From Longimycelium tulufanense (GTDB lineage: Bacteria > Actinomycetota > Actinomycetes > Mycobacteriales > Pseudonocardiaceae), in contig NZ_BMMK01000006.1 of assembly GCF_014645795.1 (NCBI RefSeq), positions 62,001 to 126,000 of the forward strand: 64,000 nt of DNA, read 5' to 3'. Under the pieces are notes generated by a model. It saw only the letters and a list, made by a program, of their open reading frames with translations, had not been told where the DNA came from and did no database searches. The translations under genes were made by a program, and so were the position numbers. Positions 1 through 64,000 of the stretch are shown here, in pieces (within the stretch, counting starts at the first letter, position 1; each line of letters begins with the position of its first letter).

Positions 1-101
1 GGGGCCTCACCCCGCTCGAGGGCGGCCTGCGGCTCCGGGTTCTCCGGCAGCAGGGTGGGCTCGGGACCGAGCAGGTTGCCGTGCAACGTCATGCCCGACA
101 T
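1..101 (-). CDS. DUF3151 family protein (N-terminal part, cut by window edge)
   Basis: Only the first 33 codons are present; the gene runs off the left edge. The peptide starts MSGMTLHGNLLGPEP and continues with a leucine/proline/glutamate-rich stretch, which matches the conserved opening of DUF3151 proteins as I remember it from mycobacterial Rv0360c. That gene also lies close to fba in mycobacteria, so the neighbourhood supports the call. Function is unknown in the family. I chose the ATG at 101 because GAGG precedes it by a few bases; the in-frame ATG at 92 is an alternative. It follows fba on the same strand. Confidence 0.7.
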   Translation of the reverse strand, partial: MSGMTLHGNLLGPEPTLLPENPEPQAALERGEA

Positions 102-164
102 GGTGCCTCACGACCGGGTGGTCGCGGGACTCCACCGGCCGGAGCAGCCGCCTTCGACGACGAC

Positions 165-196
165 GGCCCGCCGGCCACGCAGTGCGCCGGCGGGCC
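165..196 (-). terminator. Hairpin downstream of fba
   Basis: Perfect 11-bp stem (GGCCCGCCGGC paired with GCCGGCGGGCC) with a 10-nt loop, starting 20 nt past the fba stop. There is no clear U-tract, as is common in high-GC actinobacteria. Confidence 0.6.
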
Positions 197-215
197 GCGG
201 TACGCAACCCGATCG

Positions 216-1250
<1,035 letters not shown>

Positions 1251-1675
1251 CGGTCGTCCTCCTTGGCGGGCCCTGCCGTTTTCTGCGCATCCTACGAGCC
1301 TTCCCGGTCCGGGTGAGGCCCGGCGGCGGCCCAGCTGACATGCGACGACCTGCGGCAACCCGCCGCCGCTGGTCGGCACGATCCAGTGCGGGCTGCGCCG
1401 ATCGGGGGCGGCACGGACCGGCTCGGCTGAACGGATTCACTCGGAAGTGCCAATTGCCCGCCCCGCGGAAGCCGGCGACGGCCACGGCAGCTCGCTGATC
1501 TCGGCATACGGGGAGCGACCGGAATCGACATGGATCTCGGCACTACCCGGGCCGCCGGCCGGCCGTGAGGGCCGCCAGGAGCGGCGCGGGTCCGCTTCAC
1601 CTTCTGCCACCGGGTGGAACTCCCGGACTGACTCGAACCCCGAAACCTACTTGCGTCCACATCTAGGTTAGATAC
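1251..1675. other. Intergenic region between fba and aldo/keto reductase
   Basis: 425 bases between divergent genes. It holds the fba ribosome binding site, a candidate -10 for fba (TAGGAT, 1289-1294, minus strand) and the leaderless -10 of the reductase. I see no further gene. Confidence 0.5.
1664..1669 (+). promoter_or_regulatory. Putative leaderless -10 (TAGGTT)
   Basis: TANNNT hexamer six nt before the GTG at 1676, with no Shine-Dalgarno sequence, so transcription would begin at or next to the start codon. Confidence 0.5.
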
Positions 1676-2608
1676 GTGACCAATATTTCCGGCACCACTC
1701 TCGACGTCTTCCCGCTCTGCCTCGGTGGCAACGTGTTCGGTTGGACCGCCGGCGAGGAGGAGTCCTTCGCCGTGCTGGACGCGTACGCGGCCGCCGGCGG
1801 CAACTTCGTCGACACCGCTGACGTCTACACGGAGTGGGTCGAGGGCAACTCCGGTGGGGAGTCCGAGACCATCCTGGGTCGCTGGCTGGCCGCCCGCGGG
1901 AACCGGGACGAGATCGTCGTCGCGACGAAGGTGGGCATGCTCTCCGGGTACGACAGCCTGGATGCCCGAACCATCCGCTCCGCGGCCGAGAACTCGCTGC
2001 GCCGCCTCGGCGTCGACCACATCGACCTCTACTACGCGCACCGCGACGACGAGAAGACCCCGCTGGTGGAGACCCTGGCGGCGTTCGACGCGCTGGTGAA
2101 GGAGGGCAAGGTCCGCCATGTGGCCGCGTCGAACTACTCGGCGCCGCGGCTCGCCGAGGCGCTGGCCGTGAGCGACCGCGAGGGTTTCGCCCGGTTCGTC
2201 GCACTCCAGCCCGAGTACAACCTCATGGAGCGGCCGAAGTACGAGGGCGAGCTGGCCGACCTGGTGGCACAGGAGAAGCTGGCGTCGTTCCCGTACTTCG
2301 CACTGGCCTCGGGCTTCCTGACGGGCAAGTACCGACCCGGGGCCGAGATCAGCAGTGCCCGATCCGGTCGCGCCGCCCAGTACCTCGACGAGCGGGGCGC
2401 GCGGGTGCTCGGCGCGCTCGACGAGATCGCGCGGGCACACGGCACGCCGATGGCAGCGGTCGCCCTGGCGTGGCTGGCGGCGCAGCCGACCGTGGTCGCA
2501 CCGATCGCCAGCGCGCGGACGACGGAACAGCTGGCCGAGATCCTGCCGATGGTGGATCTCGCGCTCACGCCCGAGGAGCTGGACAGGCTCACCACGGCCT
2601 CGTCCTGA
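1676..2608 (+). CDS. Aldo/keto reductase
   Basis: 310 residues, a complete (alpha/beta)8 NADPH-dependent oxidoreductase of the AKR superfamily. The catalytic tetrad is visible: Asp and Tyr in DTADVYTEW, Lys in VATKVG and His in DLYYAHRDD. The C-terminal half has the usual phosphate-binding region (PIASARTTEQL). Substrate cannot be read from the sequence. The GTG start has no ribosome binding site; a TAGGTT hexamer six nt upstream points to a leaderless mRNA. The gene ends 10 bp from the convergent YciI gene. Confidence 0.9.
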   Translation: MTNISGTTLDVFPLCLGGNVFGWTAGEEESFAVLDAYAAAGGNFVDTADVYTEWVEGNSGGESETILGRWLAARGNRDEIVVATKVGMLSGYDSLDARTIRSAAENSLRRLGVDHIDLYYAHRDDEKTPLVETLAAFDALVKEGKVRHVAASNYSAPRLAEALAVSDREGFARFVALQPEYNLMERPKYEGELADLVAQEKLASFPYFALASGFLTGKYRPGAEISSARSGRAAQYLDERGARVLGALDEIARAHGTPMAAVALAWLAAQPTVVAPIASARTTEQLAEILPMVDLALTPEELDRLTTASS

Positions 2609-2618
2609 CCGCTACCCC

Positions 2619-2900
2619 TCAGGCGGTGGGCCACGTCCCGAGGAGGGGTTTCCACTCCCGGACCGTTGTGCGCTCGATCACGCCGGCTTTCGTGTAGGGG
2701 TCGGCGTCGATCACCTGGCGCAGCTCGTCGGCGTCGGCGACCTGGTAGACCAGCATCGACCCGGTGTCGTCCGCCCACGGCCCCGCGGCCAGCAAGATCC
2801 CGCGCTCGGCCAGCTGCCGGCAGTACTCGCGGTGCGCGGGGCGCACCGCGAGCAGCCGCTCGCGGCCGCCGTAGGCCAGCTCGACGACGAACCGGGTCAT
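2619..2900 (-). CDS. YciI family protein
   Basis: 93 residues, the typical length of the YciI/DGPF domain, a ferredoxin-like alpha/beta fold. Conserved features include the N-terminal FVVELAYGG strand, HREYCRQLAERGILLAAGPW and the C-terminal DPYTKAGV segment, where DPY is the family signature. Enzymatic role is poorly defined in the family. The ATG at 2900 is preceded by GAGGAGG. It diverges from the sigma-factor gene, with about 60 bp between the starts; YciI-like genes often sit beside ECF sigma factors in actinobacteria. Confidence 0.85.
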   Translation of the reverse strand: MTRFVVELAYGGRERLLAVRPAHREYCRQLAERGILLAAGPWADDTGSMLVYQVADADELRQVIDADPYTKAGVIERTTVREWKPLLGTWPTA

Positions 2901-2947
2901 ATGGCCCTCCTCACTGGCGGGTGGCTCGGTCGTGGCGACGCTACAGG

Positions 2948-2953
2948 TACCGT
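2948..2953 (+). promoter_or_regulatory. Putative leaderless -10 (TACCGT)
   Basis: TANNNT hexamer seven nt before the GTG at 2961. It would make that GTG, not the ATG at 2955, the start of the sigma-factor gene. Confidence 0.45.
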
Positions 2954-2960
2954 CATGCAG

Positions 2961-3542
2961 GTGACCGGCCGGAACAGTGACGAGCAGGGGGTCGAGCGCA
3001 CGGTCGAGCGGACGCTCGGGCACCTGCGCACGCTCGACCGGGAACCGGCGGCGGCCAGCGGGCCGCTGACCCTGGAGGACCTCTATCGGCAGCACCGGAT
3101 GCGGCTGGTGCGGCTGGCGATCCTGCTCGTCGACGACGCCGCTACCGCCGAGGACGTGGTGCAGGAGGCGTTCACCGGCCTGTACCGGCACTGGTCACGG
3201 TTGCGTGACTCCGCGGCGGCGGTCGGTTACCTGCGCACCGCCGTGGTCAACGGCAGTCGCTCGGTGCTGCGCCGGCGCAAGACCGCACGGGAGTACACGC
3301 CGCCGCACGCCACGACGGCACGTTCCGCAGAGTCGTTGGCCATGTTGACGGCGGAACATCAGGCGGTGGTGACGGCACTCTCGCAGCTTCCGCCGCGGCA
3401 GCGCGAGGTGCTGGTGCTGCGGTACTACGGCGGGTTGACTGAGGCGGAGATCGCCTCCGCGACGGGCATCAGCCGCGGCACGGTCAAGTCCACGGCGAGC
3501 CGGGCGCTGGATTCGCTGCAGAAGATCATGACCAACAGCTGA
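2961..3542 (+). CDS. ECF RNA polymerase sigma factor (SigE family)
   Basis: 193 residues with the two ECF domains. Region 2 runs from about residue 45 (LYRQHRMRLVRLAILLVDD, then AEDVVQEAFTGLYRHW); region 4 is near the C terminus (LPPRQREVLVLRYYGGLTEAEIA, then SRGTVKSTASRAL helix-turn-helix). It directs core RNA polymerase to an unknown promoter set. No anti-sigma gene is adjacent, which is common for the SigE group. GTG 2961 is chosen because TACCGT lies seven nt upstream; ATG 2955 is the alternative. The preceding reading frame lies over the other-strand YciI gene and is not coding. Confidence 0.88.
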   Translation: MTGRNSDEQGVERTVERTLGHLRTLDREPAAASGPLTLEDLYRQHRMRLVRLAILLVDDAATAEDVVQEAFTGLYRHWSRLRDSAAAVGYLRTAVVNGSRSVLRRRKTAREYTPPHATTARSAESLAMLTAEHQAVVTALSQLPPRQREVLVLRYYGGLTEAEIASATGISRGTVKSTASRALDSLQKIMTNS

Positions 3543-3704
3543 CCGCGCCACGACCTGTCCGCGCGGCTTTCCTGACCTACCAAGCACAATCTCTGGGTGG
3601 AGTACGGGTAAAACGCCCCGCACTCGGGCACTCCACCGATTTTCCTTCTTTGTCGCCAGTTTCTGGTTTGCCTGCCGGGCTTGCGGTTGCCCGACCCGGG
3701 CTGC

Positions 3705-5627
3705 TCACTTCATCCGAAAGTCGTAGCGGGTGGGTAGCGGCTCACCTGGGCACGCCTCGGCCCACAGCTGGTCGAGGCTGACTTCGCCCTCCCGGAGGTC
3801 GGGCACCTCGATGCCCCCGCGGAGCAGCCGTGCCGCCTCGTCGCGAAGCCCGGCGGCAAGGGCGGCCCGGACCCGGGTGAGTCGGACACGGCCGTGCCCG
3901 GCGACCGTGGCGGGTAGCTCGGCAATCAGTTGCAGCGCTCGTTTCGGTTCATCGGCGGTCATCAGCGCCTCGGCGGCTTCGACGGCGAGTTGCCGGATGC
4001 CGGGGGCGAGCGTGTGTGCGGCCAGCATCCCCTCGACAGCGTCGGCCTTCCCGCCGTGGACGGAGTCGACCAGGGCCAACGCGCGCCACGCCCACGCGGT
4101 CTCCACATGGACCAGCGAGGTCTCGTAGTAGCGACGTGCGGTCTCCAGGTCGCCGCCCGCATGGGCGATCACTCCCAGGTGGTAGCAGGTAGCCCAATGC
4201 TGGGGTGACCGCATGAGCCGGGACGACCAGTCCGCACCGAGGATGTAGGAAACCGGGACATCTTCCGGGGCGGGTTCGGGGAGTTCGCCGGTATCCACGA
4301 GCGTCAACCACGGCCACTGTGCCGGCCCCAAGGTTCCGCCGAACGGGGCCCCGGGTCCGCACAGGGGTGCCTCTCCGGCGCGCTCGCGTCGGATCTCCTC
4401 CAACGCGCCCCATCCGCTGCCGTGGCCCAGCATGCCCTGTGGTGGCTGGTCGGCGTTCTTTCGAAACTCGGCAAAGGCACCATCAAGGAGTTCCCGTCGT
4501 GGCAGCACGTCCTCCACCGCGGCGAGCGCGGCCGACCAGTCGGCTCCATGGACAGCGTTGGGCTCAGCCGTCACCGGCCCGTACGCCTCCACCCAGGCCC
4601 ACTCCGCTTCCGGCGGCATTGGCAGGTGCTCATACTGGGTGCGCGTAAGTCCTGCCTGGATCTCACAGTATGGAGTGGGGTGCGGGCCACCCAGCCATTC
4701 CTGCCAATGGCGTCCTCCGACGGTCTCCCCCCACACGAACAGTTTCCGGCCGGACAGGAACGGCGTCGAGATCTGCGCCAGGCCGTAACCGGTTGTGTCG
4801 AGCGCGGCGATCCAGGGCCGGCTCGATTCGGCCGGCAGGTCGTAGAAGTAGTCCGCTGCTGTGCGGGCTCGCAGGGGCCGTGACGCGTCCTCCCCGACTT
4901 GGAGAGGAACGTTCACGCACTCCAGCTGGCCGCGGTAGGAGGTGCGGAACGCGCGAGTAGCCGGTGCCAGTACACGCAGGTCGTCGCGCTGGGCTACGGC
5001 GGCGTTCGACCACCAGTACATCGGGACCGTATCCAACGAGGGGTTACGGATACGCACCCCGACGAGCAGTACCGGTGAGTCTTCGGGAAGCCACGCATCG
5101 ATCTGGAAGACCACCCCGCGAATGCGTTCGTACTCCCACATGCGCAGCACCGGGCCGCCAACGTGAGCCACCACTGCTGCGTGGACGGGATCACAGGTGA
5201 AGGGACTGTGTCCCCGGGTGCCGATGTTCCACTCCACGCCCCCGGGGAACCACGCACCGCGGAGCGCGAGGTTGGCCGGCTGCACGATCGCCGGGACGTG
5301 CAGGAGTTCTCGGTCCCGATCCTTGTCGATCAACGACCAGAGCCTTCCGCCCCATCCCGGCAGGAAGGTCGCGCGCAGGCGCGCGTTCTCGAGCACCACC
5401 GCGTCGGTGGTCGTCATCTCCGGCGACCGCTGGTACCCGTCCTGGACGAGGTAGGGCACGACCGTGCTGACCTGTCCGTAGCGGGCTCCGTTCTCAATTT
5501 CGTCGGGTACCTCGGAGAAGTCGGGCTTGTACGGCGGATCCAGCATCCCGGCGAGTGGCGGCAGCGGGTTCTCGGGCCCCACCGCGGAGATCGGAAGCCG
5601 AATGCTGTCGGTCCATAGCCGGGTCAC
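3705..5627 (-). CDS. DUF5107 domain protein with C-terminal TPR-like repeats
   Basis: 640 residues, no signal peptide. The N-terminal half has a galactose-mutarotase-like beta-sandwich signature (ARLRATFLPGWGGRLWSL, then GAWFPGGVEWNIG, then VFQIDAWLPEDSPVL), typical of DUF5107. The C-terminal half (about residues 440-640) is helical with TPR-like pairs (ATCYHLGVIAHAGGDLETARRYYETSL). I infer a cytosolic sugar-binding or sugar-converting protein for the imported carbohydrate; no enzyme activity can be read. The GTG start overlaps the permease stop as GTGA, so it is translationally coupled as the last gene of the ABC operon. The open frame extends upstream, but only over the permease gene. Confidence 0.82.
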   Translation of the reverse strand: MTRLWTDSIRLPISAVGPENPLPPLAGMLDPPYKPDFSEVPDEIENGARYGQVSTVVPYLVQDGYQRSPEMTTTDAVVLENARLRATFLPGWGGRLWSLIDKDRDRELLHVPAIVQPANLALRGAWFPGGVEWNIGTRGHSPFTCDPVHAAVVAHVGGPVLRMWEYERIRGVVFQIDAWLPEDSPVLLVGVRIRNPSLDTVPMYWWSNAAVAQRDDLRVLAPATRAFRTSYRGQLECVNVPLQVGEDASRPLRARTAADYFYDLPAESSRPWIAALDTTGYGLAQISTPFLSGRKLFVWGETVGGRHWQEWLGGPHPTPYCEIQAGLTRTQYEHLPMPPEAEWAWVEAYGPVTAEPNAVHGADWSAALAAVEDVLPRRELLDGAFAEFRKNADQPPQGMLGHGSGWGALEEIRRERAGEAPLCGPGAPFGGTLGPAQWPWLTLVDTGELPEPAPEDVPVSYILGADWSSRLMRSPQHWATCYHLGVIAHAGGDLETARRYYETSLVHVETAWAWRALALVDSVHGGKADAVEGMLAAHTLAPGIRQLAVEAAEALMTADEPKRALQLIAELPATVAGHGRVRLTRVRAALAAGLRDEAARLLRGGIEVPDLREGEVSLDQLWAEACPGEPLPTRYDFRMK

Positions 5628-6535
5628 TTCACGGCCCCAACCGTCATACCCTCGATGATCCGCCGGCCGAGCCACAGGTACAGGGCCAGCATGGGAAGCA
5701 CCAGGATGCACACGCCGGCGAACAAGGTTCCGTAGTCCGCGCCCGAGTACTGCTGTGTCTGCAGGAACCCCAGCAATGACAGGGACAGTGTCTGTTTCGC
5801 GCTGTCCTGTATGAAGACTAGCGCGATGAACGTCTCGTTCCACAGCCCGATGAGGTTGAGGATGAGCGCGGTCAGTAGTCCGTTGCGGGCCAGGGGCAGG
5901 ACGATCTGGACGAAGGTGCGGATGGCGCCGGCGCCGTCGATCGCGGCGGCCTCCTCGAGCTCCTCGGGCAGTGAGCCGAAGAAACCGCTCAACAGGAAGA
6001 CGGTGAAGGGAACGGACAGCGCGACGTAGAGGACGAACAACCCGGTCAGGGTGTTGACCAGGTGGACCTCCTGCATCATCACGAACAGCGGGATGATGAT
6101 GACCTGCACCGGGATGCCGATTCCCATGGCGAAGAAGACGGCCATCGCGCCCGACATCCGGCTCCTGCTCTTGGCCAGCACGTAGGAAGCGGGGGCGGAG
6201 AGCAGTACGACCACGACGGATGCTCCGACCACGAGCAGAACGGTGTTCAGCGCGGCCTGCCCGAAGTTGCTGTCCGTCCACGCCTTGACGAAGTTGCCGA
6301 ACTGACCGAAAGTGTCGAGTCCCCACGGTGAGCGGAAGATGGCGGTGTGGTCCCGCAGGGCGGCAAGGAACATCCACAGCAGGACCACGATGTTGAAGGC
6401 CGCCAACAGCCACACCAGCACCGTGCCCAGCCGGCGCAGCGGACCATGCTCACCGCGGCGCCGGTCGCGTCCACGCCGCGGCCCGCCTGCCAGCGGCGAT
6501 CGCGCTGTCTGCACCGGAACCCGCTCCGCGACCAC
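5624..6535 (-). CDS. Carbohydrate ABC transporter permease (MalG/CUT1 type)
   Basis: 303 residues, six predicted membrane segments beginning at LGTVLVWLLAAFNIVVLLW. The EAA loop that contacts the ATPase is present (EELEEAAAIDGAGAIRTF, close to EAA---G-----I-LP). The C terminus RRIIEGMTVGAVK is typical of MalG-like subunits. The GTG at 6535 follows GGAGG with a 9-nt spacer. Second permease of the pair; no ATPase gene is nearby, so the importer probably uses a shared MsiK-type ATPase encoded elsewhere, as in many actinobacterial CUT1 systems. Confidence 0.93.
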   Translation of the reverse strand: MVAERVPVQTARSPLAGGPRRGRDRRRGEHGPLRRLGTVLVWLLAAFNIVVLLWMFLAALRDHTAIFRSPWGLDTFGQFGNFVKAWTDSNFGQAALNTVLLVVGASVVVVLLSAPASYVLAKSRSRMSGAMAVFFAMGIGIPVQVIIIPLFVMMQEVHLVNTLTGLFVLYVALSVPFTVFLLSGFFGSLPEELEEAAAIDGAGAIRTFVQIVLPLARNGLLTALILNLIGLWNETFIALVFIQDSAKQTLSLSLLGFLQTQQYSGADYGTLFAGVCILVLPMLALYLWLGRRIIEGMTVGAVK

Positions 6536-6552
6536 CAGAATCCACCTCCGAG

Positions 6553-7515
6553 TCAGAACTGCACCGCTTCCCGCCGCATCAGGCGGCGCAGTAGGACGAC
6601 GAGCACGGTCATGGCGGCCAGCGTCACGACCGCCGAGGCCGAGGCGTAGCCGAACTGGTACTGCGGCACCCGGCCGCCGAACGTCGAGCCGTACACGAAC
6701 AGCGCGCTGTTCCATACCTCGAGCGTGGGCATGTCGTTCGTGGTGCCGCCGAAGGCGTAGATGAACTCGAAGATCTTCAGTGAGGAGATCGTCCACAGGA
6801 CCGCAGCGGTGGCCACCACCTCCCAGGACAGCGGCAGCGTGACGTGACGGAAGCGTTGCCACGCCGTGGCACCGGCCAGGGCGCAGTCCTCGTAGAGGTC
6901 AGGCGGGATGCGGTCGACGCCGGCCATGATGATCGTGGTGTAGAAACCGGTGTTCACCCAGATCAGGCCGACCAGGATGACCGCGAACAGGTGCTCGCCG
7001 AGCCAGTTCGGGCCCGGGCTGCCGGTGAGGGCGTTCCACGCGGCGCTGAACAGCCCTTCCGGGCTGCGGAACAGGAATCCCCACAGCACCGACAGCACCA
7101 CCGGCGCGACGATGTAGGGGAAGAACAGGACCGCGCGGACGAAGCGGCGGCCACGCATGTCGCGCAACACCATGGTGAGCGCGAAGCTCATCGCGAACGT
7201 CGAGGCACCCACCAGGACAAGGATGATCATGGTGTTGACGAAGGCGCCGAGGAACGCCGAGTCGCCGAGCAGGGTGCGGTAGTTGTCCAGGCCGCGCGGG
7301 CTCATCTCGCCCACCCCGTCCCAGCGGTGGAAGCTGATCCACATCGAAGCCGCCGCCGGGGCGATGAAGAACCCCAGGTAGGTCACGAGTGCGGGTAGCA
7401 GGAACGGCCAGAACAACCGGCGCCGGCGCCGTCCGAGCGGTGTGAATGCAGACCCGGCACGGACGACCTGTCGCCGTGGCTCCACCCTGGCGGCCCGAAG
7501 GGCGGGGGCGCTCAC
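6553..7515 (-). CDS. Carbohydrate ABC transporter permease (MalF/CUT1 type)
   Basis: 320 residues; basic N terminus, then LFWPFLLPALVTYLGFFIAPA as first membrane segment and about six in all. The EAA motif reads YEDCALAGATAWQRFRHVTLP. It partners the permease at 5624 to form the membrane channel. The GTG start is 4 bp past the stop of the binding-protein gene, so the genes are one transcript. Substrate is inferred from the neighbouring amino-sugar genes. Confidence 0.93.
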   Translation of the reverse strand: MSAPALRAARVEPRRQVVRAGSAFTPLGRRRRRLFWPFLLPALVTYLGFFIAPAAASMWISFHRWDGVGEMSPRGLDNYRTLLGDSAFLGAFVNTMIILVLVGASTFAMSFALTMVLRDMRGRRFVRAVLFFPYIVAPVVLSVLWGFLFRSPEGLFSAAWNALTGSPGPNWLGEHLFAVILVGLIWVNTGFYTTIIMAGVDRIPPDLYEDCALAGATAWQRFRHVTLPLSWEVVATAAVLWTISSLKIFEFIYAFGGTTNDMPTLEVWNSALFVYGSTFGGRVPQYQFGYASASAVVTLAAMTVLVVLLRRLMRREAVQF

Positions 7516-7518
7516 GGT

Positions 7519-8817
7519 TCACCCCTTCTTCTTCCAGTAGTTGGCCTGCTTCTCCTTCAGCTGCTGGAAGAAGCCCTCGATGTCCAGTTGTCCCTTGAGG
7601 AACTGGTTGTTCACCGGCCAGAGGACTTCCTCGGTGTAGCCGGGATAATCGGCCTGGATCCCGTCCTCGCTGCGGGCGACGTGGAGTTGCTCGGCGGCCT
7701 CGGCCAGGCTGGTGAGTTCCGGTGGGGCGGGGAGTTCGGGGTTCGGGGTGAGGTTCTTCGCAACCGTGGCGATCTTGCCGAGGTGCTCGTCTCGCAACAC
7801 GTAGGCGATGAACCGTTCGGCGTTCCCCGCGTGCTGGGCCCGCGCGGGAATCGCGAACCCGATGCTCTCCACCGGCACGTACCGCTGGTCGCCGGGGGTG
7901 GGTAACGGCGCGAAGTGGTACTGGAAACCGGGGCGGGCCTTGGCTCCGGTCTCGCTCGGGGCCCAGCTGCCCATGAGCAGGAAGTCGGCTTCGCCCTGCG
8001 CCCACTTCTCCTGGATCGCCGGCCACTTGCTTCCGTTGTAGCCGGGGACGAAGTAGCCGTCGCGTACCAGTGTGGCGATCTCCTCCAGCACCGGGCGGAC
8101 CCCGGGGTGCCTGCGCCACGCCTCGCCCGAGTGATCGGCGGCCAGCTGGTTGACCTGCTCGGCGCCGAGGGCACCCTGTAACAGGCCCGTGGTCCACAGA
8201 TTGTTGTACTGGCCGATGTCGGCGTCGAGGGCCAGTGGGGCACGGCCGGCGGCTTTGCGGTGCGCAAGGAGTTCAACGAACTCACGCCAGGTCCGTGGTG
8301 GTTTCGCCGCGACTTCGGGAAGTTGGCTGGCGTCGAACCACAGGCCGTAGCCGATCACCTCGTAGGGCGCCAGGAAGGGCTTGCCGTCGTTCTTGACCGC
8401 GTCGGCGTATCTGGGGGCGATCACGTCGGAAACCTTGCGACCGTCGCTGACCGGGGAGTTGTAGAGGCCGGTGAGATCGCGGTAGGCGCCGGAGCTGACG
8501 AGGGTGGCGCGCATCAGGTTCTGGTCCTGGTCGACGAGATCCGGGACCTCGCCGCCGCGCAACGCCGGGACGATCTTCTTCAGCACGTCCCGGCCCTGCC
8601 ACTGGATGTCGACCTTGGTTCCGGTGTCGCGCTCGAACGCCGCCGCGGTTTGGTGAAGCACCTGGGCCTGCGGCTCGTTCTCCTTCCACATCGACCAGTA
8701 GGTCACCACGTTCTCGTCCCGACCGCCGGAGGAGCCACAGCCGGTGAGCGACAGGGTGAGGGCGCCGGCCAGCAGGGCGGCGGAGAGACGGCGAGTGCGG
8801 GAGCCGTACCGAACCAT
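7519..8817 (-). CDS. Extracellular sugar-binding lipoprotein (ABC transporter)
   Basis: 432 residues. The N terminus is a lipoprotein signal peptide: RTRRLSAALLAGALTLSLTGC, with Cys at residue 27 as lipid anchor. The mature part is a family 1 solute-binding protein (VVTYWSMWKENEPQAQVLHQTAAAF at the start). It would capture the sugar outside the membrane and deliver it to the two permeases. First gene of the operon SBP-permease-permease-DUF5107. ATG at 8817 with GGGGGAG just upstream. Induction probably depends on the inverted repeat at 8838-8863. Confidence 0.93.
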   Translation of the reverse strand: MVRYGSRTRRLSAALLAGALTLSLTGCGSSGGRDENVVTYWSMWKENEPQAQVLHQTAAAFERDTGTKVDIQWQGRDVLKKIVPALRGGEVPDLVDQDQNLMRATLVSSGAYRDLTGLYNSPVSDGRKVSDVIAPRYADAVKNDGKPFLAPYEVIGYGLWFDASQLPEVAAKPPRTWREFVELLAHRKAAGRAPLALDADIGQYNNLWTTGLLQGALGAEQVNQLAADHSGEAWRRHPGVRPVLEEIATLVRDGYFVPGYNGSKWPAIQEKWAQGEADFLLMGSWAPSETGAKARPGFQYHFAPLPTPGDQRYVPVESIGFAIPARAQHAGNAERFIAYVLRDEHLGKIATVAKNLTPNPELPAPPELTSLAEAAEQLHVARSEDGIQADYPGYTEEVLWPVNNQFLKGQLDIEGFFQQLKEKQANYWKKKG

Positions 8818-8837
8818 GTCTCCCCCTCGGGTGGGCT

Positions 8838-8897
8838 AAATCACGCGATCGGGTGCGCGATTTCGCTCATATTCCCCACCAAACGAGCAAGAGTCAA
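8838..8897 (-). promoter_or_regulatory. Promoter and operator of the sugar ABC operon
   Basis: On the minus strand, TTGACT (8892-8897) and GAATAT (8869-8874) are separated by 17 bp, a good -35/-10 pair. Between them and the start codon lies an inverted repeat, AAATCGCGC-N8-GCGTGATTT (8838-8863, one mismatch), well placed to block transcription. The cognate regulator is likely the neighbouring DeoR protein. Confidence 0.55.
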
Positions 8898-9147
8898 CAG
8901 TTAGGGAGCGGAACCTGTTACCAGGTTGCACCGGACAAACCTGAGCACGTCTCGCGCCCGCGGACAAGCGCCGATCGGCGACGGTCGAGACCCGGCTGGC
9001 CACCGCCCCCAAGCGCCCACCACGGCGTGGGTCCATGGCCTGGCAACCGGTCCATGTCTTTCGGTCGTGTGGAGCCGGCCCCCACGCGGTGCATTACGAA
9101 GGAACGCTGGACTGTCCGCGCCAGTGGAAGTCCTCGACCGACCCGAC

Positions 9148-9200
9148 TGATCGCTCGATCTCGGCTGTCCGCGTCCACGCTGCGGGCCGCGGGCCACGAC
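9148..9200 (+). repeat. Dispersed repeat, copy 1 (3' flank of deoR)
   Basis: Aligns with 24478-24528 in the same orientation; 42 of 51 aligned positions match by hand, with one 2-nt gap. Shared core blocks are TCGATC-CGGCTGT and CCGCGGGCCACGA. Weaker similarity continues to the deoR stop codon. Confidence 0.6.
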
Positions 9201-9245
9201 CGGTGGGGCCGGGCACCCGTCCGGGCGCGCTCTCCGGGCACGTGG

Positions 9246-10031
9246 TCAGACCCGCAGGACCTGCACCCCGCGTTCCTCGAAGCGCCGCACGTCCCCGTCC
9301 GCCGCGTCCGAGTCGGTGACGAGCACGTCGATCTCGTCGGTCGCGCAGATGCGTGCGAACGCCGGTGCACCAATCTTCGACGAGTCGGCGACCACGACCA
9401 CCTTCCGCGCTCTCGCCGCGAGCAGGCGGTTGATGCTGGCCTCGCCCTCGTTGTGGGCGCTCGCGCCGGACCGTGGGTCAACGGCGTCGACCCCGAGGAA
9501 CGTGATGTCCAGCGTCAGCTCGTCGAGGATCCGGGTGCCCAGCGGACCGATCAGCTCATAGGACTGCGGCCGGGCCACGCCCCCGGTGACCACCAGCTTC
9601 ACCTGTGGGCGCACCGCCAGCTCGTTGGCGATGTTCAGGGCATTGGTGACCACCGTGATCGCGGTGTCCCCCTCGCCCGGCCCGAGATCAGCCCGGGTGG
9701 CCAGTGAGCGGGCGACCTCGGTGGCGGTGGTGCCCCCGTTGAGCCCGACGACCGAGCCGCGGGAGGCGAGCGCGGCGGCGGCCTTGCCGATGCGTTGCTT
9801 CTCCCCGGCGTGCCGCATGCTCTTGTACCGCAGCGGCAGGTCGTAGGAGACCGCGTGCGCCACGGCCCCGCCGCGCGTGCGGGTGAGCAACTGCTGCTCG
9901 GCCAGATGGTCCAGATCGCGGCGGATGGTCGCCGCGGAGACCGAGAGTTCCTCGGCGATGTCGTCGACCTCGATCCGGCCACGGTCGGCGAGGATCTCCA
10001 GCAGCGCGTTCAGGCGCTCGTAGCGGTTCAC
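9246..10031 (-). CDS. DeoR family transcriptional regulator (AgaR/GlpR-like)
   Basis: 261 residues. The N-terminal winged helix-turn-helix has the DeoR signature (IEVDDIAEELSVSAATIRRDLDHLAEQQLLTRTRGGA); the C-terminal DeoRC domain senses a sugar phosphate (NGGTTATEVARSL, VVTGG, ITFLGVDAVD). It starts with GTG behind GGAGGTGA and diverges from the SIS-ROK-nagA-aldolase operon. By position it should repress that operon and probably the ABC operon downstream of it. DeoR regulators called AgaR control GalNAc genes in other bacteria, which fits the locus. Confidence 0.92.
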   Translation of the reverse strand: MNRYERLNALLEILADRGRIEVDDIAEELSVSAATIRRDLDHLAEQQLLTRTRGGAVAHAVSYDLPLRYKSMRHAGEKQRIGKAAAALASRGSVVGLNGGTTATEVARSLATRADLGPGEGDTAITVVTNALNIANELAVRPQVKLVVTGGVARPQSYELIGPLGTRILDELTLDITFLGVDAVDPRSGASAHNEGEASINRLLAARARKVVVVADSSKIGAPAFARICATDEIDVLVTDSDAADGDVRRFEERGVQVLRV

Positions 10032-10042
10032 CGGTCACCTCC

Positions 10043-10062
10043 GCGCACATGATCGCGCATGA
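10043..10062 (+). promoter_or_regulatory. Possible DeoR binding site (direct repeats)
   Basis: Two near-direct repeats, GCGCACATGA and GCGCATGA, lie in the deoR/SIS intergenic region. The 8-mer ATCGCGCA here also occurs in the inverted repeat in front of the ABC operon (minus strand, about 8854-8861). Confidence 0.3.
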
Positions 10063-10148
10063 CGCCTCGACGGGCGACTGCTTGGGCGTGCACAATCGTG
10101 ACTGTTTGTACGCAGTTACGCGCATACACACGCACCTGGGAGGCGGCG

Positions 10149-11042
10149 GTGGCCGAGCAACCGTTCGTCATGTCCGAGATCCTCAGCCAGCCCGACTGCT
10201 GGCGGCGCGCGGCCGGCCTGGCCGCACAGGTCGAGGAGGTGATGCCCGGGCGGAACGAGCGGGTCGCCGTCGTCGGCTGCGGGACGTCCTGGTTCGTCGC
10301 GCAGTCCTACGCGGCACTGCGCGAGGGGCTGGGGCGGGGACAGACCGACGCCTTCGCCGCCTCCGAGTTCCCCCGGGGTCGACGGTACGACCGGGTCGTG
10401 GCGATCACGCGCTCGGGGACCACGACCGAAGTCCTCGACGTGCTGGGTGAACTGCGCGGGACCATCCCCACGGTGGCGTTGACGGCCGACGGTGACACGC
10501 CGGTCGGGTCAGTGGCGGATGCGGTGGTGGCGTTGGACTTCGCCGACGAGCGCTCCGTGGTGCAGACCCGGTTCGCCACCTCGGCGCTCGCACTGCTGCG
10601 GGCCTCGGTGGGGGCGGAGCTCGCCGCCGCCGCGGCCGACGCCGAGCGCGTGCTGGCCGAGCCGCTCCCGCCCGAGCTGCTGGAGGCCGAGCAGTTCACC
10701 TTCCTCGGCCGGGGCTGGACCTGCGGCCTGGCCGCGGAGGCGGCGTTGAAGATGCGGGAGGCGGCCGGGGTGTGGACTGAGGCGTACCCGGCGATGGAGT
10801 ACCGGCACGGGCCGATCAGCGTCACCGGGCCGGGCCGGGTGGCCTGGGTGCTCGGGGAGTCCCCGGCCGGACTGCCGGACGAGATCGCCGCGACCGGTGG
10901 CGTGTTCCGCGGCAGCCGGTGGGACCCGATGGCGGAGCTGGTGCTGGTGCAGCGGCTCGCGGTGGCGTTGGCACGGCGGCGCGGCCTGGACCCGGACCAC
11001 CCGCGGCATCTGACCCGTTCGGTGGTCCTGGACCACGCCTGA
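10149..11042 (+). CDS. SIS-domain sugar-phosphate deaminase/isomerase (AgaS or NagB-II type)
   Basis: 297 residues with two SIS domains. The first has VAVVGCGTSWFVAQSYA and ITRSGTTTEVLDVL (phosphate-binding serines); the second has FLGRGWTCGLAAEAALKMREAA and EYRHGPIS, as in the isomerase half of GlmS. Such proteins convert glucosamine-6-phosphate to fructose-6-phosphate, or galactosamine-6-phosphate to tagatose-6-phosphate, releasing ammonia. Sequence alone does not separate the two. GTG 10149 follows GGGAGG; the open frame extends 30 codons further but without a ribosome site. First gene of a four-gene operon with ROK kinase, NagA and aldolase. Confidence 0.85.
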   Translation: MAEQPFVMSEILSQPDCWRRAAGLAAQVEEVMPGRNERVAVVGCGTSWFVAQSYAALREGLGRGQTDAFAASEFPRGRRYDRVVAITRSGTTTEVLDVLGELRGTIPTVALTADGDTPVGSVADAVVALDFADERSVVQTRFATSALALLRASVGAELAAAAADAERVLAEPLPPELLEAEQFTFLGRGWTCGLAAEAALKMREAAGVWTEAYPAMEYRHGPISVTGPGRVAWVLGESPAGLPDEIAATGGVFRGSRWDPMAELVLVQRLAVALARRRGLDPDHPRHLTRSVVLDHA

Positions 11043-11046
11043 CACA

Positions 11047-11062
11047 GGTGGTGTAGACCAAT
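11047..11062 (+). promoter_or_regulatory. DasR-type operator (dre-like site)
   Basis: The core TGGTGTAGACCA (11049-11060) matches 11 of 12 positions of the palindrome TGGTCTAGACCA, the centre of the dre site recognised by the GntR regulator DasR in streptomycetes. It lies between the SIS and ROK genes, about 30 nt before the ROK start, where it could control the last three genes of the operon. No dasR gene is in the window. Confidence 0.6.
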
Positions 11063-11090
11063 GGTGGGTGGATGGCGCAGGATCGCAGGC

Positions 11091-12023
11091 GTGGCATCCA
11101 CCCGCACCGTGGTCGCCGTCGACGTCGGCGGCACCGAGACGAAGGCCGCGTTGGTCAGCGGCCGGCCCGCGGCGGCGGTCCCGTTGGCCGAGCACCGGCG
11201 GCCGACGCCCAGGCGTGCCGACTCCGGGACCACCGTCGCCGCCGTGGTCGACCTCGTCCTCTACCTGGTCGAGGAGCTGCGTCGGGAAGGCGGCCGGGAG
11301 GTCGAGGCCGTGGGCGTCGTCGTGCCCGGCGTTGTCGACGAGGAGCGCGGTGTCGGCGTGTACTCGGCGAACCTCGGTTGGCGCGACGCACCGTTCGCCG
11401 AGCTGTTGACGGCCAGGACGGGCTTGCCCACGGCCTTCGGGCACGACGTGCGCGCCGGCGGGCTCGCCGAGCTACGGCTGGGCGCGGCCCGGGGCCATCG
11501 AGACGCGCTGATCATGCCGATCGGTACCGGGATCGCGGCCGCCATTGTCGTGGGCGGACGGGTCCACAGCGCTGGCGGCTACGCCGGCGAGCTCGGGCAC
11601 ATCGACATCGGCCACGGGGAACCGTGTGGCTGCGGTCAGCGCGGCTGCCTGGAGCGGGTCGCGTCGTCCGCCGCCATCGCCCGCCGCTACACCCGACGCA
11701 GCGGGCGCGAGGTTCGGGGCGCGGTCGACGTCGCGGAAGCGGTACGTGCCGGCGACCAGGATGCCGTTGCGGTGTGGGAAGAAGCGGTAACCGCGTTGGG
11801 CAAGGCGCTTGTACTCGCCTGCACGATCCTCGGCCCGGAGGTGGTGGTGCTGGGGGGTGGGTTGGCGCTGGCCAGGGAGCTGCTCACCGAACCGCTGGGC
11901 CGGCGGCTCAACGAGCTGATGACTTTCCAACGCCCTCCCGAACTGCGGCTCGCCGAGCTGGGCGACGGCGCCGGCCGCCTCGGCGCCGCCCTGCTGGCCC
12001 TGGATCTGCTGGAGGCGCGTTGA
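11091..12023 (+). CDS. ROK family sugar kinase
   Basis: 310 residues. ATP-binding start VVAVDVGGTETKAALV, then VVVPGVVDEERG, IGTGIAAAIVV and the ROK zinc motif HIDIGHGEPCGCGQRGC (CxCGxxGC). Likely phosphorylates GlcNAc or GalNAc at C6 after ABC import, making the substrate of NagA. I chose the GTG at 11091 (AGGA upstream); the longer frame from ATG 11061 would overlap the dre-like operator. Second gene of the operon, 48 nt after the SIS stop. Confidence 0.88.
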   Translation: MASTRTVVAVDVGGTETKAALVSGRPAAAVPLAEHRRPTPRRADSGTTVAAVVDLVLYLVEELRREGGREVEAVGVVVPGVVDEERGVGVYSANLGWRDAPFAELLTARTGLPTAFGHDVRAGGLAELRLGAARGHRDALIMPIGTGIAAAIVVGGRVHSAGGYAGELGHIDIGHGEPCGCGQRGCLERVASSAAIARRYTRRSGREVRGAVDVAEAVRAGDQDAVAVWEEAVTALGKALVLACTILGPEVVVLGGGLALARELLTEPLGRRLNELMTFQRPPELRLAELGDGAGRLGAALLALDLLEAR

Positions 12024-12109
12024 GCCTTCTGGTGTTCGCAGGTGGGCGGCCTCGGGTCACGCGGCCCGGGCTTCCCGCGTCACGGTTCCGGCGACAAGGG
12101 GTCCCGGGA

Positions 12110-12142
12110 CCGCGTACCCCCAGCCGCGCGACTGGGGTATCC
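12110..12142 (+). other. Imperfect hairpin between ROK kinase and nagA
   Basis: TACCCCCAG and CTGGGGTA face each other across an 8-nt loop in the 135-bp gap before nagA. It could reduce read-through or stabilise a processed end; one bulged base makes it weak evidence. Confidence 0.3.
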
Positions 12143-12158
12143 GTCGATTGGAGGCCCG

Positions 12159-13298
12159 ATGAGCATGCTGCTACGGGGCGGCACCGTCGTCACCCAGGAC
12201 GGGGTGCTGGACAACGGCTGGGTCGAGGTGTCCGGCGGCCGGATCTCCGGCGTCGGCACGGGTGAGCCGGCCGGTGGTCACGGCTCCGTCGTCGACCTCG
12301 ACGGGCAGTGGGTGGTTCCGGGCTTCGTCGACATCCACTGCCACGGTGGCGGCGGGGTGTCGTTCGGCTGCCGCGAGCAGGAGCAGATCGCCTCGTCGGT
12401 GGCGCTCCACCGCCGCCACGGCACGACCACACTGCTGGCGAGTCTGGTCTCCGAGCCGATCCCCGCACTCGCCGAGCAGGTGGCCGTGCTCGTCGACCTC
12501 GTCACCGACGGGCTGGTCGCCGGGGTCCATCTGGAGGGCCCGTTCCTGTCGGCCGCCCGCTGCGGCGCGCACGACCCGGCGCTCCTGCGACCGCCCGCGC
12601 GCGTGGACGTGCAGGCTCTGCTCGACGCGGGCCATGGCACGGTGCGGATGTGCACGCTCGCGCCCGAGTTGGAGGGCGCTGTCGAGGCGGTGCGCCAGCT
12701 CGTCGATCAAGGCGCGATCGCCGCGCTGGGGCACACCGACGCCACCGAGGCGCAGGTGCTGCCCGCTGTGGACGCCGGCGCGACGGTCGCCACGCACCTG
12801 TTCAACGGCATGCGCCCGTTGCACCACCGCGAGCCCGGACCGATCGGTGTGTTGCTCGACGACGAGCGCGTCAGCATCGAGCTGATCTGCGACCTCGTGC
12901 ACGTCGCACCCACCATGGTGCGGCTGGCTGCGCGACATGCCGGCACGGCGCGAACCCTGGCGGTCACCGATGCCATGTCCGCAACCGGGATGCCGGACGG
13001 CTCCTACGTTCTGGGCGAGCTGGACGTGACGGTGCGGGACGGGGTTCCCACGCTCGCCAACGGCGCGCTCGCCGGTAGCACGCTCACGATGGACGTCGCC
13101 TTTCGGAACCTGGTGCGGTCCTGCGGGCTGACCGTGCCCGCGGCGGTCGAGGCGACCGCCACGCGGCCGGCCGCGCTGCTCGGCCTGGCGGGGGAGACCG
13201 GGGCGATCCGGGCCGGGCTGGCCGCCGACCTCGCCGTGCTCGACGACGACCTGCGCCTGCGCCGCGTCATGCACCGCGGGAGCTGGGTCTCCCAGTGA
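12159..13298 (+). CDS. nagA: N-acetylglucosamine-6-phosphate deacetylase
   Basis: 379 residues, full length. Amidohydrolase fold with the metal and catalytic residues visible: DIHCHGGGG (HxH), GVHLEGPFL (Glu), ALGHTDA and ATHLFNGM (His), VTDAMSATGM (catalytic Asp). It removes the acetyl group from GlcNAc-6-phosphate or GalNAc-6-phosphate (as AgaA), giving the amino-sugar phosphate used by the SIS enzyme. The ATG at 12159 follows GGAGG with a 6-nt spacer. Its place between kinase and aldolase makes the amino-sugar role of the operon firm. Confidence 0.94.
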   Translation: MSMLLRGGTVVTQDGVLDNGWVEVSGGRISGVGTGEPAGGHGSVVDLDGQWVVPGFVDIHCHGGGGVSFGCREQEQIASSVALHRRHGTTTLLASLVSEPIPALAEQVAVLVDLVTDGLVAGVHLEGPFLSAARCGAHDPALLRPPARVDVQALLDAGHGTVRMCTLAPELEGAVEAVRQLVDQGAIAALGHTDATEAQVLPAVDAGATVATHLFNGMRPLHHREPGPIGVLLDDERVSIELICDLVHVAPTMVRLAARHAGTARTLAVTDAMSATGMPDGSYVLGELDVTVRDGVPTLANGALAGSTLTMDVAFRNLVRSCGLTVPAAVEATATRPAALLGLAGETGAIRAGLAADLAVLDDDLRLRRVMHRGSWVSQ

Positions 13299-13321
13299 TG
13301 CGACCGACCAGGAGGTAGCCC

Positions 13322-14155
13322 GTGCCGCTCACCCCGACCGGCGAGATCGTCGACGCCGCCGCCCGTGCCGGCCGCGGCGTCGGCGCGTTCAACGTGATCC
13401 AGCTGGAGCACGCCGAGGCGCTCGTGGCCGGGGCGGAGCGGGCGGGCGCCCCGGTCATCCTGCAGATCAGCCACAACTGCGTGCGCTACCACGGCGCATT
13501 GGAGCCGATCGGGCTGGCGACGCTGGCGGTGGCGCGACGGTCGTCGGTGCCGGTGGCGGTGCACCTCGACCACGCCGAAGACGCCGGTCTCGCGCACGAG
13601 GCGGTCGAGTTGGGCTTCACGAGCGTGATGTTCGACGCCTCGAAGCTGGAGTACGGGGAGAACGTGCGCGCCACCACCGAGGTGGTCGTGCACTGCCACT
13701 CTCGTGGCGTGTACGTCGAGGCCGAGCTGGGCGAGGTCGGGGGGAAGGACGGGGTGCACGCGCCCGGTGCGCGCACAGATCCGGAGCGGGCTCGGTCGTT
13801 CGTGGCGGCGACCGGCGTGGACGCGTTGGCGGTCGCGGTGGGCAGTTCCCACGCGATGGTGACCAAGAATGCCGCCCTGGACTTCGATCTGATCGGGCGG
13901 TTACGGGAGGCGGTGCCGGTGCCGCTGGTGTTGCACGGCTCGTCCGGCGTGCCCGAGGCCGACCTCACGCGGGCGGTAGCGGCCGGCATGACCAAGGTCA
14001 ACATCGCGACCAGTCTGAACCAGGCGTTCACCGGGGCGGTCCGGGGCTATCTAGACCAGTACCCCGACGTCGTCGACACCCGGAAGTACGTTGCGCCCGG
14101 CCGGAAGGCCGTGGCAGATGAGGTGGCACGTCTCCTCGGCGTACTCAGAGCCTGA
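13322..14155 (+). CDS. Class II aldolase (KbaY/GatY/FbaA-like, ketose bisphosphate)
   Basis: 277 residues, the size of class IIB aldolases. Metal ligands in VAVHLDHAED, FDASKLEYGENV and LHGSSGVPEADL; substrate loop VNIATSLNQAF. It cleaves tagatose-1,6- or fructose-1,6-bisphosphate to two triose phosphates. The GTG has an excellent AGGAGGT site and the gene follows nagA by 23 nt. With NagA, the SIS enzyme and the DeoR regulator it fits an Aga-type pathway, where it would act on tagatose bisphosphate; this is inference. A CTA leucine codon, rare at this GC content, falls in a half dre-like sequence at 14045-14060. Confidence 0.87.
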   Translation: MPLTPTGEIVDAAARAGRGVGAFNVIQLEHAEALVAGAERAGAPVILQISHNCVRYHGALEPIGLATLAVARRSSVPVAVHLDHAEDAGLAHEAVELGFTSVMFDASKLEYGENVRATTEVVVHCHSRGVYVEAELGEVGGKDGVHAPGARTDPERARSFVAATGVDALAVAVGSSHAMVTKNAALDFDLIGRLREAVPVPLVLHGSSGVPEADLTRAVAAGMTKVNIATSLNQAFTGAVRGYLDQYPDVVDTRKYVAPGRKAVADEVARLLGVLRA

Positions 14156-14693
14156 GCCTCGGAGGTGGCGTCTCCCACCAGGCGGCAGTCCCAAGGGTCG
14201 GACCAGTCGAGATGTGGCGGGCACGGCATCGCGCGCAGAAGGCCGCCCCGGCCCCGGCTGAAGGAGAGATCCACGCTGCCGGTGGTGGGACTCGGCTCTC
14301 GCCGGAGCCTGCACGAGATCCCCGAGGAGCCACAAGCTGGCATTGTTGCCAGCCCTGTCTTCGGCGTTCCGGTGTCAGGGCGGTCGGCTACGGCCCTCCG
14401 TTCGGTGTGGGCGGCCTCATCGGTTAAATATGGCCCGCTCCATCGCACCGCAGGGGTGGATCGGCGCCTACATCGGCGCGACCGTCCGGTGGCCCGGGGC
14501 ACGCGGCGGCGTTGTTCCTCGCCCTGGGCCGGTCCGAGAACGTGTTGGGAAGGCGTGTCTCGAGGGTGAATGCCGAGACACAGCGCCGGCTGCTCACGGC
14601 CGAGCCAAGGCAGCCGCAAGCCTCCACACCTGCTCCGAGCTGGCTCGGGCGGGAAGCCGCCGCATCCGGGCCCTCCCGCTACCGTGAGGAACC
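14156..14693. other. Intergenic region after the amino-sugar operon
   Basis: 538 bases. Open frames here lack family resemblance and ribosome sites. I see no RNA gene or strong hairpin. GAGGA and a TACCGT hexamer near the right end serve the next small gene. Confidence 0.4.
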
Positions 14694-14912
14694 GTGAGTA
14701 CCTCGGACGATCCCGAGCGGCTGCTCGCCGAGGCGCTGCGGGCGCAGGCAGTCACCAACGGGTCACCTCCGCCCCCACCGAGCCCCGAGCCCCCGCCACC
14801 GCCACGCGAGACGCCGGCAGAGGCGCCCCTGGCGGCCCGTTGGGTTCTGCTGCTGGCGGTGCTTCTCGGGCTCGCCGTCGGGTGTGTCATCGGGCTCATC
14901 TCCGTGCTCTGA
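14694..14912 (+). CDS. Small proline-rich single-pass membrane protein
   Basis: 72 residues: an acidic N terminus (STSDDPERLLAEALRAQA), a proline stretch (residues about 24-40), then one membrane helix, WVLLLAVLLGLAVGCVIGLISVL, ending the protein. The layout suggests a cytosolic N terminus with a C-terminal anchor. I do not recognise a named family. Support for coding comes from the domain logic and the GTG with GAGGA five nt upstream; a TACCGT hexamer eight nt upstream is an alternative leaderless signal. Confidence 0.65.
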   Translation: MSTSDDPERLLAEALRAQAVTNGSPPPPPSPEPPPPPRETPAEAPLAARWVLLLAVLLGLAVGCVIGLISVL

Positions 14913-15334
14913 CCGCGGTGGTCGGTGATGCCCCGGCCAGCGACACCGGCTCGGGGAAGGCACGTCCCGGGTAAAGGCTGGCCCGATGTGGAGGACGCCG
15001 GGTGGCTGGCGGTTTGGCGCCATTTGATCATGCTCCGTCGGCGGGATGGCGGCGGCCGTACCCGCTCCGGCGGGCCTTTCCGGCGGGACGGCACCGGCGC
15101 TCGATCCTGTTCTCCGGCTGGTCCCGGCTGCGGGATACGCGCAGGGGTACGCGCATCCTGCCACCACCGACGCCGGTAGCTCCGGACACCGACCGCCACG
15201 TTCCGCGGTGGTCACCTGCCGCGTCCCGGTAACCGGTGTCATGCCTGCTCCAGTGGCTGCTTCACGTTGCGTGGCCGGGAAACGGCTCAGGGTCGCGCGG
15301 TGCCTGTTCAACGAGTGCCGGTACCTTGGGCGGG
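14913..15334. other. Intergenic region before the first DedA gene
   Basis: 422 bases with several overlapping short frames, none convincing. Apart from the -10 of the DedA gene at its right end I see nothing in it. Confidence 0.4.
15322..15327 (+). promoter_or_regulatory. Putative leaderless -10 (TACCTT)
   Basis: TANNNT hexamer seven nt before the GTG at 15335; no ribosome site. It decides the start of the DedA gene. Confidence 0.5.
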
Positions 15335-16069
15335 GTGACGACCGTTTTGCCCGCCGTCGCGAGCACGGCCGCCCCGCTCGCACTCGGTCCGCAGTGGCTG
15401 CAGCCCGAGTACATCATCACCTCGATGGGCGCCTTCGCGCTGATCGGGCTCTGCCTCATCGTCTTCGTCGAGTGCGGTGCCTTCGCCTTCTTTCTCCCCG
15501 GTGACTCCCTGCTCTTCGTGGCAGGCATGTTCACCGCGGCGGGCGCGATCCAGGTCGGCGACTGGCCGGCACCGATCTGGCTCGTCTGCCTGTTGTTGAC
15601 GATCTCCGCGCTGCTCGGCAACGTCTGCGGCTACGCGATCGGCTGGCGGGTCGGCCCCGCATTGTTCAACCGGCCGGATTCGCGGTTCCTGAAAAAGGAA
15701 CATGTCGACAAGACGCACGAGTTCTTCGAACGGCACGGCGCGCGGGCGATCGTGCTCGCCCGGTTCGTGCCCATCGTGCGGACGCTCATCACCGCGATGG
15801 CCGGCGTGGGACGCATGGACCCGAAGAAGTACTTCACGTACTCGGTCATCGGCGGTATCGCCTGGGCCACCGGCCTCACGGTGCTCGGCTACTTCCTGGG
15901 CAACATCGCGTTCATCAAGAACAACATCGAGGCGATCCTCGTCGGCATCGTGCTGCTGTCGGTGCTCCCGATCATCGTCGAGTACGTGCGGAACCGGCGG
16001 GAGAAGAAGGCGGCGGTCGCCGCGGCGGCAGAGATGGACGCCGCCACCGAGGAGATTCCCCGCGTCTGA
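15335..16069 (+). CDS. DedA family membrane protein
   Basis: 244 residues, about five hydrophobic segments. Family signatures: VECGAFAFFLPGDSLLFVAG near the N terminus and the amphipathic HGARAIVLARFVPIVRTLITAMAGVGRM, with the conserved arginine/proline motif. DedA proteins are now linked to lipid-carrier or phospholipid flipping and envelope homeostasis; the substrate here is unknown. The C-terminal tail is charged and alanine-rich. A second DedA gene lies 1.85 kb downstream. I chose GTG 15335 from the leaderless signal; the frame is open for 33 more codons upstream. Confidence 0.9.
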   Translation: MTTVLPAVASTAAPLALGPQWLQPEYIITSMGAFALIGLCLIVFVECGAFAFFLPGDSLLFVAGMFTAAGAIQVGDWPAPIWLVCLLLTISALLGNVCGYAIGWRVGPALFNRPDSRFLKKEHVDKTHEFFERHGARAIVLARFVPIVRTLITAMAGVGRMDPKKYFTYSVIGGIAWATGLTVLGYFLGNIAFIKNNIEAILVGIVLLSVLPIIVEYVRNRREKKAAVAAAAEMDAATEEIPRV

Positions 16070-16084
16070 GCCGAAAGGGTCGTC

Positions 16085-16122
16085 GTCGAGGGGCTGTGCC
16101 GCCAGTGGCACGGCCCCTCGAC
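16085..16122 (+). terminator. Hairpin after the first DedA gene
   Basis: 16-bp stem with one G-T type mismatch (GTCGAGGGGCTGTGCC against GGCACGGCCCCTCGAC), 6-nt loop, followed by CTTTG. Fifteen nt past the stop codon. Confidence 0.75.
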
Positions 16123-16179
16123 TTTGCGGTCCTCCGCACCGGTCGTTTGCGGGCGGCAGCCGAGGCGGGCCGCAGGAGT

Positions 16180-16292
16180 CGATCCACAAGCCTCGGAGTT
16201 ATCCACAACCCACGATCTTGTTCTTGCTTTGCGTTTCCGCAGCTCAGTAGGCTGGTCGCGGGGCGCCTGCCCCCGAGGAGGGCGGGGGCTGT
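16180..16292 (-). repeat. 113-bp dispersed repeat, copy A, with two DnaA-box-like 9-mers
   Basis: On the minus strand it aligns without gaps to 28758-28870; I count about 83 of 113 identical positions, highest in the middle third. Shared blocks: ACAGCCCCCGCCC, TACTGAGCTGCGGA and AGCAAGAACAAGATCGTGG. Read on the plus strand it holds TTATCCACA (16199-16207), a perfect DnaA box, and CGATCCACA (16180-16188), 19 bp apart. It lies between convergent genes. Confidence 0.75.
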
Positions 16293-16416
16293 CCTCCCAC
16301 TGAGCCGACACTGAGCCGACGGGTTGGGGGACACCGAACACCCGGGTGTGCGATGTCCGGGGTTCGTGCGGATTGCTCCCGCCGCGTCAGCGGAAGTGTG
16401 ACCGTCGGAAAACGCG

Positions 16417-17832
16417 CTAGTCCTTGTCCTCGTCATAGAGGGCGAACATCGAGCCGGGGTTGAACAGGTTTCCCGGGTCGAGCGCCGCCTTGATCGCGCG
16501 GTGCACGCCCAGGCCCACCGGCCCGATCTCCCGCGCCAGCCACTCCCGCTTCACCTTGCCCACGCCGTGCTCCCCGGTCACCGTCCCGCCCAGGGACAGG
16601 CCGAGCGCCAGGATCTCGTCGAACGCCTGGTGGGCCTTGGCGAACTCCCGTTCCGAGCCGGGGTCGTAGGTGATCGTGGGGTGCATGTTGCCGTCCCCAG
16701 CGTGCCCGACCACCGCGATCAGCAGGCCGTATCTCTCGCTGATCTCGGCACAGCCGGAGATGAGGTCGGCGATCCTGGTGCGTGGCACGCACACGTCGTC
16801 GGTGAGCCACGCCCCATAGATCTCCAGCGACGGGAGGACCGCGCGGCGCGCGGCCAGCAGCATCCGCCCCTCCTCGAGGTCGTCGGTCCAGTGCACCAGC
16901 TCGGCTCCGACGTCGGTGCAGATCTGCTCGATCGCCCTGATCTCCCGGCGTGCGGTCTCCCCGCCCCCATCGGACTGGCAGATGAGCAACGTGGCGCTGC
17001 CGGTCCCCGCCCCCAGCTCGGTGCTCAGGTGTTGCTCGACCGCGCGGATCGACGCCTGGTCCATGATCTCCATCAGGCTCGGGACCAGGCCCTCCCGCAC
17101 CACGCGGCTCACCGCGGCGCCCGCGGCCGCGGTGGAACCGAACGTGGCGACCAGCGTGGCCGGGGCTTGCGGTAGCGGCCGGAGCGCGAGGGTGGCCTGG
17201 GTGATCACGCCCAGCGTGCCCTCGGAACCCACGAAAAGCTTGGTGAGGTCGTAGCCGGCGACGCCCTTCACGGTGCGGCGGCCGGTGCGCAGCAGCTCAC
17301 CGGTCGCCAGAACGGTCTCGAGACCGAGTACCGAGTCGGTGGTGACGCCGTATTTCACGCAGCACAGGCCACCGGCATTGGTCGACAGGTTGCCGCCGAT
17401 GGTGCACCAGTCGTAACTGGAGGGGTCCGGTGGGTAGAACAGGCCGTGCTTCTCGACCGCGCCCCGCAGGTCGCGGTTCACCACGCCGGGCTCGACCACG
17501 GCCAGGCGGTTGTCCGGGTCGACCTCGAGGATGTGGTTCATCCGGGTTGTCGCGAGCACGACACAGCCGTCGATGGCGTTGGCCGCGCCGGAGAGCCCGC
17601 TGCCCGCGCCACGGGGCACGATCGGTACACCGGCCGCCGCGCAGGCGCGAACCACGGCCTGCACCTGCTCGGTCGACGACGGGAGCACCACGGCACCGGG
17701 TGTCCCGGCCGGGGCGAGCGGCATCATGTCCCGCTGGTAGCCGAGCACGACATCGGGATCGGCCAGCAGGCCGTTCGCGCCCACCGCATCCCTCAGTTCG
17801 CCGAGCAGGTGATCGCCCAGTGTGGTGTTCAC
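16417..17832 (-). CDS. FAD-linked oxidase (GlcD / D-lactate dehydrogenase-like)
   Basis: 471 residues. PCMH-type FAD domain first (VVLPSSTEQVQAVVRACAAAGVPIVPRGAGSGLSG, then YDWCTIGGNLSTNAGG), then an FAD-oxidase C domain with the metal/substrate motif VVGHAGDGNMHP and TGEHGVGKVKREWL. Family members oxidise 2-hydroxyacids such as glycolate or D-lactate. No GlcE/GlcF partners are adjacent. The GTG at 17832 has TACGGT seven nt upstream and no ribosome site; the open frame runs 92 codons further but that part looks non-coding. Divergent from the second DedA gene. Confidence 0.9.
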   Translation of the reverse strand: MNTTLGDHLLGELRDAVGANGLLADPDVVLGYQRDMMPLAPAGTPGAVVLPSSTEQVQAVVRACAAAGVPIVPRGAGSGLSGAANAIDGCVVLATTRMNHILEVDPDNRLAVVEPGVVNRDLRGAVEKHGLFYPPDPSSYDWCTIGGNLSTNAGGLCCVKYGVTTDSVLGLETVLATGELLRTGRRTVKGVAGYDLTKLFVGSEGTLGVITQATLALRPLPQAPATLVATFGSTAAAGAAVSRVVREGLVPSLMEIMDQASIRAVEQHLSTELGAGTGSATLLICQSDGGGETARREIRAIEQICTDVGAELVHWTDDLEEGRMLLAARRAVLPSLEIYGAWLTDDVCVPRTRIADLISGCAEISERYGLLIAVVGHAGDGNMHPTITYDPGSEREFAKAHQAFDEILALGLSLGGTVTGEHGVGKVKREWLAREIGPVGLGVHRAIKAALDPGNLFNPGSMFALYDEDKD

Positions 17833-17839
17833 CTGACCC

Positions 17840-17915
17840 ACCGTAGTCTCGGTGGTCGGTTCGACCACACCTCCCTCACCATTCCGGCCAGTGGACCGGG
17901 GCGACCGCCTAGTCT
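17840..17915. promoter_or_regulatory. Back-to-back leaderless promoters
   Basis: TACGGT (17840-17845, minus strand) is seven nt before the oxidase GTG, and TAGTCT (17910-17915, plus strand) is seven nt before the DedA GTG at 17923. The symmetry suggests both divergent transcripts lack leaders. Confidence 0.5.
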
Positions 17916-17922
17916 CGGACGG

Positions 17923-18597
17923 GTGGGCAGCGACATGGCGGGGGCGGGCCAGCTGGCGTGGGGACCGCTGGAAACGGCGGGCCCGGTCGTGGTGTGGCTG
18001 GTCGTCCTTGGATTCGTGTTCGCCGAGTGTGCCTTCATCGTCGGGTTGTTCCTGCCGGGAGACTCGCTCCTGCTCACCGCCGGCGTGGTGTTGTCGCATC
18101 ACAATCACGAGCTCGGCATCTGGTTACTGTCCGTGACGGTCACCGTGGTGGCGGTGGCGGGTAACCACGTGGGCTACGTGATCGGCGAGCGGACGGGTGT
18201 GCGACTGATCGCACGCCGGGGCGGCAAGGTCCTCAACCGAGAGCACCTGGAACGCGCCAAGCAGTTCTTCGACCGGTGGGGGGTCTGGGCGATCATGGTG
18301 GCCCGCTGGCTACCGTGGATCCGCACCCTGGCCCCGTTGCTGGCAGGTGCCGCCCGTATGGACCGGCGCAAGTACCTGATGGCGAGTGTGGTCGGCGCGT
18401 TCCTCTGGGCGCCCACGCTCATGCTCATCGGTTACTACGCAGCCGGGTTGCTGGACCACTATCCCTGGCTCAAGACGACCGCGGTCATCGGCTTCGTCAC
18501 CTTCGTCATCGGCGGCACGATCTACGGGCTGTGGCGGTACCGGCAGGAGATGCGCAAGCCGGTCGAGGTGGTGGACCCGGCCCAGCTCGACGGCTGA
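17923..18597 (+). CDS. DedA family membrane protein (second copy)
   Basis: 224 residues with the DedA pattern: FAECAFIVGLFLPGDSLLLTAG, a central GNHVGYVIGERTG, and WGVWAIMVARWLPWIRTLAPLLAGAARM. Distinct in sequence from the copy at 15335, so an old paralogue, not a recent duplication. GTG 17923 is supported by the leaderless -10 TAGTCT; ATG 17935 is an in-frame alternative. Same strand as the first DedA but separated from it by the oppositely oriented oxidase. Confidence 0.9.
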   Translation: MGSDMAGAGQLAWGPLETAGPVVVWLVVLGFVFAECAFIVGLFLPGDSLLLTAGVVLSHHNHELGIWLLSVTVTVVAVAGNHVGYVIGERTGVRLIARRGGKVLNREHLERAKQFFDRWGVWAIMVARWLPWIRTLAPLLAGAARMDRRKYLMASVVGAFLWAPTLMLIGYYAAGLLDHYPWLKTTAVIGFVTFVIGGTIYGLWRYRQEMRKPVEVVDPAQLDG

Positions 18598-18915
18598 TCC
18601 GTCTCTGTTGAGGTCTGTCCCCGTTGGCTACCGCACAGCTTCTCCTGCACGCACCCGCAGCACGCCTGTGCTGCCAGGGGAACCGGCATGAGGCCGCTTC
18701 GCCGGGTGCGGCTCACGGCGGGGCGGGGATCAATCCCTTCACCGACGGCACCGACCTCGCGTTGATCTCCCCCAAGCATCTGGTCCAGCCAGTCGCAGCA
18801 GGGCACGTCGGCCCGGCGAGCTGTCACCGTCCCTGCTCCCTGCTCAGGGCCGACAGAGGCTGCCCCGAATCCCTTGCGCAGCATCGCCTCGTCGGGCTGG
18901 GTTCGCGTTCCGGAC
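18598..18915. other. Intergenic region between convergent DedA and kinase genes
   Basis: 318 bases. No convincing gene, RNA or strong terminator. A plus-strand frame from 18624 overlaps the kinase gene and lacks coding character. Confidence 0.4.
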
Positions 18916-19581
18916 TCAGTAGATGTCCGGTAGGACCAGATCTGCGGAGCCGAGGGTGTTGGCGACGCGCTCCGCGTTGGCCTGGTCGGAGCCCAGTGCC
19001 CGGTCACGGGCCTCGTCGGGGCTGCGGCCGTAGCGCTGGTGGCGGGCGACGAGGCGGTTGATCCGTTCCTCCTCGTCGGGGGCCAGGAACCACACCTCGT
19101 CGAGGACGTCGCGCACCCACTTCCACGGTTCCTCGTCGAGCAGCAGGTAGTTGCCCTCGGTGACGACGAGCGGGGTGGTCGGTGGCACCGGCACCGCGCA
19201 CGCCACCGACTCCTCGATCTCCCGGCGGAACTCGGGCGCGTAGACCGTGGCTGCCCCCGGCACGCCCGGACCGTTGTTCCGTAGCCGGCGCAACAGGTCG
19301 AGGTAGCCGTAGCCGTCGAAGGTGTCGGGCGCTCCCTTGCGTTCCGCGCGGCCCAGCCGGTCCAGCTCGCGCTGGGCGAGGTGGAAGCCGTCCATGCCGA
19401 CCAGCACCGCACGCTTCCCGAGTGCGGCCACCAGGCGTTCGGAGAGCGTCGACTTGCCCGCACCCGGCGGCCCGGTGATCCCCAGCAACGCCCGCCGTCC
19501 ACCCGCGATGAGGCGCTCGGCCCGAGCCACCAGCTCCTCGAAACCGGGCTTGCCCGGACGTGCCTCGCCAGCCGTGCTCAT
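18916..19581 (-). CDS. P-loop nucleoside/sugar kinase family protein
   Basis: 221 residues, with a Walker A motif (LLGITGPPGAGKSTLSERL), the metal-binding MDGFHLAQREL and a VVTEGNYLLLDEEPW segment, as in the uridine kinase/pantothenate kinase group. The DGFH motif is typical of small P-loop kinases found beside sugar operons (FrcK-like). Substrate unknown. The ATG overlaps the stop of the upstream PfkB gene as ATGA, so the two kinases are translationally coupled and probably act in one pathway. Confidence 0.85.
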   Translation of the reverse strand: MSTAGEARPGKPGFEELVARAERLIAGGRRALLGITGPPGAGKSTLSERLVAALGKRAVLVGMDGFHLAQRELDRLGRAERKGAPDTFDGYGYLDLLRRLRNNGPGVPGAATVYAPEFRREIEESVACAVPVPPTTPLVVTEGNYLLLDEEPWKWVRDVLDEVWFLAPDEEERINRLVARHQRYGRSPDEARDRALGSDQANAERVANTLGSADLVLPDIY

Positions 19582-20501
19582 TCCCCTCCCCTGCCCTGCT
19601 CCCGCACCGGCTGCACCCAGGCGCGCGGGCCCACGTGCTGCACTCGCAGCCCGGCGACGTCGTTCGCCGCACCCACGAGCCCGGGCAGCTCCGCCGGTCC
19701 GGGGGTCCGGCCGAGACAGGCAACCCCCAGCGCGAAAACACCGTGCCAGACGTCCCCCGCGCCGAGTGTGTCCCGTGCCGGCACCGGTGCCACCGGCACC
19801 TGGCCGCCCACCACGAGTGGGGTGCCGTCGGGTGCGTGGCCATACACGCAGCTCCACGTGACCGGCTCCGGTCCGGCGGTACGGATCAGCACGGGAACCC
19901 CGAAGCCGTGCACCGCGGCGCTGAACCGCGTCGGCCCGGGCACGGTGAACGCCGAGGAACACGCGCAGACGTCGACCAGCGGCAGCAGCTCGTTGAGGAC
20001 CGGCTTCCAGCTCCCCGCGTCCAACACCACGGGTACGCCCTGCCGCCGAGCCTCGCGCGCCGTCGCCAGCGCGATCTCGGGGTGGTGCCCGTCCACCAGC
20101 ACGGCGGCCGACCGCGCAACGAGGTCGGGGATCACGTCGTCGGGGTGCGCGGGGATCTCGGCGGAGTTGCGGGACACGACGGTGCGCTCGCCATCGGACT
20201 CCCGCACCATCACGGCGCTGACCGGGGGAGCGGCCGCGTGCTCCGGGGACAGGTCCACGACACGCACGCCCTGCTGCTCGAGATCGGCTCGGGCCAACGC
20301 GGCGAGGGGGTGCTGTCCCAGCGCGGTGACCAGGGTCGGATCCCCACCGGTCGCGGCCACCGCGACGGCGGCGTTGGCGGCCGGCCCCCCGGCGGCGAGA
20401 TCGGCCACGAGGGACTGCGCCTTCTGTCCGGGGGAAGGCAGCTCCGTCACACGCTGGACCAGGTCGACGGTGCACAACCCGACCAGCAACACCGCCCTCA
20501 C
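19578..20501 (-). CDS. PfkB family carbohydrate kinase
   Basis: 307 residues. The N terminus is VLLVGLCTVDLVQRV, the glycine-rich substrate region AGGPAANAAVAVAATGGDP, and the catalytic motif DTLGAGDVWHGVFALG near the C terminus, a variant of DTTGAGD with the catalytic Asp kept. It phosphorylates a sugar or sugar phosphate; which one is not evident. The GTG at 20501 follows GGAGGA by seven nt. It heads a two-kinase operon diverging from a LacI regulator. The amino-sugar operon lacks a tagatose-6-phosphate kinase, and this gene is the nearest candidate; that is speculation. Confidence 0.88.
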   Translation of the reverse strand: MRAVLLVGLCTVDLVQRVTELPSPGQKAQSLVADLAAGGPAANAAVAVAATGGDPTLVTALGQHPLAALARADLEQQGVRVVDLSPEHAAAPPVSAVMVRESDGERTVVSRNSAEIPAHPDDVIPDLVARSAAVLVDGHHPEIALATAREARRQGVPVVLDAGSWKPVLNELLPLVDVCACSSAFTVPGPTRFSAAVHGFGVPVLIRTAGPEPVTWSCVYGHAPDGTPLVVGGQVPVAPVPARDTLGAGDVWHGVFALGVACLGRTPGPAELPGLVGAANDVAGLRVQHVGPRAWVQPVREQGRGGE

Positions 20502-20756
20502 CCGCAGTCCTCCGGCGAGCTCGCCGCAGCCTTGCGCACCACCCCGCGCACCTCCTCCGCCGCCTGTCGCCCATCTCGCCGCCGTGCGGCGACCGGGCGA
20601 CCCATCCGCCCATGGTGCCCGTGTCACCCGCGTGAGCGGGGGCACGCCCCCGGCTGGTGCGCTCCGGTAGCTGGGTACCCGCTCGCCCCGCTCCCCGACC
20701 GGCGCTCGAGGTGGAGCACGTCCTTCCGGTCGGTGGCGGGACGGTAGCCGTGGAAG

Positions 20757-20790
20757 TTGACTGTCGCCAAGCGCTTGCGCAAACGTTTGC
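20757..20790 (+). promoter_or_regulatory. LacI-type operators at the regulator's own promoter
   Basis: TTGACT (20757-20762) serves as -35. Two perfect palindromes follow: CAAGCGCTTG (20768-20777) and GCAAACGTTTGC (20779-20790). The second has the central CG and AAACGTTT core usual for LacI-family sites. They cover the expected -10 region, so autoregulation is likely. Confidence 0.65.
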
Positions 20791-20794
20791 ACCC

Positions 20795-21799
20795 GTGGTC
20801 ACCATGCGCGATGTCGCTCAGCTCGCCGGCGTTTCGATCACGACCGTGTCGCACGTGGTCAACGGCACGCGTGCGGTCGCGGACGAGACGCGTTACCGCG
20901 TGCTGGACGCCATCGCGGCCACCGGCTACACCGGGAACGCGATCGCGCGCTCCCTCGCGACCGGCGGCACCAGGTCGCTCGGGGTCGCGATCTCGCTCGT
21001 GGCCAACCCCTACTTCTCCGAGTTGATCCAGGCGATCGAGGGCGAGGCGGCGCGTGCCGGCTACACGCTGCTGCTCGTGGACACCCACGACGAGTCGGAG
21101 GTGGAGCAGGCGGCGGTGCGGGCACTGCGGGCGCGTCGCGTGGAGGGCATGCTGCTGACGCCCTCGCCCGGGGCGGCGGACACCGTGGTTCCGGAGCTGC
21201 GGCAGCTGAAGGTGCCCACGGTGCTGGTGGACCGCCTGCCCGGTGCGGGGCTGCTGGACCAGGTGGGACCGGAGAACGTGGGCGCCACGGCCATCCTCGT
21301 CGAGCATCTGGTGGACCTGGGGCACCGCCGGATCGGGCTGGTCGCCGGCGCGGCCGGGTTGACCACCAGCAGCGAGCGGGTGCACGGGTACCGGCTGGGG
21401 TTGCGACGTGCCGGGCTGGAGCTGGACGAGGACCTGATGGCGTCGGGTGGATCGGCGGTGAAGCCCGCTGAGGTGGCGCTGCGCCGGCTGCTGTCGCTAC
21501 CGAGCCCGCCCACCGCGGTGATCGCGGCGAACAACAGCATGATGGTCGGGGTGCTTCACGCGTCACGGGAACTGGGTGTCCGGGTCGGCCAGGACATCGC
21601 GGTGGTCGGATACGACGAGGTGGAATGGGCGGATCTGGTCGACCCGCCGCTCACGACGATGGCGCAGCCGATCGCGGACATCGGGCGTACTGCGGTGCGG
21701 ATGCTGCTGTCCCGCATCGCCGAGCCCGAGCAACCGCCACGCACGGTGCGCCTCCCTGCCAAGTTCATGCACCGTAACTCCTGCGGCTGCCCCACCTGA
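20795..21799 (+). CDS. LacI family transcriptional regulator
   Basis: 334 residues. N-terminal helix-turn-helix with hinge (MRDVAQLAGVSITTVSHVVNGTRAVADETRYRVLDAI), then a periplasmic-binding-like sensor domain (LGVAISLVANPYFSELIQAIEGEA, AVIAANNSMMVG). The C terminus RNSCGCP is a common LacI ending. The GTG at 20795 gives a start MVTMRDVAQL typical of the family; ATG 20804 is the alternative. It probably controls the divergent kinase pair and itself through the palindromes just upstream. Confidence 0.92.
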   Translation: MVTMRDVAQLAGVSITTVSHVVNGTRAVADETRYRVLDAIAATGYTGNAIARSLATGGTRSLGVAISLVANPYFSELIQAIEGEAARAGYTLLLVDTHDESEVEQAAVRALRARRVEGMLLTPSPGAADTVVPELRQLKVPTVLVDRLPGAGLLDQVGPENVGATAILVEHLVDLGHRRIGLVAGAAGLTTSSERVHGYRLGLRRAGLELDEDLMASGGSAVKPAEVALRRLLSLPSPPTAVIAANNSMMVGVLHASRELGVRVGQDIAVVGYDEVEWADLVDPPLTTMAQPIADIGRTAVRMLLSRIAEPEQPPRTVRLPAKFMHRNSCGCPT

Positions 21800-22112
21800 C
21801 TCCTAGCTGGGCCCGCCCACCCGGAGCTACCTCCGCGTCGACCGGCCCGTTGTTCGATCGGTACCCGCCGGGCCACTGGTCGGCTGTCGCGTGCGTCGAA
21901 CGGCCTTACGCCGGACCGGCGACAGGCACATGCCGCGACGCGCACACCCAGCCTCCACGGCAGGGACACCGAGCGGCCCGCCCCTGGGCGTCTCCCACCA
22001 CCGCCGAACACGGCTCCCGCCCGCTCAGCAACAAGCAGCATCCTGCTTTGTCACGAGCAGCAACCCGCTCCATGCTGTGCTGGCACCAGTTGCGGACGCG
22101 CTTCTGCCGTCC
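21800..22112. other. Intergenic region between convergent lacI and GH76 genes
   Basis: 313 bases. No gene, RNA or strong hairpin seen. Confidence 0.4.
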
Positions 22113-23285
22113 TCAGTTTCCGAAGTCATGCGCCTCGAGGAAGGCGGATGCCTCCAGCAGCATCCAACCCGCGAGCTGTACGGAGAGGTCCAGCTCCGGA
22201 ACCAACGCGCTCGCTGCCGCATCGGGGCGCAGCCGATGCGGATACGCCCGCACCGGAACCGTCGCGGGAACCAGCCAGTCCGCGCCGAAGAGCGGTCCGC
22301 CGGGCGCAGCGCCACGGTTCCGCCACGCTGCTTCCGCGGACGTGGTGACCAGGCGCGCGGCGAGCGCACGCTCCTCGTCCTCGTCGAAGAGTCGTAGCGC
22401 GGCCTGGGCGAGGTAACGCGCGAGGATCCCGGTGAAAAGTCCCCCGTCTCCGCCACCGTGTCCGCGCAACACCCCGCCCTGGTCGGTCAGGTGTGTACTG
22501 ATCGCATCGATCGTGCGCACCGCCCGCTCGGTCCAGATCTGCTCGCCGGTCGCGTCCGCCAGCTCGACGTACGTACCGAGCACCACGCCCTGGCAGTAGG
22601 TGTAGACGTTCTTCTCTACCGAGCGCACCGATCCATCCGGCGCGACGTGCAGCCCGTCCCAGGCGAGCCCGGTTGCGGGATCGATCAGGTTGTGTTCGAT
22701 CCAGTTCGCGATCGCGCGGGCGCGGGCGAGGTCAGCCGGCTCACCGACGCCGGAACCGTCCGTGGCCACGCGTAGGAGCAGGATCGCGGCCGGCCCGTTC
22801 GCCGGCACGTTCTTGAAATCGTCGTTCCGCCGCCACCAGATGCCGCCACCCGCGTGGTCCGTCCAGCCCGTCCGGAGTTGCGTGACGATCTCGGTGAGCG
22901 CGGCAAGGTGCCACTCGCCGAGCAGCGCACCCGCGCGTTGCAGCGCAAGCCCGAGCCAGGCGACATCGTCGTAGAAATCGTTGACCCACTTGTTGAGGTT
23001 GCGCACGTGGACGCCACGGATGAGCCGGCGGATCGTCGCCATCCGACGCCGAGTGGGTTTCCGAAGTTGTGCATCCACCAGGCAGTCGAGCAGGTGTGCC
23101 TGCCACCAGTAGTTCCACACGCCGTGGAGTCGCTGACCGTAGGTCGCCGGCCACCGGGTGACCCCGAGTGCGGTCCCGGGCAGCCCCCAGACCCGGCGCA
23201 GGTGCCTGGCGTAGATGGCGCGTTCCGCAACCCCCGCTCGGGCCGCCCACAGCCGGGGCTGTTTCGCCACCGACTGCTCGGTCAT
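22113..23285 (-). CDS. Glycoside hydrolase family 76 protein (alpha-1,6-mannanase-like)
   Basis: 390 residues of (alpha/alpha)6-barrel type. The segment NDFYDDVAWLGLALQRAG carries the adjacent aspartates typical of GH76 catalysis, and YCQGVVLGTYVELADATG is a second family block. GH76 enzymes cut alpha-1,6-mannan. No signal peptide or membrane segment is visible, so the protein appears cytosolic, unusual for a mannanase but seen in actinobacterial members. ATG 23285 is chosen; a GTG 12 codons upstream is possible. Monocistronic. Confidence 0.83.
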   Translation of the reverse strand: MTEQSVAKQPRLWAARAGVAERAIYARHLRRVWGLPGTALGVTRWPATYGQRLHGVWNYWWQAHLLDCLVDAQLRKPTRRRMATIRRLIRGVHVRNLNKWVNDFYDDVAWLGLALQRAGALLGEWHLAALTEIVTQLRTGWTDHAGGGIWWRRNDDFKNVPANGPAAILLLRVATDGSGVGEPADLARARAIANWIEHNLIDPATGLAWDGLHVAPDGSVRSVEKNVYTYCQGVVLGTYVELADATGEQIWTERAVRTIDAISTHLTDQGGVLRGHGGGDGGLFTGILARYLAQAALRLFDEDEERALAARLVTTSAEAAWRNRGAAPGGPLFGADWLVPATVPVRAYPHRLRPDAAASALVPELDLSVQLAGWMLLEASAFLEAHDFGN

Positions 23286-23349
23286 GTGCTCATCGTGCGT
23301 TCTGGACCGATCCAGCAACACCGTGACGGGGCGCGGCGGTTCCAGAACT

Positions 23350-24009
23350 TCACCAAGCCGTGTTCATATCAGCATGCTGCTGAATCCAGGCGTGCATGAC
23401 GATTCCGGCCGCAACACCCGCATTCATCGACCGCGTCGATCCGAACTGGGCGATCGACACCACGAGTTCGGCGGCATCCCGCGCGCCGTCGGTCAACCCA
23501 GGTCCCTCCTGTCCGAACAGCAGCACGCACCGACGCGGCAGTTCGGTGCGTTCGAGCCGTACCGCACCCGGGGTGTTGTCGACCGCCACAATGGACAGGC
23601 CGTGGTCGCGTGCGAAGTGCACGAGTCCGCCGATCCCGGTGTGGTGGCGAATGTGTTGGTACCGGTCGGTGACCATCGCGCCGCGCCGGTTCCAGCGGCG
23701 TCGCCCGACGACGTGCACCGCCTGTGCCAGGAAGGCGTTCGCGCTGCGCACCACCGTGCCGATGTTGTGATCGTGCTGGAAGTTCTCGATGGCGACGTGG
23801 AAGTCATGGCGACGCCTGTCGAGATCGGCGACGATCGCCTCCCGCCGCCAGTACCGGTAGTGGTCGACCACGTTGCGGTGGTCGCCGTGAGCCAGCAGCT
23901 CGGGGTCAAACCGGTCGTCGGTCGGCCACGGGCCAGGCCACGGGCCGACCCCGACTCCGGGCTGGTCAGACCCCCACTCCGTGGGTCCGGGTTCCTGTTC
24001 GTCGCGCAT
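23350..24009 (-). CDS. TrmH/SpoU family RNA 2'-O-methyltransferase
   Basis: 219 residues. The SPOUT motifs are in order: motif 1 NIGTVVRSANAFLAQ, motif 2 VLLFGQEGPGLTD and motif 3 QFGSTRSMNAGVAAGIVMHAW. It transfers a methyl group from S-adenosylmethionine to a ribose 2'-OH in tRNA or rRNA; the target is not evident. The first 50 residues are proline/glycine-rich and not part of the fold. Its start lies 44 bp inside the end of the DUF2784 gene. The codons for LERTELPRRCVLL are part of an exact 40-bp repeat found again at 38544. Confidence 0.88.
   Translation of the reverse strand: MRDEQEPGPTEWGSDQPGVGVGPWPGPWPTDDRFDPELLAHGDHRNVVDHYRYWRREAIVADLDRRRHDFHVAIENFQHDHNIGTVVRSANAFLAQAVHVVGRRRWNRRGAMVTDRYQHIRHHTGIGGLVHFARDHGLSIVAVDNTPGAVRLERTELPRRCVLLFGQEGPGLTDGARDAAELVVSIAQFGSTRSMNAGVAAGIVMHAWIQQHADMNTAW
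23517..23556 (+). repeat. Exact 40-bp repeat, copy inside the trmH-like gene
   Basis: Identical over 40 nt to 38544-38583 in the same orientation. Identity stops sharply at both ends. Here it is coding (conserved motif 2 region), so this is the likely source copy. Confidence 0.85.
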
Positions 24010-24355
24010 CGCGCCACTTTAGGTATCCCGCGACCCACGACGCCGCAACGACCAGCACGGCGAGCAATTCCATCTGCCCCGCGTACTGCTCCGGGTACAG
24101 GACGCCCGCCACGTAGGTGTCGATGAACCCGCCGTTGCGCAGCCCGGGTTGGCCGGCCTGGCGCCGGAGGTACTCCTCGACCCAGGTGAGCGGGCAGTCG
24201 ACCTGGTCGGTGACGATCAGGATGCCCCATGCAGTGGCCAGGGCGTGCGGCAGGACCGCGCGGGGCCAACACCACGCCAGAAATCCCCCGACCACGACGT
24301 ACACCAGGAACCCGAAGTGCACCACCATCGTGATGTCGGCGAGCAGCCCGGCCAT
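23966..24355 (-). CDS. DUF2784 membrane protein
   Basis: 129 residues, with three to four hydrophobic helices (ADITMVVHFGFLVYVVVGGFLAW, LPHALATAWGILIV, LLAVLVVAASWVAGY). The CPLTWVEEYLRRQAG motif is the conserved DUF2784 centre. Function unknown. ATG 24355 lies five nt after GGGAGG; the GTG two codons earlier would touch that site. Overlaps the trmH-like gene by 44 bp, so the two are co-transcribed. Confidence 0.88.
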   Translation of the reverse strand: MAGLLADITMVVHFGFLVYVVVGGFLAWCWPRAVLPHALATAWGILIVTDQVDCPLTWVEEYLRRQAGQPGLRNGGFIDTYVAGVLYPEQYAGQMELLAVLVVAASWVAGYLKWRDARRTGTRTHGVGV

Positions 24356-24477
24356 GGCCACCTCCCGCTGATCAGCGTAAGTCGGGCAGGGTTGCCCAGC
24401 CGATCAACGAAACAGGTGATCGACAGCGTCCGGGCAGGTGGTCGAGCAAGTACGCCAAGGCCCTGGAGCGACACGAT

Positions 24478-24528
24478 GGATCGTTCGATCACGGCTGTTG
24501 GCGGCCGTGCTGCGCCGCGGGCCACGAT
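24478..24528 (+). repeat. Dispersed repeat, copy 2 (3' flank of pyrE)
   Basis: Partner of 9148-9200. As there, it sits just past the stop of a minus-strand gene and weaker similarity continues to the stop codon (CTCCGG-CA-GT). Confidence 0.6.
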
Positions 24529-24572
24529 CAGCGGACGGGCCCCGCCAGGGAGCACCCTCCGGACAGGTTCTC

Positions 24573-25136
24573 TCAGGCCAGGCCGAGATCGGTGAGCGAG
24601 AGCAGGTACCGGTAGCCCAGCCCCTGGGCCTCGATGGCCTCCTTGGCACCGGTGGCGCGGTCCACGATGGTGGCGACCCCCACCACCTCGGCACCTGCCT
24701 CCCGCAACGCATCGACCGCGGTCAGCACACTGCCACCGGTGGTGGAGGTGTCCTCGACGGCGAGCACGTGCCGCCCGGACACCTCGGCGCCCTCGATGCG
24801 GCGCTGCATGCCGTGCTGCTTGGTTGCCTTACGCACCACGAACGCGTCGAGGGCCTGCCCGTCGGCCGCGGCGGAGTGCATCATCGCGCAGGCCACCGGA
24901 TCGGCGCCGAGGGTCAACCCACCGACCGCGACGTAGTCCCAGTCCGCGGTGAGCTGCCGCAGCAGCGTGCCGATCAACGGGGCAGAACGATGGTTGAGGG
25001 TGGCCCGGCGCAGGTCGACGTAATAGTCGGCCTCCTTACCTGAGGAGAGCACGACCCTGCCGTGCACCACGGCCAGCTCGGTCACCAGACGGGCCAGCTC
25101 GGCCTTGGCCGATGCGTCGACTTGCGGCGTACCCAC
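24573..25136 (-). CDS. pyrE: Orotate phosphoribosyltransferase
   Basis: 187 residues. It joins orotate and PRPP to orotidine-5'-phosphate in pyrimidine synthesis. The PRPP-binding motif is HVLAVEDTSTTGGSVLTA; other family blocks are VVHGRVVLSSGKEADYYVDLR and VGGLTLGADPVA. The start is uncertain: GTG 25136 gives a length like the mycobacterial enzyme, while the open frame extends 13 codons upstream. No clear ribosome site. Not next to other pyr genes. Confidence 0.93.
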   Translation of the reverse strand: MGTPQVDASAKAELARLVTELAVVHGRVVLSSGKEADYYVDLRRATLNHRSAPLIGTLLRQLTADWDYVAVGGLTLGADPVACAMMHSAAADGQALDAFVVRKATKQHGMQRRIEGAEVSGRHVLAVEDTSTTGGSVLTAVDALREAGAEVVGVATIVDRATGAKEAIEAQGLGYRYLLSLTDLGLA

Positions 25137-25244
25137 GAGGCACAAGCGTTGCACATGGGTGGACGGTGGAAGCATCCGCCCTGCTCGTCACGGCTGGGAG
25201 CCACCTGACGCAGAGTCGGCGTGCGCGCTGGCGACAGCCTGGCC

Positions 25245-26024
25245 TCAGCTCCGGCCCCGGCCGCCGAAGGTCCCGGATGACAGCCGGCGGAGCAGCCGGC
25301 GCGGGATGAACCGACTCATCGCTACCACGGCCTTGTACTGCAGGCCGGGCACGGACAACGACCGCCCGCGCCGGAGGTCAGCAAGGCAGTCGTGCACTAC
25401 GCGGTCGGCGTCCAGCCACGCCCAGGACGGGGACCTGCTCATGTCGATGCCGGCCCGCTGGTGGAACTCGGTACGGGTGAAGCCGGGGCAGAGTGCGACA
25501 ACGCGGACCCCGCTGCCCCGCAGCCCGTTCGCCAGGCCCTCGGACAGGGCGGTCACGTACGCCTTGCTCGCCGTATAGGTGGAGCCACGGCCGGAGAAGA
25601 AGCCAGCGACGCTGGAGACGTTAATGATCGCGCCCCGCCGGCGGCGCAGCATGCTGGGCAGCGCGGCGCGGCTGAGCTGCAGCACGCTGGTGACGTTGAC
25701 CTCGTGCTGGGCGTGCAGGTCCGAGTACTCGCTCTCCCAGAACTCGCCCTTGGTGGCGAAGCCGGCGTTGTTGACCAGGATCTCGACGGGCTGCTCCGCC
25801 CCGCCGAGCCGGTCCGCGACGTGCTGGCGGTCCGCCGGCTGGCTGAGATCAGCCGGCAGCACCTCGACCTGCACACCGTGCCGGTCCCGCAGCTCGGCGG
25901 CCATGCTCTGGAGGCGGTCGACGCTGCGGGCGACGACGACCAGGTCGTAGCCCTCGGCGGCCAGCCGGCGCGCGAAGGCGGCGCCGATGCCGGCGGTGGC
26001 TCCGGTGACGAGCGCGGTAGGCAT
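25245..26024 (-). CDS. Short-chain dehydrogenase/reductase
   Basis: 259 residues, classical SDR: cofactor motif [17 protein letters not shown], catalytic Ser (INVSSVAGF) and YTASK with Tyr and Lys. A DRHG/ADLS motif after strand 3 fits NADPH use. Substrate unknown. The C-terminal tail is strongly basic ([11 protein letters not shown]). ATG 26024 has TAGCGT six nt upstream and no ribosome site, so leaderless. Confidence 0.9.
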
Positions 26025-26030
26025 GTTGCG

Positions 26031-26036
26031 ACGCTA
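26031..26036 (-). promoter_or_regulatory. Putative leaderless -10 (TAGCGT)
   Basis: Six nt before the SDR start codon on the minus strand. Confidence 0.45.
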
Positions 26037-26196
26037 TCGACTCCGGCGACCCGGCGGGAGCCCACACCCGGCGCCTCACCAGGGGTGAGATCATCTTCAC
26101 GCCACGTGGTTGCCCGGCCCTGGTGCATCGCTTCGCCGAGAGTCTCAGGTGAGAAGGGCTACGGCACTCGTTCGCCGAGCCGTCGAACGGGCCTCG

Positions 26197-26913
26197 TCAG
26201 GCGGGTGGCACGGCGCGTCCCGCGCGTGGCAGCTCGCGGACGTTCGACGGCAACACCCGGTCCTCCTCGTCGTCCTCGCCGTCCAGCGGGTCGACGATGT
26301 CGGCGAGTTCGCCGAGGTCGCGCAACAAGCGCTCGAGCCGGGCCGGGCCGGCGCTGGGCGGAGCGGCGGCCACGACCCACGCGTCCTCCAGCCACACCAC
26401 GGTGACGTCGTCGCCGATTTCGTCGGCGGCGTCCACCAGGTCGGGGGTGATCAGCGGCCGGGCCGAGGTCATGTCGGAGACGAAGGCGTACCGGTCGCCG
26501 ACGGGGCCGAGGAGATCCAGCTCCCCCTCGCGCGGGACGGGGACGCTCGGCAGCCACAGCTCGACAACGGTCGGCAGCGGCCGGCGGCGGTGCACCGCGA
26601 CCATCACCGCGTGGGTCCGGCCATTGACCTCGTGGTCGAGCACGTGCACGAGGCGTCGACCGTCGGCGGTGAACGTGGAGCCGGTGACGACGTCGCGGCC
26701 GGTCCCGCGACCGGTGACCGCGATCAGGCCGTGCTGCCAGCGCGTGGGCAGCACCTGGTCGGACTCGGTGAACTGCCAGCCACGCAGCGCGGCCCAGCGG
26801 CGGCGCTCGCGGTTGCGAGCCGTCCGCTGGGCCCGGTCCGCGGCCAGCAGTGCCAGACCCGCCCCGGCCGCGACGGCAGCGATCGTGAACCAGACCCAAG
26901 CCGGTACGCCCAC
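26197..26913 (-). CDS. Single-pass membrane protein of unknown function
   Basis: 238 residues. One N-terminal membrane helix (WVWFTIAAVAAGAGLALLAA), then a basic stretch and a soluble domain beginning ERRRWAALRGWQFTESD and rich in beta strands, followed by an acidic segment (LDGEDDEEDRV). The WAALRGW-F type opening recurs in actinobacterial hypotheticals; I cannot assign a function. GTG 26913 has TACCCT seven nt upstream, giving a leaderless start; the open frame extends 63 codons further without support. Confidence 0.75.
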   Translation of the reverse strand: MGVPAWVWFTIAAVAAGAGLALLAADRAQRTARNRERRRWAALRGWQFTESDQVLPTRWQHGLIAVTGRGTGRDVVTGSTFTADGRRLVHVLDHEVNGRTHAVMVAVHRRRPLPTVVELWLPSVPVPREGELDLLGPVGDRYAFVSDMTSARPLITPDLVDAADEIGDDVTVVWLEDAWVVAAAPPSAGPARLERLLRDLGELADIVDPLDGEDDEEDRVLPSNVRELPRAGRAVPPA

Positions 26914-27237
26914 GGTTCGAAGGGTAGCGGCGTGCTGCCTGATCGCGAAGATCACCGACCGAGAGTGGCCCCCGGGTGTGTCGGGTGATCGGGTTCGCGG
27001 CTCACTGGCGGCATCCGTACCCCCGTCCTCGCCCCGCCATTCGGGTGGCATGGGTCCCGCCGACGGCGGTTGCCATTCGCACGGGCGCTGGAAAAGCCGC
27101 AATCGAGGCGAACCGGGCGGAAATGTGTCGATGCCGCCCAGAGTTCATCGTGCCGTCTCGGTCCGGCCACCGCGTCGCCACGCGTCTCCCCACCGCCTGG
27201 CGTTGGCTACCGCCGTTCCGACAGGGGAGGTCAGTCA
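26914..27237. other. Intergenic region before the alkaline phosphatase
   Basis: 324 bases between divergent genes. Contains the leaderless -10 TACCCT (26921-26926, minus strand) and GGGGAGG for the phosphatase. A lone GTTCATC at about 27145 resembles half a PHO box but has no second repeat. Confidence 0.4.
26921..26926 (-). promoter_or_regulatory. Putative leaderless -10 (TACCCT)
   Basis: Seven nt before the GTG of the membrane protein gene on the minus strand. Confidence 0.45.
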
Positions 27238-28644
27238 ATGGTTCGTCCAGGTGATTGTCGGTTGTCGCGGCGGCGCCGGTGGGTAGCGGCGGTGGGCACG
27301 CTCGTGGTGACGCTGGGTGTGGCCGTGCCGGCGTTGGCGCAGGACTCCGGTCCGCAGGACCGGACGCTGCAGGCGTCCGGCGACCGCACCTCGGAGGTAC
27401 GCAACGCGATCCGGGGTGGCAGGGCACGCAACGTCATCCTTTTCATCGGTGACGGTATGGGGGACTCGGAGATCACCGCGGCACGGAATTACGCCCGGGG
27501 CGCGGCCGGGCGACTGGCCATGGACGAGCTGCCGCTCACCGGTGCCTACACCACCTACTCCGTGCAGAAGGGCGACCCGAGCAAGCCGGACTACGTAACC
27601 GACTCGGCCGCCTCGGGTTCGGGCTGGGCGACCGGGCAGAAGACCTACAACGGCGCGATCTCGGTCGACGCCTACGGCAACCCGGTTCCCACGCTGCTGG
27701 AGTTGGCCAAGCGCAACGGGTACCGCACGGGGGACGTGACGACGGCGGAGGTGCAGGACGCCACGCCCGCGGTGCTCGGGGCGCACGTGGTGGACCGGTC
27801 CTGCAAGGGACCGGAGTCCATGGCCAGGTGCCCGAGCAACGCCAAGGAGAACGGTGGCGCGGGCTCGATCGCCGAACAGCTCGTGCAGACCGGGCCGGAC
27901 GTGCTGTTGGGCGGCGGCAAGAACTACTTCGACCAGAAGGTGCGTGCTGGGGAGTTCCAGGGGCGCACGGTGCTGGAGCAGGCGACCGCGGCCGGCTACC
28001 AGTCGGTGACCGACGCAGACGGTCTTGCGCGGGCCGGACGTGACAGGCCGCTGCTCGGGCTGTTCGCCGACGGGAACATGGAGGTGCAGTGGACCGGCCC
28101 GGCCGCGCGCGTGGGCGGTACCCCGCCGGGCACCTGCCAGGCGAACCCGAACCTGCCGGCCGGTGCGCCCAAGCTGGCCGACATGACGCGCAAGGCGTTG
28201 GACCTGCTCGATCGTCAGGATGGCAACGCCGGTAAGGGTTTCTTCCTGCAGGTCGAAGGTGCCAGTATCGACAAGCAGGACCACGCTGCGGACCCGTGTG
28301 GCCAGATCGGTGAGACGGTCGGGTTCGACGAGGCCGTGGCGGCCGGGACGGCGTTCGCCCGCAGCCACCCGGACACGTTGGTGCTGGTGACCGCCGATCA
28401 CGGGCACACCAGCCAAATCATCCCCAACGACGCGCAGAGCCCGGGCCAGACCGCGACGCTGGTCACCAGGGACGGCGTGCCCATGACGATCAACTACGGC
28501 ACGAGCGTCGCGGGCCGCTCGCAGGAGCACACGGGAACGCAGGTTCGGATCGCCGGGTACGGGCCGCAGGCCGCGAACGTCGTCGGCGTGACCGACCAGA
28601 CCGAGGTCTTCCACACCGTCAGCCGCGCGCTCAGCCTGCGCTAG
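27238..28644 (+). CDS. Secreted alkaline phosphatase (PhoA family)
   Basis: 468 residues. Signal peptide RRRRWVAAVGTLVVTLGVAVPALAQ, cut near residue 35. Active-site features: FIGDGMGDSEITAARNYARG (metal-binding Asp), TDSAASGSGWATG with the nucleophilic Ser, and LVTADHGHTS with zinc ligands. It hydrolyses phosphomonoesters outside the membrane. The ATG follows GGGGAGG with a 7-nt spacer. Probably phosphate-regulated, but I find no convincing PHO box. Confidence 0.93.
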   Translation: MVRPGDCRLSRRRRWVAAVGTLVVTLGVAVPALAQDSGPQDRTLQASGDRTSEVRNAIRGGRARNVILFIGDGMGDSEITAARNYARGAAGRLAMDELPLTGAYTTYSVQKGDPSKPDYVTDSAASGSGWATGQKTYNGAISVDAYGNPVPTLLELAKRNGYRTGDVTTAEVQDATPAVLGAHVVDRSCKGPESMARCPSNAKENGGAGSIAEQLVQTGPDVLLGGGKNYFDQKVRAGEFQGRTVLEQATAAGYQSVTDADGLARAGRDRPLLGLFADGNMEVQWTGPAARVGGTPPGTCQANPNLPAGAPKLADMTRKALDLLDRQDGNAGKGFFLQVEGASIDKQDHAADPCGQIGETVGFDEAVAAGTAFARSHPDTLVLVTADHGHTSQIIPNDAQSPGQTATLVTRDGVPMTINYGTSVAGRSQEHTGTQVRIAGYGPQAANVVGVTDQTEVFHTVSRALSLR

Positions 28645-28757
28645 CACGAGCGCGAACCAGATGAACCGGTCGCCGTGCTCACCCGGGCGCGGCGACCGGC
28701 TGGAGCATCGGCCCGGCGCCCCGCGATCTCCGGCTCGAGCACCTGCCTTGTCAGAAG

Positions 28758-28870
28758 ACAGCCCCCGCCCGCCCTGGGTCTGCGCAGCCCATGGCGAGCT
28801 TACTGAGCTGCGGAGATGGGCAGCAAGAACAAGATCGTGGCCTGTGGACAACTTCGGCGGCTGTGGATTA
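28758..28870 (+). repeat. 113-bp dispersed repeat, copy B, with two DnaA-box-like 9-mers
   Basis: Partner of 16180-16292. On the minus strand it contains TTGTCCACA (28843-28851), which matches the actinobacterial DnaA box, and TAATCCACA (28862-28870), again 19 bp apart. Spacing of all shared blocks is identical to copy A. Also between convergent genes. Confidence 0.75.
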
Positions 28871-28874
28871 CGAC

Positions 28875-28913
28875 GGCACCTCGGGGGCCTCATCAGGGGC
28901 ACCCCGAGGTGCC
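28875..28913. terminator. Bidirectional hairpin between phosphatase and PBP genes
   Basis: Perfect 12-bp stem, GGCACCTCGGGG against CCCCGAGGTGCC, 15-nt loop, between convergent genes. Confidence 0.7.
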
Positions 28914-28934
28914 GCCTCAGCAATGCCTACGCCG

Positions 28935-30866
28935 TTAGCGGGGGCGTGTAACGGTGGGGAGACCCGGTCGCGCCAGGGGTGCTAGGGGTGGCTCCGTCGG
29001 TGCGCTCCGCTGCTGGTGATAGAGGCGCATGACCGAGTTCCACACAGCCGCCGGCTCGTCGCGGCCCGTGATGTCGTGTTCCCTGCTGCCGGGCTCGCGG
29101 TAGCGGCCCTTGATGGGACGGAACTTGTCGGAGCCCACCCAGACCGCGGTCGCGAGTTGCGGGGTGTAGCCGACGGTCCACGCCTTGGCCACCTCACCGT
29201 CCGAACCGAACCGGAGGACGCCCGGCACCGCCACGGCGAGCGGATCCGGTAGGACGTTGGGGAGACCGGTGTCCGTGGTGGCCAGCGTCGCGGTCGTCTG
29301 GCGGGCAATGAACGCGTTCCTCCTGGGGTTCCTTGTGTCGAACACGGGCTTCGCGTTGTCCTTGAACTCGTAGCGTGCGTCACCCTCCGGCCCGAGGACC
29401 TTGCTCACGAAGTGCGGTCGGGTACGCATGCCCTCGGCGGCAAGGGTCGCGTACGCGGCGGCCATGTCGAACGGCCGGGCGAAGGTCTTCCCACCTCCGA
29501 TGGCGATTTCCGCGGTGGGGTTGACGATTGTTGGCTGCCCGAGGACCTCTCGTGGGATACCCGACTCGTGTGCCACATCGGCGACATGGCCCTGACCGAC
29601 ACGTTTCGCCAGTTCGACCGTGCGTCCCGTGCCGATCTCGAACTGACCGACGGGCACCCCACGTTGCCCCGCCGCCACCAGCACGAACGGAGCGAACGAC
29701 GTGCCCGGCTCCTGCAGGGTCTGCGCGTAGTCGATGCCAACACCGTCGGCACCGCCGTAGTAGGCGACGACCCCGCCGGTCCGAGGGTCGATGGAGACCG
29801 ACGCGGACCGGAGGTAGTCCGGCTGGCCCGCCATGACCTCGCGCATGATGTTCTCGGTGCGGCCCTGTGCGTCCTTGTCCAGCGTCGTCACGATCTTGTA
29901 GCCGTGCTGCTGCGCCTCGTCGAGGTTGATCTTGGCCGACTTCTCCAGCTCCGCGAGCACCTGGGTGCGGATGTGCAGTCGGCTTCCGGGAAGCGAGGTG
30001 ACCGGCACCGTCCTGGGGAAACTCGCCCGCCCGCGCTCGGTGCCGGGCAGGAAGTTGGCGTCAACCATGCGGTCGAGCACGTAGTTCCACCGGTTCTCCG
30101 AGCTCACCTTGTCCACCGCGGGATCCCAGAAAGTAGGGCTCTGGATCACACCGGCCAACAACGCGCCCTCGTTGAGCGTGAGATCCTGCACGTTCTTGCC
30201 GAAGTATGCCTTGGCAGCGGCCTGGATGCCGTGGGCACCCCGTCCGAAGTAGACGGTGTTCAGGTAGGCGGCCAGGATCTCGCGCTTGTCGTAGGTGTCG
30301 GTGAGTTTCTTGGCCAGCACCAACTCCCGGATCTTCCGGGTGAGGGTGCGTTCCTCCTTGCCGGTGGCCTTCTTGATGTACTGCTGGGTGATGGTTGAAC
30401 CACCACCATCGGCACCACGTAGGTTGTTGTAGACGGCACCGAGGATTCCCTTGAAGGAGAAGCCATCGTCGGTCCAGAACGAGGCGTTCTCCGCGGCGAG
30501 CACGGCGTCCTGCACGTGCTTGGGGACATCGTCGAGGCGAACGAGGGTACGAGCCCCGTCCTCGGGCTGGATACGGGCCAGCTCCGTCTTGCCGTCGGAG
30601 TAGTAGAGCGTGACGGTCTGGTTCTGGGCGGCGGCCACCTCGGCGGGGTCCGGCACCTCCCAGACTTCGTAGGCCACCCACAGCGCCACCGCTGCCGAGC
30701 CCACGGCGAGCAGGGTGACGGCGAGCAGAACGCGGCGGAGGGTCCTCCACCGCCGTTTGCGTCGTACCTTCCGCGTGTCCGTCTGGCTCTCTGACGCGAG
30801 ATGGTCTCCCACGTCCTTGATACGTGTGGGGGGCCGGAAGCGTTGCAATCGGGTTGCATCGGTCAC
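28935..30866 (-). CDS. Class A penicillin-binding protein with degenerate transpeptidase domain
   Basis: 643 residues. Basic cytosolic N terminus, one membrane helix (LLAVTLLAVGSAAVALWVAYEVW), then a GT51 peptidoglycan glycosyltransferase with catalytic Glu126 (VLAAENASF), GGSTITQQ at 155-162 and RKIRELVLAKKLT. This half looks active and would polymerise lipid II outside the membrane. The transpeptidase half is recognisable (GYTPQLATAVWVG), but PGSSFKPF is PGTSFAPF (387-394): the catalytic Ser is Thr and the Lys is Ala. The SxN region is shortened and KTG is missing. GTG start. Confidence 0.9.
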   Translation of the reverse strand: MTDATRLQRFRPPTRIKDVGDHLASESQTDTRKVRRKRRWRTLRRVLLAVTLLAVGSAAVALWVAYEVWEVPDPAEVAAAQNQTVTLYYSDGKTELARIQPEDGARTLVRLDDVPKHVQDAVLAAENASFWTDDGFSFKGILGAVYNNLRGADGGGSTITQQYIKKATGKEERTLTRKIRELVLAKKLTDTYDKREILAAYLNTVYFGRGAHGIQAAAKAYFGKNVQDLTLNEGALLAGVIQSPTFWDPAVDKVSSENRWNYVLDRMVDANFLPGTERGRASFPRTVPVTSLPGSRLHIRTQVLAELEKSAKINLDEAQQHGYKIVTTLDKDAQGRTENIMREVMAGQPDYLRSASVSIDPRTGGVVAYYGGADGVGIDYAQTLQEPGTSFAPFVLVAAGQRGVPVGQFEIGTGRTVELAKRVGQGHVADVAHESGIPREVLGQPTIVNPTAEIAIGGGKTFARPFDMAAAYATLAAEGMRTRPHFVSKVLGPEGDARYEFKDNAKPVFDTRNPRRNAFIARQTTATLATTDTGLPNVLPDPLAVAVPGVLRFGSDGEVAKAWTVGYTPQLATAVWVGSDKFRPIKGRYREPGSREHDITGRDEPAAVWNSVMRLYHQQRSAPTEPPLAPLARPGLPTVTRPR

Positions 30867-31020
30867 TCTCCGAGATCAACCGGCACCACCCTTCTGACCA
30901 GCACGCTCATGGGATCACCCCTGGTCACGGAATTTCCACTCAACAGAACTTCTCGGTGGCCAGCCCAAGCGGGCGATCACCATCAGCGGCGGTACGTAAC
31001 CGTGCGGATATCGGCCGAGC

Positions 31021-31060
31021 AAGGGTTCGCCGCGGCCGGAACCGGCCGCGGCGAACCCTT
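31021..31060 (-). terminator. Strong hairpin after clpB
   Basis: Perfect 19-bp inverted repeat with a 2-nt loop, ending 7 bp past the clpB stop; arms begin AAGGGTTCGCCGCGG. Confidence 0.85.
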
Positions 31061-31067
31061 GCTCCTC

Positions 31068-33662
31068 TCAGGCAGCCGTCTCGGCGGGCGAGACGACCAG
31101 GCCCGAGTTGTCGTCGGTGACGTCGACCAGGACGGTCTCGCCGTCCCGAATCGCGCCCGACAGCAGCTCCTTGGCGAGCTGGTCGCCGATCGCGCTCTGC
31201 AGCAGGCGACGCAGCGGACGCGCCCCATACACCGGGTCGAAGCCGTTGATGGCCAGCCAGTCCCTGGCAGGCTGGGTGACCTCGAGCGTGAGCCGGCGCT
31301 GTGCCAGCCGTTCGGCCAGCTTGCCGACCTGGATGTCGACGATGGAGGTCAGCTCCTCGGTGGACAGCGCGTGGAAGATCACCACGTCGTCCAGCCGGTT
31401 GAGGAACTCCGGCTTGAAGTGCTGCCGCACCACCGCCATCACGGCATCGTTGCGGTCCCGCTCGGACAGGTTCGCGTCGGCGATGGCCTGCGAGCCCAGG
31501 TTCGAGGTCAACACCAGGATCGTGTTGCGGAAGTCGACCGTGCGGCCCTGGCCGTCGGTGAGCCGCCCGTCGTCGAGCACCTGCAGCAGGATGTCGAAGA
31601 CGTCCTGGTGCGCCTTCTCCACCTCGTCCAGTAGGATCACGCTGTAGGGCCGCCGTCGCACCGACTCGGTGAGCTGCCCGCCCTGCTCGTAGCCGACGTA
31701 GCCGGGCGGGGCGCCGACCAGCCGGGCCACCGAGTGCTTCTCGGCGTACTCGCTCATGTCGATGCGAATCATGGCGCGCTCGTCGTCGAACAGGAACGCG
31801 GCGAGCGCCTTGGCGAGCTCGGTCTTGCCGACCCCGGTCGGGCCGAGGAACAGGAACGAGCCGGTGGGGCGGTCCGGGTCGGAGACGCCCGCACGCGCCC
31901 GCCGGACCGCGTCGGAGACCGCACGCACCGCCTCGGCCTGGCCGACCACGCGCTCGGCGAGCGCGTCCTCCATGCGCAGCAGCTTGGCGGTCTCGCCCTC
32001 CATCAGCCGCCCGGCGGGAATACCCGTCCAGGCGCTCACGACGTCGGCGACGTCGTCGGGACCGACCTCTTCCTTGAGCATCAGCTTGTCACCGGCGGTG
32101 GCCTCGGTAGCCGTCTCGAGTTCCTTTTCCAGGGCGGGAATCCGGCCGTACCGCAGCTCGGCGGCGCGGCCGAGGTCGCCGTCGCGCTCGGCCCGCTCCG
32201 ACTCGCCGCGCAGCTGCTCCAGCTGCTCCTTGAGGTCGCGGACGCGCTCGATGGAGCCCTTCTCGTTCTGCCAGCGGGCGGTCAGTGCGGACAGCTCCTC
32301 GCGCTTCTCGGCCAGCTCGGCACGCAACGCCGTCAACCGGTCCTTGGAGGCCGGATCGTCCTCCTTGGACAGTGCCATCTCCTCGATCTCCAGGCGGCGC
32401 ACCGCGCGCTCGACCTCGTCGACCTCCACCGGCCGGGAGTCGATCTCCATGCGCAGCCGGGACGCGGCCTCGTCGACCAGGTCGATCGCCTTGTCCGGAA
32501 GGAAACGTGCGGTGATGTAGCGGTCGGAGAGCGTGGCGGCGGCGACCAGCGCCGTGTCCGTGATGCGCACGCCGTGATGCACCTCGTAACGCTCCTTGAG
32601 GCCGCGCAGGATGGCGATCGTGTCGTCCACGCTCGGTTCGTCGACGAGGACCTGCTGGAAGCGGCGCTCCAGCGCCGGGTCCTTCTCGATGTGCTCGCGG
32701 TACTCGTCGAGCGTGGTCGCGCCGACCATGCGCAGCTCGCCACGGGCGAGCATCGGCTTGATCATGTTGCCGGCGTCCATGGCGCTCTCACCGGTCGCGC
32801 CGGCACCGACGATGGTGTGCAGCTCGTCGATGAAGGTGATGATCTGACCGGCGGAGTCGGTGATCTCCTTGAGCACGGCCTTCAGGCGTTCCTCGAACTC
32901 GCCGCGATACTTGGCACCGGCGACCATCGAGCCGAGGTCGAGTACCACGACACGCTTGCCGCGCAACGACTCCGGGACGTCGCCGGCCACGATCCGCTGG
33001 GCGAGCCCCTCGACGATCGCGGTCTTGCCGACGCCGGGCTCGCCGATGAGTACGGGGTTGTTCTTGGTGCGCCGGGAAAGCACCTGGATGACGCGGCGGA
33101 TCTCGGCGTCCCGCCCGATCACCGGGTCGAGCCTGCCCTCGCGGGCGCGTCGGGTCAGGTCGACGCCGTACTTCTCCAGCGCCTGGTAGGTGGCCTCCGG
33201 GTCGGGGGTGGTGACCCGGGCCGAGCCGCGGACCCTGCCGAACGCCTCGCGCAGCGCCTCGGGGGTGGCGCCGTGCCTGCGCAGCAGGTCGACGACCCGG
33301 CCACCGACGGCGGCGAGGCCGACCAGCAGGTGTTCGGTGGAGACGTACTCGTCGCCCATCTCGGTGGCCAGCCGCTGGGCATGGTCGAGGACGCGGACCG
33401 CCTCGCCGGAGAACTGCGGGGCGGCGACGGTGGCGCCGGTGGCCGAGGGCAGCCGAGCGGCGAGCTGGTCCAGCTCGGTGCGCACCTGCGCGGGGTCCGC
33501 GCCCACCGCGGACAGCAGCGGGGCGGTCACGCCGTCGGTCTGCGCGAGCAACGCGCCGAGCAGATGCGTCGGCCCCACGTCGGGGTTGCCGGCGACCGTG
33601 GCGGCCTGTACAGCGGCGGAGATCGCCTGCTGGGTCTTCGTCGTCGGGTTGAAAGCGTCCAT
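31068..33662 (-). CDS. clpB: ATP-dependent disaggregase ClpB
   Basis: 864 residues, full length. Order: Clp N domain (about 1-150), first AAA module (GEPGVGKT, about residue 205), a long coiled-coil middle domain (about 400-520, rich in [13 protein letters not shown] and [11 protein letters not shown]), second AAA module ([15 protein letters not shown]). It works with DnaK/DnaJ/GrpE to pull proteins out of aggregates. ATG 33662. A HAIR site 90 bp upstream places it under HspR together with the dnaK operon at 42-46 kb. Confidence 0.97.
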
Positions 33663-34024
33663 CCCTCACCTCGTCGGCGCGTGCACATGGTGCCGGCCGC
33701 CGTCCGCACGCGCTGGTCAAGCGGCCGTCTACCCTCTCTAACGTCAGAAAAGTTGAGTCTGTTCCACTCAATACGTCGGTCGGGCTGACCATCCCGCACG
33801 ACGGCTTTCCACCCCCATCGGAGGGCCACATCGGGTGGCCGATGACCGCCGGGGAGGCGCCCGATCGGACGTGAGAGAAGGACCGAATAGGGGAACACAC
33901 CGTGGGGCATTGGCCAACAACAGACGTTGAATAAAGGTCAGATACTAAGCGTTATGTGATAGAAACCACGGTTAACCCAATGGGGGCTTGTCCTGGCCCG
34001 ATTTACCCGATGCACTGTCACGCT
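33663..34024. other. Intergenic region between clpB and the symporter gene
   Basis: 362 bases between divergent genes. Holds the HAIR site for clpB. The symporter side is AT-richer than the surroundings (AATAAAGGTCAGATACTAAG at about 33930); no riboswitch core recognised. Confidence 0.4.
33752..33772 (-). promoter_or_regulatory. HAIR site (HspR operator) of clpB
   Basis: GTTGAGT-N7-ACTCAAT; the inner arms TTGAGT and ACTCAA match the HAIR consensus CTTGAGT-N7-ACTCAAG, with only the outermost bases changed. HspR is encoded at 42151. Confidence 0.85.
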
Positions 34025-35599
34025 ATGTCACCACCAGCAGCCGACCTTCCGGTCATCGCCGCCACCGCGGCCGCTCAGGAGGACCTCGCGGCCGAGGGAG
34101 GAACCCTCTCTCAGATCGAAGAGGTCATCAACAGCGTCTTCAACCCCGTCGCGGAGGTCACGTCCAAGTTCATCTTCGCCGAGGTCAGCGTATTCGGGGT
34201 CGCCTTCCCCTGGATCGTGGCCTGGCTGGTGATCGCAGGTGCGATCTTCACCGCCTACTTCGGGCTGATCCAGCTCCGCGGCTTCAAGACCGCCGTGGAC
34301 CTGGTGCGCGGCAAGTACGCGGACAAGTCCGACCCGGGCGAGGTCTCGCACTTCCGGGCGCTCACCGCCGCCGTCTCCGGCACGGTGGGCCTGGGCAACA
34401 TCGCCGGTGTCGCGGTCGCCGTGACCATCGGTGGCCCGGGTGCGACCTTCTGGATGATCGTTGCCGGTCTGCTCGGCATGTGCACCAAGTTCGTGGAGTG
34501 CACGCTGGGCGTGAAGTACCGGGACCACCACCCCGACGGTTCGGTCTCCGGTGGCCCCATGCAGTACCTGCGCAAGGGCCTCGTCGAGCGGTTCGGCCAG
34601 CGCGGTAGCGGTGTGGGCAAGGTCCTGGCCGCGGGTGCCGCCGTCATGATCCTGTTCTTCGGGATCGCCGGCGGCAACATGTTCCAGGCCAACCAGAGCT
34701 TCGCCCAGCTGCGCTCGGTCACCGGCGGTGAGACCGGCCTGCTCGGCAGCGACGGCGCCGCCACGGTCTTCGGGCTCGTCCTGGCCGGCGTGGTCGCGCT
34801 GGTGATCATCGGTGGTATCAAGTCCATCGCGGCGGTCACCGCCCGGCTGGTCCCGTCCATGGCGGTGCTCTACGTGGGTGCCTGCCTGGTGGTCGTCCTG
34901 GCCAACCTCCGGCACGTGCCGGGGGCGATCGGCGAGATCGTCGGCGGCGCCTTCGCACCGAAGGGCGTGGCCGGCGGCGCGGTCGGCGTGCTGATCATCG
35001 GCTTCCAGCGGGCCGCGTTCTCCAACGAGGCCGGACTGGGCTCGGCCCCCATCGCACACTCGGCGGTGAAGACCAGGCATCCGGTCACCGAGGGCTTCGT
35101 GGCGTTGCTGGAGCCGTTCATCGACACAGTGGTCATCTGCACCATGACGGCGCTGACCATCGTGATCGCATCCACGCCGAGTTGGGAGGCGGCGCGGGAG
35201 GCGGTCGCGAAGGGTGAGCCGACGCCGGACGGCGTGACGTTGACCTCGGACGCCTTCGCGACCGTGCTGCCGTGGTTCCCGTACGTGCTGACGGTGGCGG
35301 TGATCCTGTTCGCCGTCTCGACCATCCTCACATGGGCGTACTACGGCGAGAAGGCGTGGACGCACCTGCTCGGTCGGAGCAAGACGAGCGTCTACACCTA
35401 CAAGTTCATCGTCTGCGCGTTCGTGGTGATCGGCTCGGTGCTCACCCTGGGCAGCGTGCTCGACTTCGCCGACGCCGTGCTGTTCGTGCTGGCACTGATC
35501 AACATCATCGGCTTGTACCTGATGGCGCCGATCGTGAAGCGGGAACTGGCGGACTTCCGCCAGAAGCTGCGCGACCGGGAGCTGACCAAGACCGGCTGA
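34025..35599 (+). CDS. Alanine/glycine:cation symporter (AGCS family)
   Basis: 524 residues, about 11 membrane segments. Family signatures: TAAVSGTVGLGNIAGVAVAVTIGGPGA (the AGCS motif), GGPMQYLRKGL, FQRAAFSNEAGLGSAPIAH. It imports alanine, glycine or a similar amino acid with sodium or protons. The start is uncertain: ATG 34025 is preferred since CACTGT lies six nt upstream, like other leaderless starts here; GTG 33956 and ATG 34010 are in frame. No ribosome site at any of them. Confidence 0.92.
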   Translation: MSPPAADLPVIAATAAAQEDLAAEGGTLSQIEEVINSVFNPVAEVTSKFIFAEVSVFGVAFPWIVAWLVIAGAIFTAYFGLIQLRGFKTAVDLVRGKYADKSDPGEVSHFRALTAAVSGTVGLGNIAGVAVAVTIGGPGATFWMIVAGLLGMCTKFVECTLGVKYRDHHPDGSVSGGPMQYLRKGLVERFGQRGSGVGKVLAAGAAVMILFFGIAGGNMFQANQSFAQLRSVTGGETGLLGSDGAATVFGLVLAGVVALVIIGGIKSIAAVTARLVPSMAVLYVGACLVVVLANLRHVPGAIGEIVGGAFAPKGVAGGAVGVLIIGFQRAAFSNEAGLGSAPIAHSAVKTRHPVTEGFVALLEPFIDTVVICTMTALTIVIASTPSWEAAREAVAKGEPTPDGVTLTSDAFATVLPWFPYVLTVAVILFAVSTILTWAYYGEKAWTHLLGRSKTSVYTYKFIVCAFVVIGSVLTLGSVLDFADAVLFVLALINIIGLYLMAPIVKRELADFRQKLRDRELTKTG

Positions 35600-35945
35600 C
35601 CGGCCTGCCGCCGCGGCGGCTGGCGGAGGAGAGGGCATCTTCCCAACCGCCACCGGCCGGCCAGCACCGGGGCTGTCCGTCTTGCCGGGTCGGACAGGCC
35701 ATGGTGGTGACGGCCCGGTGACGTCACGACGAAGTGACGTCACCGGGCCGTTGCCGTACAGCTCGGTGCCGGGCGACGCAAGCACGTAACGCAGCGACAG
35801 GCGCACGGCAAAGCCCGCAGGGCGAGCAACCCCACACCGCGAGGTGACTGGCGAAGCGAGCATCGTGACGAGGGGACGAGGTGCTCAGCGAAGCCCGGAG
35901 ACGAGCAGAAATCCACCGTTGTGACTCCGCGGCATCATGACCGGG
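35600..35945. other. Intergenic region between convergent symporter and MFS genes
   Basis: 346 bases. Contains one strong terminator and otherwise nothing I can support. Confidence 0.4.
35710..35751. terminator. Bidirectional terminator
   Basis: Perfect 18-bp stem (ACGGCCCGGTGACGTCAC and its complement) with a 6-nt loop, between convergent genes. Confidence 0.85.
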
Positions 35946-37958
35946 TCAGTTCGCCCGGTGGCGTCCGGACTTCCGTCCCGGGGTCCTCACGGTATCGGCG
36001 TATCCGTTGTGCAGCGGGTGGATCGCGCCGTTGACGGCCATCCGCCGCGCCAAGCCCGGGGTGCCTCCGTTGCCGCGGCGGACGTCTGTTTCGGCGTTGC
36101 GTCGGATGTGTTCGGCCTCCGCCCGGGCGTCGGTGACGATCCGGTCCGCTTCGGCGCGGGCCGTGACGAGCACCCGTTCCGCCGCCTCGAGCAGGCCCAT
36201 CACTCGCTGTGTCGTCTGCTCATCCACAACCGGCGCACGCCGATCGCCCGGGTGTCGCAACAAGTTGTCCACATCGGACCCGGAGTTGTCCACAATTTCC
36301 TGGACATTATCCACAGGTTCGTGGACGGAACCGTCCGTCGTGGACCCTTGGCCACCCGAATGACCAGCAGGCTGAGCCGAACCGGTGACGCTGCTGGTCC
36401 GCAACGGAACTTCCTTGATGAGCAAGGTGGCGACAACCGACAACACGGCCAGGACGGCGGCGATCGCGAAGATCGTACCGGCCGCGTCGCCATAGGCCGC
36501 ACGCATGATCCCCTGTACCGGACCGGGAAGATGGGCGATGTCCACCGTTCCGCCCCCGGCGGATCCGCTGCCAGCCGGGAGGTGCAGCTTCGACAGGCCC
36601 TCGGAGAACAGGCCCGTCACGCGGGTCGCGAACACCGAGCCCAGCACGGACACACCGGCCGCACCGCCCAGCGAGCGGAAGAACGTCACCACCGAGCTGG
36701 CCGCGCCGAGGTCATGTGCCGGCACGCTGTTCTGCACCGCCAGCACCAGGTTCTGCATCGACATTCCGATACCGACCCCGATGAGCAGGAGGAATACCCC
36801 GATCACCCACAGGTTCGTCCCGTGATCGATGGTGCCCAGTAGGCCGAGGCCGGCGACGAGCAGAACCGTGCCACCGACGAGGAACGCCTTCCAGCGTCCG
36901 GTACGGGCAATGATCTGCCCGGAGACGGTGGATGCCAGGAACAGCCCGGCGACCATCGGCAGGGTCAGCAGGCCGGCTTTGGTGGGCGAAAACCCGCGGG
37001 AGAGCTGGAAGTACTGGCCGAGGAAGACCGAGCTGCCGAACATCGCGACGCCTACGGCGACGCTCGCCGTGACAGCGAGGACGATGGTGCGGTCCCGGAA
37101 GAGCCGCAACGGGATGACCGGCTCTGCCACGCGTGCCTCGACCATCAACGCGCCGAGCAGGCACAGCAGCGCGCCGGCCAGGTAGGCGAGGGTGGTCAGC
37201 GACAGCCAGTCGAAGTCCCTGCCGGCCAAGGAGACCCAGACCAGCAACAGGCTCACGCCGCCGGTGATGAGGGTGGCGCCGGCCCAGTCGATGCGAACTT
37301 CCCTCCGCTCCACCGGCAGCCGCAGCGTCCGACCGATGACGGCCAGGGCCAGCACGGCAAGGGGAACGACGACGAAGAAACACCACCGCCAGCCGAGCCA
37401 CGGGGTGTCGACGATGACACCGCCGGCCAACGGGCCGCCGACCGTGGCCACGGCCATGACGGCGCCGGTGTAACCGTTGTAGCGCCCACGCTCGCGTGGG
37501 CTGACCATGGCGGCGATGACCACCTGTGCCAGGGCCTGGAGACCGCCCATGCCGACACCCTGCAGGGCACGGAAACCGATCAGGACACCCATTGACTCGG
37601 AGAGGCCGGACAGGACCGAACCGATGCTGAAGATGACGATGGCGACCTGGTAGAGCAGCTTCTTGCTGAACAGGTCGGAAAGCTTTCCCCACAGCGGGGT
37701 CGTGGCGGTCGAGGCCAGGAGGGTGGCGGTGACGACCCAGGTGTACTGCGCCTGGGTGCCGTGCAGGTCGGCGACGATCGTGGGAAGCGCGTTGGCCACG
37801 ATCGTCGAACTGAGGATGGCCACCAGCAACGCGAGCAGGAGCCCGCTCAACGCCTTGAGCACCTCGCGGTGCGCCATGGGCGTCGCCGTACCGGCACCGT
37901 CCACAGCGCCCGCCTGGGCGTGTGCTGTGGCTTGGTGGGTACCGGTAGCGGTGGTCAT
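35946..37958 (-). CDS. MFS drug efflux transporter (DHA2/EmrB type) with long coiled-coil tail
   Basis: 670 residues. The first ~515 form a 14-helix DHA2 exporter (LSSTIVANALPTIVADL, motif WGKLSDLFSKK, RALQGVGMGGL). Proton-driven export of a drug-like compound is expected. The tail of about 154 residues is unusual: three VDN triplets at exact 7-residue spacing, then a charged helix (RVLVTARAEADRIVTDARAEAEHI) resembling DivIVA-type coiled coils. The ATG overlaps the MarR stop as ATGA, so regulator and pump are translationally coupled. The DNA of the VDN repeats carries three DnaA-box-like motifs. Confidence 0.92.
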   Translation of the reverse strand: MTTATGTHQATAHAQAGAVDGAGTATPMAHREVLKALSGLLLALLVAILSSTIVANALPTIVADLHGTQAQYTWVVTATLLASTATTPLWGKLSDLFSKKLLYQVAIVIFSIGSVLSGLSESMGVLIGFRALQGVGMGGLQALAQVVIAAMVSPRERGRYNGYTGAVMAVATVGGPLAGGVIVDTPWLGWRWCFFVVVPLAVLALAVIGRTLRLPVERREVRIDWAGATLITGGVSLLLVWVSLAGRDFDWLSLTTLAYLAGALLCLLGALMVEARVAEPVIPLRLFRDRTIVLAVTASVAVGVAMFGSSVFLGQYFQLSRGFSPTKAGLLTLPMVAGLFLASTVSGQIIARTGRWKAFLVGGTVLLVAGLGLLGTIDHGTNLWVIGVFLLLIGVGIGMSMQNLVLAVQNSVPAHDLGAASSVVTFFRSLGGAAGVSVLGSVFATRVTGLFSEGLSKLHLPAGSGSAGGGTVDIAHLPGPVQGIMRAAYGDAAGTIFAIAAVLAVLSVVATLLIKEVPLRTSSVTGSAQPAGHSGGQGSTTDGSVHEPVDNVQEIVDNSGSDVDNLLRHPGDRRAPVVDEQTTQRVMGLLEAAERVLVTARAEADRIVTDARAEAEHIRRNAETDVRRGNGGTPGLARRMAVNGAIHPLHNGYADTVRTPGRKSGRHRAN
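36265..36315 (+). other. Three DnaA-box-like motifs at 21-bp spacing
   Basis: TTGTCCACA at 36265 and 36286 and TTATCCACA at 36307, all on the plus strand, start-to-start exactly 21 bp. A fourth, weaker TCATCCACA lies at 36220. They fall inside the coding sequence for the VDN heptads of the MFS tail, so they may be a by-product of codon repeats. Confidence 0.5.
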
Positions 37959-38446
37959 GTGATTCCTTCCAGCACGTCGGTGAGTTCGGTCGGCCCGGTG
38001 GCGGTGAGGGCCTCGTGGAGCTCGTCGTTCATCGCACCGAGGACCGCGCAGGCGGTGCGGACGGCGCCCTCGTCCCACTTCGACAGGGCGTGGTGCAGCC
38101 AGCTGATCTGCGCGTCACGCCAGTGCCGTAGTGCCTCGCGCCCGGATTCGGTGATCCGGACCAGCGCGACCCGGCCGTCGGAGGGGTCCGGGCGGCGGGC
38201 GACCAGGCCGGCGCGCTCCAGCTGCGCGATCTGCCGGCTGATGACCGACACGTCGACCAGGCGGTGCCGGGCCAGCGCCGAGATGCGGCACTCGCCGTGC
38301 GCGGCGAGCTCGGCGAGCAGGCCGGCGACGGCGGGGGCCAAGCCGTGCGAGGACGACCAGGCGCGTTGCCGACCGGCGTGGATGAGCTGGCCCAACGTAC
38401 GCAGCTCCCGGGCGAGATCGAGCCAACCGTGGGACGTGGTCTCCAT
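37955..38446 (-). CDS. MarR family transcriptional regulator
   Basis: 163 residues. Winged helix core: HGLAPAVAGLLAELAAHGECRISALARHRLVDVSVISRQIAQLERAGLVARRPDPSDGRVALVRIT, where DPSDGR is the MarR wing. It very likely represses its own operon with the downstream efflux pump, binding the twin AGTTG-N7-CAACT sites upstream; a ligand of the pump would relieve this. ATG 38446 follows a perfect AAGGAGGT site. The stop overlaps the pump start (ATGA). Confidence 0.92.
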   Translation of the reverse strand: METTSHGWLDLARELRTLGQLIHAGRQRAWSSSHGLAPAVAGLLAELAAHGECRISALARHRLVDVSVISRQIAQLERAGLVARRPDPSDGRVALVRITESGREALRHWRDAQISWLHHALSKWDEGAVRTACAVLGAMNDELHEALTATGPTELTDVLEGIT

Positions 38447-38462
38447 CCCGAGCCACCTCCTT

Positions 38463-38506
38463 AGTTGCCGTACACAACTATACGCCAATAGTTGGGATCG
38501 GCAACT
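38463..38506 (-). promoter_or_regulatory. Promoter with twin MarR operators
   Basis: Two identical-arm inverted repeats AGTTG-N7-CAACT at 38463-38479 and 38490-38506, 27 bp apart. On the minus strand TTGCCG (38499-38504) and TATAGT (38477-38482) are 16 bp apart, so each operator covers one promoter element. Confidence 0.8.
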
Positions 38507-38961
38507 GTCTACCGGGTCACGCAGTCGTCCCACTGCCCGGCAGCACAGCAGCACGCACCGACGCGGCAGTTCGGTGCGTTCGAGACACCTAGATCATGAA
38601 GTGCGGGCTGCAAGTGCACACATGACCGGCCCCGTTTCGGCCCTGCCGCCCCCACCAAGATCAGCGCATGCACCTCAGTTCTGGCATCTCAATGGATCCA
38701 GGGCGCCGATCTGTCGCAACACGAACGCGGAATTGAACGACACGCGCCGAGTCCACCCCGCAGGCGTGACTCGCACCCCACGCTCATGCTTTTTTGGCAT
38801 GCAGGGGGCGCCGTCTGCGCAAGCGCTTGGCCCGCGCCAAGCCCCTTACGGCGAGCCCGCTGGCCGCGGTGGTCGCGCGTCACCGCGCGCCCGAACACCG
38901 CACGGGCAACCGACGACCGCGGCGCCATCGCGGATCTCGCCCCGTAGTCCTCCCGCGGTCC
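38507..38961. other. Intergenic region between two marR genes
   Basis: 455 bases. Contains the exact 40-bp copy of part of the trmH-like gene (38544-38583), a CATGC-TTTTTTG-GCATG hairpin near 38790, and CAAGCGCTTG (38820-38829), the same palindrome as in the lacI promoter. No gene recognised. Confidence 0.45.
38544..38583 (+). repeat. Exact 40-bp repeat, intergenic copy
   Basis: Identical to 23517-23556, which is coding there. No flanking similarity on either side. Confidence 0.85.
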
Positions 38962-39420
38962 TCACAGGACCTCGTTGAGGCGGGCGAGGAGCCGCGCGAG
39001 CTGTTCGAGGTCCTGCGTAGGCCAGCTCGAGAAGTGCTCGCGGGCCTGCCGGCGGCGTTCGGAACGCACGTCGTGCAGCCGCTCCCGCCCCACCGGGGTG
39101 AGCTGTACCAGACGGGCGCGGCCGTCCGAGGGATCCGGAACCCGCTCCACCAGGCCCAGGGACACCAGCTCGCCGAGCTGCCGGCTGACCGTCGACTTGT
39201 CCAGCCCCAGCCGCTCCACCACGTCGGAGCCACGCAACGGGCCGGCGTCGTCGATCAGCACCAACAGGCCGTAGGCCGCGGAGTCGAGACCGGGGTGCAC
39301 CTTCGCCGCGAGCGACATCGATACGCTGCGCGCCCGCCGGAACAACACGGCCAGCTCCCGCTCGACGGCCTCCTCCGCGCCGCGGCGGCCACCCTCCCCG
39401 CCGTTGGTCACCTCGACCAC
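38962..39420 (-). CDS. MarR family transcriptional regulator
   Basis: 152 residues. Winged helix: LDSAAYGLLVLIDDAGPLRGSDVVERLGLDKSTVSRQLGELVSLGLVERVPDPSDGRARLVQLTPVG. Acidic, helical N terminus. Not closely similar to the MarR protein at 37955 outside the DNA-binding core. GTG 39420 follows GGGAGGG. No neighbouring gene is an obvious target; it may control itself. Confidence 0.88.
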   Translation of the reverse strand: MVEVTNGGEGGRRGAEEAVERELAVLFRRARSVSMSLAAKVHPGLDSAAYGLLVLIDDAGPLRGSDVVERLGLDKSTVSRQLGELVSLGLVERVPDPSDGRARLVQLTPVGRERLHDVRSERRRQAREHFSSWPTQDLEQLARLLARLNEVL

Positions 39421-39547
39421 GGTCCCTCCCGCTTCCCAACCTGGAATGTCACGGCCAACCTCCGGCCGACCCCAGCCAGGAACCGTGCGGAGCGGCGGCA
39501 TGTCCGTCAAGGGCCCCACGGTTGTATGGGGCCCTGGCCGGACCGAA

Positions 39548-40354
39548 CTACATGGCCTCGCTCCTGATTGTCGCCGGTGTCCGCTCGGGCGCGTGCGACC
39601 ACGGCTTGCTGTCCGCCTTCGCGCCGAAGTAGTCGCCGCCCTTGCGCCGGGCGTCGTCGGTGCCCCACGCCCGGTTGCGCACCACCGGAGCCATCCGCGG
39701 AATGTGCTTACGGCAGTGGATGTATGCCTCCTCGATCTCCACCACGACCCACCGCTCGGGAGCGCGACCCCGCTCGAGGTCGGTGGGCAGGTGCGGATGG
39801 ACGACACGCAGGTCCGCGTCCTCGACGATGCGGGCCAGGCCGTTGACGTGCAGCCCGATCAGGTCGGTGACGAAGTCCACCAGCAGGATCCCGATGTGCG
39901 GGTTCTCGCTGATGTTGCCGAGGCTGGCCATCACCCCGTTCCCCCGGTACTCGGGGTAGGCAAGGTGGCGCTCGTCGAGCACCTGGATGAATCCGGGCGG
40001 TCCGCAGCGCAACGTGGCATCGCACTCGCCGGAGCCGTCCGCGGTGGCCACGAAGGCCATGTCCATCCTGCCGACGAACTCGACCATCGCCTGGTTGAGC
40101 CGGTCCAGCACCTGCTGCTCGTAGAACCGGCGGGCCCGGTCCCCGGTGCCGTAGGCGCACTGCAGCAGGTGTTCCCCGCGGGAGCCGGGAAGTCGCCCGC
40201 TCTCGGCGCGCAACGGGTCGGGCGGAACGTCGGAGGAGACCTGGCGCCGCGGGGGAAGCGGGGCGCGGCGCGGATACACCGTTGTCTCCGCGAGTTCAAG
40301 ATCCAACAAATCGGGACTGGCGGTGCCAGTCGGGACCAGAGTGTCGGGGGTCAC
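39548..40354 (-). CDS. Pyridoxamine 5'-phosphate oxidase-like flavoprotein
   Basis: 268 residues. The split-barrel FMN-binding domain starts near residue 90 (FVGRMDMAFVATADGSGECDATLR, PGFIQVLDERHLAYPEYRGNGVMASLGNISENPHIGILLVDF, LHVNGLARIVED). The first ~85 residues are poorly conserved. Proteins of this group act as flavin- or F420-dependent reductases of unknown substrate. GTG 40354 has CACGGT seven nt upstream, a weak leaderless signal. It diverges from the globin-reductase gene; in other bacteria such genes are linked to flavohaemoproteins. Confidence 0.82.
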   Translation of the reverse strand: MTPDTLVPTGTASPDLLDLELAETTVYPRRAPLPPRRQVSSDVPPDPLRAESGRLPGSRGEHLLQCAYGTGDRARRFYEQQVLDRLNQAMVEFVGRMDMAFVATADGSGECDATLRCGPPGFIQVLDERHLAYPEYRGNGVMASLGNISENPHIGILLVDFVTDLIGLHVNGLARIVEDADLRVVHPHLPTDLERGRAPERWVVVEIEEAYIHCRKHIPRMAPVVRNRAWGTDDARRKGGDYFGAKADSKPWSHAPERTPATIRSEAM

Positions 40355-40431
40355 GTGCCTAACCGTGTCATGGCCTGGGCTGACGGACCCACACCCAACC
40401 GGGATGTTCCCCCGTCCTCCGCAACAGTGAT

Positions 40432-40444
40432 CTACTGGCAGTAG
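40432..40444. promoter_or_regulatory. 13-bp palindrome in divergent promoter region
   Basis: CTACTGGCAGTAG is a perfect dyad with one central base, between the PPOX and globin-reductase genes. A candidate operator; the regulator is unknown. Confidence 0.35.
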
Positions 40445-40587
40445 TGCAAGAACACCCGAAGGTGGCATCAAGGAACACGGAGGCTGAACGAGGAGCTAGT
40501 GTCCTCCCCTGTCGGGGGATGCATCACGACGGCAACGGCGCGCCTCGCCGGCGCACCGGACAACCTGGAGAAGACTGCGCCCGGACC

Positions 40588-41757
40588 ATGACCGCGAACG
40601 CCGTGCTCAGCCCCGTCCCGCCCCCGCGCCGCGAACCCCCCTCCGGTGTCAGCGCCATGGTGCGCATGATCCGGGAGAGCTTTGCGGCCGTGGAGCCGCG
40701 GGCGGACGAAGTCGCCAAGTTCTTCTACGGGATGTTGTTCAGTATCGCGCCGAACACGCGCGAGCTGTTCCCGGTGAACATGGAGGTGCAACGCAGCCGG
40801 CTGCTGCGTGCACTGGTCCACGTCGTACAGATGGTGGACCGCCCCGACGACCTGATCCCCTTCCTCCGACAGCTCGGCCGCGACCACCGCAAGTTCGGCG
40901 TCGTGGCACAGCACTACGAGGCGGTCGGCACCGCGTTGCTGGCCGCGATCAAGAAGTTCTCCGACTCCTGGACACCGGCGGTCGAACGGTCCTGGGCCGA
41001 GGCGTACGCGATCATGGCCCGCACCATGCAGGAGGCCGCCGCCTCCGACGAGAACCCGGCGTGGTGGCCGGCCCAGGTGGTCGATCACCAGCGGTTGAGC
41101 TGGGACCTGGCGGTGATCCGGCTGCAGCCGGAGTACCAGGTGCCCTACCGACCGGGACAGTACGTGAGCGTGGAGGTGCCGCAGCGGCCCCGGCTGTGGC
41201 GGTACCTCTCCCCGGCGAACGCGCCGCGGGAGGACGGGGTCATCGAGTTCCACGTGCGCTCGGTGACCGACGGCTGGGTCAGCCGGGCGATCGTCGGCCA
41301 CAGCCGGGTCGGCGACGTCTGGCGGGTCGGGCCACCCATGGGGCGGCTCGGTTACGACCGCCGTACCGGGCACGACCTGTTGATGGTCGCGGGCGGTACC
41401 GGTGTGGCGCCGATGCGCTCGATCCTCGACGACATGGCGCAGTGGGGGGAGAACCCCCGGGTGCACCTGTTCGTTGGGGGCCGCTCCCGCGAGGACCTCT
41501 ACGACCTGGAGAACCTGCAGCGCATCGCGATGGGCAACCCGTGGTTGACCGTCGTGCCGGTGCTGGAGAACGAGCGGGGCGTGGTCGGTGCCGAGCACGG
41601 CACCCTTGCGGACGTGGTCACCAGGTACGGGGCGTGGGCCGACCGGGATGTCCTGGTCTGCGGGTCGCCGGCGATGATCCGGGCAACCGTGTCGCGGATG
41701 CTGGTCGCCGGCACGCCCCTCGACCGGATCAGGTACGACCCCTTCACGCTGGACTGA
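40588..41757 (+). CDS. Globin-FAD/NAD reductase fusion (flavohaemoprotein-like)
   Basis: 389 residues. Globin domain about 20-155, with RDHRKFGVVAQHYEAVG carrying the likely proximal His and FPVNMEVQRSRL before it. Then a ferredoxin-reductase-type FAD domain (YRPGQYVSVEVP, LWRYLSPANAP) and an NAD domain (LMVAGGTGVAPMRSIL, VLVCGSPAMIRATV). Flavohaemoproteins turn nitric oxide into nitrate with O2 and NAD(P)H. The FAD-binding RxYS motif is changed to RYLS. ATG 40588 chosen; GGAGAAG is rather far upstream, so the start is uncertain. Confidence 0.88.
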   Translation: MTANAVLSPVPPPRREPPSGVSAMVRMIRESFAAVEPRADEVAKFFYGMLFSIAPNTRELFPVNMEVQRSRLLRALVHVVQMVDRPDDLIPFLRQLGRDHRKFGVVAQHYEAVGTALLAAIKKFSDSWTPAVERSWAEAYAIMARTMQEAAASDENPAWWPAQVVDHQRLSWDLAVIRLQPEYQVPYRPGQYVSVEVPQRPRLWRYLSPANAPREDGVIEFHVRSVTDGWVSRAIVGHSRVGDVWRVGPPMGRLGYDRRTGHDLLMVAGGTGVAPMRSILDDMAQWGENPRVHLFVGGRSREDLYDLENLQRIAMGNPWLTVVPVLENERGVVGAEHGTLADVVTRYGAWADRDVLVCGSPAMIRATVSRMLVAGTPLDRIRYDPFTLD

Positions 41758-42150
41758 GCACTACCGAGACCCCCGCCCCTGGCCGCCGTAGGTGCGGGGG
41801 TCCCCGGTCGTGTTGACCGGAACCTGCCAATCGCACGTCCGCAAGGCAATCCGCCGCTTCCGTGCCATGCCTCGCATCAGCGCCAGACGCGCTGGCAGCT
41901 CGGCGAATCCACGGCTTTCCCGCCGCGCCGCGAAGGAGCCCGACTACGCAGGATTCGGACCGCAAGTGCGGTCCGCAACGCAGGAGACAACGCCCGAACG
42001 ACCCCGAGGAAGGACCCCTTGGCGAAGAGGCGTCAGGAGGGGCGCACGGTCGTTGCGTCCGTTGCCGGGGTAGGGCATCAGCACGAACGCCGGCCGCGGC
42101 TCGCTCGACCCACCAGCGCCCGCGCCTTCTCCGGGCGAGTCAGCTCACCT
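41758..42150. other. Intergenic region between convergent globin and hspR genes
   Basis: 393 bases. A terminator lies at the left end. GGACCGCA-AG-TGCGGTCC, a perfect small hairpin, is near 41956-41974. No gene seen. Confidence 0.4.
41768..41802 (+). terminator. Hairpin after the globin-reductase gene
   Basis: Stem GACCCCCGC / GCGGGGGTC, 17-nt loop, 11 nt past the stop codon. Confidence 0.6.
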
Positions 42151-42636
42151 CTATGACCGCGGGTTGGGGCGCCAGATCATCAGTGCGGTCTGCTGCCGGT
42201 TTCGCAGGGGGACCAGCTCGCGCCGGTAAGACGCATGCACCGCGGCCGCCGCCTGCTCAGCGGCGGCATGGGCGGCCGACAGCTCCTCGTGCGCCTCGGT
42301 GAGGCGTTCGGTCAACTCCGCCACCTGCGCACGCAGCAGGTCGACCTCGCGCTCGAGCTCGATGATCCGCTTGATCCCCGCGAGGCTGACCCCCTCCTCC
42401 TGGGAGAGCCGCTGGACCTCGCGGAGCAACGCGATGTCCCGCGCCGAGTAACGCCGGCCACCGCCCGGCGCGCGCCCCGGCGACACCAGGCCCATCCGGT
42501 CGTAACTCCGCAGCGTCTGCGCGTGCAGCCCGGCCAGCTGTGCCGCCACCGAGATCACGAACACCGGCGTGTCCTCGTCCGCCCCGGGCGGGAACGGGAA
42601 GCCGCTGCTGTCCTGCCGGCCGCTCACGCCGATCAC
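42151..42636 (-). CDS. hspR: Heat-shock repressor HspR (MerR family)
   Basis: 161 residues. MerR-type winged helix ([68 protein letters not shown]), then a dimerising coiled coil ([19 protein letters not shown]). It binds HAIR sites with DnaK as co-repressor and shuts off dnaK and clpB. The C terminus [11 protein letters not shown] is typical. GTG start overlaps the dnaJ stop (GTGA). Last gene of dnaK-grpE-dnaJ-hspR. Confidence 0.96.
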
Positions 42637-43808
42637 TCCCCTCCGCGCGTCTCCAGCAACGCCCGTAGCTCGGCGCGCGGGTCGTGGCCCTCGGTCGCGG
42701 CGGCGTACGCCTCCAACGCCTCCCTGGCCTTGCCGTCGACCCGCTGCGGCACCTCGACCCGCAGGGTGACCAGCAGGTCACCGCTGCCGCCGTCGCGCCG
42801 CTGCACGCCCCTGTCCGGCACCCGCATCACCCGGCCGCTGGCCGTGCCCGCCGGCACCCGCAGGGTCACTTTCCCGTCCAGCGTCGGCACGGTCAATGTC
42901 GTGCCGAGCGCGAGCTCGGGGAACGTCACCGGCACGGTGAGCGTCAGGTTGTCCCCGGAGCGCCCGAAAAGGCGGTGCGGGTTGACGTGCACCCGCACGT
43001 AGAGGTCACCGGCGGGTGCGCCGTTGCGACCCGGTTCTCCCTGGTGTGGCAACCGGATTCGCTGCCCGTCGTTCACGCCAGGCGGGATCCGCACGTTCAG
43101 GGTTCGGGTTCGGGTGCTCACGCCTTCCCCGCCGCACTCCACGCACGGGTCGTCGATGATGCGCCCGGTGCCCCGGCAGTCCCGGCACGGCTCGCTGAAC
43201 GCGAAGGCACCCTGGTTCCGCGTAACCAGGCCACTGCCGCCACAGAGAGCGCACTGCCGCGGCGTCGTGCCCGGTCGCGCACCGGTACCACCGCAGGTGC
43301 CGCAGCTGGCGGGGCTGGTGAGTCGCAGCGGCACGGTGGCACCCCGGACGGCGTCCATAAAGTCGATGCGGACCTCGGTCTCCACGTCGTCCCCGCGACG
43401 CGGACGGCTGGCACCCGCCCCGCCGCGACGGCCGAACAGGTTGCCGAAGAGGTCACCCAGGCCGCCACCCCCAGCGGGGGTGGTGCCACCGAACAGGTCG
43501 CCGAAATCGAAGCCGGCGTTGCCCCCGCCGCCGAAACCGCCGAAGCCGCCCCCGCCGGGGCGGAAGGCGCCCCCGAACATCCGGCGGGCCTCGTCGTACT
43601 GCTGACGCTTCTCCGGGTCCGACAGCACCCCGTACGCCTCGGACACGGACTTGAACCGTGTCTCCGCCTTGGTGTCCCCGGGGTTGGCGTCCGGGTGCAG
43701 CTCACGGGCGAGCTTGCGGTACGCCTTCTTGATGTCGTCGGCGGAGGCGTCGGGAGGGACGCCCAGTTCGGCGTAGAAGTCCTTGTCGACCCAGTCCCTC
43801 GCACTCAC
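42633..43808 (-). CDS. dnaJ: Co-chaperone DnaJ
   Basis: 391 residues. J domain at the N terminus ([32 protein letters not shown] intact), Gly/Phe-rich linker, four CxxCxGxG-like zinc repeats ([32 protein letters not shown]) and the C-terminal substrate domain. It delivers unfolded proteins to DnaK and stimulates its ATPase. GTG start 28 nt after grpE. Confidence 0.97.
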
Positions 43809-43836
43809 CGGACGTCCCTCCCTCCCTTCGTCTCGC

Positions 43837-44516
43837 TCACCTCTCGCCGTTGGTTTCCTTGGCGTCCCCGGCTGTCGGTGGTTCCGGGATGCCCGGTGCC
43901 ACCGGCGCCTGTGGGGTGAACGGCTCCGGCTCGTGGTCGGTGACCGCCACCAGCGCGGGCCGCAACACCCGCTCGCCGAACCGGTAGCCCCGGCGCAGCA
44001 TCACGGACACGGTCGGCCCGGTCACGTCGGGCGAGGTGGTGTGCTGCACCGCCTCGTGCACCGCCGGGTCGAACTCGTCCCCCTCGGCGCCGAACGGCTC
44101 CAGCCCGGCCTTGGTCAGGGTGTCGACGATCTTGTCGGCCACCGCCTTGAACGCGCCGTTCAGGTCGCCGTGCTGCTCGGCCCGCTCGAAGTCGTCGAGC
44201 ACCGCCAGCAGCTCGTTGACCAGCTGTCCCTTGGCCGTGTTGACCACCAGCTCGCGGTCGCGCTCCACCCGCTTGCGGTAGTTGGCGTACTCGGCCGTGA
44301 CCCGCTGCAGGTCGGCGGTGCGCTCGTCGAGCTGCCGCTTCAGCTCCGCGGTGTGGTCGTCGGCCGGGGCCGGCTCCGTGGCGGGAGCGGCCGCTTCCCC
44401 GGGCGCCGGCTGCTCGCCGGCGTCCGGGGTACGCACCGTTCCGGTCTCCGGGTCGATCCGTCGGCGGTCGCGGACCACCACGCGGGGCTCCTCCTGTCCC
44501 TCATGCTGTGGCTGCG

Positions 44517-44520
<4 letters not shown>
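43837..44520 (-). CDS. grpE: Nucleotide exchange factor GrpE
   Basis: 227 residues. Long charged N terminus, then the coiled coil ([29 protein letters not shown]) and the beta-domain with [10 protein letters not shown] and [18 protein letters not shown]. It releases ADP from DnaK. The C-terminal tail (about 30 residues, Pro-rich) is longer than in E. coli. GTG start overlaps the dnaK stop (GTGA). Confidence 0.96.
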
Positions 44521-46370
<1,850 letters not shown>

Positions 46371-46425
46371 GGATAGTCCCTCCACCTCACTTGATCACAA
46401 TGCCGAGCCGACGCCCTCGTCTTGC

Positions 46426-46446
46426 CTTGAGTGACGCCGACTCAAG
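46426..46446 (-). promoter_or_regulatory. HAIR site 1 of the dnaK operon
   Basis: Perfect CTTGAGT-N7-ACTCAAG, the HspR consensus, about 56 bp upstream of the dnaK start. Confidence 0.93.
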
Positions 46447-46481
46447 TTTAGGACGCGCCGACCCCGCGTCGTCAAACCTGA

Positions 46482-46502
46482 CTTGAGCCCGCCGCGCTCA
46501 AT
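46482..46502 (-). promoter_or_regulatory. HAIR-like site 2 of the dnaK operon
   Basis: CTTGAGC-N7-GCTCAAT, 56 bp further upstream; arms share CTTGAG/CTCAA with the consensus. Confidence 0.6.
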
Positions 46503-46800
46503 CTTCTGCAAAGTCCAACGGACAAGGGAGCGGCCGTGTTCCCGAGGCCGCGCGGACCGGCCCCGGAGCAGGACGCGGGGAGCGGGCAGTGGCGTCGGGC
46601 ACAGCGGTCGTACGGCAGGTCGCATCCGGCGCGCACCGTGACTCTTCGGCGACTCTTCGGGCCGGTCCGCACGCCCCACGGTCGCGATGATCAGTAGCTG
46701 AACAGGGTGAGGGGCAGGGGCGAGTAGGTTGCTCCCCGCGGTCGCCGGGTCACGGCGGGTCACCGGGTCGAGGAATGGCTGCGGAGGCGGAGGTGGTCGG

Positions 46801-47832
46801 GTGCGCTGGACCTGGTTCGTCCCGATGGTCTCGGTGCTCGCGGGCGTACTGCCCAGCCCGCCCGCGGACGCTGCCGAGCTGCCCCCCGACCTGACCGCGG
46901 CCATCCGGCGTGACCTGGGCCTCTCCCCGCCCGAGTACCTGTCGACCGCGGCCGCGGCCGGTGCCGCCGCCGATGCGCTGGGCAGGTTGCGGGAGCGGCT
47001 GGGACCGGACCTGCGGCACGCCCGGTTCGACGGGTCGACGCGGACGCTCGTGCTGGGCGTCCGGCCCGGGACCCGGGTGCCGGAGGTGCCCGGCACCGCC
47101 GTTCGGGCCGTCCCCACGCCCGCGCACGGACCGGCCGCCCCGAAGGCGGTGGTCCCCTTCCTCCGCGCCGGGGAGGGGATCTCCACCTCCCGGGACGGCC
47201 GGTCCGCCCGGTGCACGGCCGGGTTCGTGCTGCGGGGCCGCGACGGCGGGACGGCGATGCTCACCGCCGGCCACTGCGGCCGCCCGGGAGAACCAGTGTT
47301 CTCGCAGGCCGGAAGGCAGGTTGGCGAGTTCGACCGGATCGTTTCCGACGACCTGGCCTCGGGTGGGCAGGGCGACGATTACGCGGTCATCCGCCTCCGC
47401 GGCCGAGCGCGCCCGGAGGTGGATGACCACCGCGGCGGGCGGGTGTGGGTGAGCGGGGCGGTCGAGCCGGTGGTGGGAATGCCGGTGTGCAAGGCCGGCC
47501 GAACCACCGGTTGGACCTGCGGGACGGTCACCGAGACCGCGGTCCGGGTGCGCAGCCGGCCCATCGGGGGCGAGCCCCGGTTGCTCCAGGTGTTCATGCA
47601 CGATGCCTGCGCGGAGGCGGGGGACAGCGGCGGTCCGGTGCTCTCCGGCACCCGCGCGGTAGGCGTGGTGCACGGCGGCCAGCGGGGACCCGACGGCCGC
47701 TGCCCGGCCCGCTCGGGTGGCCCGAACGAGACCGCCGCCGAGCCTCTCGTGACCGACGTCCTCCCCGACCTGGCCGACCGGTACGTCCTTCTGGTGGCAC
47801 CGAACAGCACGGGCCGTCTGTTCGTGCTCTGA
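46801..47832 (+). CDS. Secreted chymotrypsin-like serine protease (S1, streptogrisin-like)
   Basis: 343 residues. Signal peptide (WTWFVPMVSVLAGVLPSPPADAA), a propeptide of about 95 residues (PPDLTAAIRRDLGLSPPEYLS), then the protease: TAGHC (His158), GDDYAVIRL (Asp) and GDSGGPV (Ser276) form the triad. Six cysteines suggest disulphides. The propeptide type is that of streptogrisins, which need it for folding. GTG 46801 follows GGAGG. An SSI-type inhibitor is encoded 7 kb away, without evidence of a link. Confidence 0.9.
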   Translation: MRWTWFVPMVSVLAGVLPSPPADAAELPPDLTAAIRRDLGLSPPEYLSTAAAAGAAADALGRLRERLGPDLRHARFDGSTRTLVLGVRPGTRVPEVPGTAVRAVPTPAHGPAAPKAVVPFLRAGEGISTSRDGRSARCTAGFVLRGRDGGTAMLTAGHCGRPGEPVFSQAGRQVGEFDRIVSDDLASGGQGDDYAVIRLRGRARPEVDDHRGGRVWVSGAVEPVVGMPVCKAGRTTGWTCGTVTETAVRVRSRPIGGEPRLLQVFMHDACAEAGDSGGPVLSGTRAVGVVHGGQRGPDGRCPARSGGPNETAAEPLVTDVLPDLADRYVLLVAPNSTGRLFVL

Positions 47833-48071
47833 CCCCGCTTCCCCCGCTTCTGGCGAACGTCTCACAACGCAGCACCACCGGCGGACGGGGCGAGTGTTGT
47901 GCGCTGGCACCGCCTGCTACTCACCCGGACCTGCGCTCACGGAGAGGGTAGGGAAGGTCGGTTGCTGTCCTGACTCGCCGCTTGTCGTGGTGGTTTCCTG
48001 GACTTCACGCCACCCATTGGTTTTCCCAACAGTCAACTCACATGCGAGTGGACGCGGCTCGGTCTGCTCCC

Positions 48072-48890
48072 TCACGCCGTGTTGATCACGATGTTTCCGC
48101 TGGCGGTGCGGACCTCGAGGGTGTTCTCCGCTCTCGGATCCGCCTGCAGTCCCATGGTTTCGCTGCCACCGAAGGTCTTGGTGACCACCCGGTACGGGCC
48201 GCGCGGCACGGTGAGGCGCACGTCCCCGCTCATCGTCTCGGCCCGGACAGACCGCGGCTCGGCCAGGTGCAGGGTGATGTCCCCCGAGCTGCCCCGCACC
48301 CTTGTCACGCCACGAAGACCACGGCCCGACACGTCACCGGAGTGGAGTTCGACGTTGCTCTGTCCGGTGACGTCGACCAGCTCGACGTGGCCTGAACTCG
48401 CGCGAACTCCCACGTTTCCGCCGGCACGCTCAACAGTGACGTTTCCGGAGCGCAGCTCCACGTTCACCGGGCCGGTAACGTCCCGGATGACGACATCTCC
48501 CGCACCGACCTCGACATCGACCGCTGCGGCACCGGCAAGGGTGAGATCACCGGCGCCGAGATAACCGCCCACTGACGTGCCTGCCGGCACGGTGACGGTG
48601 TAGCGGACACTGCAGTGCGGACCGCAAGTCGTTGGTAGGACCAAGGTTTCGTTCTCCACCCGGTGCAGCACAGGTGGTCGAATGTCTATATAGGACACAG
48701 TTCGATGTACGGAAGTCCGCTCCCCCACACGAAGGTCGATGCCGCCCGCACCTCCCTCGATCCGGACCTTGGTGACCCACTCCAGCACTGTCGAGTCGTC
48801 CGCGAGCTTCCGGTACTCGACAACATCGCAACCACCGAGCGCGAACGAAGCCAGCACAAGCCCTCCGAGGAGCAACGCGACGCGTCGCAC
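48072..48890 (-). CDS. DUF4097-type lipoprotein (beta-helix)
   Basis: 272 residues. Lipoprotein signal RRVALLLGGLVLASFALGGCD. The rest is repetitive: short beta strands ending in SGDV, AGDV, SGNV, SGHV and SGDI, the stacked right-handed helix pattern of DUF4097 (also called putative adhesin or DUF2807-like). Cell-surface location is expected; function unknown. The GTG at 48890 lies six nt after GGAGG; the TTG one codon earlier is closer than normal. Confidence 0.8.
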   Translation of the reverse strand: MRRVALLLGGLVLASFALGGCDVVEYRKLADDSTVLEWVTKVRIEGGAGGIDLRVGERTSVHRTVSYIDIRPPVLHRVENETLVLPTTCGPHCSVRYTVTVPAGTSVGGYLGAGDLTLAGAAAVDVEVGAGDVVIRDVTGPVNVELRSGNVTVERAGGNVGVRASSGHVELVDVTGQSNVELHSGDVSGRGLRGVTRVRGSSGDITLHLAEPRSVRAETMSGDVRLTVPRGPYRVVTKTFGGSETMGLQADPRAENTLEVRTASGNIVINTA

Positions 48891-48954
48891 CAACCGCCTC
48901 CTTTCCCGTTCCGGCCCAGATGATCATGGCTGGCCCAAGGGTCGGCGGCGAGGT

Positions 48955-49551
48955 TCACTCCACAGTCGGGCTACCCGACGGGTTCGGGCCGGGAAGCCGG
49001 GTCCGCGGCCCGATCAGGTACTCCAGTACGGGCCGGAAGTCCTCGACCCCGGGCGGCTCGTCCGCGACCAACGCCTCCACCATCAGGCCGTCGACCGCCG
49101 CGATGAGCGCACGGAAGGCGGCCTCGTCGTCGAAGAGCTCGCGGCACAGCTCCCGCATGACCTCGATCCAGCGGCGTGCCGCCGGCCGCAGTGCGGGTCG
49201 GCGCGCGGCGAGGAGGTGCAGCTCGTATTCGGCGATGGTGCGACCACGGCGTGGGCCGGCGCTTTCGGCCAGCAGGTCGGCCAGTGCGGCGGCGCTGTCC
49301 CTGGTGGACAGGGCCTCGCCGGCGAGGCCGAGCACCTGGCTGACGTAGTCCTCGGCCGCGGTGGTCAGCGCGGCGACGAGCAGGTCGTCGAGGCTGGAGA
49401 AGTAGTAGGTGGTGGCGGTGGTGGGCACGCCGGCCTCGCGGGCGACCACGCGATGGGTCACGCCGGCCACGCCGTCCCGTTCGATCACGCGCAACGTGGC
49501 GTCGATGATCTCCCGGCGGCGACGCTCCCCCTTCGCGCGGCGACCGTCCAC
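48955..49551 (-). CDS. TetR family transcriptional regulator
   Basis: 198 residues. N-terminal helix-turn-helix: RREIIDATLRVIERDGVAGVTHRVVAREAGVPTTATTYYFSSLDDLLVAAL. The ligand domain is helical. It starts with GTG 20 bp after the SMR transporter gene on the same strand, so it forms an operon with the exporter it probably controls. A palindrome upstream of the SMR gene is a candidate operator. Confidence 0.92.
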   Translation of the reverse strand: MDGRRAKGERRRREIIDATLRVIERDGVAGVTHRVVAREAGVPTTATTYYFSSLDDLLVAALTTAAEDYVSQVLGLAGEALSTRDSAAALADLLAESAGPRRGRTIAEYELHLLAARRPALRPAARRWIEVMRELCRELFDDEAAFRALIAAVDGLMVEALVADEPPGVEDFRPVLEYLIGPRTRLPGPNPSGSPTVE

Positions 49552-49571
49552 CCGTGGGCTCTCCTCGCGGC

Positions 49572-49892
49572 TCAGTGCGCACTCCCGAGTTCCAGCGCGA
49601 CCACCCCGGCGATGACCAGTAGCAGGCCGCCGACCTGCAGCCAGGTCATGCTCTCACCCAGGAACAGGGCACCGATGAGGGCCACCAGGGCCACGCCGAC
49701 GGCCGCCCAGACGGCGTACGCGACGCCGATCGGCATGCCGGCCTTGAGGACGCTGGCCAGGAACTCGAAGGCGGCGGCGTAGCCGACCACGACGAAGATC
49801 GAGGGTAGCCACCTCGTGAAACCCTCGGAAAGCTTGCGCGCTACCGTGGCCGTCACCTCGGACACGATGGCCAGGGCCAGGAGCAGGTACAT
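49572..49892 (-). CDS. Small multidrug resistance (SMR) transporter
   Basis: 106 residues, four membrane helices. MYLLLALAIVSEVTATVARKLSEGFTR holds the membrane Glu (residue 12, equivalent to Glu14 of EmrE); GVAYAVWAAVGVALVALIGALFLGE and LQVGGLLLVIAGVVALEL follow. Works as a dimer exchanging protons for cationic drugs, quaternary amines or guanidinium. ATG 49892; GTG two codons earlier possible. First gene of the SMR-TetR operon. Confidence 0.93.
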   Translation of the reverse strand: MYLLLALAIVSEVTATVARKLSEGFTRWLPSIFVVVGYAAAFEFLASVLKAGMPIGVAYAVWAAVGVALVALIGALFLGESMTWLQVGGLLLVIAGVVALELGSAH

Positions 49893-49911
49893 CGCCACCC
49901 CCTTCACTACT

Positions 49912-49925
49912 GGAACGATCGTCCC
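49912..49925. promoter_or_regulatory. Possible TetR operator
   Basis: GGAACGATCGTCCC, a palindrome with ACGATCGT core and one outer mismatch, 20 bp upstream of the SMR start. Confidence 0.4.
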
Positions 49926-50015
49926 ACAAGTTTCCGGCAGATCGCCACCAGTTCCGGATCGGTGTCCACGGGCTGTTGCCCAGTGCCGGGCAGGGGTAGC
50001 AGGCACGATGGTCAT

Positions 50016-50489
50016 GTGCCGGACGACCCGCCCTTCCACATCGCCGAGACGACGTTCCACCACCTCCTGGCGGCGCGTGGCCTGGTCGTGGAGCAGCTGC
50101 GCCCGGACGGCGCGCTGCGGATCTTCCGCACCTTCGCCGAGATCCACTTCGAGTCGCCGGCCAAGCCCACCAGCGACGGCCTCCGGTACCGGTTCGGCCC
50201 GGACGAGCTGCGCGGGCGCCCCGCGGTCAGCCTGGTGCTCGGCCGCCGGTTCGGGGTCCGCGCCAGCAACGGCACGACCTCCCGCTACGTGGAGCTGCGC
50301 TGCACCATGCGGTTCTTCACCACGCCCGAGCTGGCCGAGGTCGACGAGCACGAGAGCTGGTGGTTCCACAGCCGCGTGGAGCAACTCGACATGGACGAGT
50401 GGTTCGCCTCGATCACCGCGCGGCCGGAATGGGTCGTGCTGCGTTGGCACCACCCGGTCGAGGTGAAGCTCGTCCACATCGAGCTCTGA
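50016..50489 (+). CDS. Conserved hypothetical protein
   Basis: 157 residues, soluble, mixed alpha/beta, with many aromatic residues and histidines (FHIAETTFHHLLAARGL, ESWWFHSRVEQLDMDEWFASITARPEWVVLRWHHP). I do not recognise the family. Start chosen at GTG 50016, where the composition becomes protein-like; CACGAT lies six nt upstream. Coding is supported by good codon structure and its tight position, 64 nt before the CDF gene. Confidence 0.7.
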   Translation: MPDDPPFHIAETTFHHLLAARGLVVEQLRPDGALRIFRTFAEIHFESPAKPTSDGLRYRFGPDELRGRPAVSLVLGRRFGVRASNGTTSRYVELRCTMRFFTTPELAEVDEHESWWFHSRVEQLDMDEWFASITARPEWVVLRWHHPVEVKLVHIEL

Positions 50490-50540
50490 CCGGGCCCCGG
50501 CACGGTGCACGGCCGCCCTGCGGTTGGCCCCGGGCGCCCA

Positions 50541-50546
50541 TACCGT
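50541..50546 (+). promoter_or_regulatory. Putative leaderless -10 (TACCGT)
   Basis: Seven nt before the GTG at 50554; decides the CDF start among several in-frame candidates. Confidence 0.45.
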
Positions 50547-50553
50547 GCTCGAC

Positions 50554-51552
50554 GTGGCGGCCGACCAGGAGGGACACGGTGGCGGAAGCACGTTCACCGT
50601 GGTGCTCGCGTTGCTGGTGAACCTGGGCATCGCCGCGATGAAGGCGGTCGCGGGTGCGATCACCGGATCCGCGGCACTGCTCGCCGAGGCGGCACACTCT
50701 GTCGCCGACACGTTCACCGAGGTCCTGCTGCTCACCGCGCTGCGGCGATCCGCGCGGCCGGCCGACGTGCGCCACCCCTTCGGGTACGGCAAGGAGCGGT
50801 ACTTCTGGTCGCTCATGGCCGCGGTCTCGATCTTCGCCTCCGGCGCGGTGTTCGCCTTCCTGCAGGGCATCGAGGCCCTGACCGGCGAGCGAACGGAGCA
50901 GCTGCGGCCCACCGTCGGCTACGTCGTGCTCGCGCTGGCGTTCGCGATGGAGATCGTGTCGTGGCGACGTGCGATCCGGCAGGTGCGGACCGAGGCCGCG
51001 GCGGAGGGTCGCCGGCCGCGGGAGTACCTGCGGTACTCGGACGACCCGACGGTCCGGACCGTGCTGCTGGAGGACAGCGCCGCGTTGATCGGGCTGCTGC
51101 TGGCGTTCGCCGGCGTCGGCCTGCACCACCTCACCGGCTCGGCGGTGTGGGACGGGCTGGCGTCCATCGCGATCGCGGTGCTGCTAGCCGTCGTGGCCTA
51201 CTCGCTGGGGCGGACGAACAAGCGACTGCTCATCGGACAGCAGGCAGACCCGAACCTGGTGCGGGCGGTGTACCGGTGGCTACGGGAGCAGCCCGAGGTC
51301 ACCGCCGTCGTCGACCTGCTGACGATGGTGACCGGCACCGACCACGTCCTGCTGTGCGCGCGGGTGGACTTCGACGACGCGCTTGGGGTGGCCGAGCTGG
51401 AGCGCACCTGCGTGCGGTTGGCCAGCGACCTCACCGAGGAGTTCGCCGAGCTGGACGAGATCTTCCTCGAGCCCGTGCCCCGGACCGACCAGGAGCTACG
51501 GGCGCGTGTCCTGGCCCGCTACGGGGACGTCTTCCGGCGTGGGCACGAGTGA
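50554..51552 (+). CDS. Cation diffusion facilitator (CDF) transporter
   Basis: 332 residues. Six membrane helices; metal-site residues in ALLAEAAHSVADTFTE (HxxxD on helix 2) and VLLEDSAALIGLLLAF (helix 5), then a cytosolic ferredoxin-like domain (VTAVVDLLTMVTGTDHVLLCARVDFDD). CDF proteins export zinc, iron, manganese or cobalt against protons. A HPFGYGKERYFW signature precedes helix 3. GTG 50554 supported by the leaderless -10; longer starts exist at 50524 and 50545. Confidence 0.9.
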   Translation: MAADQEGHGGGSTFTVVLALLVNLGIAAMKAVAGAITGSAALLAEAAHSVADTFTEVLLLTALRRSARPADVRHPFGYGKERYFWSLMAAVSIFASGAVFAFLQGIEALTGERTEQLRPTVGYVVLALAFAMEIVSWRRAIRQVRTEAAAEGRRPREYLRYSDDPTVRTVLLEDSAALIGLLLAFAGVGLHHLTGSAVWDGLASIAIAVLLAVVAYSLGRTNKRLLIGQQADPNLVRAVYRWLREQPEVTAVVDLLTMVTGTDHVLLCARVDFDDALGVAELERTCVRLASDLTEEFAELDEIFLEPVPRTDQELRARVLARYGDVFRRGHE

Positions 51553-51561
51553 GGCCGGGCG

Positions 51562-52143
51562 TCAGCGCCGGGTGTCCGTGCGGTGGAAGTTGAGATAGGC
51601 GCGGGACGGGGTCGGGCCGCGCTGGTGCTGGTAACGGGAGCCCGCGCGGGACGAGCCGTACGGATGCTCGGCCGGGCTGCTCAACCGGAACAGGCACAGC
51701 TGGCCGATCTTCATGCCCGGCCACAGCGTGATCGGCAGGTTCGACACGTTCGACAGCTCCAGCGTGATGTGGCCGGAGAAGCCGGGGTCGATGAAACCAG
51801 CCGTGGAGTGCGTCAGCAGGCCGAGCCGGCCCAGCGACGACTTGCCCTCCAGCCGGCCGGCCAGGTCGTCCGGCAACGTCACCAGCTCGTAGGTCGAACC
51901 CAGCACGAACTCGCCGGGATGCAGCACGAACGGCTCTTCGCCCTTCTTCTCGACCAGCGACGTGAGCTCGTCCTGCTGCAGCGAGGGGTCGATGTGGGTG
52001 TACTTGGTGTTGTCGAAAACCCGGAAGAAGCGGTCCAGGCGCACGTCGATACTCGAGGGCTGGAGCATCTCCAACTCGAACGGGTCGATCACGAGACGCC
52101 CCGCCTCGACCTCCTTGCGCAGGTCACGGTCGCTCAGCAGCAC
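51562..52143 (-). CDS. dcd: dCTP deaminase
   Basis: 193 residues. Trimeric dUTPase-fold enzyme: [37 protein letters not shown] and the active-site block [23 protein letters not shown]. It deaminates dCTP; the actinobacterial enzymes usually also hydrolyse dUTP to dUMP, feeding thymidylate synthesis. GTG 52143 has TACGCT six nt upstream; the open frame before it runs over the tRNA. Divergent from tRNA-Gly. Confidence 0.95.
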
Positions 52144-52149
52144 GTGTCC

Positions 52150-52155
52150 AGCGTA
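52150..52155 (-). promoter_or_regulatory. Putative leaderless -10 (TACGCT)
   Basis: Six nt before the dcd GTG on the minus strand. Confidence 0.5.
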
Positions 52156-52214
52156 ACCGCCCCCCGGGTTGGACAACCCGCCCCCAGGACCGTGTATGCT
52201 CCACCATGCCTCTG

Positions 52215-52285
52215 GCGGGCGTAGTTCAATGGTAGAACGACAGCTTCCCAAGCTGTAGACGCGGGTTCGATTCCCGTCGCCCGCT
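52215..52285 (+). tRNA. tRNA-Gly (anticodon CCC)
   Basis: 71 nt. Acceptor GCGGGCG pairs with CGCCCGC; D-arm around TAGTTCAATGGTAGAAC; anticodon stem ACAGC/GCTGT with loop TTCCCAA, anticodon CCC reading GGG; T-arm GCGGGTTCGATTCCCGT. CCA is not encoded, as usual in actinobacteria. Confidence 0.96.
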
Positions 52286-52713
52286 CCGCTTGGGGTGACG
52301 TGTGCTCGCGGAGGGCGCGAGTCGTGGCGCTCCGCATTGTTTTGTGGGGGCGTCGCCCCCACACCCCACCCGGGGTAGGCCCCCGGACTCCCTCCGGCAG
52401 TTGGCTTGGCACCGGATCCCCACATTCTGTGTCACCCCGGTCTTTTTCGCCCGCCCGGCTGGCCGGCTGGGGCTTGGAGCCTGTTTTTCGACGGCCTGTC
52501 CGGAGCTCACCCGATGCCTGGCCTTGGCACCCGACCTTGACTTCTGTGCCATCTCTGTTGGCCTGTGCTGGGGGCCTGGCACGCCCACCTTGCTGGACCT
52601 CGGCAGGGCACCCGCGCCTTCTTGCTCCATCCCGTCTGGGGTTTAAGTTTCCCGTTGATCCGGCTCTGGATCGAGCACGGCTTCGATAACGGGGCCGAAC
52701 CGTACTTTCCGTA
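52286..52713. other. Region after tRNA-Gly
   Basis: 428 bases. Holds the tRNA terminator; the remaining frames are Pro/Arg-rich and not convincing. No second tRNA. Confidence 0.45.
52343..52363 (+). terminator. Terminator after tRNA-Gly
   Basis: TGTGGGGGC / GCCCCCACA stem with a 3-nt loop, preceded by TTGTTT, 58 nt past the tRNA. Confidence 0.7.
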
Positions 52714-53280
52714 CTAGTGGTCCCAGGTGTCGAGGCCCGTGGGGACGAGGGTTTCTTTCGTGCGCTGCACCGCAGCGCGGATCTCGTCCCGAGCTTGCGC
52801 CATGAACTGGCTCACCACGTGTTCCGGCCCGTAGCGTGTATGGATCTCCTCAGCTCGTGTGTCGAAGGAACACGGTTCGCCGTCGGGTGTCATGGTCATG
52901 TCGCAGTACCACAGCGCGTCCCGAACCGGAGTGCATTCGTCCGGGTATGCCGCCAGCTCCGCCGCGAGGCCCCGCAACTGTGCTTCAAGCCTCGCGCACG
53001 AGTGGTTGGCTACCAGGTTCACGAGCCGCTCTGGCGCACCGCTCGCCGTGAGGTAGCGCGCGCCGTCGAGCGAGTGGAATCCCGTTGTCGCCAGATCTGG
53101 TGCGTAGCCGATGTCATGGAGCACGGCTGCGGCGATCAAGAGCTCGCCGTGTGGCTCGAAGACGTCCGAAATACGAACCGCCTCCATCGCCACGCCCTGC
53201 ACGTGCTGCCAACGGCGAGGCAGGGCCACGGCCAGCTTCTCCCGCGCCAGCTCGTATGCCCATGTCACCAGCTCACCCAC
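52714..53280 (-). CDS. HD domain protein (putative metal-dependent phosphohydrolase)
   Basis: 188 residues. HVQGVAMEAVRISDVF (first His), then LLIAAAVLHDIGYAPD with the HD pair, and NHSCARLEA further on; the HD fold binds metal and hydrolyses phosphoesters. Substrate unknown. GTG 53280 has TACGGT six nt upstream and begins a protein-like sequence (GELVTWAYELAREKL). The frame is open for 200 more codons, but these overlap the broken M48 gene and are not part of it. Confidence 0.82.
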   Translation of the reverse strand: MGELVTWAYELAREKLAVALPRRWQHVQGVAMEAVRISDVFEPHGELLIAAAVLHDIGYAPDLATTGFHSLDGARYLTASGAPERLVNLVANHSCARLEAQLRGLAAELAAYPDECTPVRDALWYCDMTMTPDGEPCSFDTRAEEIHTRYGPEHVVSQFMAQARDEIRAAVQRTKETLVPTGLDTWDH

Positions 53281-53286
53281 GGGTTC

Positions 53287-53292
53287 ACCGTA
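53287..53292 (-). promoter_or_regulatory. Putative leaderless -10 (TACGGT)
   Basis: Six nt before the GTG of the HD gene on the minus strand. Confidence 0.45.
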
Positions 53293-53431
53293 GGCACTCC
53301 GCCAGATGACGCCACTCGGCAGGCGCAGACTTTTCCACCGCACTCGGCATGGCGAATCAACCGAGTGGATCACCATGAGTCGCCCAGACCAGACCTCTCG
53401 ACGCCGGTTCGTCGAATGGGAGACGGCGGGC

Positions 53432-54820
53432 TCAGCGGGCGGGTGCCATCGGCGGCACGACCGCGGGCACCGGGCTGTAGTCGAGGCTGACGCCCGCCGC
53501 GGCGAGTCTCGCGCGCAGGACCGGTCGTGTGCCCGTCGTCGGCGACGGCGGCGTCGAGGAGCCGGTCCAAGCCCTCGGCGTACTCGTCGTCGGCGATCAG
53601 CTGGACCGGGCCCGACCAGGCAGGTCCCAGCTGGCCACGCCGACGTCAACCAGCGCCAGCGCCACAAGGGCACTGAGTTCCTTGCGGACGGTGGGGCGGG
53701 CGAACTCGCGTCGCGCGCGGGGACCGGCACCCTCGGCCGGTCCTCCCTTCGACGACGAAAGCTCGGCAATTCGGCCCGCGTCCAGTGCGTCGAGAACGGC
53801 GCCGAGCGACGGCGAACGCCGACGATCCGGGCTGCCGTCCAAAGAAGCCGTGTAACCGCCTCGGTGGTGTCGTGCCGCATACCGTGGTTCACCAGGGTTT
53901 CCCAGTCGACTCGCTGCTTGCTCTTGGCTTCGGCTGCCAGGCAGGAGAGCAGTGCCGTGTCCAGGACCTGAGTCGAGTCACGGACGAGCGCCCTGGCGGA
54001 GCGAACATCCCCGGCGTAGCCCGGTGCCGCGGGAAGTGCCTCGATCGCGACCAGGCGCGTGGTGAAGGGCGGGTGTGAGTCGTAGGGGAATGTCTCGCCT
54101 ACGGGCGGGGTCCTGCCGGATCCTGTCCAACTGCTCCCCAGGTTTGGGGTCGGTCAGCAACGCCGAGAAGCCGTCGACGATCCGGCCCGGCAGGTAGCCG
54201 GCGTCCCAGGCGACAGTGGCGTACCGTGCCATGAAGAGATCCCAGGCGGCATCGACCACGTGGACTTCCCGGAGTGCCGATGCCGCAACGTCCTGCCCTA
54301 CCACCTGGACGGACACGGCGTCCGCCGCCAACTCCTGCTTCCGGCAGACGGCGCTGGAAACCGCGAGGTACAGGTTCGCGTAGTAAGTGAACAGCTTTGC
54401 CAACGCCAGCTCGAACCAGCGGCCCGTGGCGAGCTGGGCGACCGTGCGTGCCATCACCCGGCGACCGCAATAGGCCGCGGCAAGCCGCGTGTCGCGGTTG
54501 GCGTAGTGCCCCAGCTCGTGTGCGCGTACCGATATGAGCTGTGCCTCGGTCAGGCCGGCGAGCAGCGGAGTGCCGCTGAACATCCGGCGACGGCTCACCC
54601 GGAGCCCGAGGAGTCGGGTCTCCTCGCTGACGCCCGCATTCACATCACCGGTGAGCCGGATCTCGTCCGGTGGGCGAGTGCCGACCTCGTCGGCGAGACA
54701 GCGAACCAGCGACCACAGCTCGGGCTGTTCCTCGGGGGTGACCTGGACTCCTGGTAGGTCGTCCGCGTGCTGCCGCTCCAGCGCGACAGCAGCCCCTTGC
54801 CCAGCGCGAGGTCGGGCCAT
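53432..54820 (-). pseudogene. M48 family zinc metallopeptidase, broken by several frameshifts
   Basis: Fragments in three frames join into one M48 peptidase. Intact part: VQVTPEEQPELWSLVRCLADEVGTRPPDEIRL, then VRAHELGHYANRDTR (HExxH zinc site) and RKQELAADAVSVQVVG. After DRIRQDPA (about 54110) the frame shifts to VGETFPYDSHPPFTTRLVAIEAL. It shifts again near 53840 (to DGSPDRRRSPSLGAVLDAL), near 53610 (to PVQLIADDEYAEGLDRLL) and near 53500, reaching a stop at 53432. The expected N-terminal membrane helices are not visible. At least four indels; sequencing error cannot be fully excluded. Confidence 0.75.
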
Positions 54821-54979
54821 GCCTGGGCAAGAGCAAGAGCCGGATGTTGCGTTTTCACACGGGTTTGGGCTGATTGCGGAGGAGAGCTACGCCGTGCGCC
54901 ATGGGCAACACGATTGGGCGTCCGACGAAGCGGTGACAACCCTTGCAGTGGGGACGGCCACCGGGTGGACTGGGCGGAC

Positions 54980-55390
54980 GTGAGAAAACTTCAACGGCTT
55001 GCCCTCGTCCTGGGTGCCTTCTCCCTTCTTCCCCTCACCGCCGGTGCCGCCCACGCGGCCGAGGACGGCGGCGGGGGTGGCGGGTCGCACGCGGTCTACA
55101 AGCTCATCGTCTCGCCGGGGGAGAAGATCGACCCCGCGGTGGCGCGCCGCGCCACCCTGACCTGTGACCCGCCGGGAGGAAGCCACCCCAAGCCGTACGA
55201 GGCGTGCCGGCTCATCAGGCAGCACGGCACCATCGCCACCGTGGACGAGTCCGAGGGCAAGTTCTGCACGATGCAGTACGAACCGGTCACCGTCGTTGCC
55301 TTGAAGAACGGGCGGGTGCAATACGGACCGAAGACCTTCGGCAATCCGTGTCAGCTGATCAGCGAGAAGGAAGCCATCTTCGACTTCTGA
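54980..55390 (+). CDS. Secreted subtilisin-inhibitor-like (SSI family) protein
   Basis: 136 residues. Signal peptide KLQRLALVLGAFSLLPLTAGAAHA, then a glycine run and the SSI fold: ATLTCDPPGGSHPKPYEACRLI, CTMQYEPVTVVALKNGRVQYGPKTFGNPCQL, ending AIFDF. Four cysteines sit at the two family disulphides. SSI proteins inhibit subtilisin-like and trypsin-like proteases outside the cell. The usual reactive-site loop is changed (RQHGTIATVDESEGKF), so specificity is unclear. GTG 54980 is the best start; longer frames upstream overlap the M48 relic. Confidence 0.85.
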   Translation: MRKLQRLALVLGAFSLLPLTAGAAHAAEDGGGGGGSHAVYKLIVSPGEKIDPAVARRATLTCDPPGGSHPKPYEACRLIRQHGTIATVDESEGKFCTMQYEPVTVVALKNGRVQYGPKTFGNPCQLISEKEAIFDF

Positions 55391-55458
55391 TAGTCGCTTC
55401 GCAACAGCCTCCATACGGCGAACCCCCACATGACACCCCACACCAGAAAGTAGGGTGA

Positions 55459-56333
55459 TTAGAAGACGAAGTCCCACCGTGCGGTGTGGGCAATGTCTTC
55501 TGCGGGCTCGCCAAGGGAGACGTGTACGTCCATCGTCGTCGCCAGCAGCGCTCGAGTGGTCATCGCTACCGACACGAGCGCTGCTGGCACGACCAGAAGC
55601 CACCGGGGAGCACGCTGGCCCCAGGGACGCGCCATCGCCAAAGCGAGGACAGCACCAAACACGGCAAGGAACACCGTGGCCCACAGCGCCCATCCGACGA
55701 GCCACGGCTCCCGGGCGAGCAGGCGATCGATGGTCTCCCGCGGCAGTGGTGCCTCACGGAGCAGCGAGGTACCGCCCAACGCCCAGTACAGTTTCAAGGG
55801 TCCATATGCGACAGTCAGCGCGCATGCGGCATAGCCTGGCCACTGCCGGGGAAGCGGCGGAGCGAAGGCAATGTTCCGCTTTGCGTACGCCCAGGAGAGC
55901 CAGAGCCACGCAGCGAGTCCAACGGTGGCGTGCGCGAGGAACACCACCCGCGACCATTCGAAGGGGTTCGTCGCGAGCGCGGATGCGACCACGGAGGCTC
56001 CCGCCGCGCTCAGCGTGAGTTGCACGGCCAGCGCCGGGATCATCACCCAGCGCGGTACGCATCGTCCCCAGGGACGGATAGTCGCCAACGCCAGGATCGC
56101 CGCCAGGACGCCCACAGACGCCAGACCAGCCTGACCGTAACCACACGTGGCTTGTACTGTTCGTACGCCTCCGGAGCGACCGGAGGGCCACCAGGGACCC
56201 CGATGCGGCCTTCCGCGGCGAAATGAGCTTTCGCCGCCGCGTACACAAGCATGTCGAGAGCGGCCACATAGGGCACCCAGGCTGGGAGCAATCGGGCATG
56301 CCGACCGCGGTCAGCTACGTCATTCGTGATCAA
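55459..56333 (-). pseudogene. Multi-pass membrane protein with one frameshift
   Basis: The 5' part (TTG at about 56333) reads VADRGRHARLLPAWVPYVAALDMLVYAAAKAHFAAEG and APEAYEQYKP; after about 56145 the frame shifts by one and continues YGQAGLASVGVLAAILALATIRPWG to a normal end. The joined protein of about 290 residues has five to six membrane helices and two copies of a LATxRPWG-xxxPRW element, suggesting internal duplication. I do not recognise the family. Either a recent pseudogene or a base error. Confidence 0.6.
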
Positions 56334-56439
56334 TGTGGCCCCCCGATCAGCTGGCACTGTTCCCTCGCCCGGTCGAGTGGAGAGTAGGGCTGACCACAGC
56401 AGGGGTGACGCTGCCCGGCCGCGGGGGCACGATCGAAGA

Positions 56440-57084
56440 ATGAGCAGCGATCCGGGCGGCCCCGTCGACACCCTGCGCAGCCACTGGTGGTGGCGACCGG
56501 GCTGGCGGTACGGGCGGCGTTGTTATACCTGGCTCCTCACCTTCGCCCGGCGGCCCGAGCTGCATCGGCTGGTGAGCCGCTACCAGGGAGCGATGTTCGC
56601 GTTGGAGGGCTTCGACCTGGTGCCGCTGGAGTGGCTGCACCTGCCGCTCCAGGACGTCGGCTTCACCGACGAGGTGACCCCGGACCAGGCGACGCGCGTG
56701 GCAGACGCGGTCACGCCCAGGCTCGCGGAGGTGGGGCCGCTGACGCTCACCTTCCACGAGCTGCGGCTGACCAGCGAGGCGTTGGTCCTGCCGGCCCGGC
56801 CGCTCGGGGCGCTGGAACCGGTGCGCACGGCGATCCGGGAGGCCGTCGCCGAGGTCCTGGGCGCGGACCGGGTGCCCGCGGCGACCGAGCCCGTGCCGCA
56901 GGTGAGCGTGGCCTACGCCAACGCGCCGGCCAACGCGGTCTTCGCGCGGGCCATGCTCTCCGGTGTGGACGCACCGCAGGTCGAGGTGCCGGTCACGGCC
57001 GCGTCGCTGGTGGTGCTGGGTCGCGACCACCACATGTACGAGTGGCAGAACCTGGCGTCCGCACCGCTCCGAACTTCTGTATAG
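56440..57084 (+). CDS. 2'-5' RNA ligase / cyclic phosphodiesterase superfamily protein
   Basis: 214 residues, with the 2H-like layout (ALEGFDLVPLEWLHLPLQDVGFTDEV; PQVSVAYANAPANAVFARAML). The superfamily needs two HxS/Tx motifs. Here the first is HLPL (Ser/Thr replaced by Pro) and the second is QVSV (His replaced by Gln), so catalysis is doubtful. Cytosolic. ATG 56440 has CACGAT six nt upstream. Confidence 0.75.
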   Translation: MSSDPGGPVDTLRSHWWWRPGWRYGRRCYTWLLTFARRPELHRLVSRYQGAMFALEGFDLVPLEWLHLPLQDVGFTDEVTPDQATRVADAVTPRLAEVGPLTLTFHELRLTSEALVLPARPLGALEPVRTAIREAVAEVLGADRVPAATEPVPQVSVAYANAPANAVFARAMLSGVDAPQVEVPVTAASLVVLGRDHHMYEWQNLASAPLRTSV

Positions 57085-57151
57085 AGAAATCTGTATTCCA
57101 TTTCTGTGTAACGGCGGCTGTCGTCCCCCGCGACGGCAGGGAGCTGCCGCT

Positions 57152-57521
57152 GTGCGAATCAGGTTGTCCTGGCCGGCGGGAACGGCCACCGCGACGCTGC
57201 GTGACACGCCGACCAGCAGGGCGTTGCTGGCCGCCCTCCCGGTGCGCGCCAGGGCCGGGACCTGGGGCGAGGAGGTGTACTTCGAGCTGCCCTTCGACGC
57301 CGACCCCGAGCTCGGACGCGCACGACATCGTCGACGCCGGCACGGTCGGCTTCTGGCTGGCCGGGAGCTGCCTGGCGGTGCCCTTCGGCCCGACCCCGAT
57401 CTCGCGGGACACCGGATGCCGCCTGGCCTCGGCCGCCAACCTGATGGGGAAGCTCGACCATGACCCACGGGTGATGGCGTCGGTCCGAGCCGGCGATCGC
57501 ATCACGGTGACCGAGGCTTAG
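57152..57521 (+). pseudogene. Cyclophilin-like fold protein with one frameshift
   Basis: Frame one gives VRIRLSWPAGTATATLRDTPTSRALLAALPVRARAGTWGEEVYFELPFDADPE; at about 57305-57315 the reading shifts by one to SSDAHDIVDAGTVGFWLAGSCLAVPFGPTPISRD and ends in VRAGDRITVTEA. Joined, about 122 residues match the small cyclophilin-like (DUF369/TM1367-type) family, including FGPTPIS. GTG 57152 with GGGAG upstream. The break may be real or a base error. Confidence 0.65.
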
Positions 57522-57719
57522 CCCCCGGCTCGACACACCTATCTTTTTCCGATCGCTGGAAAACAGCCGCGTCCACGGGCTCCCGCAGGTGTCCCGACCT
57601 CGCGGTGGCCGTGGTGTTGGCGCACTGATCGAGCGTCCGCCCCCGGTCGACGGCCCGGGCCAGCCTGGCCTGCACCGTTCCGGCCTGCCCCGCGTCGGTG
57701 GAACCGCCCGCGGGCTGCC

Positions 57720-57725
57720 TAGCCT
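57720..57725 (+). promoter_or_regulatory. Putative leaderless -10 (TAGCCT)
   Basis: Six nt before the GTG of the YnfA-like gene. Confidence 0.45.
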
Positions 57726-57731
57726 GGGGCG

Positions 57732-58064
57732 GTGACCGTCCTCCGTTCCATACTGCTCTTCGCATTGGCCGCCCTGCTGGAGATCGGCGGCGCCTGGCTG
57801 GTCTGGCAGGGTGTCCGGGAGCACCGCGGACTGCTGTGGGCCGGCCTCGGCGTGCTCGCCCTCGGGGGCTACGGGTTCGTCGCCACCTTCCAGACGGATC
57901 CGCACTTCGGTCGCGTGCTTGCCGCGTACGGTGGCGTGTTCGTGGCCGGCTCGCTGCTCTGGGGCGTGGTGGCGGACGGCTTCCGGCCCGACCGCTGGGA
58001 TCTCGTCGGCGCGGGGCTATGCCTCATCGGTGTCGCGGTCATCATGTACGCCCCACGAACCTGA
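57732..58064 (+). CDS. YnfA family membrane protein
   Basis: 110 residues, four helices, standard length. Signatures: [47 protein letters not shown] and [15 protein letters not shown]. Related in fold to SMR transporters; role unproven. GTG start with leaderless -10. Convergent with the GNAT gene. Confidence 0.93.
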
Positions 58065-58144
58065 GATCACGCATTTCCTTGGCGGACAACGAGGATCAGC
58101 TGCCGATCAGCCCGGCCACACCTCGATCCTCCTGTCCCACAACG

Positions 58145-58786
58145 CTAACCGACCGTTGACTCGTCGGGCTCCGGCGAGATCTTGGTCGGCTGGGGGTCGC
58201 GTCGCATGCACCACACCCGGGGTCCGCCGCCGGGCATGGTCAGCTCTTTGGTCACCTGGAAGTTGAGGTGACGGTAGAGGCGGAGGTTGCGTTCCGAGGA
58301 GGTCTCCAGATAGCAGGGGCGCCACTGTTCGTCGGCCGCGGCGAGCCCCGGCTTGAGCACGGCGCGGCCGAGCCCGCGTCCCTGTAGTTTCGGCTGGACC
58401 GCCACGGGGCCGAGGAACCAGTGCGGCTCCTGCGGCCGGTGCGGCCGGCACAGGATCTGGGATGCGGCAGCCACGGCGGCCCGCTCGCCCTGGATCTCCT
58501 CCGCCCTGGCCTGGTACTCGGCCATCACGTGGTCCGGCACCTCGGCGTCGGGCGGCGTCCACACCGCCACCGCCGAGCCGCCGTGCGCGATCCAGACCTC
58601 CCCGAACCGGAAGGCGATCTGCTCGGTGAACAGCAGCTGGAAGGCGCGGAGCCGGCGGTGATGGTCGTCGGCCGCGATCGTCCACGACATCCACGGGTAG
58701 CCCGCGTACGCCTTCGTCAGGGTGCCAACGATCGCCGGGAGGTCGTCGGCGGTCGCCCGACGCGCTCTCGCGAGTGACTTGATCAC
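58145..58786 (-). CDS. GNAT family N-acetyltransferase
   Basis: 213 residues. The acetyl-CoA motif is WFLGPVAVQPKLQGRGLGRAVL (Q/RxxGxG/A as QGRGLG), followed by CYLETSSERNLRLYRHLNFQV. The N-terminal part (PWMSWTIAADDHHRRL) is like actinobacterial GNATs of unknown substrate. GTG 58786 has TATGGT six nt upstream: another leaderless start. Confidence 0.9.
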   Translation of the reverse strand: MIKSLARARRATADDLPAIVGTLTKAYAGYPWMSWTIAADDHHRRLRAFQLLFTEQIAFRFGEVWIAHGGSAVAVWTPPDAEVPDHVMAEYQARAEEIQGERAAVAAASQILCRPHRPQEPHWFLGPVAVQPKLQGRGLGRAVLKPGLAAADEQWRPCYLETSSERNLRLYRHLNFQVTKELTMPGGGPRVWCMRRDPQPTKISPEPDESTVG

Positions 58787-58792
58787 GCGCTC

Positions 58793-58798
58793 ACCATA
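58793..58798 (-). promoter_or_regulatory. Putative leaderless -10 (TATGGT)
   Basis: Six nt before the GNAT GTG on the minus strand. Confidence 0.5.
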
Positions 58799-58883
58799 AA
58801 CATCGGCGAACGGCCTTCGGTGGCGGTTCGCACAACGTCACCCTCTCGCCCTAAACGGCGGTCACCCCGTGAAGACTGGTCGG

Positions 58884-59516
58884 GTGGATCTGGTGACCGT
58901 ACCGTTCGTGTTGACCTGCCTCGCCGTCGTCCTCGCCCCCGGCCCCTCCCTCGCCGTGATCCTCGACCAGGCGCTGCGCGTGGGACGGAGTGCCGGGCTG
59001 GCGACCATCGCCGGCAACACGACGGGCCTGGTGTTCTGGGCTGGTGCCTCGGTTCTCGGTCTCACCGCCCTCATCCGCACCTCCGAGGTGGCGTTCGTGG
59101 TCCTCAAGGTGGTGGGTGCGGCATACCTGTGCTGGCTGGGTATCCAGTCGCTACGGCGCTCCCGGCGCGCCCCGGCCGCCGAACCCGGGACGGGTGCGCC
59201 CGCCCGCGGGCTCTTTTCCGCCTACCGTGCGGGCTTCCTCGCCAACGTGTCCAACCCCAAGGCAGCCGCCCTTTACCTCGCGTTGCTGCCGCAGTTCATT
59301 CCGGCCAGCGGTGACGTGCTGACCGGCACGGCCGTCCTTGCCGGGGTGCAGATGCTGATCAGCGCCTCCTGGTACGCCGTCGTCGTGCTGGCGGTGGCCG
59401 CGGTTCGCCGGGTGTTGGACCAGCCCCGGGTGCGTGCCCTGCTGGACCAGCTCAGTGGCCTCGTGCTGGTGGCCATGGGGCTGCGACTGGTCACCCTCAG
59501 CCGCGCGGCCGCCTGA
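58884..59516 (+). CDS. LysE/RhtB family amino-acid exporter
   Basis: 210 residues, six helices. Family block near the start: LTCLAVVLAPGPSLAVILDQALRVGRSAGLATIAGNTTGLVFW; FLANVSNPKAAALYLALLPQFI is the second signature. Exports an amino acid or related compound. GTG 58884 is preferred since AAGACT lies six nt upstream, the same arrangement as the GNAT gene at 59705; GTG 58869 is the alternative. Confidence 0.92.
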   Translation: MDLVTVPFVLTCLAVVLAPGPSLAVILDQALRVGRSAGLATIAGNTTGLVFWAGASVLGLTALIRTSEVAFVVLKVVGAAYLCWLGIQSLRRSRRAPAAEPGTGAPARGLFSAYRAGFLANVSNPKAAALYLALLPQFIPASGDVLTGTAVLAGVQMLISASWYAVVVLAVAAVRRVLDQPRVRALLDQLSGLVLVAMGLRLVTLSRAAA

Positions 59517-59704
59517 GCCGGCGAGCGCGTCCGGCCATCCGTCGGGGCGAGGTGTGCAGGGAATCACCTCGAAGGTTCAGCGGACGCGCGGGAACACCGC
59601 ACCGGAGGTGGGAGGTGCCGTGGGTTCGGCCATCCGCCGCGGCACGCCCCGCCGCCCGAGCGGAACGGGTGGCGCTCGGTCCCGGCTCGTCGAAGACTGG
59701 CGCG

Positions 59705-60436
59705 ATGGATGTCGTGACACTTGCCGACCGACCGGACCTGCGCCAGGCCGCCTGGGATCTCGATGCCGCGTGGCCGGCCTTCCTGGTGCACGACCCCGCC
59801 GCCGCGCTGCTGGACGTGGTTTTCGCCCGCTTCCCCGAGTACCAGGTGTTGCTGGTGGAGGGGCACGAGGTCGTCGGGCGCGGGCACAGCGTCCCGTTCG
59901 CCTGGGACGGCAACGTGGTGAGCCTTCCGCCACAGGGCTCGGACGCGATCGTTGGCCAGTCGGTGCGGGACGCGCAGGCGGGCCGGGCGCCGACGGCCGC
60001 GTCCGCGCTGGAGATCGTGGTCGCCCCGGACCGGCAGCGCCAGGGCCTGTCCAGCCGGATCGCCGTGGGACTGCGCGACAACGCGGCCCGGCTCGGGCTG
60101 CGCGACCTGTTCGTTCCGTTGCGCCCGAGCGGCAAGCACCTGGAGCCCCACACCTCGTTGACCGAGTACGTGCAACGGTGGCGCCCGGACGGGCTTCCGC
60201 ACGATCCCTGGCTCCGCGTGCACGTCCGGCTGGGCGCGGAGGTCCTGCACGTTTGCCCGGCGTCGAGGGTGATCGCCGGCAGCCTCGAACAGTGGCGGCA
60301 GTGGACCGGCCTCCCGTTCGACCGCAGCGGCGAGGTCGAGGTGCCCCAGGCGCTGACGCCGGTGCGGGTCTCGGTCGAGCACGACTATGCCGTGTACGTC
60401 GAGCCGAAGGTGTGGATCCGACATCACATCGGCTGA
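59705..60436 (+). CDS. GNAT-like N-acetyltransferase
   Basis: 243 residues. The acetyl-CoA site is ALEIVVAPDRQRQGLSSRIAVGLRDNAARLGLRDLFVPLRPSGK. N-terminal DVVTLADRPDLRQAAWDLDAAWPAFLVHDPAA is characteristic of a longer GNAT subgroup in actinobacteria. Substrate unknown. ATG 59705 has AAGACT six nt upstream and no ribosome site. Confidence 0.83.
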   Translation: MDVVTLADRPDLRQAAWDLDAAWPAFLVHDPAAALLDVVFARFPEYQVLLVEGHEVVGRGHSVPFAWDGNVVSLPPQGSDAIVGQSVRDAQAGRAPTAASALEIVVAPDRQRQGLSSRIAVGLRDNAARLGLRDLFVPLRPSGKHLEPHTSLTEYVQRWRPDGLPHDPWLRVHVRLGAEVLHVCPASRVIAGSLEQWRQWTGLPFDRSGEVEVPQALTPVRVSVEHDYAVYVEPKVWIRHHIG

Positions 60437-60899
60437 TCGAACTCCGCCACCGCGCGCCTCCTGATCTATCCACTGTGGACCATGTGGGGCCTGCTGAGAG
60501 TCGGGCAGGATCGATGACGTCGGGGGAGGCAGCCGCACCGCGCCGAAGCCGATCGACCAGTCACCGCGCCCAGAGTTGCCGCAGCAGCCGGCGGGAGGGT
60601 GCCGGCGGCCGGAGCGGGCGGCCGGGGAGGTGGCCGAGCCGGTCCCTGCCAACGACCGGCCAGCGGAGTTGATCGCCGGCTGCCAGCAGACCGCCGGTGT
60701 CGATGAGCATGTGGCGCCGGCCACCCGTGGGACGAAGTTCCGCCGGTCGGGACGCGAGTAGCGCTCCGCCCGGCGTAGTGCCATGAGTCTCAGGTCACCC
60801 ACTTGCCGTCGGTTACTGGCGGGTAATATTCTTGTTGTTACCGGTCAGTAAGGGGGCGTGCCCCGCCGGGCGACCCGCACGTACACGGGAGCTGACGAG
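60437..60899. other. Upstream region of the acyl-CoA dehydrogenase
   Basis: 463 bases. The last 100 hold promoter and operators; the rest shows only short Arg/Pro-rich frames without support. Confidence 0.45.
60803..60851 (+). promoter_or_regulatory. Promoter with tandem TetR-type operators for the dehydrogenase
   Basis: TTACTGGCGGGTAA (60813-60826) and TTACCGGTCAGTAA (60838-60851) are near-palindromes; the second, inverted, matches the first at 12 of 14 positions; starts are 25 bp apart. TTGCCG (60803) and TATTCT (60827) are 18 bp apart as -35/-10. Confidence 0.65.
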
Positions 60900-62732
60900 A
60901 TGGGCCACTACAAGAGCAACCTGCGTGACCTGGAGTTCAACCTCTTCGAGGTGCTCAAGGTCCAGGAGCGGCTGGGCGCCGGGCCGTTCGAGCAGTCGGA
61001 CGAGGAGACTGCCCGGGGCGTGCTCACCGAGCTGAACAACCTGGCCGTCGGACCGCTGGCGGAGTCCTTCGCCGACGCCGACCGCAACCCGCCGGTGTTC
61101 GACCCCGAGACCCACAGCGCCACGCTGCCCGAGTCGTTCAAGAAGTCCTACCGGGCGGCCTGGGAGGGCGAGTGGTACCGCCTCGACCTGCCGCCCGAAC
61201 TGGGCGGCTTCGGGATGCCGTCCACCGTGCGGTGGGCCGCCTACGAGATGATCCTCGGCGCCAACCCCGCGCTGTTCATGTACATGGCCGGGCCGAGCTT
61301 CGCCACGGTGGTGTACCGCAACGGCACCGAGGAGCAGAAGCAGTGGGCGAAGCTCATGATCGAGCGCGGCTGGGGCGCCACCATGGTGCTCACCGAGCCG
61401 GACGCCGGCTCGGACGTGGGTGCCGGCCGAACCAAGGCCGTCAAGCAGGAGGACGGCTCCTGGCACCTGGAGGGCGTGAAGCGGTTCATCACCTCCGCCG
61501 ACCAGGACATGACCGAGAACATCATGCACCTGGTGCTGGCGCGGCCGGAGGGGCCGGGCATCGAGCCCAAGCCGGGCACCAAGGGCCTGAGCCTGTTCCT
61601 GGTGCCCAAGTTCCTGTTCGACCCCGAAACCGGTGAGCCGGGCGAACGCAACGGCGCCTTCGTCACCAACGTCGAGCACAAGATGGGCCTGAAGGTCTCC
61701 ACCACCTGCGAGCTGACCTTCGGGCAGCACGGCGTGCCGGCCAAGGGCTGGCTGCTGGGCGAGGTACACGACGGCATCGCGCAGATGTTCCAGGTCATCG
61801 AGTACGCGCGCATGATGGTGGGCACCAAGGCGATCGCCACGCTGTCCACCGGCTACCTGACGGCGCTGGAGTTCGCCAAGGAGCGCGTGCAGAGTGCCGA
61901 CCTGACCAGGATGACGGACAAGACCGCGCCCCGGGTCTCGATCATCAATCACCCGGACGTGCGGCGCAGCCTGATGCTGCAGAAGGCCTACGCCGAGGGC
62001 CTGCGGGCGGTGTACCTCTACACCGCGAGCTTCCAGGACCGGATCGCGGCCGGGGAGAACACCGAGCTGGCCGAGCGGGTCAACGACCTGCTGCTGCCGA
62101 TCGTCAAGGGCGTGGGCTCCGAGCGCGGCTACGAGCTGCTGGCGCAGTCGCTGCAGACCCTGGGCGGCTCCGGCTTCCTGCAGGACTACCCGATCGAGCA
62201 GTACATCCGCGACTCCAAGATCGACACCCTGTACGAGGGCACGACGGCGATCCAGTCGCTGGACTTCTTCTTCCGCAAGATCGTGCGGGACAAGGGCCAG
62301 GCGCTGGCCTACATCGCCGGCGAGATCCAGAAGTTCCTCGAGGCCGAGGGCGGCAACGGCCGGCTGAAGGAGGAGCGGGGTCTGCTCAGGCAGGCCCTGG
62401 AGGACGTGCAGGGCATGCTCGGCGCGCTGATCGGCTTCCTCACCTCCGCGCAGGAGGACGTGCGCAACCTCTACAAGGTGGGGCAGCACTCGGTGCGCCT
62501 GCTGATGAGCGCCGGCGACCTGCTCGTCGGGTGGCAGCTGCTGAAGCAGGCCGACATCGCGCTGGCGGCGCTGGACAACGGCGCTTCCGCCAAGGACAAG
62601 CCGTTCTACGAGGGCAAGGTCGCGGTGGCGTCGTTCTTCGCCAAGTCGGTACTGCCGGAGCTGTCCGCCCGCCGCAAGATCGTCGAGGCCGCGGACAACA
62701 GCCTGATGGACGTCGACGAGGCCGCGTTCTGA
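60900..62732 (+). CDS. fadE5: Acyl-CoA dehydrogenase (FadE5-like)
   Basis: 610 residues, almost the length of mycobacterial FadE5 (611), with strong resemblance throughout as I recall it: [18 protein letters not shown] start, [117 protein letters not shown] enzyme of beta-oxidation with an extra C-terminal domain. Catalytic Glu is expected in the YEGTTAIQ region. ATG 60900. Monocistronic behind tandem operators. Confidence 0.95.
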
Positions 62733-62751
62733 CCTGACTCCTCGAGCAACG

Positions 62752-62794
62752 AAGGCGGGATGGTCCCGGCCCCAATCGCCGACCATCCCGCCTT
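62752..62794 (+). terminator. Terminator after the dehydrogenase gene
   Basis: Perfect 14-bp stem (AAGGCGGGATGGTC / GACCATCCCGCCTT), 15-nt loop, 19 nt past the stop. Confidence 0.85.
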
Positions 62795-63169
62795 CCCGTC
62801 TGTTCGGGGCCTGGACGGAGCCGCTTCAACCCCGTAGGGATCGGTATCCGGCTCGCGGTTGCGCCAGCCATACCGGTTCGGCGAGCCGGCGCCCCACCGA
62901 GAGAAGGCGGGCTCCCCGACTCACGGCGAGCCGCCTCTTCGCAGCAAGCAGGTGCCAGTCCGGGAACCGGGCCGCGCCACTCGAGAGCCATCCAGGTGTC
63001 GGTCCGTAACACGCTGGATCCGAGGAACCTCAACCGGCGCCCATGCGTCTCTTACTCCTCTCGCGGAGCAAGATCGCGCCAACCGTCCACGAGCGGCCCC
63101 CAATTCCGCGGTGCCGCTGCAGCTTCGCCGCTGTCCCTGCCGCAACCTTCCTACCCACAAGAAGAAACG
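62795..63169. other. Intergenic region between convergent genes
   Basis: 375 bases. Frames here are short and Arg/Pro-rich. I see nothing in it. Confidence 0.4.
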
Positions 63170-63195
63170 GGCCCGCCGCGTGGTGGCGGCGGGCC
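63170..63195 (-). terminator. Terminator of the VanW-like gene
   Basis: GGCCCGCCGC / GCGGCGGGCC stem with a 6-nt loop, 22 nt past the stop; an AAGAAAC tract follows on the other side, giving a U-containing tail. Confidence 0.7.
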
Positions 63196-63217
63196 TGTTC
63201 CAACATCCTCGTGCCGG

Positions 63218-64000
63218 TCAGCCCTCGCAGATGATCTTCGGGCTACCGTCGTACCGCACGGTCTTCTTCTCCCTCTTGATCACCCGGCCGTCGAGGTCCT
63301 TGATGGTCCGGGTGTCGGTCACGGTGAAGCCCCGGCTGCCGTTGCTGGCGTGGCACTTGTCGCCCTTGACCTTCTTCTCCGGCGGCGGTGTGTGGTTGTA
63401 CTCGTCGCTGATGTCGGAGGTCACCTCGTAGGTCTTGGTTCCCCACATCCGCACCGTGATCGACGACGGCGTCCAGATGGTCTGGATCATCAACCCCGTC
63501 TTGGAGTCGTTGCGGAACCGCAGGTCGATGACGCTACTGCCGTCCGGGTTCTGGAAGATCGTGGCCTCGCGACCCTTCGGGTAGCGGCTGATCCAGTAGC
63601 TGTGCGGGGTGTGGCCCATGTCCGTCATCCCCGCGAAGTACGAGGCGTTGTACAGCGTCGTCGCCATCTGCGAGACACCGCCACCAACGGCCGTGTCCGG
63701 CTTGCCGTTGTTGATGATCCCGGCCGGGATGTAGCCCTGCGCCACGGTGCGCGGGCCGGTGTGCTTGTTCATGCTGAACGTCTCGCCAGGCTTGATGATC
63801 GCGCCGTTCAGCGACTCCGCCGCAAGCCTGATGTTGTGCCCGGAGTCGGGGGCGAAACCACCGGTGGTGAACTCGGCGACGACCTCCTTGACGCCGAGCT
63901 TCTGGGCCTGCTCGGTGGTGAGCTTGGCTGGCTGGTCGGCGTACTCCGCCTTCAGCTCGCGGTTGTCGGTGCGCTTGAGGACGTCCGGTAGCGGCTCGAA
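63218..64000 (-). CDS. VanW family protein (C-terminal part, cut by window edge)
   Basis: The last 260 codons are present; the start lies beyond the right edge. The VanW domain is clear: FTTGGFAPDSGHNIRLAAESLNGAIIKPGETFSMNKHTGPRTVAQGYIPAGII, then GGGVSQMATTLYNASYFAG and ISRYPKGREATIF. The C-terminal tail (YNHTPPPEKKVKGDK, ending IICEG) has two cysteines, a likely disulphide, so extracellular. VanW proteins are envelope-associated with unclear function; upstream peptidoglycan-binding repeats (YoaR-type) are expected outside the window. Confidence 0.9.
   Translation of the reverse strand, partial: FEPLPDVLKRTDNRELKAEYADQPAKLTTEQAQKLGVKEVVAEFTTGGFAPDSGHNIRLAAESLNGAIIKPGETFSMNKHTGPRTVAQGYIPAGIINNGKPDTAVGGGVSQMATTLYNASYFAGMTDMGHTPHSYWISRYPKGREATIFQNPDGSSVIDLRFRNDSKTGLMIQTIWTPSSITVRMWGTKTYEVTSDISDEYNHTPPPEKKVKGDKCHASNGSRGFTVTDTRTIKDLDGRVIKREKKTVRYDGSPKIICEG

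Follow-up and report, generated by a model that had tools for sequence, protein, structure and literature searches.

A repeat family crowding around the replication origin in Pseudonocardiaceae may consist of DnaA-responsive small transcription units

Non-coding loci that bind DnaA and adjust its activity are exemplified in Escherichia coli by datA, DARS1 and DARS2, which, in the accounts available to us, are single loci that are not dispersed and have no conserved promoter and hairpin. Clusters of DnaA boxes are also found in an actinobacterium, Streptomyces, where they are reportedly tied to replication control, going by the title of a 2006 study by Smulczyk-Krawczyszyn; we know of no promoter-hairpin repeat family from that study. 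In Bacillus subtilis, removal of all six DnaA-box clusters that lie near the origin but outside oriC leads to early initiation (review PMC5295017), and the parts of that review available to us do not present these six clusters as units of promoter and hairpin, or as members of a repeat family. Such oriC-proximal DnaA-box clusters are the nearest known counterparts of the family reported here, of which a literature search, largely without subscription papers, found no account.

The window, a 64,000-nucleotide stretch of the Longimycelium tulufanense genome, contains two copies of the element, A and B. The original prediction had aligned them by hand without gaps at about 83 of 113 positions, had seen in each copy two box-like 9-mers 19 bp apart (one of them, in copy A, perfect) beside a conserved stretch, and had placed both copies between convergent genes. 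The recount gave an ungapped identity of exactly 83/113, and the best local alignment scores 59, while none of 300 mononucleotide shuffles exceeded 17. The box arrangement was as claimed, the conserved stretch (GATCTTGTTCTTGCT) was identical in both copies, and the flanking genes are indeed convergent. The real unit is larger than described earlier, as the boxes are followed by promoter-like hexamers and a G-tailed hairpin up to ~16293:

16180-16292, + strand: copy A
16180-16188, + strand: copy A distal DnaA-box-like 9-mer CGATCCACA, imperfect, at -68 from the -10 (a box pile-up position)
16199-16207, + strand: copy A proximal DnaA box TTATCCACA, perfect by sequence, at -49 from the -10
16214-16228, + strand: copy A GATCTTGTTCTTGCT stretch, common to type I copies of the genome
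16224-16229, + strand: copy A -35-like hexamer TTGCTT (alignment A1; TTGACC/TTGACT in other copies)
16248-16253, + strand: copy A -10-like hexamer TAGGCT, spaced 18 bp from the -35 (alignment A1)
16259-16275, + strand: copy A hairpin CGGGGC-GCCT-GC(C)CCCG, located at the 5' end of the predicted RNA (RNAalifold, covariation)
16277-16293, + strand: copy A G-rich tail (alignments A1 and A2)
Flanks of copy A: VTT/DedA-type gene (+ strand, ends 16069) and FAD-linked oxidase gene (- strand, ends 16417)
28758-28870, - strand: copy B
28862-28870, - strand: copy B distal DnaA-box-like 9-mer TAATCCACA (sequence)
28843-28851, - strand: copy B proximal DnaA box TTGTCCACA (sequence; exact-motif search)
28822-28836, - strand: copy B GATCTTGTTCTTGCT, identical to the copy A stretch
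28821-28826, - strand: copy B -35-like hexamer TTGCTG (sequence, alignment A1)
28797-28802, - strand: copy B -10-like hexamer TAAGCT (sequence, alignment A1)
28775-28791, - strand: copy B hairpin TGGGCT-GCGC-AG(A)CCCA (alignment A1, RNAalifold, covariation)
28757-28774, - strand: copy B G-rich tail GGGCGGGCGGGGGCTGTC (sequence, alignment A1)
Flanks of copy B: alkaline phosphatase gene (+ strand, ends 28644) and penicillin-binding protein gene (- strand, ends 28935)

The unit consists, in order, of paired TTRTCCACA 9-mers 19 bp apart, -35/-10-like hexamers, a short hairpin and the G-rich tail GGGNGGGGGCTG. In the aligned copies of this genome, TTGACC or TTGCTT at -35 is separated by 17-18 bp from TAGGCT at -10; TTGAC was found at the -35 distance in 15 of 30 copies, and the T, A, C and T of the -10 hexamer were invariant in alignment A1. 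TAG.CT was also invariant in 35 copies from other genera, partly owing to the pattern used for their selection. When 142 unique copies were picked on the -10/hairpin pattern only, without use of the boxes, the box starts piled up at -68/-66 and -49/-46 relative to the -10. A simple promoter/terminator scan of the E. coli type detected nothing, the promoter included. Some of the genome's own copies have their boxes in reversed orientation. TGTCAA was observed in such copies; among 140 copies from other genera, 27 also have it upstream of their boxes, mostly at -99 from the -10.

The hairpin was chosen unaided by RNAalifold from the aligned copies. Covariance analysis, suggested along with the original prediction, showed that 94.9% of the cells were paired and 26 were altered on both sides, many of these reflecting one subtype difference; the compensatory exchanges were G-C/C-G and U-A/C-G, and sliding the hairpin partner destroyed the pairing. 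A longer hairpin, in which the C-run would pair with the terminal G-run, is a possible alternative alongside the short one. Judged as a small-RNA gene, the element has conserved hexamers and a conserved hairpin; the predicted RNAs were no more stable than mononucleotide shuffles (mean z -0.5). No covariance model of a known Rfam family matched the element.

A genome-wide search, likewise suggested at the outset, revealed a family of ~50 copies: copy A found 41 places in its own genome at E<=10, and covariance model R1, built from 28 own copies that match by construction, gave 53 matches at E<=1, including 49 below 1e-4. At 29 of these loci, for which a GC-frame script supplied the gene calls, the genes downstream mostly head towards the element and no downstream or neighbouring gene type was shared, suggesting that the element is unlike the leader of one gene. 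The earlier idea that it is the eroded end of an HNH/DUF222 family, the only source of a likeness to such repeat genes, was not supported, given this lack of a common neighbour and the absence of any DUF222 (PF02720) match in the genome.

Searching with a general model (R2) at E<=1e-5 detected the element in 135 of 297 genomes and in 29 of the 46 sampled genera of its own family, identified by the named matches as Pseudonocardiaceae, many genomes of which carry one copy or none. In a pattern scan the core was found, among the matches listed, in Streptoalloteichus, Goodfellowiella, Actinokineospora, Kutzneria and Amycolatopsis, and also in Umezawaea, Solihabitans, Thermocrispum and Pseudonocardia; one listed match was in a record bearing the title Melainabacteria. 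Sampling 395 genomes across the class gave no convincing match outside the family: the strong matches were all within it, and the weak ones (best E 6e-6) were mostly boxes without the core. Streptoalloteichus tenebrarius has tandem pairs of the element ~190-290 bp apart (L129, L138, L193 and L198).

A small mobile element had been among the initial readings, and the dispersal of the copies and the turnover of their positions are in line with it, copy A being absent next to the oxidase orthologue in 17 relatives, one of which had a shortened flank. The family would then be a non-autonomous, MITE- or REP-like element dispersed by its spread through Pseudonocardiaceae, tolerated between convergent genes and kept in the gene-rich origin half, its resemblance to DnaA boxes being incidental or serving its own spread. 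The tandem copies in Streptoalloteichus point the same way, as do lineage-specific subtypes among the genome's own copies, in which GATCTTGTTCTTGCT goes together with the GGGCTGCGCAGACCC hairpin. However, no inverted ends were seen by eye, no transposase was seen, and no element was found in the plasmids, phages and viral contigs searched. Furthermore, boxes, -10 and tail are kept while the spacers vary between copies, and orthologous copies are either constrained or common to two genera. At ten loci in Amycolatopsis adjacent to a cwlM-like gene, 90-98% of the columns from -60 to +46 were invariant, compared with 6% at -170 to -110 and 47% at +46 to +60; the flanks further out, which are partly coding, were 62-85% invariant, so the contrast holds only with the upstream spacer and the +46 to +60 segment. 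Another copy lies between cydA-like and cydB-like genes, named from their sequence, in two genera. We consider a dispersed element of this type rather unlikely.

The original prediction had also proposed testing whether copies cluster by position, and in relatives they do so around dnaA. As the window's own genome is a draft assembly, the crowding was computed in ten complete relatives, with dnaA placed via TIGR00362 and chromosome lengths rounded for most genomes. With R2 (matches listed down to about E 2.6e-11), 63 of 143 copies were in the tenth of the half-chromosome nearest dnaA (median 0.14, KS 1.5e-24), the counts per tenth from dnaA outward being 63, 22, 18, 13, 11, 6, 3, 4, 1 and 2. 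The box-free model R3 (matches listed down to about E 3.8e-8) placed 58 of 150 copies in the nearest tenth (KS 2e-23). The exception among the many-copy genomes was the complete relative G189, which showed no significant crowding. In G189, unlike in the other genomes, 22 of 28 copies are directed away from the origin; overall, copies showed no orientation bias relative to the replication fork (80 of 143 point outward). In all ten complete relatives, the gene adjacent to copy A has an orthologue that lies 170-290 kb from dnaA, suggesting that the window is probably in the origin region of its chromosome.

In Kutzneria albida the core genes are concentrated around oriC (PMC4210621), and thus some of the crowding may reflect a core-region effect, whereby any conserved intergenic feature would appear origin-proximal in these chromosomes. 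Yet the gradient reaches its maximum in the tenth closest to dnaA, and permuted motifs do not follow it. In one complete relative, 32 TTRTCCACA sites, some belonging to oriC itself, were found in the 400 kb around dnaA and none in the opposite 400 kb (TTGTCCACA, 25 and 0 respectively), whereas ~200 permuted 9-mers averaged 0.64 near dnaA and 0.56 on the far side of the same chromosome. Core-region bias as the explanation for the pattern is very improbable.

A further alternative is that the copies are multi-copy small-RNA genes, regulatory or housekeeping, with another activator acting on the TTRTCCACA pair and with origin proximity only raising their dosage. Conservation of the -10 and of the hairpin with its G-tail would fit this, as would the unbiased overall orientation. 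Against it, TTGTCCACA is listed as a high-affinity DnaA box of Streptomyces and Mycobacterium (PMC4285127), the 9-mers also occur around dnaA in the same genomes, and single boxes outside the elements are likewise confined to the origin side of the one chromosome tested. We regard this explanation as unlikely.

The initial reading as a DnaA-titrating element gained indirect support. Exact TTRTCCACA occurs 118 times in the genome compared with 33 for the reversed pattern, 36 of the 100 sites listed fall inside these elements, at least two close DnaA boxes lie outside oriC, and the copies concentrate near oriC in the complete relatives. The number and location of the boxes suggest that the unit probably titrates DnaA. 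The promoter-like signal and the conserved hairpin, however, exceed a plain binding site, indicating that the unit is more than that.

Taken together, we favour, with a probability of roughly one half, an origin-crowding family, present in many copies, of stand-alone small transcription units that respond to DnaA, binding and transcription both being predicted from the sequence. DnaA would bind the box pair and, because the boxes precede the -35, at about -50 to -80 relative to the predicted start, would be more likely to activate than to block the promoter, which in turn would yield a short untranslated RNA of about 45-60 nt with the hairpin. The many extra boxes, presumably duplicated early because they are near oriC, could hold DnaA back after initiation. 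Counting against this view, besides the possible core-region effect, are the non-significant crowding in G189, the unremarkable RNA stability, the negative promoter scan and the many genomes of Pseudonocardiaceae with one copy or none. The arrangement suggests that replication control and small-RNA transcription are connected in a way not previously described. More speculatively, and in our view doubtful, the family may provide origin-centred DnaA-switched promoters whose G-rich short RNAs act on-site (e.g. as R-loops on the G-rich non-template strand) or feed the replication state back; a replication-coupled RNA system of such a kind, should it exist, would be previously undescribed. If DnaA does bind, this bacterial family carries tens of paired-box promoters near the origin, far above the few clusters of model bacteria; DnaA titration and replication-coupled transcription could then be tested directly in antibiotic-producing actinomycetes, and origin regions in draft genomes could be recognized by the unit.

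Elsewhere in the window, three DnaA-box 9-mers 21 bp apart (TTGTCCACA, TTGTCCACA and TTATCCACA) lie at 36265-36315 within an MFS transporter coding sequence, with an extra ATCCACA upstream and without the promoter-hairpin part. One tRNA gene (Rfam RF00005) was found at 52215-52285.
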